Assembly: GCA_947624435.1 (NCBI GenBank)
Contig: CANQKE010000028.1
Span: forward strand, 1 to 34,336
Reading direction: 5' to 3'
DNA from: an uncultured Ruminiclostridium sp.
Lineage (GTDB): Bacteria > Bacillota > Clostridia > Oscillospirales > Ruminococcaceae
Length of the DNA stretch: 34,336 nucleotides
The position numbers and the translations under genes are program-made. Every line of letters begins with the position of its first letter. Position 1 is the first letter of the stretch. The notes under the pieces were generated by a model. The model ran no database searches. It saw only the letters and a list, made by a program, of their open reading frames with translations, and had not been told where the DNA came from. Below, piece by piece: positions 1 to 34,336 of the stretch.

Positions 1-416
1 TTCTGTTTATTGACCCAAGACCAAATGTTAAGCGCAAACCGTCCCATGATTTCATATGGGGGATTGAAAGTAAAGAGGATCATAGAGTAATTGGAATTAT
101 AGAAGTATTCGATGTAGAAAATGACAGACTGGGTAAGATCGCATATAGAATCAATCCTGCCTGCTGGAACCAAGGAGTTTGTACCGAGGCATTAACCAAA
201 GTTGTGAATTTTATCTTTTCAGAAACAACGTTGGACAGATTGCATGCGGAAGCAGACGTAGAAAACATGGCGTCAAATGCAGTTTTGAAGAAATGCGGAT
301 TTACACTTGAAGGCTGTATCAGAAACGGAAAGATGGTCAGCAACTACTGCACTTACAATATTTACGGATATATCCGAGATGATTTTCGTCAGCGTGCGAA
401 CAGGCAACACACTTAG
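1..416 (+). CDS. GNAT family N-acetyltransferase (RimJ/RimL-like), 5' truncated by window edge
   Basis: The reading frame is open from base 3 (first full codon) to the TAG at 414-416, giving 137 residues without a start, so the N-terminus lies outside the window. The visible part fits the C-terminal two thirds of a RimJ/RimL-type GNAT acetyltransferase, which moves acetyl from acetyl-CoA to an amine. It has a strand ending VIGIIEVFD, then KIAYRINPACWNQG (the position of the acetyl-CoA loop), TEALTKVVNFIF, the strand LDRLHAEADVEN, then NMASNAVLKKCGFTLEGCIR, the signature 'N..S..vl.k.GF..EG' of this family, and a final YGYIRDDF. The family acts on ribosomal protein N-termini, antibiotics or small amines; the substrate cannot be read from sequence. 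The gene converges on the ATP synthase operon. Confidence 0.85.
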   Translation, partial: LFIDPRPNVKRKPSHDFIWGIESKEDHRVIGIIEVFDVENDRLGKIAYRINPACWNQGVCTEALTKVVNFIFSETTLDRLHAEADVENMASNAVLKKCGFTLEGCIRNGKMVSNYCTYNIYGYIRDDFRQRANRQHT

Positions 417-443
417 GCAAATTCCGGATTATTTTACGGGAAC

Positions 444-473
444 TGTCATTAGCAGCAAACTCTGCTGATGACA
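444..473 (+). terminator. Hairpin after the acetyltransferase gene (possible weak terminator)
   Basis: The arms TGTCATTAGCAG and CTGCTGATGACA pair over 12 positions with one T-G wobble around the loop CAAACT, 28 bp after the stop codon. There is no immediate U-run (a short TTTTT lies at about 489-493), so termination is uncertain. The stretch 417-773 otherwise holds only the repeat at 498-545 and the atp terminator at 741-765; I see no gene in it. Confidence 0.35.
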
Positions 474-497
474 CTGCCCTCAGAATACTTTTTCGGT

Positions 498-545
498 GGC
501 TCTGCCCCCGAACCCCCGCAAGGGAGCGGGTCGCTCCCTTGACCC
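498..545 (+). repeat. GC-rich dispersed hairpin repeat, copy 1
   Basis: This begins GGCTCTGCCCCCGAACCCCC and runs into a hairpin with arms CAAGGGAGC (519-527) and GCTCCCTTG (533-541) around the loop GGGTC, then ends in GACCC. The same architecture recurs at 31839-31890 (plus) and 32422-32470 (inverted). Arm sequence differs between copies but base pairing is kept, which points to an RNA or DNA hairpin as the conserved feature. Confidence 0.75.
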
Positions 546-740
546 GACGTGTTTGGCGGTGTGGATATTGGGGTGGGCGGGTGGGATTCCCCGCGAAGCG
601 GGGAATGAAAAACGGAGGGCGTAAGAGAGGCTAGGCATGATGCAGGGGAGAAATTGCAGCAGCTGTAAAAAAGTAAAAGCCGATAAAAGCGTCGATCGTT
701 AAGCCAAGGAAAAAGCAGCACTATCGCTTAAAAAGCGAAC

Positions 741-765
741 CCCCGTCTATTTTTGTTAGACGGGG
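741..765 (-). terminator. Terminator of the ATP synthase operon
   Basis: Perfect 9-bp stem CCCCGTCTA / TAGACGGGG with a 7-nt loop, 8 bp after the atpC stop. On the minus strand it is followed after about 6 nt by a T-run (complement of 731-735), and on the plus side by an A/T-rich stretch, so it may work in both directions between the converging acetyltransferase and atp operon. Confidence 0.75.
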
Positions 766-773
766 TAAATTTT

Positions 774-1181
774 TTATTTCATTCCTGCGGTGGAAATACG
801 GTTTATTGCGCGTTTCAGCTTATATTCTGCAATGTCCAGCTTGCGCTGATCGTCCTTAAAGCGATTAAGGTTTTCCTCCGCCGTTTCACGGGCGCGCTCG
901 GCTCTGGCGACGTCTATCTCCTCCGCCCACTCAAAGGACTGAGCGAGGATAGTGGTCTGTTCCTCCGTGACCTCCACCGTACCGGAGGATACCGCGCCTA
1001 TTTTCTCCGCGCCGTCGACGGTCTTTATCCTGGTCTGCCCTATTCCCAAAGCCGCGACATACGGCTCATGGTGAGCGAGTATACCCTTATCTCCGACAGT
1101 GGTACGAACGATGACGCTTGTGACCTCTCCGTCGTACAGCACCCGTTCGGGCGTAATAATTTTAAGTTTGAATGGTGTCAT
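774..1181 (-). CDS. atpC: F1Fo ATP synthase epsilon subunit
   Basis: 135 residues, normal for the family. The N-terminal beta-sandwich starts FKLKIITPERVLYDGEVTSVIVRTTVG and contains the typical GDKGILAHHEPYVAALGIG loop; the C-terminal part from about residue 85 is the two-helix domain (ARAERARETAEENLNRF). Epsilon sits on the central stalk with gamma and restrains ATP hydrolysis by movement of its C-terminal helices. It is the last gene of the operon, 4 bp after atpD; the SD-like GAGG lies within the last atpD codons, so translation is probably coupled. A strong hairpin follows its stop. Confidence 0.96.
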   Translation of the reverse strand: MTPFKLKIITPERVLYDGEVTSVIVRTTVGDKGILAHHEPYVAALGIGQTRIKTVDGAEKIGAVSSGTVEVTEEQTTILAQSFEWAEEIDVARAERARETAEENLNRFKDDQRKLDIAEYKLKRAINRISTAGMK

Positions 1182-1185
1182 ACGG

Positions 1186-3458
<2,273 letters not shown>

Positions 3459-3523
3459 GCTTTATAAAGCCCCCAAAACAGAGGCCTCTCCTTTCGCCGC
3501 GCTATACGAAAACTCGTATATGC

Positions 3524-3646
3524 TTAAATATCGTCACGCTCAATATAAGACGTTTTCCGAAACAGCAGCTCCAGCACCACCAGCGCCATAGTCAGCACCG
3601 AGATGCTCACCGCCACTATGCTCAATGTCAAAGCCGCTTTTTTCAT
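3524..3646 (-). CDS. Small single-pass membrane protein inside the atp operon (40 residues)
   Basis: I do not recognise this gene. It encodes 40 residues beginning MKKAALTLSIVAVSISVLTM, a single hydrophobic segment (about residues 5-29), then a short charged tail (FRKTSYIERDDI) likely facing the cytoplasm or cell exterior. Support for translation is a textbook SD, AAAGGAG, 7 nt before the ATG, in an operon where nearly every gene is tightly packed. It begins 19 bp after the 77-residue gene and ends 65 bp before atpG. Canonical atp operons have nothing between atpA and atpG. It could be a small accessory subunit, an assembly factor, or a leader controlling atpG; function is unknown. Confidence 0.65.
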   Translation of the reverse strand: MKKAALTLSIVAVSISVLTMALVVLELLFRKTSYIERDDI

Positions 3647-3665
3647 GTTTTTTCTCCTTTGTGAA

Positions 3666-3899
3666 TTATTGCCGCTCTGTGGAGCCGTAGCAGGTCTTTC
3701 CCGCCCCGGCGGCTTTCAGGATATTTTCAAGCTCCGCCTTAGCGCTTTCTTCATTCGGATAAAAACCGATAATGTACTCGATAGTGCGCGTTCCGGCGAT
3801 AACGGTCCATTTCTTATCCTGCCCTCCGCCTATATTCTTCTGAACGGAAAAGCGTTCTGCATCCAGCAGCTGCTTTTTGTCGTATGACATTACCCACAT
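3666..3899 (-). CDS. Small protein of unknown function between atpA and atpG (77 residues)
   Basis: I do not recognise this protein. It is soluble by sequence, with a likely strand-turn-strand (KKWTVIAGTRTIEYIIGFY) followed by a helix (NEESAKAELENILKAAG), a pattern that would suit a small alpha/beta fold. The start is supported by AAGGAG, which overlaps the atpA stop codon and sits 5 nt before the ATG, so translation is coupled to atpA; an internal ATG three codons in is less well placed. Position in the operon suggests a role linked to ATP synthase assembly or regulation, but that is inference from context only. Confidence 0.75.
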   Translation of the reverse strand: MWVMSYDKKQLLDAERFSVQKNIGGGQDKKWTVIAGTRTIEYIIGFYPNEESAKAELENILKAAGAGKTCYGSTERQ

Positions 3900-3908
3900 A
3901 GCAGCTCC

Positions 3909-5417
3909 TTAACCCACGAAGCTCTTGGAAAAGTTCGCTAAAACTTCCTTAAGCTTTTCTTCGTTTTCGGGGGTAAGTACCTTATCCTTGCGTATACTCT
4001 CGGTAATTTCGGGATACTTTTCATCTATATGTTTATAAAGCTCTTTTTCAAACTCCGCGACGTCACTCAGCTTTATATCCTTAAGATAGTTGTTGATGAC
4101 CGCATATATGATTATTATCTGATTTTCCACCGCTACCGGGGAATTCTGCGGCTGTTTAAGCACCTCGACTATCCTTTCGCCCTTGGCAAGACGCTCCTTG
4201 GTGTCCTTGTCAAGGTCGGAGCCGAACTGTGAGAACGCCTGTAACTCTCTGAACTGGGAGTAATCCAGCTTAAGAGTACCGGCTACCTTCTTCATCGCCT
4301 TTATCTGTGCGTTACCGCCGACACGCGATACCGATATACCGGGGTTTACCGCAGGGCGCACGCCGGAATGGAACAGCTCCGTTTCAAGGAATATCTGTCC
4401 GTCGGTGATGGAGATGACGTTCGTCGGTATGTACGCCGACACGTCGCCCGCCTGCGTTTCGATTATCGGCAAAGCGGTGAGCGAACCTCCGCCGTACTCG
4501 GCGTTAAGGTTAGCCGCGCGCTCAAGCAGTCTTGAATGAAGATAGAACACGTCGCCGGGGTATGCCTCACGTCCCGGCGGACGCTTGAGCAGCAAAGAGA
4601 GTGCACGGTAAGCTACCGCGTGCTTGGAAAGATCGTCGTATACCACCAGCACGTCCTTGCCCTGCTCCATAAAATATTCGCCCATAGCGCAGCCGGAATA
4701 CGGCGCAATATACTGTAACGGCGCAAGCTCGCTCGCCGCGGCGGAAACCACGACGGTATAATCCATCGCGCCCTCTGATCTTAGCTGCTCCACCACGTTC
4801 GCCACGGTGGAAGCCTTCTGCCCTATTGCGACATATATACAGATAACGTCTGTCTTTTTCTGATTGATTATAGTATCTACCGCTATCGCGGTCTTACCGG
4901 TCTGACGGTCGCCGATTATCAGCTCACGCTGTCCTCTGCCTATCGGTATCATGGAGTCTATCGCCTTGATACCCGTCTGTAAAGGCACGTTTACCGGCTC
5001 TCTGGTGATTATACCGGGCGCTATCTTTTCTATCGGGCGGGTCTCTTTCGAGAGTATCGGGCCGCGTCCGTCTATTGGCTGACCCAGCGCGTTTACCACT
5101 CTTCCGAGCAGCTCGTCGCCTACCGGCACCGCTACGACCGTACCGGTACGCTTTACCACGTCGCCCTCTTTGATGTCGTCATCCTCGCCCAGCATTACCG
5201 CACCGACAAAATCCTGTTCCAGGTTCATCGCCATGCAGCGCACGCCGTTTTCAAATTCCAGCAGCTCGTTGAGCATACACTTTTCCAAACCGTGTATGCG
5301 TACTATGCCGTCGCCCACCGTCACCACCGTGCCGGTATCTTCAAGCTTTAGCTGAGAGCTGAAATCCTTTATACGGGATCTTATTATCCCGGTTATTTCA
5401 TCGGGTCTTAAATCCAC
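3909..5417 (-). CDS. atpA: F1Fo ATP synthase alpha subunit
   Basis: 502 residues, full length. The N-terminal beta barrel contains [17 protein letters not shown], the nucleotide site has Walker [12 protein letters not shown] near residue 169, and the conserved [19 protein letters not shown] segment is present. Alpha holds the non-catalytic nucleotide sites of F1. The start is GTG, chosen because AAGGAAGGG lies 6 nt upstream and the protein then begins [16 protein letters not shown] as expected. It lies 31 bp downstream of atpH and is directly followed by a small gene whose SD overlaps the atpA stop. Confidence 0.98.
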
Positions 5418-5448
5418 TTCAAGCCCTTCCTTTCTGCAATTATTGGAA

Positions 5449-5994
5449 CTACTCGATAAGTCCCGCTATCTCGCCGCGAAGCTGCTCCAGCCGCGTCTTT
5501 ACGCTGCCGTCTATGCGAGTGCCGCCGCAACTTATCATAACGCCGCCTATTATAGACGGATCGGTCTTGAGCCGCAGAGTAACTTTCTTGCCGGTGACCT
5601 GCTCCATCTTGAGCCGTATCTTTTCCGCCGTTTCCTCCGAAAGCGGCTGAGCCGATACCACGTCCACGTCGGCAAGCCCGTTGTACTCGTTGCAAAGGCC
5701 GTTAAAATACGCGGTTATGCTGCCAAGCCTGTCCGCTCTGCCGTTTTCGGTAAGCACCAACAGGAAATTCAGCAGATATTCGTGTATATGTCCTTTGAAA
5801 GCGTCGTTTATCACCGCGCATTTATCCGCTTTGCTGACAGTCGGCGCTTTGAGCAGCTTTACCAGCTCCGGCTCAGAATCGAATATCCCGCAAACGCTTT
5901 TCAGCTGCGCAAGTATTTCCGTCAGCGACTGCTTTTGCTCATCGACTATAAGACCGAATAAAGCGTCGCCGTATACCTTATCCACCGACGCCAT
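5449..5994 (-). CDS. atpH: F1Fo ATP synthase delta subunit
   Basis: 181 residues with the start used here. The N-terminal helical domain ([19 protein letters not shown]) and the C-terminal signature ([33 protein letters not shown], divided here by position 140-170) are those of the delta/OSCP family, which links the b stalk to the top of F1. A longer reading starting at 6021 is possible but the ATG at 5994 has AAGGAG 7 nt upstream, encoded in the last codons of atpF, and lies 1 bp after the atpF stop, so translation is coupled. Confidence 0.95.
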
Positions 5995-5995
5995 A

Positions 5996-6544
5996 TCAGT
6001 TCTCCTTTCCGATGCGCTCAAGCTCGGCTGAGATTATGCGTTCATTATCCTCCGCACTGATCTCCTTTTCTGCGACCTTAGACGCCGCCGCTATGACCAT
6101 ATCGGCTATCTCGTCCTTGATCTCGTTGACCGCGCGTTTCTTCTCCCGCTCGATGCTCTCCTCGGCGCGCTGCTTTATATTAGCAGCCTCGGCGTTAGCT
6201 CCGGCGATTATCTCGTCGCCGCGCTGCTGCGCCCGTTTGGTAGCGTCGGACAGGATACGTCCCGCTTCTTCTTTAGACTGCTCTAACCGCTGTTCGTACT
6301 CGGTACGCGCCGCCTCGGCGTCTTCACGCGCCTTTTCGGCGTCGTCCATGTCCTTTTTGACCGCCTCGGCACGCTTATCCAGTATGGAACATACCGGCTT
6401 ATGCAGAAAGAAGAAGTATATAAGTATAATTATTCCGGTATTGATAAGGGTGAAAATTATGGTGTCCGCGTTTATATCCACCAGTGAAAAGGTGGGCTGT
6501 TCGGCAGCCTCGGACGCCGCCCTTACCAAAGAAAGAAGGTCCAT
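5996..6544 (-). CDS. atpF: F1Fo ATP synthase b subunit
   Basis: 182 residues. One membrane segment (about 29-47, IIFTLINTGIIILIYFFFL) is followed by a long charged coiled coil rich in Ala, Glu, Lys and Arg to the C-terminus, the peripheral stalk of the enzyme. About 28 residues precede the membrane segment, somewhat longer than in many b subunits. The SD AAAGGGGAG precedes the ATG. It overlaps neither neighbour; the atpH start is 1 bp downstream. Confidence 0.95.
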   Translation of the reverse strand: MDLLSLVRAASEAAEQPTFSLVDINADTIIFTLINTGIIILIYFFFLHKPVCSILDKRAEAVKKDMDDAEKAREDAEAARTEYEQRLEQSKEEAGRILSDATKRAQQRGDEIIAGANAEAANIKQRAEESIEREKKRAVNEIKDEIADMVIAAASKVAEKEISAEDNERIISAELERIGKEN

Positions 6545-6574
6545 ACTTCTCTCCCCTTTCTGATGATTTGCTTA

Positions 6575-6856
<282 letters not shown>

Positions 6857-6924
6857 CTAAAGTCCGTAAAAAGGACTTGATCTGCTTTAACTTTATTTTA
6901 TCCCTTTTAGGGGATATTACCGTG

Positions 6925-7653
6925 TCAGTCACACTCCGCCATTGAAACATACGCCATGGTAAGCGTGCAGAATATATACGCCTGTATGAACGATGAGAAC
7001 AGGTCAAAGTACAGCGAGAGTATAGCCGGTACGCCTATCGACGCAAGTCCGCCCGCCACCTGTCCTAACGCGAAGTAGACGAGTCCGCCTACTACCGAGC
7101 CGGCAAGGATATTCGCAAAGTGACGCAGCGACTGCGATACCGGGTTTGCTATCTCACCGATTATATTGAACGGCAGCATGAACGGCATAGGCTCGATAAA
7201 TCCTTTGAAGAAGCCCTTTACGCCGCCGGTCTTTACCTTATTGCGCTGAGTGAGGATAAAGGTTATCACGCCCCACGTCGCCACCACCGAAAGGTCGGAG
7301 GTAGGCGCGCGCAGTCCCAGAAGTCCCATAAGGCTGGACACCAGCGACATACAAAACAGCGCGCCGATATAGACGGTGTACTTTTTGTACTTTACGCCCA
7401 TCGTATCATTTACCATGTTGCGGAAAAATCCCACTATGTATTCCGCCGCCATCTGCCTGCGGGAGGTAGGCTTCAGCTTAAGGTTGCGCCCGAGTATGAA
7501 GAATACCACCGCCAGTATAATTATTACCAGCCATTGGACTACGATGCTTTCGCTTATCGTAACGTCCAGACCGCCTATGCTGAACTTTATGGATTGCAGC
7601 GGGCCCTTTACCGAAAACTCCGCCGCGTTTTTCAAAAGCTCCAGCGTTTGCAT
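6925..7653 (-). CDS. atpB: F1Fo ATP synthase a subunit
   Basis: 242 residues with five to six membrane segments. The essential helix contains NPVSQSLRHFANILAGSVVGG with the invariant Arg (about residue 177), and the last helices carry FDLFSSFIQAYIFCTLTMAYV. Subunit a forms the ion half-channels against the c-ring. A TTG start at 7662 is possible, but it lies only 1-2 nt from the SD AAGGAAAGG; the ATG at 7653 is spaced properly and gives MQTLELLKN. It follows the atpI stop by 5 bp, and 86 bp separate it from atpE. Confidence 0.96.
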   Translation of the reverse strand: MQTLELLKNAAEFSVKGPLQSIKFSIGGLDVTISESIVVQWLVIIILAVVFFILGRNLKLKPTSRRQMAAEYIVGFFRNMVNDTMGVKYKKYTVYIGALFCMSLVSSLMGLLGLRAPTSDLSVVATWGVITFILTQRNKVKTGGVKGFFKGFIEPMPFMLPFNIIGEIANPVSQSLRHFANILAGSVVGGLVYFALGQVAGGLASIGVPAILSLYFDLFSSFIQAYIFCTLTMAYVSMAECD

Positions 7654-7658
7654 ATCCG

Positions 7659-8084
7659 TCAATCCTTTCCTTGTTTATCTTTATCAAAAAACATAGCGTT
7701 CACAGTGTACCCTATTTTAGGAACAAACAACGGTATCACCGCCGTGAACGGTTCTATCAGCTTGAAATACATCATTACTCCGAGTATAAGAAACATCGCA
7801 ATATACCGTAAGGCATACGTTCCGTTCATGGAAAGCCGCGCAGTCTTTTCGTTCATGTGCGAAATGTTCTGACAGCTTACCGCAAGCGTAAAAAAGCTCA
7901 ACGCAGATATCACCGTACCCACTGCCGCTCCGCTGAACAATCTCCAGTTGAAACCGGATACCATGCAGACGATTGCGGATACAATAGATATCAAAAGGAA
8001 AATTATGATATAATACGGCAAAAGCGCCTTCAGCTCCTTTGCCGCTACGTCGTATCTTTTTATCAGCTTTCCCATAACTATCAT
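7659..8084 (-). CDS. atpI: ATP synthase subunit I (AtpI)
   Basis: 141 residues with four hydrophobic helices and a charged N-terminus (KLIKRYDVAAKELKALLPYY), as in the ATP synthase I family found at the head of atp operons. In Acetobacterium woodii AtpI is needed to assemble the Na+-driven c-ring; a similar chaperone role is expected here. The start ATG overlaps the atpZ stop (ATGA), and atpB begins 5 bp after its stop, so all three are translated together. Confidence 0.85.
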   Translation of the reverse strand: MIVMGKLIKRYDVAAKELKALLPYYIIIFLLISIVSAIVCMVSGFNWRLFSGAAVGTVISALSFFTLAVSCQNISHMNEKTARLSMNGTYALRYIAMFLILGVMMYFKLIEPFTAVIPLFVPKIGYTVNAMFFDKDKQGKD

Positions 8085-8371
8085 GACTGTCCGTCGTCGT
8101 AATAATCATCGTCCCGCCGTCTGTGTACCGAGATCTTTTCCTTATCGTCTTTGGCAAACATCTTTACCACCTTGGCAAGATAGCTTGCCGTGCCGGATAT
8201 CATAGTGAGGATACCGAGAAGCACGCACACTATGATAAGCTGCTGCGGCCAGCCCAGCGCGTTTATCAGTGCGCTGCCGCCCCAGATAAACACCAGCAGC
8301 GGCACTATCACCAAAAAACCTATCTGACCGACCACCGCGTACACTTTAAGCGGATTGTCCTTTTTATCCAT
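8081..8371 (-). CDS. atpZ: AtpZ-like ATP synthase accessory membrane protein
   Basis: 96 residues with two membrane helices (about 12-33 and 41-61) and a basic/acidic C-terminal tail ending in RRRDDDYYDDGQS. This fits the AtpZ/'ATPase gene 1' family that accompanies atpI. In other bacteria AtpZ and AtpI form a membrane complex that helps c-ring assembly or ion supply. A longer version beginning at 8398 has no SD; the ATG at 8371 forms a TAATG overlap with the preceding gene, which suits coupled translation. Confidence 0.7.
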   Translation of the reverse strand: MDKKDNPLKVYAVVGQIGFLVIVPLLVFIWGGSALINALGWPQQLIIVCVLLGILTMISGTASYLAKVVKMFAKDDKEKISVHRRRDDDYYDDGQS

Positions 8372-9111
8372 TAATAAGCGAGATTCTCTAACAGCCATAC
8401 GCCGTTGGCTTTCATCATGGTAACGGTAAAGCTCTTGGACTGTCCCGCAGCCGAGCTTTCCGCGCTTTCCGTACTTTCAGCCGCGCTGCTGCTTGCCGAG
8501 CTGTTTGCGGTGCTGCTGTTTTGGGAGCCTACCGCTACCGAGCCGGAGCCGTCGTCTGCCGCAAGCTCGATAGTTATATCACATTCCGTATTGGAAATGG
8601 GAAGCAGGGTAACGCTGGCGTTCGTCCAGGAAAAGCCGTAATCCATTCCGGCAAAATTGCCGTCCGCGCCGATACATTTCTCCGACACGCCGAGAGTACC
8701 GTCGTCCTGGTCGGCGTATACCGCGCCGTTTCCCGCGGCGTTGGTAAGTATGCGTTCGGCCTCTTTTTCAACGAAGGTCTCGTTTACCAGCTTTTCAAGG
8801 TCCGCCATTTTCTTGTAGGTATCGCTGGACACGGTGTAAAGCCCGTCGTCCGGCTTGTTATTGTACGGCTCTGCCGCGTGAGGCAGTCCGTATTGCAAAA
8901 ACACCCTGAATACCTCGCAGTTGTTTTTGACAAGGCGGGTAGCATTGTCGTTCATCTCGTCGTTTACCTCATCGCTGGGGATAAAGCTGCCGGGGGTGTT
9001 CTCCACCACCTCGGACTGTGACATCTGATACAATAAAAACAGCGTGGTAGCTATTGCAAGTGCCGCTATAACGATCGTGACGATAGTTGCCGCCGTGTTT
9101 TTCTTAGTCAT
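8371..9111 (-). CDS. Membrane-anchored extracytoplasmic protein of unknown function, first gene of the atp operon
   Basis: 246 residues. The N-terminus MTKKNTAATIVTIVIAALAI starts one membrane segment (about 8-30) that is probably an uncleaved anchor, followed by an extracellular part of about 215 residues. It contains LYTVSSDTYKKMADLEKLV, a helix-rich section with two Cys (in NNCEVF and SEKCIG), a strand-rich section and a Ser/Ala-rich linker (about residues 193-226) before the last strand SFTVTMMKANGVWLLENLAY. The layout recalls IseA/NTF2-like exported domains, but weakly. The start was chosen at the ATG with AAGGAAG upstream; the longer frame to 9180 has none. A good promoter lies 70 bp upstream, and its stop overlaps the atpZ start, so it appears to be co-expressed with ATP synthase. 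Confidence 0.85.
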   Translation of the reverse strand: MTKKNTAATIVTIVIAALAIATTLFLLYQMSQSEVVENTPGSFIPSDEVNDEMNDNATRLVKNNCEVFRVFLQYGLPHAAEPYNNKPDDGLYTVSSDTYKKMADLEKLVNETFVEKEAERILTNAAGNGAVYADQDDGTLGVSEKCIGADGNFAGMDYGFSWTNASVTLLPISNTECDITIELAADDGSGSVAVGSQNSSTANSSASSSAAESTESAESSAAGQSKSFTVTMMKANGVWLLENLAY

Positions 9112-9185
9112 CGGGTAACTTCCTTTCCGTATATCAAGCGCCGCAGCTTGAGCTGCATTGGCGATAAATTCAAAATACATAAATT

Positions 9186-9214
9186 ATTATACATCATTCC
9201 CGCACAAAATTCAA
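9186..9214 (-). promoter_or_regulatory. Promoter of the ATP synthase operon
   Basis: On the minus strand: -35 TTGAAT (9209-9214), 17-bp spacer, -10 TATAAT (9186-9191). It points into the exported protein gene and, through it, the whole atp operon. The leader of about 70 nt holds a small GCAGC/GCTGC hairpin. Confidence 0.8.
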
Positions 9215-9242
9215 GTGCTTTATCAAAAAATTCACAATTCTA

Positions 9243-9725
9243 TCATTTATGATATTTACTGCCCGCCGTTATCGACAACGCGCGGTATATCTGCTCAAGC
9301 AGCATTATCCTCGCTAACCTGTGTGGGAACGTCATTTCAGACATCGACAGCCGACAGTCCGCCGCTTGTTTTACCGACGGCGCAAGCCCGTAAGAGCTGC
9401 CTATTATAAAGTCGAACGAGCTGCGCCCCGCCAGCGCATGGTCCGAAAGCTCGGCGGAAAGCCGCTCGCTGCTCCTTTGAGTACCCTCTATGCACATCGC
9501 ATACCTTACCGCGCCTACTGTCAGCTTTTTTGCGATAAGCTCCGCTTCTTTTTCCAGAGCGGCGGCTATCTGCGCATCGGACGGCTCTTTGGGTAAAGCC
9601 GCCGGGGTTATCTCGGTAACGGTGAGCCTGCACATAGAGGACAGCCGCTTTTCGTATTCTTTCGACGCGGCGCGGAAATACTCTTCTTTGAGCCCGCCCA
9701 CGCAAATAAGATTTATATTAAGCAT
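9243..9725 (-). CDS. rlmH: 23S rRNA pseudouridine-1915 N3-methyltransferase RlmH
   Basis: 160 residues, the usual size. RlmH is a small SPOUT-class methyltransferase that modifies helix 69 of 23S rRNA on the assembled ribosome using SAM. The N-terminus (LNINLICVGGLKEEYF), the SAM-loop region (FDFIIGSSYGLAPSVKQ, Gly-rich), and the C-terminal knot signature (FPHRLARIMLLEQIYRA, ending SKYHK) are all present. Its ATG follows the carboxypeptidase stop after 1 bp, so the two form an operon. The stop lies just before the atp promoter with no clear terminator. Confidence 0.96.
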   Translation of the reverse strand: MLNINLICVGGLKEEYFRAASKEYEKRLSSMCRLTVTEITPAALPKEPSDAQIAAALEKEAELIAKKLTVGAVRYAMCIEGTQRSSERLSAELSDHALAGRSSFDFIIGSSYGLAPSVKQAADCRLSMSEMTFPHRLARIMLLEQIYRALSITAGSKYHK

Positions 9726-9726
9726 A

Positions 9727-11139
9727 TCAGCGTTTTTTTACCGACGCGTAATTTTCAAACCGCTTTTTCTCTTTCTCGGCCGCTTTCCTGCGTTTGGAAT
9801 TTTCTACCGAGCGGGTGACTATAAAGCATATTATCAATATCACCAGCACCGCCATCGACAGCTTGAACCAGGTCTGACCCAGCTGGGATTTTATCCTGTC
9901 GATGTAAAATTCCACCTGAGAAAGCACAACGTCGCTGCTCGCCACCAGATTTATCGAGGTGAGCGTCCTGCCCTGATATTTCACGTCGATAACGCCCAGA
10001 ACGTCTCCCTTATGCACCGGCGCGGTCACCGTGTCGTATTTTTTATAATCTATATGGATATCCGTCGGCTCAAGGTCTTTAGGCAGCAATGCGGTGCAGC
10101 CCTCCTGCGGGCAAAGCACGACCTGCGACGCGTTTTCGCCGAATTTGACCTCGGTCTCGGTTATCCTGTCGTCCTTGCTTACCACCGGCATAAGCGCAAA
10201 GGTGTTAAACGCCCAGTCGTAGAAATTAACATGATCCACCATGTTATAGGAATATTCGTAATAGTTTCCGTCCTTATCGTAGATAGGAGCGCCCAGCGTC
10301 ACTAAAATATAGTTGAACTGCCTTTTCACCGCGCTGACAAGGCATCTTCCCGACTGGTCGGTAGTACCGGTCTTTACTCCGTAAGCGCCCTCGTAATAAT
10401 AATACGGGTTGCCGGGATTTATCAGCGAAACGGTATTGTAAATGGTGTAGCCGTCGGGATTCGCGTCGTTCGCGGGCATTTCATATTCATAAGTGCCGCA
10501 CACCTCGGTAAATCTCGGCACGCTTTCTATCGCGTATTTTGTGATAAGATACAAGTCCTTCGCGGTGGTGTAGTTTTCTTCCTCGAAAAGGCCGTGCGCG
10601 TCGGAAAAGTGCGTGCCGGTGCAGCCTAACTCCTTTGCCTTGGCGTTCATCATATCAAAAAACTTGTTCATGTCGCCGCCGCCGATATTATACGCAAGGA
10701 TATTCGCCGCCTCGCAGCCGGAGGGCAGCATAAGCGCATATATAACGTCCTTATAGGTGAGGTTATCCTGCAAAGGCTCTATCGCCGCGTTGGAAACGTC
10801 GCTTTTATTCGGGTCTCCGCTGTAAAACTCGTCAAAGCACGCATATGGCACGGATACCTTTTCGTTCCAGTCCTTTACTTTCTCCAGCGCGATCACCGCG
10901 GTCATTATCTTGGTGGTAGACGCCGGATACATCTTTTTATCCTCGTTTTTCTTATAGACTACGTCGCCGGTGTCGGTGTTCACCATGTATACCGCTTCGC
11001 TCCATACCTTTCCGGTATTGGGGTCCCAGCTTCCGTCACCGCCGCCGTCATTTTCCTCGGCGTATGCCGGAAATACGACCGACAACGCCGTCATAGAAAG
11101 GCAAAGCAGCGTAGCAGCAATATGCAAAAGCTTTTTCAT
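9727..11139 (-). CDS. D-alanyl-D-alanine carboxypeptidase (DacF/PBP5-like, S11 family)
   Basis: 470 residues. A signal peptide (about 1-28, ending AYA) precedes an S11 peptidase domain with the active-site S74-TTK77 motif in YPASTTKIM and K256-TG in GVKTGTTDQSG. The second motif reads S140-G-C, where the family usually has SxN, so Asn is replaced by Cys; the codon is TGC. After a C-terminal all-beta domain (about 330-415) there is a membrane helix (about 426-447) and a basic tail, so it is anchored in the membrane with the enzyme outside. It would trim the terminal D-Ala from peptidoglycan pentapeptides. It has its own promoter and is followed by rlmH. Confidence 0.93.
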   Translation of the reverse strand: MKKLLHIAATLLCLSMTALSVVFPAYAEENDGGGDGSWDPNTGKVWSEAVYMVNTDTGDVVYKKNEDKKMYPASTTKIMTAVIALEKVKDWNEKVSVPYACFDEFYSGDPNKSDVSNAAIEPLQDNLTYKDVIYALMLPSGCEAANILAYNIGGGDMNKFFDMMNAKAKELGCTGTHFSDAHGLFEEENYTTAKDLYLITKYAIESVPRFTEVCGTYEYEMPANDANPDGYTIYNTVSLINPGNPYYYYEGAYGVKTGTTDQSGRCLVSAVKRQFNYILVTLGAPIYDKDGNYYEYSYNMVDHVNFYDWAFNTFALMPVVSKDDRITETEVKFGENASQVVLCPQEGCTALLPKDLEPTDIHIDYKKYDTVTAPVHKGDVLGVIDVKYQGRTLTSINLVASSDVVLSQVEFYIDRIKSQLGQTWFKLSMAVLVILIICFIVTRSVENSKRRKAAEKEKKRFENYASVKKR

Positions 11140-11177
11140 AATATCATTCCTTTACGCATACGGTAAAATATATATTA

Positions 11178-11206
11178 ATTGTACCATATCCGCTAAACAA
11201 TGTCAA
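11178..11206 (-). promoter_or_regulatory. Promoter of the carboxypeptidase-rlmH operon
   Basis: -35 TTGACA (11201-11206), 17-bp spacer, -10 TACAAT (11178-11183) with an extended TGG just upstream. The SD AAAGGAATG precedes the ATG at 11139. Confidence 0.8.
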
Positions 11207-11220
11207 TGTTTACACAAGAA

Positions 11221-11250
11221 AACAAAGCTGTCGCACGCAACAGCTTTGTT
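11221..11250 (-). terminator. Terminator of the cmk-plsC-ispH/S1 operon
   Basis: Perfect 11-bp stem AACAAAGCTGT / ACAGCTTTGTT around an 8-nt loop, 5 bp after the ispH/S1 stop, followed on the minus strand by a T-rich stretch. Confidence 0.85.
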
Positions 11251-11255
11251 TATTA

Positions 11256-13520
11256 TCATTCTTCGGTAGGAGGAGCTTCCTCTGCGGGAGCTTCCTCTGC
11301 GGGAGCGACTTCTTCAACAGGAGCAGCGTCCTCTGCCGGAGCTTCTTCTTTTTTCTTACGAGTCCTCTTAGGCTTTACTTCCTCAACCGGAGGAGCGTCC
11401 TCTGCGGGAGCAGCCTCTTCAGCGGGAGCGTCCTCGGCAGGAGCCTCTTCTTTTTTCTTACGAGTTCTCTTGGGCTTTACTTCTTCTGCGGGAGTTTCCT
11501 CTGCGGGAGCTTCTTCAACGGGAGCCTCCTCAGCCGGAGCCTCCTCCTCGGCAGCTTCGGGAGCGGCCTCCATCAACGCGCGGATAGAAAGGCTTACACG
11601 ATTGGTCTCGCTGTTTATCTCGATTATCTTTACCTTTACCTCGTCGCCTACCGTAAGTACCTGAGCCACATTGTTTATCCTCTCGGTGGATACCTGAGAA
11701 ATATGGATAAGTCCGTCAACGCCGGGTATTATCTGAGCAAATGCACCGAACGGCGTAATGCTTACTATCTTCGCGTCGATAACGTCGCCGACGCTATATT
11801 CCTTTTCAAACTTTAACCACGGATTGTCCTCGTCCTTCTTGCAGCCGAGCGAAACTCTCTTCTTGTCCGGATCGAAGCTCTTTACGAATACGTCCAGCTT
11901 GTCGCCGATGCTTACTATCTCCTTGGGGTGCTTGATACGGTTCCAGGTAAGCTCGCTGGAATGTACCATACCGTCCACGCCGCCGAGGTCCACGAATACG
12001 CCGTAGCTTTCAATGGACTTAACTTCGCCGGTGAACTTCTGTCCGACCTCGATGTTCTGCCAGAACGCCGCTCTTGCAGCCTCTCTCTCCTCTTTGAGCA
12101 CCATACGGATAGAGCCTACCACTCTGCCTCTAGCCTCGGTGACCTCTATAACCTTAAAGCGCACCTTGGTCTTGAGCAGAGATTCCAGCTTGCCGTCTCT
12201 CGGTACTCCGGTCTGCGACGCGGGGATAAATACCCTCGTTCCGTTCGACGCAACGATGATACCGCCCTTTACAACTGCGGCTACATCTCCCTCGACGGTC
12301 TCATTAGCCTCCATAGCCGCCGCCATCTTCTCAACGCCCAGCACGCTGTCAACACGCTTTTTAGAAAGGGTGACAACGCCCTCCGCGTCGTTTATAGAAG
12401 TGACGATAGCGTCTATCTCGTCGCCGACCTTAACAACGTCCTCGGGCTTGTCTGCCGGATTCTGCGAAAGCTCGTCGGCGGGTATATAGCCGGAATGCTT
12501 CGTCCCCAGATCTACCACGGCTTCGTTGTTATTTACAGCCACAACAACGGCCTTGACCCTGTTCCCTATATATACTTTTTTGAAGGTCTTATCGACCTCC
12601 GCCATGAAGTCGATGTCTTCATCTTTAATAATTTCGCTCATAATACTATGAACCTCCTTTATTATGTAGGCAGGCGCTGACGCTCCCGCCGTAATGCCGA
12701 CTATGCGCTTTTCCCGACTGCTTTCTATATCCGACAGATCGGCAAGCAGCCTGCGCACGGCGGCTTTATCAATATCACTGCCGCGCTGAACAAACAAAAC
12801 AGGACAGTGTTTTTGACATATCTCTGCCAGCTTTCTGGTATTGCTGGAATTTTTTCCGCCCACTACTATCATGAGCGACGCTGCGGACGCTAACTGCTCA
12901 GCCTCGCGCTGACGTTCTTCGGTCGCATTACATATTGTATCAAAAATCGCGATATTTGTATAGTGTTTTCTCGCGATTTCTCGGAAAGATTGCCATTTTG
13001 CCGAATTAAAGGTAGTCTGGGCAACCATAGTTAGTGCATTTTGCCCAAGAGTTTTCAACCGTACAAGCAGGTTTTCCAGTTCTTCCGGCTCAGAAACAAC
13101 GTACACATCGTCGCCGCGGCAATGACCTATTATCCCCTGGACTTCGGGATGCTCGCGGTCGCCCGCGATTATCACGCAGCCTTTCGCCCCGGACACTATA
13201 CCGTGTATCTTCTTAACAAACGGACAGGTAGCGTCGATATAAGGTATGCCTTTTTTCTCTATCTCGGATATCACCTTTGCGGCGACCCCGTGAGAGCGTA
13301 TTATAAGCGTCCCGTCGGCCTCGTCCGGACTGTCGGCTGTATTTACGCCGAGCCTGCCCAGCCGCTCGATCTCTGCTTCGTTATGTATCAGCGGGCCTAA
13401 AGTCGAGCACCGCCCGCTTTTTTTTGCCTCGTTCTCCGCAAGCTCTACCGCGCGGCTTACCCCAAAGCAAAACCCCGCGGTCTTTGCGACCTGTACCGTA
13501 AAATCCGAAAGCCCGCTCAT
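11256..13520 (-). CDS. ispH: IspH (HMBPP reductase) fused to ribosomal protein S1-like domains
   Basis: 754 residues. Residues 1-290 are IspH, the [4Fe-4S] enzyme making IPP and DMAPP in the last step of the MEP pathway: cluster ligands Cys18, Cys99 and Cys197, His46, His78 (RSHG), His124-Pro-Glu126 and GGKNSSNT are all present. From about 310 to 648 follow four S1 RNA-binding repeats (for example [20 protein letters not shown]). The last 100 residues are low complexity, rich in Ala, Glu and Pro, with a 34-residue repeat carrying [11 protein letters not shown] twice. This fusion is known in clostridia. At the junction, codons 287-289 form AAGGAGGTT ahead of Met294 (nt 12641), so free S1 may also be made. 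The gene overlaps plsC by 4 bp. Confidence 0.95.
12639..12659 (-). promoter_or_regulatory. Internal ribosome binding site and ATG at the IspH/S1 junction
   Basis: Within the ispH/S1 frame, AAGGAGGT (complement of 12652-12659) is followed 10 nt later by ATG (12639-12641), Met294, with the protein continuing [16 protein letters not shown] into the first S1 repeat. The SD falls in the codons for Ile-Lys-Glu-Val. This would give a 461-residue S1 protein lacking IspH. Spacing is slightly longer than the usual 5-9 nt. Confidence 0.6.
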
Positions 13521-14182
13521 TTTTCCTTAGCGCCGTCCTGTTTGGGCCGGTACTGTATCGGCAGCGGCTCGCCGTATTCGCTCATGCCGTCCATAAGCTG
13601 CTTTATATTATCCATTATCAGGTCGGAAACGCGCCGCAATTCCGCTCTGTCGTCGCTTTTCAGCTTTATATCCTCCGCCGGTATCATTTCCCCTATAGAA
13701 ATATACGCTTTGCGGCGAAACTCCTTTTTTCCGTACTTTATACATACCGGAAGCACCGGAGCACCGGTCATTCCCGCGATAACGGCGATACCGGACTTTG
13801 CTCTGCCTATATTGCCGTCCTTTGAACGCGTACCCTCCGGGAATATCACGAATGCGCGGCCGTTTTTAAGGTCGTCTACCGCGTGGTCTATCGCGGAATT
13901 ATCCCCCGCGCCGCGCACCACCGGAAACGCTCCGCACCGTCTTATCAGCCAGGCGAACAGCTTGTTTTTCTCAAACAGCTCGGATTTCGCCATGAAAGAG
14001 AATTTCGCGCGGTTCACCGCCGCTATCAGCGGAGGGTCGCTGTATTCCTGATGGTTGCAGGCTATTATATAGCCGCCTTTTATCTTATGTTTGTAGGGTC
14101 GGTTATCGCCGCCTATCACCGTTATACGGTGCTTTATGTGCATTCCTATCCATACAAACTTGCGGAAAAATTCGTATATCAT
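13517..14182 (-). CDS. plsC: 1-acyl-sn-glycerol-3-phosphate acyltransferase (PlsC family)
   Basis: 221 residues. The acyltransferase motif NHX4D is present as NHQEYSD (His44, Asp49), block II as the GAFPVVRG segment, and block III as FPEGTRS (Glu116 to Arg119). PlsC-type enzymes add the second acyl chain to lysophosphatidic acid at the inner membrane face. It overlaps cmk by 4 bp (ATGA) and ispH/S1 by 4 bp (ATGA), a clostridial gene cluster. Position 2 acyl specificity cannot be read from sequence. Confidence 0.92.
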   Translation of the reverse strand: MIYEFFRKFVWIGMHIKHRITVIGGDNRPYKHKIKGGYIIACNHQEYSDPPLIAAVNRAKFSFMAKSELFEKNKLFAWLIRRCGAFPVVRGAGDNSAIDHAVDDLKNGRAFVIFPEGTRSKDGNIGRAKSGIAVIAGMTGAPVLPVCIKYGKKEFRRKAYISIGEMIPAEDIKLKSDDRAELRRVSDLIMDNIKQLMDGMSEYGEPLPIQYRPKQDGAKEK

Positions 14183-14853
14183 AAAAGTTTTGCCCTGCTT
14201 TTGATAATATTCTCGACCAAAGCGACCGAGCCGTCAAAATCCAGTCCGGAGGTATCCGCTAATACCGCGTCATCAGCCTGCTTTAGCGGGGCTACCGCGC
14301 GGTTCATGTCGTTATAGTCGCGCTGTCTGAGATCCGCCAGCACATCCTCATAAGCGACCTGTTCGCCTTTTGCGATAAGCTCGTCGTATCTGCGCTTTGC
14401 CCTTATCTCATCATCGGCGGTAAGGTATATCTTGACCTGCGCGTTCGGCAAAACCACCGTGCCTATATCCCTGCCGTCCATTATAACGTTGTTGTTGTCG
14501 GCAAAGCTGCGCTGGAGCTCCAATAAAAACTGTCTGACCGCGGGTATCGCCGATACCTTTGACGCCGCCATACTGATATGCGGACGGCGTATATCCTCCG
14601 AAACGTCTTTGCCGTTTAAGATAATATGCTGTGTGCCGTCTTCAAGCTTTATCTCAAGGGTGATGTCCGAAAGCGCGCGCTCTACCGCGTTGTCGTCCGA
14701 AATATCTATCCCCGTATCGTCACAGTACAGCCCGATACCACGGTACATAGCGCCCGTATCGACGTATATAAATCCCAGCCGTTTAGCGCATTCTCTGGCA
14801 ATAGTGCTTTTCCCCGCGCCTACCGGTCCGTCTATTGCGACCGCAGTATACAT
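14179..14853 (-). CDS. cmk: Cytidylate kinase
   Basis: 224 residues, family-typical. The P-loop is GPVGAGKST at 9-17; YVDTGAMYRGIGLY, the MDGRDIGTVVLPNAQVKIYL strand and RRYDEL follow as in bacterial CMP kinases. The enzyme phosphorylates CMP and dCMP with ATP. It is first in the cmk-plsC-ispH/S1 operon, with the SD GGGGAGG 7 nt before the ATG and a strong promoter upstream. Confidence 0.96.
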   Translation of the reverse strand: MYTAVAIDGPVGAGKSTIARECAKRLGFIYVDTGAMYRGIGLYCDDTGIDISDDNAVERALSDITLEIKLEDGTQHIILNGKDVSEDIRRPHISMAASKVSAIPAVRQFLLELQRSFADNNNVIMDGRDIGTVVLPNAQVKIYLTADDEIRAKRRYDELIAKGEQVAYEDVLADLRQRDYNDMNRAVAPLKQADDAVLADTSGLDFDGSVALVENIIKSRAKLL

Positions 14854-14914
14854 TCAAAGTCCTCCCCAATGTAAAGTCATGAGTGTTTACCCCATGATTC
14901 TATAGCTAGGTTTT

Positions 14915-14943
14915 ATTATAGCATATTAAAACAAAAATTGCAA
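14915..14943 (-). promoter_or_regulatory. Promoter of the cmk-plsC-ispH/S1 operon
   Basis: -35 TTGCAA (14938-14943), 17-bp spacer, extended -10 TGCTATAAT (TATAAT at 14915-14920). A leader of about 55 nt follows with no clear regulatory fold. Confidence 0.82.
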
Positions 14944-15017
14944 CGGTTTAAGCTAAAAATTTTCTATTAACTTTGTGAAAATTTCGGGAAAATCGGTAAA
15001 ATCACAACGACGCGCCG

Positions 15018-16763
15018 TTATGCTTTATCCCCGGACTTTGAATTACCCTTATGCTTTTTTACCGCTATCAATACCACCGCAGCCGCAATAACAACGACGG
15101 CGGCCGCAATTATTATGATCATCGGCAATATCCCTATGCCGGGCTGCACGGTGATGACAAATTCCGTCACCGACAGCGGCGGCAGGGTGTAGGAAAACGC
15201 GTTGCCGCTTATATTTTCTATTGTCTGCTTTTTGTGTATCTCCGGGGTATCGCCGTAAAGCGAATATACCTCGGCGCTGCCGTACTGCTTTTCGCTGTCT
15301 ATCGCAATATCCGCTAACGTCTGCTCGTGTATGGAGCGATTGGTGACTATCACGGTAAAGCTGTCGCTGTCGGAAGAGCGCGCCGCGGAGTACGCCGAAA
15401 CGTATTCCGGCAGGTCGGAGCTGCTCTCGGTGAGAGTATCGCCGAAGCCGGAGCCCTCTCCGTCGTAATTTGTAAACATATTTATCGCCGCTAACTGATA
15501 TTCGTTATTATCAAAGCTCCATATAGATGCGAAATACACGCCGTACTCGGCGAAAATGCCCAGCGTATCCGCCTGCGCCACTCCGCCGGAAATATGGTCG
15601 CCGCCGCCGAAATCGTACTCTGTGAACGCAAGCTTAGTTTCGGGATAGAAAGTGTCTATCGACTGCTGTATATTCGGCAGCAGCGGGAAAAACTCCGCGC
15701 CGGTGTCGGTTATCCAGCTGTTTTCCTTATAATCCGGGTCGTAAAGAGAGCGCACGCTGTCCAGTCTTGCCTTTATGCAGCCGTCATTGTCGTAATGATC
15801 GCAGGAACGCTCTCCGCATTCTCCCTTTGCCTCGGTGTAATAGTGGATATCCAGCACGTCAAGCAGTCTTTGTCCGGAGGTCTGTTCGGCGCTACTCATT
15901 TTGTCAAGATAGCAGTCTATGAACCAGCGGTATTTATCGTTTTCTTTGGTCATATCCTCCCAGTCCGGTGCGTCCTGAAGTCTTAAATATGCATAATAGC
16001 CGTACAGCGACGGGCCGAACACCTCCGCGTTTGCGTCCATGTCCTTTACTGTCGAAGCAAGATCGACGCTGCGCTCTATAAGCTCGGAGCAGGTCACCTT
16101 TTCGGGGTGGAGCAGGCTGTGCGTGCCGCTCCACAGCGCGGGCTCGTTATCTAACGCATACGCGTCGAATCCGGTATCGCTGTCCGACTTCCCCACCTTT
16201 TCAAAGAGGTAATTCATATATTCGTCGGTGTAAACGTACCCGTCCGTTTTATCCGGCGTGAGCGAAAACTCCGAACCCTTGCGGTTCACGACGGGCTGCC
16301 AGTATTCGCTCGGAGCGGCGTTTTCTTCCTTTACCGAGCCGGTTCGGTTGGATACTACGTACCCCGCCATCTGGAGAGTGAGCAGTGTGTACGGTATATC
16401 GTTTTTCTGCGCCGTATCGGAAAGGCCTAAAGCCGCCGCGCCCGGTTCAAACTTTATCTCCTCGGGGAGGTCCTGTATCATATACATATCGCTCATGTTC
16501 TTATAATCCGAACCCGCGTTGGAGCCGTTGTTCTCCCAGTTATAGCCGGTCATGCGATTACCGCCGAGGCGCATGGACTTCGCCGATACCTTTTCGGTAT
16601 CGACGCCGAAATTCACGCCGTATATCATGGGAGATATCTCCCTTACGGTCTTTTGCGGACTTACGGTTATCTTTGCCGATAATTCCGCCCCGGCAGCCGA
16701 TTGACACAGCAAAGGCAGCATTACGGCGCAGGCGAGCAGCGCTGACGATCTTAACAGTTTCAT
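15018..16763 (-). CDS. Glycoside hydrolase family 44 (endoglucanase/xyloglucanase), membrane-anchored
   Basis: 581 residues. A signal peptide (about 1-26) leads to a GH44 catalytic domain: SPMIYGVNFG, RLGGNRMTGYNWENN, ALDNEPALW with the likely acid/base Glu207, and TEYDFGGGDHISGGVAQAD with the likely nucleophile Glu382. GH44 enzymes cut beta-1,4-glucans such as carboxymethylcellulose and xyloglucan. A small beta domain (about 460-540) follows, then a single membrane helix (about 544-568) and a Lys-rich tail. There is no dockerin or recognisable carbohydrate-binding module, so the enzyme is held on the cell surface rather than in a cellulosome. The SD AAGGAG is 7 nt from the ATG. A 7-bp inverted repeat lies upstream. 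Confidence 0.9.
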   Translation of the reverse strand: MKLLRSSALLACAVMLPLLCQSAAGAELSAKITVSPQKTVREISPMIYGVNFGVDTEKVSAKSMRLGGNRMTGYNWENNGSNAGSDYKNMSDMYMIQDLPEEIKFEPGAAALGLSDTAQKNDIPYTLLTLQMAGYVVSNRTGSVKEENAAPSEYWQPVVNRKGSEFSLTPDKTDGYVYTDEYMNYLFEKVGKSDSDTGFDAYALDNEPALWSGTHSLLHPEKVTCSELIERSVDLASTVKDMDANAEVFGPSLYGYYAYLRLQDAPDWEDMTKENDKYRWFIDCYLDKMSSAEQTSGQRLLDVLDIHYYTEAKGECGERSCDHYDNDGCIKARLDSVRSLYDPDYKENSWITDTGAEFFPLLPNIQQSIDTFYPETKLAFTEYDFGGGDHISGGVAQADTLGIFAEYGVYFASIWSFDNNEYQLAAINMFTNYDGEGSGFGDTLTESSSDLPEYVSAYSAARSSDSDSFTVIVTNRSIHEQTLADIAIDSEKQYGSAEVYSLYGDTPEIHKKQTIENISGNAFSYTLPPLSVTEFVITVQPGIGILPMIIIIAAAVVVIAAAVVLIAVKKHKGNSKSGDKA

Positions 16764-16823
16764 CTTTATTCTCCTTGATTTTAATATGATCGCCGCTGTA
16801 AAACGGCATTATAAATATTCGGC

Positions 16824-16843
16824 GCGGTATGAATTTATACCGC
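16824..16843. promoter_or_regulatory. Inverted repeat between divergent genes (possible operator)
   Basis: GCGGTAT and ATACCGC pair perfectly around a 6-bp A/T-rich centre. It sits where the -35 of a GH44 promoter would fall if the minus-strand TATAAT at 16808-16813 is the -10, and no good -35 is present, which would suit an activator-dependent promoter. A weak TATACT (16854-16859) could serve the plus-strand gene. Confidence 0.4.
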
Positions 16844-16886
16844 CGGACATTCATATACTGTACGGACAGGAAAGGAGCGTGCGGAT

Positions 16887-17279
16887 ATGATAAAGCAAAG
16901 CAGCGACAGACTTATGATGCGCAGGCTTACGCCGTTACTTAAAGGCTTAACGGCGGGACTTATCGCGCTTACAGTGCTTAGCGTGCTGTCGGCGTTATGC
17001 TACAGTATAGCGGGCGCGCCGGAGGGTACGGATACGGTATTGTCGTATATCTCATCAGGACTTGCCGCCGCCGCTGGAGGAATGTTCTGCGCCGCCGCAA
17101 ACGGTAAAAACGGGCTTCTCTGGGGCAGCGCCGCAGGTTTGGAGATGTTTGTCGTTTTCCTTATAGGCGCGGTGATAAGTCAGAATTTTGACGGCGGCTC
17201 GCTGATAGCAAAGCTGCTGCTTTGTATAGCCTGCTCCGCCGCAGGGGGAGTTTTCGGGGTGAATAAGCTTACTCCTTGA
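16887..17279 (+). CDS. Small integral membrane protein, TIGR04086/DUF3792-like
   Basis: 130 residues with four hydrophobic helices (about 18-42, 49-68, 76-97 and 107-125) after a charged N-terminus (KQSSDRLMMRRLTPLLKGL). Size, four-helix layout and Gly/Ala-rich helices (AAAAGGMFCAAANGKNGLLWG) fit the clostridial TIGR04086 family, whose function is not known. The SD AAAGGAG is 9 nt before the ATG. The 3' end overlaps the converging sensor kinase gene by 11 bp. Confidence 0.75.
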   Translation: MIKQSSDRLMMRRLTPLLKGLTAGLIALTVLSVLSALCYSIAGAPEGTDTVLSYISSGLAAAAGGMFCAAANGKNGLLWGSAAGLEMFVVFLIGAVISQNFDGGSLIAKLLLCIACSAAGGVFGVNKLTP

Positions 17280-20200
17280 ATATCTTTCCCAGCAGCGCCA
17301 TCATACGCTCTATATCTATAGGCTTTGCGAGGTGTCCGTTCATTCCCACCTGCAAGGCCTTTTTGCGGTCCTCCTCAAAGGCGTTTGCGGTCATCGCGAT
17401 AATAGGCAGCTTTGCTTTAGCCCCGTCCATGGCGCGTATCTTTTCGGTAGCCGCATAGCCGTCCATAACCGGCATTTGTATATCCATAAGTATAAGGTCG
17501 TAATATCCGGCTGAGGAGCGGCTCACCATGTCGCACGCCTCCTGACCGTTTTCGGCGGATTCCACCGTAAAGCCCGCCTCCTTGAGTATCTCCTCGGCTA
17601 TCTCGCGGTTAAGGTCGTTATCCTCCGCAAGCAGTATGCGTTTGCCGGCAAAATCATCGTTTGCTTTATTGCTCTTGTCCTGACTTTCCTTATCGGTCGA
17701 ATGTCCTAAGCTCTTTTCAAGTGCGCGGTGCAGATCGGAGGCGAACAGCGGCTTGCTGACAAATCCGGTCACGCCCGCCTCTCTCGCTTCCTGCTCTATA
17801 TCCGACCAGTCGTATGCCGACATAAGTATTATCGGCGAATCGTCGCCCACTACTTTTCTTATCTGACGGACGGTCTCAACGCCGCTCATTACCGGCATTG
17901 ACCAGTCTACTATATATACCTCGAACGGGTCGGATATCTCTATCGCCTCCGACGCTCTTACAACGGCTTCTTTGCCGGACATCGTCCATTCCGGGCGCAT
18001 ACCCGCCTGACGCAGCATTTTCGACACGCTCTGACAGCTTATAAGGTCGTCGTCTACCACCAGTGCGCGCAGTCCTCTCAGCTCCGCGATATCGCCTATC
18101 TCATGATGGCTTGCCGCAACTCTCAAGGTAAGATTTACTATAAACTCGCTGCCCTTTTCCGGCTCGCTTTGCGCCTCGATAGTTCCGCCCATGATATCGA
18201 CGATATTTTTGGTGATAGCCATGCCCAGTCCGGTACCCTGTATACCGCTGACGGTAGTGCTGCGCTCTCTGGTGAACGGGTCGAACACGGTCTTAAGAAA
18301 TTCCTTGCTCATGCCGATTCCTGTATCGCTGACCCTGAATTCATAACATGCGCTTTCGGGCTTGTCCGACGGCTTTTGAGTAACGCGGATAGCTACCGTG
18401 CCGCCCGACGGGGTGAACTTTATCGCGTTAGAGGTAAGGTTCAGCAGTATCTGATTAAGCCGCAGCTTATCGCAGAACACCTCCTCGTCGGATATATCCA
18501 CGGTATCTATAAACAGCTCCAGTCCTTTCGCGTGGACATCGGACTGTATTATATTTCTGAGTCCCTGAAGAATGTCCGCAAGATTTTCCGGCCGTTCTTC
18601 TATAGTGACCTTACCCGATTCTATACGACTCATGTCCAGCACGTCGTTGATAAGGCTGAGCAGATGATTGGACGCCTGCGCTATCTTAGAAAGGTAATCC
18701 CTCGCGCGCTCCTCATTGTCAAGGTGGGCGGTAGTGAGTGCGGTGTAGCCTATTATCGCGTTCATCGGGGTGCGGATATCGTGGGACATATTGTTCAAAA
18801 ACATCGTCTTTGCACGATTTGCCGCGTCCGCTGCCCGCAGCGCCTGCGACAGCTCCTCAGCGTTTTTCTCAAGCTCAACGGTCGCCGCCGCTACCTTTTC
18901 CTGGAGCCGTTTGCGGCTGCGGGCGGATATTATCAGCATGGATACCACGAACAGCAGCAGGAATACCACCACGGTTATCAATATACCGTATATCGGATTA
19001 TGATAAATAAACGAGATAAGGCTGACGTTGTCGTCAAGGCTGTTGTTTATCTCACGTGAGATGATCGAGTCAAGCTCGGTATCGCTGATGCTGTTGACGC
19101 CTTTATCCAGCAATGAAAGCAGATACCGCCCGCCGGAAACATTATTCCCCACCGCATAAGACAAAGAGGTCTCTCCGAATGCGACGGAGGCAAGTCGGTT
19201 GCGCTCGTCGCGTCTTACATAATATGCCGCCGTATAGGAATAAAGTATAGTCGCGTCCGCCCTGCCGTCCAGCACCGCCTGAACGCAGTCGTCGGTAGTG
19301 GGCAGGCGTATTATCTCCTCCTCGGAATAGCGGTCGGCGATAAGTCCGGTCAGCGCGTCCGACGCGTCGACTATAGCTATCCGGTTCGCCGGGCCGCTGA
19401 AGCCCTCTTTGGTCAGCCGCGCAAAATTCGTCTGAAAATACGGAACGGTTATCTTATATCTTTCCTGCTCCGCTATGTAATAATCTCCGGTGAAGTCCAG
19501 CACGATGTCCGCCTGTTCCTCCGCCCTTGCCGAGTAATATTCGTTCCTGTCCTTGACCGGTATATATTCATAATCCAATTCCAGCCGCTTTGCCACCGCC
19601 TCAAATATCGCGGGGAGTATCCCCTCGGCCTGTCCGTCCTGGAAATAGCAGTACGGCACGCGTTCGGGGTTCATCAGCACCTTGAGCGGCTTTTTTGAAG
19701 CATGCAGGCTGTCCAAAAAGTCCCGCTCTCCCTCGTTCATGATTATAGAGCCGTCGTTATCGGTGGAATAATACGTTTCATGCAGAGATTCCCGCCAGTT
19801 CGGATTGTGAAGATCCATCTCGTTTATGGCGGAGTTTATCCGCTGCATAAGGTCGGGGCGATCCTTGCTCGTGCAGACGTAAAACGGGCTCGCGTCAAAG
19901 GATTCCAGCAGCCACTCGTCGTCCAAAAGCCGCAGACTTCCGGTGACGGCGGCGTCCACCTCGCCGGACTGGAGCGCCTCGGACAGCTCATCCTGTCCGG
20001 CATAATATACGGGTTCATATGTAAAATTATGATCTTTTGCAAAATCTTCAAAATTCTGGTTCTTGGAATTTCCCTCCAGCATACCGATACGGCGGCCGTT
20101 ATAGGTGGAATAATCGCCCTCGGTTATATCGGTGTTCCCCGCCTTGACTGTAAAAATGGTGGAATTTACTCCGATATTCTGAGTGGAGAATAAAAACTCC

Positions 20201-20526
20201 TTCTCCCTTTCCGGCGTTTTGGATACCGAGGTGACTATATCCACCTCGCCGTTACGCAGCATATCCAGCGCCTCGGCATAAGACTTATCGTATCCTATAT
20301 ATTCATACGACCAACCCGCGTGTATCGCAAGCCGCTGCAAAAACTCATAGCCATAGCCGCTGCGTCTGCCGTCCTCGTCTACTACATGGTAGCCCGAAAA
20401 CGCGAAAAATCCTACGCGTATAACCTCTTCTTCGCCCGATTCACCGCCGGATTCGGCGCTTACTACCGTACACAACTGAAAAAGCAAAGAAAACATCAGT
20501 AAAAAACTTATCAAACGTTTTTTCAT
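17269..20526 (-). CDS. Hybrid sensor histidine kinase with two solute-binding sensor domains and two receiver domains
   Basis: 1085 residues. After a signal/anchor sequence (1-24) come two SBP_bac_3-type periplasmic-binding domains (about 34-255 and 280-495), a membrane helix (511-534), a coiled linker, HisKA with phosphoacceptor His582 in MSHDIRTPMNAIIGY, HATPase_c (N box NLTSNAIKF at about 696-704, DTGIG at 734-738, GTGLG at 764-768), a first receiver (Asp874, Lys925) and a second receiver (Asp1015, Lys1068). The order resembles the BvgS/EvgS class but without a C-terminal Hpt domain, so the phosphate must leave to another protein. Ligand is probably an amino acid or other small solute. No response regulator lies next to it; it converges on a small membrane protein gene. 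Confidence 0.93.
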   Translation of the reverse strand: MKKRLISFLLMFSLLFQLCTVVSAESGGESGEEEVIRVGFFAFSGYHVVDEDGRRSGYGYEFLQRLAIHAGWSYEYIGYDKSYAEALDMLRNGEVDIVTSVSKTPEREKEFLFSTQNIGVNSTIFTVKAGNTDITEGDYSTYNGRRIGMLEGNSKNQNFEDFAKDHNFTYEPVYYAGQDELSEALQSGEVDAAVTGSLRLLDDEWLLESFDASPFYVCTSKDRPDLMQRINSAINEMDLHNPNWRESLHETYYSTDNDGSIIMNEGERDFLDSLHASKKPLKVLMNPERVPYCYFQDGQAEGILPAIFEAVAKRLELDYEYIPVKDRNEYYSARAEEQADIVLDFTGDYYIAEQERYKITVPYFQTNFARLTKEGFSGPANRIAIVDASDALTGLIADRYSEEEIIRLPTTDDCVQAVLDGRADATILYSYTAAYYVRRDERNRLASVAFGETSLSYAVGNNVSGGRYLLSLLDKGVNSISDTELDSIISREINNSLDDNVSLISFIYHNPIYGILITVVVFLLLFVVSMLIISARSRKRLQEKVAAATVELEKNAEELSQALRAADAANRAKTMFLNNMSHDIRTPMNAIIGYTALTTAHLDNEERARDYLSKIAQASNHLLSLINDVLDMSRIESGKVTIEERPENLADILQGLRNIIQSDVHAKGLELFIDTVDISDEEVFCDKLRLNQILLNLTSNAIKFTPSGGTVAIRVTQKPSDKPESACYEFRVSDTGIGMSKEFLKTVFDPFTRERSTTVSGIQGTGLGMAITKNIVDIMGGTIEAQSEPEKGSEFIVNLTLRVAASHHEIGDIAELRGLRALVVDDDLISCQSVSKMLRQAGMRPEWTMSGKEAVVRASEAIEISDPFEVYIVDWSMPVMSGVETVRQIRKVVGDDSPIILMSAYDWSDIEQEAREAGVTGFVSKPLFASDLHRALEKSLGHSTDKESQDKSNKANDDFAGKRILLAEDNDLNREIAEEILKEAGFTVESAENGQEACDMVSRSSAGYYDLILMDIQMPVMDGYAATEKIRAMDGAKAKLPIIAMTANAFEEDRKKALQVGMNGHLAKPIDIERMMALLGKIFKE

Positions 20527-20592
20527 TATCCTATCCCCGTTCCTTTTATGATAGAAAAATCACAAATACGCTAAAATACTATGTCTTTTTCT

Positions 20593-20621
20593 ATTATAAC
20601 GGATTTTTATCCGTTTTTCAA
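20593..20621 (-). promoter_or_regulatory. Promoter of the sensor kinase gene with an inverted repeat in its spacer
   Basis: -35 TTGAAA (20616-20621), 17-bp spacer, -10 TATAAT (20593-20598). The spacer is nearly filled by the inverted repeat AACGGAT / ATCCGTT (20598-20604 and 20609-20615, 4-bp centre), a possible operator between -35 and -10. Confidence 0.72.
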
Positions 20622-20670
20622 CCCGAAAAGCGAAAAATCCCTATTGATCCGCCGGATAACGTAAAAAATA

Positions 20671-20695
20671 CGGCTCTCGGAAATTCCGAGAGCCG
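20671..20695 (-). terminator. cysK terminator
   Basis: Perfect 10-bp stem CGGCTCTCGG / CCGAGAGCCG with a 5-nt loop, 21 bp after the cysK stop, followed on the minus strand by TATTTTTTAC. Confidence 0.92.
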
Positions 20696-20715
20696 AAAAT
20701 ATAAGCGATATTAAA

Positions 20716-21645
20716 TTATTCCGAGAACATCGGGGTGGAGAGATAACGCTCTCCGGTGTCCGGCAGCAAAGCTACTATCAGCTTACCCTTGTTTTCCGGA
20801 CGCTTTGCCAGCTGAGCCGCAGCCCATACCGCAGCGCCGGAGGAGATACCCACCAGCAGCCCCTCTTTACGGGCAAGCGTTCTTCCGGTAATGAACGCGT
20901 CCTCGTTTTCCACGGTGATTATCTCGTCATATACCGAGGTGTTTAACGTGTCGGGAACAAATCCCGCGCCGATACCCTGTATCTTGTGCGGTCCGGATAC
21001 GCCTTTTGAAAGCACCGGAGAGCTTGCGGGTTCTACCGCGACTACCTTTACATCGGGATTTTGGGATTTTAAGTATTCCCCGACACCGGTAACGGTACCG
21101 CCGGTGCCTACGCCCGCTACGAAAATATCTACCTTGCCGTCGGTATCCTCCCATATCTCGGGTCCGGTGGTCGCGCGGTGGATGGCGGGATTTGCGGGAT
21201 TTACAAACTGACCGGGGATAAAGCTGTGCGGGGTATTATCGGCAAGCTCCTGCGCCTTTTCTATCGCGCCTTTCATTCCCTTTGCGCCCTCTGTCAGGAC
21301 TATCTGCGCGCCGTATGCTTTAAGCAGATTGCGGCGCTCAACGCTCATGGTCTCCGGCATGGTGAGAATTATCTTATACCCTCTCGCAGCCGCCACGGCG
21401 GAAAGCCCGATACCGGTGTTGCCGCTGGTCGGCTCGATTATAACGGAATCCGGCTTTAATACGCCCCTTGCCTCTGCGTCGTCTATCATGGCCTTTGCTA
21501 TCCTGTCCTTTACGCTGCCCGCGGGATTGAAATACTCCAGCTTTGCGTATATGTCGGCGCCAAGCTCATTTTCCTTTATGAAATTAGTCAGCTTCAAAAG
21601 CGGAGTGCCGCCGATAAGCTCGGTTATTTTTTCGTATACTTTCAT
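20716..21645 (-). CDS. cysK: Cysteine synthase A (O-acetylserine sulfhydrylase)
   Basis: 309 residues, family-typical. The PLP lysine is Lys46 in [11 protein letters not shown]; the substrate loop TSGNTG is at 73-78 and the phosphate-binding GTGGTVTG at about 176-183. It makes cysteine from O-acetylserine and sulfide. IleGlyGlyThrProLeu near the N-terminus and the C-terminal [15 protein letters not shown] are as in CysK, whereas CysM differs in this region. It stands alone, with a strong SD (AAGGAGAG), a terminator and a promoter covered by a large palindrome, so expression is likely controlled by cysteine or sulfur supply. Confidence 0.96.
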
Positions 21646-21679
21646 CTGAATTCTCTCCTTTGAAATTTTTGTTCCGAGG

Positions 21680-21731
21680 TAATACCTATAAACTTTATAG
21701 GTATTATATCACGGCAGCGATCATTTGTCAA
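21680..21731 (-). promoter_or_regulatory. cysK promoter with a 27-bp palindromic operator
   Basis: -35 TTGACA (21726-21731), 17-bp spacer, -10 TATAAT (21703-21708). Overlapping the -10 and running downstream is a palindrome at 21680-21706: 13-bp arms beginning TAATACCTATAAA around a single central base. The location suits a repressor that blocks polymerase. By context a Rrf2-type regulator (CymR-like, sulfur control) is the best guess; the regulator is not in the window. Confidence 0.85.
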
Positions 21732-21774
21732 TACCAAAACCGAAATTTGAAAAAAATTTTTTAGGTACAAAAAC

Positions 21775-21800
21775 ACCGCCGCGATTTTTGTCGCAGCGGT
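21775..21800 (-). terminator. csoR-copA operon terminator
   Basis: Stem of ACCGC/GCGGT plus GCGA/TCGC with one mismatch and a 6-nt loop, 10 bp after the copA stop, followed on the minus strand by TGTTTTTGT. Confidence 0.75.
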
Positions 21801-21809
21801 ATTTTCGGT

Positions 21810-24326
21810 TCAGTCGACTACCGTGTATCCGTTATCCGTTATTGCCTGTTTTATCTCGTTAAGATGAACAAGCTCGGAATTAAGGCTGAGGGTGACGGTG
21901 CCGGCTTCGTGATCGGCTTTAGCCTGGGCTACCTCCGGGAAAGCTTCCACGCATTTTTTTACCGTAGCTTCACAATGTCCACACATCATTCCCTCGACCT
22001 TGAGAGTGTATGTTTTCTCCATCTTTATCACCTCCTTTGGCAGTTGGGCTTTAACTTTAAGCGTTTTATCACGGCTCGCGTCGTACGGGCGGTGCAGGTT
22101 AAGGCGCAGCGCGTTAGTCACGACGCAAAAGCTGGAAAGGCTCATCGCCGCCGCGCCGAACATCGGGTTCAGCTCCCAGCCGAAAAGCCCTATAAAAACT
22201 CCGGCGGCAAGCGGTATTCCTATAGCGTTGTAAATAAACGCCCAGAACAGATTCTGATGGATATTTCTAAGCGCGGCGCGGCTCAACCGCACGGCTGCCG
22301 CCGCGTCGGAAAGGCTGCTTTTCATCAGCACCACGTCGGCCGCGTCGATAGCTACGTCCGTTCCCGCACCTATCGCAATACCGATATCCGCACGGGTAAG
22401 GGCGGGCGCGTCGTTTATGCCGTCGCCTATCATCGCAGTCTTTCCGTTTTGCTGTAAAGCGCGTATCACCGATTCTTTACCGTCGGGCAGGACGTTTGCT
22501 ATCACCATATCCACTCCCGCCTGCTTTCCGACCGCGTCGGCGGTGCGCTGATTATCTCCGGTCAGCATAACGACCTTTATACCCATATTTTTAAGCTGTT
22601 TTATCGCCTCGCGAGAATCCTCGCGGATAACGTCCGCCACTGCGATAATTCCGAGCAAAGTGTTGTTTTTGGCGAAAAACAGCGGTGTTTTTCCCTCTTC
22701 GGCTAATCTGTCGGCGGCTTCCTTTACCTGCGGGGGAATATCGGCTTTCCCTCCAATAAATCCTATATTGCCGCCGTACAGCATATCTTCACCCAGCGCC
22801 GCGCTGAGCCCGTTGCCGGGCAATGCCGTAAAATCGGTGACTTTATCCGCCGCGACGTTCTTTTCCTTGGCATAACGCATTATCGCTTTCGCAAGCGGAT
22901 GCTCGCTGTTTTTCTCCAGCGAGGCGGCGTATTTTATAAGCGCTGTTTCATCGCCGCTGTAAGAGATAACGTCCGTGACGTCAGGCTCGCCTTTGGTGAT
23001 AGTGCCGGTCTTGTCCAGCGCCGCAAGCTGTATTTTGCCGGTCTCTTCGAGCGATACCGCCGTTTTGAACAAAATACCGTTTTTCGCGCCGACGCCGTTG
23101 GCTACCATTATAGAGACCGGCGTAGCAAGACCCAAAGCGCAGGGGCAGCTTATCACTAATACCGATATCGCTCTGGACAGCGCATATCCCGCGTTCTGCT
23201 CGATGATCAGCCATACTATGAGCGTGACTATAGCTATAGCTATGACCGAGGGTACAAAGATACCCGAAACCTTATCCGCCGTCTTTGCGATAGGCGCTTT
23301 GGTAGCCGCCGCGTCGCTCACCATCTTTATTATCTGGGAAAGCGCGGTGTCCTCCCCGACGCGGGTGGCTTCGCACCTTAAAAAGCCGGACTGATTTATC
23401 GTAGCGGCGGAAACCTCGCTGCCTGTTGTTTTATCCACCGGTATGCTCTCTCCGGTAAGCGCGGATTCGTTCACCGCGCTCTGCCCCTCCAATACCACGC
23501 CGTCCACAGGTATGCTTTCACCGGGACGAACGACGAACACGTCGCCGATCTTTACCTGTTCGGCGGGGACGGTGACTTCTTTCCCGTCCCTTAACAGCAC
23601 GGCGGTCTTAGGGGAAAGCCGCATCAAGCCTTTCAGCGCGTCGGTGGTTTTCCCCTTAGAGCGCGCCTCCAGCATTTTCCCCACCGTGATAAGGGTGAGT
23701 ATCATCGCAGCCGCTTCAAACCACAGGTTCATCATGCCGCTCATGACCGCGTCGTTATCTCCCCTTTGCAAAGCGGCGGTCATGTCGAAAAGCACATATA
23801 CGCTCCATAAAAAGGATATTCCCGACCCCATAGCCACCAAGCTGTCCATGTTCGGAGAGCGGTGTATAAATCCCTTAAAGCCGTTTATAAAAAACTTCTG
23901 ATTTATCACCATGATAAGCCCTGCGAGCAGCATTTCCACAAGCCCCATGCCTATATGATTTTCAGCTAAAAATACCGGCAGCGGAAAGCCCCACATCATA
24001 TGCCCCATAGTAATATACATCAGCGGCAGCAGGATAACTACCGACGCGATCAGCCGCTTTTTGAGCTTAGGAGTCTCGGTATCGGTAAGCGCGTCAGTAT
24101 CTTTAGAGGGCGCGGCTTTCTCCCCTTTAAGAGAAGCTCCGTACCCCGCGTTTTCCACCGCGCGGATTATCTCCATAGGCGAGGCGGTACCCTCCACCCC
24201 CATGGAATTAGTAAGCAGGCTTACGGAGCAGGAGGTCACTCCGGGGACGGCTCCGACTGCCTTTTCTACTCTTGCGCTGCAAGCGGCACAGCTCATTCCG
24301 GTAACTGAATATTGCTCCAACTTCAA
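21810..24326 (-). CDS. copA: Copper-exporting P1B-type ATPase with a CopZ-like chaperone fused at its C-terminus
   Basis: 838 residues. An N-terminal heavy-metal domain (GMSCAAC, Cys13 and Cys16) is followed by eight membrane helices, the actuator TGES (291-294), the membrane site CPC (394-396), the phosphorylated Asp438 in DKTGT, the HP motif (476-477) and GDGINDAPA. This is a Cu(I)-type exporter. Unusually, residues 769-838 form a second complete heavy-metal domain (GMMCGHC) of exactly CopZ size, after the transporter has ended. Its Met769 is preceded by AAAGGAGGTGA, so a free 70-residue CopZ is likely also made. The start is TTG with AAAGGGG upstream. It follows csoR by 12 bp. Confidence 0.95.
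22020..22038 (-). promoter_or_regulatory. copZ: Internal ribosome binding site and ATG for a free CopZ (21810-22022)
   Basis: The 11-mer AAAGGAGGTGA (complement of 22028-22038) matches the anti-SD end of 16S rRNA fully and lies 5 nt before ATG 22020-22022. The product would be a 70-residue copper chaperone, [19 protein letters not shown] at its start, Cys14 and Cys17 as metal ligands. The same DNA is read in the copA frame as Pro-Lys-Glu-Val-Ile-Lys-Met. Confidence 0.75.
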
Positions 24327-24338
24327 GCGCCCCTTTCT

Positions 24339-24644
24339 TTATTTCATCAGCTTTTGCAGAGTAACGACCAGCTCGTCGATGACCTCGTCTTTTCCCTCGC
24401 GTATATCCCGCGCAACGCAGCCTTTTATATGGCTTGCGATAAGGTGTTTGTTGAACGCGTTCACCGCCGCGTTCACCGCCGCGGACTGTATCAGAATATC
24501 GTTGCAGTAAGCGTCCTGCTCTATCATTTTTCTGATACCGCGCACCTGACCCTCTATACGGTTCAGCCGATGTATCAGCTTTTTTCTTTCTTCCTCAGTG
24601 CGAAGAGTTTTCTTCCCGCAGCTGCAACAGCATTTATTATTCAA
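24339..24644 (-). CDS. csoR: Copper-sensing transcriptional repressor CsoR
   Basis: 101 residues of the all-helical CsoR/RcnR (DUF156) family. The Cu(I) ligands are Cys47 (DAYCNDILIQ), His72 and Cys76 (SHIKGC), the exact CsoR pattern. The front half has the basic DNA-contacting RLNRIEGQVRGIRKMI. An extra Cys-rich N-terminus (CCCSC at 5-9) is not needed for the known site and could bind further metal. The start is TTG with AAGGAG upstream. Copper binding should release it from the palindrome upstream of its own gene, inducing csoR-copA. Confidence 0.93.
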   Translation of the reverse strand: MNNKCCCSCGKKTLRTEEERKKLIHRLNRIEGQVRGIRKMIEQDAYCNDILIQSAAVNAAVNAFNKHLIASHIKGCVARDIREGKDEVIDELVVTLQKLMK

Positions 24645-24677
24645 AGAAGCTTTCTCCTTTCAAGTTTTATAAAACGC

Positions 24678-24707
24678 AAAGTCTGGAAAATTTATTTTTC
24701 AGACTTT
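24678..24707 (-). other. Hairpin in the csoR leader
   Basis: AAAGTCT pairs with AGACTTT and, after one bulged base, GAAAA with TTTTC around a 5-nt loop. It lies in the leader between the operator and csoR; it may stabilise or attenuate the transcript, but no U-run follows in the minus direction. Confidence 0.4.
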
Positions 24708-24719
24708 TCCCTCCCTTTC

Positions 24720-24775
24720 AAATATACCCCCACGGGGTATATTTATATTATACGACTTATAAGCGGATTTGTCAA
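24720..24775 (-). promoter_or_regulatory. csoR-copA promoter and CsoR operator
   Basis: -35 TTGACA (24770-24775), 17-bp spacer, -10 TATAAT (24747-24752). Directly downstream is the palindrome 24720-24744 with 11-bp arms AAATATACCCC / GGGGTATATTT around 3 bp, the TATACCCC...GGGGTATA pattern known for CsoR operators. This fits autoregulated, copper-induced expression. Confidence 0.92.
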
Positions 24776-24827
24776 TAGTGATTTTATATTTTGTAAAAAT
24801 CAGAGAAAATATTCAGATAAAAGGCTA

Positions 24828-24856
24828 TTGACAAACCCGGCCGTCCGCACTATAAT
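24828..24856 (+). promoter_or_regulatory. Promoter of the HExxH protein gene
   Basis: -35 TTGACA (24828-24833), 17-bp spacer, -10 TATAAT (24851-24856), about 38 bp before the ATG at 24895. It points away from csoR. No operator is evident. Confidence 0.88.
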
Positions 24857-24894
24857 GTAAACAACGACAAGTAACCATACCAAAGGAGGACATT

Positions 24895-25761
24895 ATGGAT
24901 ATCAACGATACGGCGAAAAAATATCTTAAGACCGAAAGCGAATTTACGGAATTTAACGAGTATATCAAAAATAAATTTATCGACCGGCAGGAGGTCGAAA
25001 ACGCGGAAAGCGCGTATATCGGAAAATGGAACGATATTATCGACTTTTCAAAGATGTTCGGCTGCTGTGCCGCATTGAACACGTTTATCTGTCCTAAGCG
25101 CCCCGTCGAATTTAACGAGCCGGAGCAGGTCGGCATAGAAATATACGATTCCTTTGCGGGAAAAATAATGATGATAAGTATCCAAAATACCGAAGATTTT
25201 GAAAATTTCCTCACCAACGCCGTACATAAAGGCGTCCGTCCGGAGCATATCGGAGAGGTCGGCGCGTCCTTTATTTCCGGCAAAAGCATAAGATTTATAC
25301 TGCTTTCCGCTAAGCCGTATAGCAACGTTCCGGCGAGTGAAACAGGCATAGCGGGGCTATCAGACGATGAATGGGCGAAAAGATCGCTTATCCTGCGCCG
25401 CGAGCATGAATGCACTCACTATTACACCAAATTATATTACGGCAGCAGCGAAAATAATCTGCACGATGAGCTTATCGCGGACTTTTTCGGCATATATCAG
25501 GCATTGGGATATTTCAGCGCCGAGCTGGTGTTAAAATTCTTCGGTCTGGAAGAAAGCTCCGGCAATCGGCTTATAGTGTATACCGGCTCTTTACAGGAAA
25601 ACGTCCGTAAAGCCGTTTATGAGACAGCGCGGGTCTGCGCATATAATCTTGAAGAATGGTCGCACGGCGATCAGTTTGCGAAAATGTCAAGGGAACAAAG
25701 GGTAGATATCCTCTGCCGTATCGGTTTAGAAAAAATATACGCAAACGATTTTTCAATATAA
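24895..25761 (+). CDS. Uncharacterised protein with an HExxH zinc-peptidase-like motif
   Basis: 288 residues, no signal peptide or membrane segment, so cytoplasmic. I do not recognise the family. The notable part is RREHECTHYYTKLYYGSS: HECTH (171-175) has the HExxH form of zinc metallopeptidases, followed 16 residues later by DELIADFFG (191-199), whose Glu/Asp could provide the third ligand, as in several gluzincin-type folds. Both lie in predicted helices. Other Cys (57, 58, 66) are near the N-terminus. The gene has the strong SD AAAGGAGG, a consensus promoter and a terminator, so it is a single-gene unit. Catalytic activity is unproven; it might instead be a degenerate peptidase used for binding. 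Confidence 0.85.
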   Translation: MDINDTAKKYLKTESEFTEFNEYIKNKFIDRQEVENAESAYIGKWNDIIDFSKMFGCCAALNTFICPKRPVEFNEPEQVGIEIYDSFAGKIMMISIQNTEDFENFLTNAVHKGVRPEHIGEVGASFISGKSIRFILLSAKPYSNVPASETGIAGLSDDEWAKRSLILRREHECTHYYTKLYYGSSENNLHDELIADFFGIYQALGYFSAELVLKFFGLEESSGNRLIVYTGSLQENVRKAVYETARVCAYNLEEWSHGDQFAKMSREQRVDILCRIGLEKIYANDFSI

Positions 25762-25786
25762 AAATTTCTTTCTTAAATAAAATCAA

Positions 25787-25813
25787 AAGTCCGCTCAAGA
25801 TTTGAACGGACTT
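25787..25813 (+). terminator. Terminator of the HExxH protein gene
   Basis: AAGTCCG / CGGACTT (7 bp) plus TCAA / TTGA after one mismatch, 3-nt loop, then AAATTTTTAATT. It lies 25 bp after the stop. Confidence 0.75.
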
Positions 25814-25837
25814 AAATTTTTAATTAAACACAAAAAC

Positions 25838-25863
25838 AAACCGCTCTCTTACGAAAGCGGTTT
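25838..25863 (-). terminator. Terminator of the surface protein gene
   Basis: AAACCGCT / AGCGGTTT, an 8-bp stem with a 10-nt loop, 23 bp after the minus-strand stop, followed by GTTTTTGTGTTT on that strand. Confidence 0.8.
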
Positions 25864-25886
25864 GCAGGTTATTCAGCTTTTAAGGC

Positions 25887-26666
25887 TTACTTTCTTTTCT
25901 TGGTTGCTACACCTGCTGCAACGAGTGCTGCTGCTGCAAGAGCTGCAGGAACTACTGCCAGAGTAACACCGGTGTCAACGTTGTTATTGTTGTCATCGGG
26001 CTTGCTGTTGTCATCGGGAGTAGAAGTAGGCTCATCGGTAGGAGTGGATCCACCAATTACGGGAGTATCCTGAACGCCTATCTCAAGAATGCTGATTACC
26101 GGGAGGCCGTCGCCGGCTTCGGTAGTAGCTGCCTTTACCTCTTCCTTGATGTCGGTGGTGATATCCAGGAAGAAGTTAGAGTTGTCTGCATCCAGAGCCT
26201 GTGCGAAGGTTGCCCATACGATGTAGTCGCCGTCACCGTCTACGGTAACAGGAGTAGTGGTAACGCCTACAGCAGTTGCCGGGTCGCCCCAGTAGTTCTG
26301 ATCGGTACTACCATTGTTCTCTGCAACGTTGATATCCATGGTGAAAGGCTTGCCGTAGTCTTCAAACTCAGCAACTTCAAAGTGGATACCGAGGGTGTAA
26401 GAACCGCTCAGCTCGCTCTTGTCCTGAAGAATGTTGTACTCTTCAACCAGAGAACCGTCTTCATTGGTTGCCCAAGGATGGCAGATGTTTACACGATAAG
26501 CGCCGTCAAAGTTCATCGAACCGGTGCTCTTAAGAGTGATCTTAGCTGCATCGGTAGGAAGCTCGGTGTTACCAACGATCGCGTCATCTGCGAACGCGCT
26601 TACTGCTGCGGCGGAAACTGCAATAGATGCAGCTGCAACGCCTGCAATGATTTTTTTCAGTTCCAT
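25887..26666 (-). CDS. Secreted cell-surface protein with a sortase-like C-terminal signal
   Basis: 259 residues. A signal peptide (start MELKKIIAGVAAASIAVSAA, cleavage near AFA-D) leads to a beta-rich extracellular domain of about 165 residues with many Asp, Asn and Thr, then a Thr/Pro/Asp/Asn linker (TPTDEPTSTPDDNSKPDDNN) and NVDTG, a hydrophobic stretch and KKRK. That is the layout of a sortase sorting signal with NVDTG in place of LPXTG/NPxTG, so covalent wall attachment is likely but not certain. The start was set at 26666 because GGAGGAC precedes it; a longer frame contains the SD itself. Codon use (GCT, GCA, GTT, GAA) differs from neighbours and resembles the pilin at 33267, suggesting very high expression. 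Confidence 0.85.
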   Translation of the reverse strand: MELKKIIAGVAAASIAVSAAAVSAFADDAIVGNTELPTDAAKITLKSTGSMNFDGAYRVNICHPWATNEDGSLVEEYNILQDKSELSGSYTLGIHFEVAEFEDYGKPFTMDINVAENNGSTDQNYWGDPATAVGVTTTPVTVDGDGDYIVWATFAQALDADNSNFFLDITTDIKEEVKAATTEAGDGLPVISILEIGVQDTPVIGGSTPTDEPTSTPDDNSKPDDNNNNVDTGVTLAVVPAALAAAALVAAGVATKKRK

Positions 26667-26719
26667 TTTTATGTCCTCCATAAATTTTCTTAACTGACCT
26701 GTCTTTCAGGTTCAAGTAT

Positions 26720-26748
26720 ATGATACTACATTCAAATCGCTTTTGCAA
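26720..26748 (-). promoter_or_regulatory. Promoter of the surface protein gene
   Basis: -35 TTGCAA (26743-26748), 17-bp spacer, -10 TATCAT (26720-26725). A short CCTG/CAGG hairpin (26698-26710) lies at the start of the leader. Confidence 0.7.
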
Positions 26749-26832
26749 TAGGCAATTTTCACAAACTATATAATCTTTTTCTTTCGTTTTTAATGTTTTT
26801 TACAAGAAATACTTTACTTTTGGAGCTTTAAT

Positions 26833-26898
26833 GCCGTTTTTGGAATATATTTCCATCAAAACGGCACGTCTTCCTTATTGTAATAGTAGACGACGTGC
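26833..26898. other. Two adjacent hairpins in the gap between surface protein and ileS leader
   Basis: The gap 26749-27067 holds no gene. Inside it GCCGTTTT (26833-26840) pairs with AAAACGGC (26858-26865), with a further TGGA/TCCA inside, and GCACGTC (26864-26870) pairs with GACGTGC (26892-26898). The two stems share two bases and so may be alternatives. The remainder is unremarkable; a 72-codon minus frame here lacks an SD. Confidence 0.4.
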
Positions 26899-27067
26899 AT
26901 TGGTTATAAACGGCTTTATATAGGCTTTTAAGGCCATGCGGTGATCTTTGCCGAGCCGCCGAGCCATACTCAGGAGCATACCGACGCGGCAGCCTTGCCC
27001 GCTTTACGGACAATTTGTGCAATTTGTATAAACGCACGCCGGGCACGAAGTCCGGCCAAAAAAATCC

Positions 27068-27096
27068 TTGACAACTAATTTTTTTTATAGTATAAT
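27068..27096 (+). promoter_or_regulatory. Promoter of the ileS operon
   Basis: -35 TTGACA (27068-27073), 17-bp spacer, -10 TATAAT (27091-27096), perfect consensus. The transcript would begin near 27103 with the T-box leader. Confidence 0.92.
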
Positions 27097-27105
27097 GTGA
27101 GCAAA

Positions 27106-27349
27106 GGCTGTGACAAAGACAGTAGGCTTAGCTGCATGCCGTGCAAAAAGAGCTGTCAGCGAGTCGGGGAGGGTGTGAGCCCGACGCTCAGGCAAAGCCG
27201 AATATCACTTTGTAGCCGCCCGCTGAAATCCTTAGGAAATTAGGCAGGGACGGGACTTTCCCGTTACAGAAAGCTCATTTGACGGAATGACGTAATAGGT
27301 GGTAATAAGGTTTCCTTATCCTGTTATGGGTAGGGAGATTTTTAATTTT
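27106..27349 (+). ncRNA. T-box riboswitch leader of ileS (tRNA-Ile sensing)
   Basis: Stem I closes with GGCT/AGCC (27106-27109, 27214-27217) and ACAAAG/CTTTGT (27113-27118, 27208-27213); its specifier loop contains the Ile codon ATC (27204-27206) and, opposite, an AGTA motif, and its distal part has GAGGGTGTGAGCCC. Downstream, the antiterminator pairs TAATAGG (27293-27299) with CCTGTTA (27320-27326) and TAAGG with CCTTA, leaving the bulge TGGT (27300-27303), which fits the A discriminator of tRNA-Ile. The competing terminator has TCCTTATCC (27313-27321) with GGGTAGGGA (27328-27336) and a U-run to 27349. Uncharged tRNA-Ile should favour read-through into ileS. Confidence 0.93.
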
Positions 27350-27367
27350 AACGGAGGATCTTTAACA

Positions 27368-30300
27368 ATGTCGATTTATGAAAAGGTACCTACCTCTCCG
27401 AATTTTCCCGAGAGAGAAAAGAAGATCGAGCAGTTCTGGCATGACAACGACGTTTTTCGCTTGAGCATGAACGCGCGCAGCGACGAGAACACCTACACGT
27501 TCTACGACGGGCCGCCGACCGCCAACGGCAAGCCGCATATCGGTCATGTGCTCACCCGCGTTATCAAGGATATGATACCGCGCTATCAGACGATGAAAGG
27601 CAAGTATGTTCCGCGCAAGGCGGGCTGGGACACTCACGGTCTGCCGGTAGAGCTGGAGGTGGAAAAGCTGCTCGGACTTGACGGCAAGGAGCAGATAGAG
27701 CAGTACGGCCTTGAGCCCTTTATTAAAAAATGTAAGGAAAGCGTCTGGAAGTACAAGGGCATGTGGGAGGATTTTTCCCGCACGGTCGGATTCTGGGCGG
27801 ATATGGATAAGCCCTACGTCACCTACGACAACGATTTTATCGAGTCGGAATGGTGGGCGTTAAAGCAGATATGGGATAAAGGTCTGTTGTACAAGGGCTT
27901 TAAGATAGTACCCTACTGCCCGCGCTGCGGTACTCCGCTGTCCAGTCACGAGGTAGCTCAGGGCTACAAGGATATCAAGGAGCGTTCGGCAGTCGCACGC
28001 TTTAAGGTAAAAGACGAGGACGCGTATATTCTCGCATGGACGACCACCCCGTGGACTCTTCCGTCCAACGTCGCGCTGTGCGTAAATCCCGACGAGGAAT
28101 ATGTAAAGGTAAAGACCGCCGACGGTTATACCTATTATCTGGCGGGCGCGCTGTGCGACGCGATACTCGGCGGGGATAAGCCGACCGCGCCGTATGAGAT
28201 AATCGAAAGATATACCGGCAAGGAGCTTGAATATAAGGAATACGAGCCGCTGTTCGACTGCGCCGTTCCGCTTTGCGAAAAGCAGAATAAAAAGGCGTTC
28301 TTCGTGACCTGCGACGGCTACGTTACTCTTACCGACGGTACCGGCGTGGTACACATCGCGCCCGCGTTCGGTGAGGACGACGCAAAGGTCGGCAGAAAGT
28401 ACGATCTGCCTTTTGTACAGCTGGTAAACGGCAAGGGCGAGATGACCGAGGAAACTCCCTATGCGGGCGTATTCTGCAAGAAAGCCGATCCGATGGTACT
28501 CAAAGACCTTGACGAAAAAGGGCTGCTGTTCGACGCGCCCAAGTTCGAGCACAGCTACCCGCACTGCTGGCGCTGCGGCACTCCGCTCATCTACTACGCA
28601 AGAGAATCATGGTTCATCAAAATGACCGACGTGCGCGAGCAGCTTATACAAAACAACGAAACAATCAACTGGATACCCGAAAGCGTCGGCAAGAACCGCT
28701 TCGGAGACTGGCTGGAAAATATCCAGGACTGGGGACTCAGCCGCAACCGTTACTGGGGTACTCCGCTCAATATCTGGGAATGCGAATGCGGACACCGTCA
28801 CGCGATAGGCAGTATCGCCGAGCTTAAGGAAATGTCCGACAACTGCCCCGACGATATCGAGCTTCACCGCCCGTATATTGACGCGGTAACTATCACCTGC
28901 CCGCACTGCGGCAAGCAGATGAAGCGCGTGCCGGAGGTAATAGACTGCTGGTTCGATTCCGGTTCGATGCCGTTCGCGCAGCATCACTATCCGTTTGAAA
29001 ATAAGGAGCTGTTTGAAAAGCAGTTCCCCGCCGACTTTATCTCGGAGGCGGTGGATCAGACGCGCGGCTGGTTCTATTCTCTGCTTGCTATCTCAACGCT
29101 GCTGTTCGGCAAAGCGCCGTATAAAAACGTCATAGTGCTGGGTCTGGTGCTGGACAAGGACGGTCAGAAGATGTCCAAATCCAAGGGCAACGCAGTAGAC
29201 CCGTTCGACGCGCTGAAAACTCACGGTGCGGACGCGATACGCTGGTATTTCTATACAAATTCCGCTCCCTGGCTGCCCAACCGCTTTTATGACAAGGCGG
29301 TGACCGAGGGACAGCGCAAGTATATCTCCACACTGTGGAACACCTACGCGTTTTACGTTCTTTATGCAAATATAGACAATTTTGACGCGACAAAATATGA
29401 GCTTAAGCCGCAGGAGCTTACGGTAATGGACAAGTGGCTGCTCTCCCGCCTGAACACGCTTATCAACGAGGTGGACGGCAATCTTGCAAACTACCGCATA
29501 CCGGAGGCGGCAAAGGCGCTGTCCGAGTTCGTGGACGATATGTCAAACTGGTATGTAAGGCGCAGCCGTGAACGTTTCTGGTCGAGCGAGCTTACCGAGG
29601 ACAAGATAAACGCTTACATGACATTGTACACCGCGCTGGTGACGGTGGCAAAGCTGTCCGCGCCGATGACCCCGTTCATCTGCGACGATATCTACCGCAA
29701 TCTTGTATGCTCTATCGACAAAAACGCGCCGATAAGCGTACACCTCTGCGATTTCCCGGTATGCGACGATTCTTTGGTGGACAAAGAGCTTGAAAGCGAA
29801 ATGCAGACGGTGCTTACCGTGGTGGCTCTGGGAAGAGCAGCAAGAAACGCCGCCGCTCTTAAAAACCGCCAGCCCGCCCGCAAGATAACGGTCAAGGGCG
29901 ACAAAACGCTTGAGCCGATGTTTGCGGAAATAGTACGCGACGAGCTGAATGTAAAAGATGTAATCTTCACCGACGACGTGAGCGAATACACCGATTACTC
30001 CTTTAAGCCGCAGCTTAAAACGCTCGGCGCGAAGTTTGGCAAGAGGATAAACGATATCCGCACCGCTTTGGCTGAAATAGACGGCTCGGCGGCGATGGCG
30101 CAGATAAAGTCGGTAGGCGTGCTGACGCTTGCGCTGCCGGACGGCGAAGTACAGATAGCCGAGGAGGACCTGCTTATCGAGGAAAAGCAAAAAGAGGGCT
30201 GCGCGGTGGTAAGCGATCGCGGCTACACCGTGGTATTGGATACCGTGCTGGACGAGCAGCTTATCGAAGAGGGCTTTGTCCGCGAGATAATCAGTAAGGT

Positions 30301-30520
30301 GCAGTCCATGCGCAAGGACGCGGGCTTTGAGGTCATGAACCGGATAATCATCTACTGCGAGGGCAGCGACAAAATAGCCGCTATTCTCGTAAATAACCGC
30401 GCGGAGATATCCGCAAACACGCTCGCTGACGATATCGTCACCGATCACACCGAGGGCTATATCTCCGAGTGGGATATCAACGGCGAAAAGGTAAAAATGG
30501 GCGTTAAACGCGTAGAATGA
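27368..30520 (+). CDS. ileS: Isoleucyl-tRNA synthetase
   Basis: 1050 residues. The class I signatures are HIGH (57-60, in PTANGKPHIGHV) and KMSKS (601-605, in GQKMSKSKGNAVDP), with the editing domain between them containing TTPWTLPSN and WDTHGLP nearby. Length and features such as RYQTMKGKYVPRKAGWDTHG place it nearest the longer, eukaryote-like IleRS class; mupirocin tolerance is known for that class but is not shown here. The start is the ATG with GGAGG upstream (27368), not the frame extension into the T-box terminator. Control is by the T-box. The stop overlaps the next ATG by 4 bp. Confidence 0.97.
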   Translation: MSIYEKVPTSPNFPEREKKIEQFWHDNDVFRLSMNARSDENTYTFYDGPPTANGKPHIGHVLTRVIKDMIPRYQTMKGKYVPRKAGWDTHGLPVELEVEKLLGLDGKEQIEQYGLEPFIKKCKESVWKYKGMWEDFSRTVGFWADMDKPYVTYDNDFIESEWWALKQIWDKGLLYKGFKIVPYCPRCGTPLSSHEVAQGYKDIKERSAVARFKVKDEDAYILAWTTTPWTLPSNVALCVNPDEEYVKVKTADGYTYYLAGALCDAILGGDKPTAPYEIIERYTGKELEYKEYEPLFDCAVPLCEKQNKKAFFVTCDGYVTLTDGTGVVHIAPAFGEDDAKVGRKYDLPFVQLVNGKGEMTEETPYAGVFCKKADPMVLKDLDEKGLLFDAPKFEHSYPHCWRCGTPLIYYARESWFIKMTDVREQLIQNNETINWIPESVGKNRFGDWLENIQDWGLSRNRYWGTPLNIWECECGHRHAIGSIAELKEMSDNCPDDIELHRPYIDAVTITCPHCGKQMKRVPEVIDCWFDSGSMPFAQHHYPFENKELFEKQFPADFISEAVDQTRGWFYSLLAISTLLFGKAPYKNVIVLGLVLDKDGQKMSKSKGNAVDPFDALKTHGADAIRWYFYTNSAPWLPNRFYDKAVTEGQRKYISTLWNTYAFYVLYANIDNFDATKYELKPQELTVMDKWLLSRLNTLINEVDGNLANYRIPEAAKALSEFVDDMSNWYVRRSRERFWSSELTEDKINAYMTLYTALVTVAKLSAPMTPFICDDIYRNLVCSIDKNAPISVHLCDFPVCDDSLVDKELESEMQTVLTVVALGRAARNAAALKNRQPARKITVKGDKTLEPMFAEIVRDELNVKDVIFTDDVSEYTDYSFKPQLKTLGAKFGKRINDIRTALAEIDGSAAMAQIKSVGVLTLALPDGEVQIAEEDLLIEEKQKEGCAVVSDRGYTVVLDTVLDEQLIEEGFVREIISKVQSMRKDAGFEVMNRIIIYCEGSDKIAAILVNNRAEISANTLADDIVTDHTEGYISEWDINGEKVKMGVKRVE

Positions 30521-31422
30521 AAGCCGCACCGAATTTACCCGATAAATACAAAGGGATAATCTGTATACTGCTGTCGGCGTTCTGCTTTACGTTCATGAAT
30601 ATATTTGTGCGTATGTCTGGAGATCTGCCGTCGGTGCAGAAGAGTTTTTTCAGAAATTTAGTAGCGTTTTTCTTCGCGCTTATAATACTGCTGAAAGAGC
30701 ACGCGCCGCTTCTTCCCCAAAACAAAAAGAACCTGCCGGCGCTGATAGCGAGGGCGGTATGCGGCACGGTAGGGGTACTCTGCAACTTTTACGCGGTGGA
30801 TCATCTGCTGTTGTCGGACGCGTCTATGCTTAACAAGATGTCGCCGTTTTTCGCGGTAGTATTTTCGATATTCATTTTGCGGGAAAAGGCGACGCCCGTC
30901 CAGACGGCTGGGATAATCGCGGCGTTTATCGGAAGTTTATTTATCATAAAGCCGAGCTTTGCGAATATGGAGCTGCTACCCTCTCTGCTGGGATTTCTCG
31001 GCGGAATGGGCGCGGGCGCGGCTTATGCTTTTGTACGATGGCTGGGAGTACACGGCGAGCGCGGCTCGTACATTGTATTTTTCTTTTCGGGATTTTCCTG
31101 TCTGGTGACGCTGCCGTTTCTGATATTTGATTTTCACTACATGACGCCTATGCAGTGGCTTATACTGTTAGGCGCGGGATTAGCGGCGGCAGGCGGACAA
31201 TTCACGATAACCGCGGCGTACAAATTCGCACCGGCAAAGGAAATATCGGTATACGATTACTCACAGGTGATATTCTCCGCGCTGATGGGATTTTTGCTGT
31301 TCTCACAGATGCCGGACCTGCTGAGCTGGCTGGGCTATGTAATAATCTGCGGCGCGGCTGTCGCGATGTTCATCTACAATAACAGACGAAAGGAAAAAAC
31401 CGATGGAACAGATAAAGCTTGA
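30517..31422 (+). CDS. DMT-superfamily (EamA) permease
   Basis: 301 residues with ten predicted membrane helices in two EamA repeats, the usual drug/metabolite transporter layout (for example NMSSFFAVVFS-like segments at LNKMSPFFAVVFSIFILREK and, in the second half, YSQVIFSALMGFLLF). Substrate cannot be read; these proteins move small metabolites in or out. The ATG overlaps the ileS stop (ATGA), so it is co-translated with ileS and falls under T-box control, which makes a link to branched-chain amino acids or their derivatives possible. Confidence 0.88.
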   Translation: MKAAPNLPDKYKGIICILLSAFCFTFMNIFVRMSGDLPSVQKSFFRNLVAFFFALIILLKEHAPLLPQNKKNLPALIARAVCGTVGVLCNFYAVDHLLLSDASMLNKMSPFFAVVFSIFILREKATPVQTAGIIAAFIGSLFIIKPSFANMELLPSLLGFLGGMGAGAAYAFVRWLGVHGERGSYIVFFFSGFSCLVTLPFLIFDFHYMTPMQWLILLGAGLAAAGGQFTITAAYKFAPAKEISVYDYSQVIFSALMGFLLFSQMPDLLSWLGYVIICGAAVAMFIYNNRRKEKTDGTDKA

Positions 31423-31804
31423 CGAAATACGCGAATTTTTCAAAAACGACCGTTTTGCGACCGAAAACGGCGCGGTCATAGACGAGGTGGGCGAAAATTA
31501 CGCCGTGACCAGTCTTGATATACGGCCCTCGCACCTTAACGCGGTGGGCGGCGTGATGGGCGGCGTGCCGTTCATGCTGTCGGATTTCGCGTTTGCCGTA
31601 GCGTCAAATTGGAAGCGTCAAAGTCCGGTCGTGTCGATAAATTCAAACATCGCCTTTCCCGGTACGGCGAAAGGAAAGCGGCTGATCGCGCGCGCGGAAT
31701 GTGTCAAGGACGGCCGCAGCACCTGTTGTTATTTGGTGAGGGTGACGGACGAGCTTGGGAATATTGTTACCGAGGCAATGATAACGGGGTACAAACTAAA
31801 GTGA
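31403..31804 (+). CDS. PaaI-like hotdog-fold acyl-CoA thioesterase
   Basis: 133 residues, hotdog size. The HLNAVGGVMGGVPFMLSDFAFAVASN segment matches the PaaI-type active-site helix, with Asp in the SDFAFA position and Asn in the H-x-N loop. The later strands (SINSNIAFPGTAKGKRLIARAECVKDG, then VTDELGNIVTEAM) are typical. Such enzymes cleave CoA thioesters. It overlaps the permease by 20 bp, with AAAGGAAAA as SD inside the permease gene. It ends the ileS operon. Confidence 0.88.
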   Translation: MEQIKLDEIREFFKNDRFATENGAVIDEVGENYAVTSLDIRPSHLNAVGGVMGGVPFMLSDFAFAVASNWKRQSPVVSINSNIAFPGTAKGKRLIARAECVKDGRSTCCYLVRVTDELGNIVTEAMITGYKLK

Positions 31805-31838
31805 TTTATTGGGGCTCCGCCCCCAAAGCCACGTTTAT

Positions 31839-31890
31839 GGGGGCTCTGCCCCCAAACCCCCGCTGGGGAGCAGATTGCTCCCCAGACCCC
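31839..31890 (+). repeat. GC-rich dispersed hairpin repeat, copy 2
   Basis: GGGGGCTCTGCCCCCAAACC followed by a hairpin with arms CTGGGGAGC (31863-31871) and GCTCCCCAG (31877-31885) and ending in ACCCC. A shorter GGGGCTCCGCCCC piece precedes it at 31811-31823. It is in direct orientation to copy 1 and inverted to copy 3. Confidence 0.8.
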
Positions 31891-31900
31891 TTATGTGATT

Positions 31901-31943
31901 ACAAAAATATCCCGCCCCCGTAAAGGGAGCGGGATATTTTTGT
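31901..31943 (+). terminator. Strong terminator of the ileS operon
   Basis: Perfect 15-bp stem ACAAAAATATCCCGC / GCGGGATATTTTTGT with a 13-nt loop that can add a further CCC/GGG. Its U-rich 3' arm is typical of a bidirectional intrinsic terminator. Confidence 0.9.
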
Positions 31944-31975
31944 ATAAATATATAAGTGCTTGAAAACAACATGCA

Positions 31976-32330
31976 CACGGTGGGAATTTAAGGGTATAGC
32001 CTAAAATGGGGTTGGGTAACGCCCCCAAAAGTGCCGCGAGGGCTGCCCGCCGCACCGTGATGATAAAAGAACTTTATAATGCTTACGCCAAGCAGCCAAA
32101 TGCAAAGCAGCAACGCCGCGGACGTACTGTATTGCGGAGTTATCAAGCGCCCTTCATAGGAAGAAAAAAAGAAGAACCGCAGCCGTAACAGAAACCGATT
32201 AAACGCGGCGGGTAGGCAGCGCCTACGACGTGAATAAAGGGACGGATAGGGGTCGGGTGAGGAAGAAAAGTCCGAAAGGAAACCGAGGGTAGGGGAAAGG
32301 AACCGTAGGTCGCCTTTCCCCTATCCTGGG
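31976..32330. other. Folded non-coding segment, possible structured RNA or repeat
   Basis: The non-coding gap 31805-32580 includes this stretch with no convincing gene. CACGGTG (31976-31982) and CACCGTG (32053-32059) pair over 70 bp that contain smaller hairpins (TGGGG/CCCCA and GCGAGGG/CCCGC). Further on there is GTAGGC/GCCTAC (32212-32217, 32221-32226) and a perfect 11-bp stem TAGGGGAAAGG/CCTTTCCCCTA (32290-32300, 32313-32323). A 60-codon plus frame at 32006-32188 has no SD and no recognisable product. Whether this is an RNA gene, a mobile-element remnant or a decayed gene cannot be told here. Confidence 0.4.
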
Positions 32331-32421
32331 TGTCCTGTCGGAGAAATCAGCGGAGGTGAATAAATTCGGATAAGGATTATCCCTTGTATTTCGCATGCAA
32401 CGGTATATCTGAAATCGTGTC

Positions 32422-32540
32422 GGGGTCTGGGGAGCGACCCGCTCCCCAGCGGGGCTTGGGGCGGTGCCCCAAAAAAGGAGTCTGAGGGCGGAGCCCTCAG
32501 CAGGGGCTTGGGGGCGGCGCCCCCATAATCGGGCGGAGCC
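32422..32540 (-). repeat. GC-rich dispersed hairpin repeat, copy 3, with added hairpins
   Basis: On the minus strand this repeats copy 2: arms CTGGGGAGC / GCTCCCCAG (32427-32435, 32441-32449) around GACCC, flanked by ACCCC and GGGGC. It continues with CTGAGGGC/GCCCTCAG (32482-32489, 32493-32500) and TGGGGGC/GCCCCCA. It is inverted to copy 2, about 540 bp away. Confidence 0.75.
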
Positions 32541-32549
32541 CATAAAAAT

Positions 32550-32576
32550 ATCACCCCGTCTTTACGGCGGGGTGAT
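32550..32576 (-). terminator. Terminator of the pilin operon
   Basis: Perfect 9-bp stem ATCACCCCG / CGGGGTGAT with a 9-nt loop directly after the pilin stop, followed by ATTTTTAT on the minus strand. Confidence 0.88.
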
Positions 32577-32580
32577 GGTT

Positions 32581-33171
32581 TTACACCTTATTATTAGTGC
32601 CGAGGATGGTGCCGTCGGCGGATATGCCCGGGGTATCCGGGAAGTAATCGGCCTCTACCGGAGAGGTTATCCCGGTGACTGTTCCGACGTCATTGGAATA
32701 TATCGCCTGGACGGGAATATTGCCGTCGATGAATATCCGTGCCTGGCCGGGCGCCATATCACCGAGATTTTTGTCGAACTCGTCCTTGATGACCTTTGCC
32801 ACTGCTACAGTATCCCAAGTCGTGCCGGAGGAATCGCTGCCGGACGGGGACACGCCTACAAGCGACACGGTAAAGCTACCGTTAGATATGCCGATGTCAA
32901 CATAAGACGCGGTAACGTTTTTGCCGTTTACCGTGGCGGTGGCGGTGGTCTTGATACTGCAATTCTTGACCTCAAGGTTAGTGAGTATAACGGTCATCTG
33001 ATTTCTGAGCGCCGACGCATTATTATCGGCAGAGGTAATATTTGCGGAGCGGATATAGCCCATTGTGAGCGGGATAATGATAGCCGCCAGTATGCCGATA
33101 ATGGCTATAACCACTATCAGCTCGACAAGCGTGAAGCCCTTTTTATTCCGCGCCCGCTTCGCGCCTTTCAT
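32581..33171 (-). CDS. Type IV pilin-like protein (second of two)
   Basis: 196 residues from the ATG at 33171, which has AGGAGGT upstream; a longer frame has none. A short positive leader ending KKG is cut before FTLVELIVVIAIIGILAAII, the class III signal and membrane helix of type IV pilins with the methylated Phe and Glu5. The C-terminal domain is beta-rich with a single Cys (VKNCSIK). It ends in GTILGTNNKV, very like the neighbour's VVGTNDKV, so the two are paralogues. No prepilin peptidase or assembly ATPase is in the window. Codon use is GC-rich like housekeeping neighbours, unlike the other pilin, so this may be the minor subunit. Confidence 0.92.
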   Translation of the reverse strand: MKGAKRARNKKGFTLVELIVVIAIIGILAAIIIPLTMGYIRSANITSADNNASALRNQMTVILTNLEVKNCSIKTTATATVNGKNVTASYVDIGISNGSFTVSLVGVSPSGSDSSGTTWDTVAVAKVIKDEFDKNLGDMAPGQARIFIDGNIPVQAIYSNDVGTVTGITSPVEADYFPDTPGISADGTILGTNNKV

Positions 33172-33200
33172 ATAGTATACCTCCTGTCGGTAACCGTATA

Positions 33201-33228
33201 ACACCCCCGACCTGCGCCGGGGGTGTTG
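33201..33228 (-). other. Hairpin between the two pilin genes
   Basis: Perfect 9-bp stem AACACCCCC / GGGGGTGTT with a 10-nt loop, 30 bp before the second pilin ATG. On the minus strand no T-run follows, so it is more likely a processing or mRNA-stabilising hairpin, or a partial terminator, than a full stop. It would let the first gene be expressed above the second. Confidence 0.6.
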
Positions 33229-33266
33229 ATATTGTTTTTTGTGTTCAAGCTGTCAGAACTATCCTA

Positions 33267-33950
33267 TCAGGTAGAAGCAGGAGTAGAAGCAGGAGTAGAG
33301 CCGCCTTTCTCAGCGGTAACCTTGTCGTTAGTACCAACTACTACGCCGCAGGTAACGCCTACAGAGCCCTTAGCCCACTTAGCGATAGGTGACTTAATAG
33401 CCGTAGCTACTGCATCATCAGCACACCATATTGCCTGTATAGTCTGGTTGCCCTTGTCAAGGAATATTCTTGCGGTGCCGGGAGCCATATCTGCGAGGTT
33501 GGTGTTGAAGTTCTCAGCGATAGCTGCTTTAACATCAGTATCTTTCCAAGTTGCGTCGGTGGAAGCATTCTTGCCATGGATCTTAAGATTGCCTGCGAAT
33601 TCAATTTTGGATGCGTCAAACTTGGTACCGCTTGCGCTAATCGGTATAGTGATATAAGAACCGGTGCCGGCAGCGGTTGAATCAAAGGTAGCAGATTCTA
33701 CATCAGGAGTAGGAGAAGAAGTATTCGAAAGTGTGCAGTTCTTGGTCTCAAGATCAGCAAGTACCATGTTCAGCTGGTTCTTGATAGCAGCTGCGTTCTG
33801 GTCTGCGGAAGAGATGTTAGCCTGCTGTACATAACCCATCATCATAGGAATAAGTATAGCAGCCAGAATACCGATGATAGCGATAACTACGATCAGTTCG
33901 ACGAGCGTAAAGCCCTTTTTAGCTCTGAGAGCTTGTAATTTCTTGATCAT
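33267..33950 (-). CDS. Type IV major pilin-like protein (first of two)
   Basis: 227 residues. The leader MIKKLQALRAKKG precedes FTLVELIVVIAIIGILAAIL, the prepilin signal and N-terminal helix. The globular part carries one Cys (LETKNCTLSN), matching the position in the neighbour, and ends VVGTNDKVTAEKGG with a short Thr/Pro/Ala/Ser tail repeating TPAS. SD AGGAGGT lies 8 nt before the ATG, and a promoter is 100 bp upstream. Codon use (GCA, GCT, GTA, GGT) is that of a very highly expressed gene and differs from the second pilin. It is probably the main subunit of a surface fibre. Confidence 0.93.
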   Translation of the reverse strand: MIKKLQALRAKKGFTLVELIVVIAIIGILAAILIPMMMGYVQQANISSADQNAAAIKNQLNMVLADLETKNCTLSNTSSPTPDVESATFDSTAAGTGSYITIPISASGTKFDASKIEFAGNLKIHGKNASTDATWKDTDVKAAIAENFNTNLADMAPGTARIFLDKGNQTIQAIWCADDAVATAIKSPIAKWAKGSVGVTCGVVVGTNDKVTAEKGGSTPASTPAST

Positions 33951-34049
33951 AAGAAATTACCTCCTTATAAAAATTTTGTTTCCGTCCGTCGTCTGCGCGG
34001 CGGGTACGTTGTTCAGAGCGCCGGCTGCGCCGGGAGGTTCTGTAAGTAT

Positions 34050-34078
34050 AGAATATCATATTACGCCGTAAAAATCAA
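34050..34078 (-). promoter_or_regulatory. Promoter of the pilin operon
   Basis: -35 TTGATT (34073-34078), 17-bp spacer, -10 TATTCT (34050-34055). A GC-rich hairpin near 34017-34034 (GCGCCGG.. /..CCGG) lies in the leader. Upstream to 34190 is A/T-rich DNA with no gene. Confidence 0.6.
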
Positions 34079-34221
34079 CCCTAAAATTGAAAAAATTTAA
34101 TCAAATATGAAAATTTTATGAAAAGTTTATATATACATGCCAAAGAAAATGTGCAAGGTATACAATTTGATGTAACGGATTACATGGCTTTGTAGTCAAA
34201 AAGGGGAGGGGTGTAAAGAGA

Positions 34222-34336
34222 GGGGTAGTGCCGGGGCGGGATATCCCGGACGTGGGAGGAGGGGCGGAGGGGGTAGTGCTTGGCGGGATACTCCGAACGC
34301 GGGAGGAGGGGCGGAGGGGTAGTGCTTGGCGGGATA
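34222..34336. repeat. G-rich tandem repeat, cut by the right edge
   Basis: Units beginning GGGGTAGTGC recur with spacings of 48 and 46 bp (TAGTG at 34226, 34274 and 34320); each has GGGAGGAGGGGCGGAGG and a GCGGGATA block. The first unit contains the palindrome CGGGATATCCCG. More copies probably lie beyond the window. The unequal period argues against coding. Confidence 0.8.

Follow-up and report, generated by a model that had tools for sequence, protein, structure and literature searches.

A conserved small protein gene between atpA and atpG in a Ruminococcaceae genus: a candidate accessory part of the ATP synthase

The atp operon of an uncultured Ruminiclostridium sp. carries, between atpA and atpG, a gene for an undescribed 40-residue protein, here called orfB, and sequence evidence makes this protein a promising candidate for a new auxiliary component of the ATP synthase. 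The protein is probably (about 0.55) a lineage-specific accessory or assembly protein of F1Fo-ATP synthase, associated with Fo. This role appears the most likely one because the position of the gene is conserved, its origin is apparently single, selection acts on it at the protein level and a membrane helix is predicted. The bacterial enzyme is commonly regarded as having eight invariant subunits, AtpI and AtpZ counting as additions. If the proposed role is true, bacteria too add small subunits to Fo, and the gene for this one lies in the F1 half of the operon.

Organisation of the atp operon and its atpA–atpG interval

The window, that is, the whole stretch of DNA analysed, comprises 34,336 nucleotides (positions 1 to 34,336 of contig CANQKE010000028.1) from a 2.35-Mb assembly of 62 contigs (GCA_947624435.1). 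The nearest named loci belong to metagenome-assembled genomes deposited under the labels 'Ruminiclostridium sp.', 'Eubacterium sp.', Oscillospiraceae or Clostridia. One sequence deposited as 'Bacteroides sp.' (JAMPHV010000005.1, L063) coincides with the locus of a member of the genus (G008), and its organism label is probably wrong. On the minus strand of the window, the atp genes follow the order AtpZ-like, atpI, atpB, atpE, atpF, atpH, atpA, orfA, orfB, atpG, atpD, atpC. The atpA stop and the atpG start lie 450 nt apart (3459-3908), and the two extra small genes that the sequence-only reading had placed there, a 77-residue orfA and the 40-residue orfB, lie in this gap, whose coordinates are exactly those of that reading, with spacers of 9 nt (atpA-orfA), 19 nt (orfA-orfB) and 65 nt (orfB-atpG). 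The same reading had described their Shine–Dalgarno (SD) sequences as strong and well spaced, which the two motifs listed here bear out. The features are as follows.

774..1181, minus strand: atpC (F1 epsilon), ORF named by eye and from operon order
1186..2580, minus strand: atpD (F1 beta), ORF named by eye; the same order was found in relatives with atpD as query
2604..3458, minus strand: atpG (F1 gamma), PF00231 / TIGR01146
3524..3646, minus strand: orfB, 40-aa predicted single-helix membrane protein, MKKAALTLSIVAVSISVLTMALVVLELLFRKTSYIERDDI, from the ORF, relatives and a model
3527..3559, minus strand: orfB C-terminal tail, residues 30-40, with K/R31 and Y34, from column counts of 75 sequences
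3560..3637, minus strand: orfB hydrophobic segment, residues 4-29, with the small residues of the family at 4, 5, 9, 12 and 16, from hydropathy and column counts
3654..3660, minus strand: SD AAAGGAG of orfB, 7 nt before the ATG, read from the sequence
3666..3899, minus strand: orfA, 77-aa soluble protein with a small beta sheet and a C-terminal helix, an optional neighbour, from the ORF, relatives and a model
3905..3910, minus strand: SD AAGGAG of orfA, 5 nt before the ATG and overlapping the atpA stop codon, read from the sequence
3909..5417, minus strand: atpA (F1 alpha), GTG start, TIGR00962 (NCBIfam)
5449..8371, minus strand: upstream part with atpH, atpF, atpE, atpB, atpI and the AtpZ-like gene; Pfam for AtpI and AtpE, with atpH, atpF and atpB named by eye from order and sequence
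7659-8084, minus strand: atpI of the window, Pfam AtpI (PF03899) above cut-off

The AtpZ-like protein of this operon matches Pfam AtpZ at E 0.032, below the cut-off. On the minus strand, the scan for promoter-like and terminator-like sites reported none between atpA and atpG. An RNA element was considered and rejected, Rfam at gathering scores having returned zero RNA elements across the window. As a separate observation, atpE (6575-6838) encodes a c subunit with E31 in helix 1 and E64-T65 and Y69 in helix 2, an arrangement similar to the Na+ type with two carboxylates that the available text of PMC3692424 reports from Fusobacterium.

Distribution, selection and translation signals of the two small genes

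Among genomes of the same genus, orfB occupies the atpA–atpG junction in 64 of the 67 whose junction is readable (55/57 in a first set and 9/10 in a second; rows L059 and L067, the same loci as G346 and G350, are excluded). The census covered 71 genomes, with the junction unreadable in four: G016, G071 and G356 gave no atpA at the cut-off, and atpG of G063 lies at a contig edge. Junction genes were called from ORF length (33-46) and hydropathy (>1.6), then by eye. A profile census of the 71 genomes agrees with these calls but was built from those ORFs: its convincing matches number 64 and correspond one for one to the junction genes, and two other, weak matches (E 1.2e-4 and 9.9e-4) lie elsewhere, in frames of 111 and 218 aa. 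The window's own genome holds a single match. The gene is also present at the junction in one genome of a sister genus (G301). In profile searches of 295 genomes of the order, 391 of the class and 148 of the family, every convincing match lay in the genus or in G301; the genomes searched are a sample, and divergent relatives can escape a profile of <40 positions. Weaker matches occurred in 18 genomes (frames of 51-853 aa), at a second site in G301 (138 aa) and in frames of 247, 281 and 193 aa, and none of these 22 loci contains an atpA or atpG match. Within the genomes covered, orfB is thus encoded with the enzyme and conserved with it, with no convincing copy elsewhere.

Outside the orfB clade, the atpA–atpG gap measures 12-58 bp in 62 of the 63 loci read. 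This range holds for 50 of 51 named outside loci, which share no 60-mer with the loci of the genus (their distinctness being judged by 60-mers alone). In other genera of the family, all 12 typical atp operons have a gap of 12-54 bp; in five ATPase loci of divergent type it is -20 to 8. The exception is a more distant rumen MAG (L115), where a TM2-domain gene (PF05154, E 5.5e-14) sits at the same junction. Judged by these comparisons, orfB is clade-defining for the atpA–atpG junction. Three genomes of the genus (G003, G064 and G349) have an atp operon with a junction that lacks orfB, so the gene is not essential to the ATP synthase. These three form one clade with support 1.0, and on a tree of the operon's own proteins (66 taxa, covering 59/67 of the genus genomes) the presence of orfB takes two changes by parsimony. 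The genus as a clade apart from G301 has a support of only 0.56, which does not affect this count. The history of the gene is best read, on this tree, as one gain and one loss, a pattern in which its effect is open to test by comparison between carriers and non-carriers.

The encoded proteins are mostly 38-41 residues long, with 34 residues in one genome and 65, through an N-terminal extension, in another (G354). The structure model consists of one helix, residues 2-37 (mean pLDDT 85.3, pTM 0.46), with a less certain tail. The best 19-residue hydropathy is 2.56 in the window and 2.22-2.87 in 57 orfB rows, a range that is partly the product of selection since candidates were pre-filtered at 1.6. 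The protein therefore has the form of a single-pass membrane micropeptide, with one predicted hydrophobic helix of membrane-spanning length. Column counts were taken from 75 sequences, namely the window and 74 of 85 database homologues (the 11 omitted are mostly longer forms). In this set, Y34 is invariant (75/75), K/R occupies positions 31 and 3 in 74/75 each, S occupies position 9 in 70/75, and positions 4, 9, 12 and 16 carry a small residue in every sequence; the tail often has F/I35 and an acid at 38. A wider genus alignment (n=36) leaves only M1 and Y34 invariant. The tail differs in one group that bears orfA, where it ends KEN..KKYY, and the K31 part of the signature is therefore not universal; these variants of the genus are absent from the 75-sequence set. 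Neither conservation (p 0.64) nor small residues (p 0.24) clustered significantly on one helical face by permutation. The 85 listed homologues carry 'hypothetical protein' as their only name, none with a Pfam domain, which illustrates how annotation overlooks 40-residue proteins.

Substitutions in orfB fall mostly on synonymous sites: in 27 pooled pairs, which are hand-picked and not independent, pS is 0.507 and pN 0.092, and dN/dS ranges from 0 to 0.27 in the 22 pairs that allowed its computation, synonymous sites being too diverged to correct in 4/27. By this comparison, the codons are under purifying selection, i.e. selected as a protein. For orfA, 13 hand-picked pairs give a pooled pS of 0.506 and pN of 0.142. 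The test proposed with the sequence-only reading, conservation in relatives with substitutions favouring synonymous sites, thus came out in favour of both frames, orfB being found at 64/67 junctions and orfA at 17/67. Chance ORFs are ruled out for both by junction position, selection and SDs.

The surroundings of orfB vary considerably. Its distance from atpG ranges from 12 to 742 nt across 55 loci, and in three genomes a gene for a 237-aa protein lies in between; since spacing is this variable and a whole gene may intervene, orfB is not a fixed cis element. The distance from atpA ranges from about 10 to 628 nt, with alternative starts in one locus (L128) from 0. Constant spacing would be the expectation for a leader or coupling element, and its lack argues for an action of orfB in trans as a protein, as far as sequence can indicate. 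Translation signals are widespread: an SD core (AGGA, GGAG, GAGG, AAGG or GGGG) lies 4-18 nt before orfB in 52/55 loci, compared with 130/670 ATGs inside atpA. In the nearest relative (G031, L025), orfB and the downstream sequence are identical to the window, and extra DNA lies between orfA and orfB; there the order is AAAGGAG, a perfect hairpin of 8 bp, 9 nt and the orfB ATG. G009 (L015) has GAGGAGG, a perfect 9-bp hairpin, 10 nt and the ATG. Folding was as good in 5 (G031) and 3 (G009) of 200 shuffles, for regions chosen after the hairpins were seen. Such a hairpin would return the SD-ATG distance to about 10 nt, forming a structure-bridged ribosome-binding site, and because it spans the extra SD-ATG stretch in both genomes, translation of orfB seems to be protected or maintained.

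The neighbouring orfA is, by its substitution pattern, a real gene under purifying selection, but a patchy one, missing from 50/67 junctions. Its confident model shows the small beta sheet and C-terminal helix listed above. Pfam and NCBIfam returned nothing for orfA, and PDB sequence profiles at E up to 10 gave 0 matches for either small protein. A PHROGs search of 54 family members yielded scattered, weak matches (best E 0.0073). Foldseek with the model found no PDB match at E 0.001, only a middling list headed by PH-like domains, and one match among viral models, an uncharacterised phage protein (E 8.5e-4). Family members also lie next to ABC-transporter genes in G067 and G073 (L247:163-399 and L248:6790-7017), one of these loci also following a GntR-type regulator named by eye. 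Because of this association, the orfA family is not tied to ATP synthase, and orfA is more plausibly an occasional passenger or a modulator.

Proposed role of orfB and competing explanations

According to the favoured explanation, orfB would be inserted in the membrane as a single-pass helix, with its small residues (4, 5, 9, 12 and 16) packing against an Fo helix, on the side of subunit a or b and not of the rotor. The tail, which is basic and contains a tyrosine (K/R31, Y34), would lie at the membrane surface, where it may help to assemble, stabilise or tune the holoenzyme. In some species, orfA, as an optional soluble small-domain protein from the same operon, may modulate the enzyme. The proposal made from sequence alone, that both proteins are accessory or regulatory subunits, is accordingly well supported as a hypothesis for orfB, given its fixed locus, selection, predicted membrane helix and variable spacing, and weak for orfA, which most junctions lack and whose relatives occur near ABC-transporter genes. 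It is a tentative possibility that orfB goes further and acts as a stoichiometric single-helix Fo subunit, previously unseen, gained a single time in the ancestor of one gut lineage and retained from then on, which would make it a bacterial counterpart of the supernumerary small Fo subunits found in mitochondria.

The atp operons of this genus contain other inserted genes. The purC gene (SAICAR synthetase) lies between atpH and atpA in G003 (L116), G064 (L237), G349 (L239) and G021 (L228), identified by PF01259 on the G003 protein only and by resemblance in the other three; three of these four genomes are the species without orfB. At the same site, G020 (L230) encodes a TIR-like protein (PF13676, E 1.7e-4, below cut-off) and G080 (L232) a protein resembling it. 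A 555-aa lipoprotein-like protein is also among the insertions, and two more proteins occur at the junction together with orfB, one of 237 aa after it and one of 173-194 aa before it (L051-L053; L027, L123, L201), the latter with a membrane anchor and an Ala/Lys-rich stretch. Since the operons hold such unrelated genes, operon membership alone is a weak argument. With purC in four genomes and a TIR-like protein in G020 as unrelated passengers, and with no sequence relationship to eight further Atp proteins (hhalign <=1.9%, run without a positive control), orfB could be a real membrane micropeptide serving something else, such as membrane stress, another transporter or protein insertion, with the atp operon being only a growth-linked expression site. 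This is rather unlikely, however, as the distribution of these passengers is patchy, while orfB keeps to a single junction across the genus and one sister-genus genome and is lost in only one clade of those read, and every convincing match of the 71-genome census lies at that junction, with only the two weak ones elsewhere.

The location of orfB also invites an explanation in cis. The products of atpA and atpG are needed at 3:1, and a short ORF with good SDs between the two genes could set this expression ratio through its translation, the peptide being a by-product. Amino-acid-level selection, the tyrosine at position 34 in 75/75 sequences and an orfB-atpG spacing that ranges over 12-742 nt and admits whole genes make this very improbable. 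Somewhat less remote, but still improbable, is a two-gene accessory module in which a soluble orfA would partner orfB on the F1 side: the two genes occur together at the junction in 17 genomes and orfA is under purifying selection, but 50 of 67 junctions lack orfA while 64 of 67 have orfB, and orfA-family members stand beside ABC-transporter genes in G067 and G073. The Fo-associated accessory or assembly role of orfB thus stays the preferred one.

Comparison with known families and systems

Family searches place orfB in no described group. Pfam at E up to 10 returned 0 families, and NCBIfam a single row at chance level (E 0.17; 10.8 bits, where the cut-off is 700). A profile of the 75 sequences compared by hhalign with Atp Z, I, B, E, F, H, G and C reached a probability of at most 1.9%, in a comparison that had no positive control; on this basis orfB was rejected as a fragment or duplicate of another of these Atp proteins. 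For AtpB, E, F, G, H and C, the probability was <=1.2%, and homology to these core subunits was not found. Identification as AtpI (PF03899) was rejected on the 0 Pfam families, an hhalign probability of 0.3% and the window's own AtpI, and identification as AtpZ (PF09527) on the 0 Pfam families and 1.9% against the AtpZ-like proteins of the operons. A limited literature search, with most subscription papers outside its scope, found no recognised description of an extra gene between atpA and atpG.

Small hydrophobic proteins encoded as extras in atp operons are nevertheless a known kind, represented in the available text of PMC4453477 by AtpI, AtpZ and Nonomuraea OrfX. AtpZ (PF09527, ATPase_gene1), which that text describes as present in only some lineages, encoded before atpI and linked to Mg2+ acquisition, is like orfB a lineage-limited extra small hydrophobic protein of the operon, but its gene precedes atpI whereas orfB lies within the F1 genes. 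OrfX, in the same partial source, is a predicted hydrophobic extra atp protein encoded between atpI and the a-subunit gene; compared by description only, it shares this character with orfB and differs in operon position. Cyanobacterial Atp-theta (atpT), according to the accessible portion of PMC9241938, is a small amphipathic protein with its own regulated promoter that blocks ATP hydrolysis by F1Fo. Again by description only, both proteins are small and lineage-limited, Atp-theta acting and orfB proposed to act on F1Fo, but Atp-theta is amphipathic and has a promoter of its own, whereas orfB is a predicted hydrophobic helix encoded in the atp operon. AtpI resembles orfB as a small hydrophobic protein encoded in the atp operon, and differs in that its gene stands at the operon start, not inside the F1 genes. 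Small single-helix subunits such as CydX and KdpF, of about 30-40 residues, are encoded in the operon of a large complex. They belong to different complexes, and orfB is likened to them by description in its size, predicted single helix and location in the operon of a complex; its proposed role would parallel that of these small single-helix subunits of other membrane complexes.
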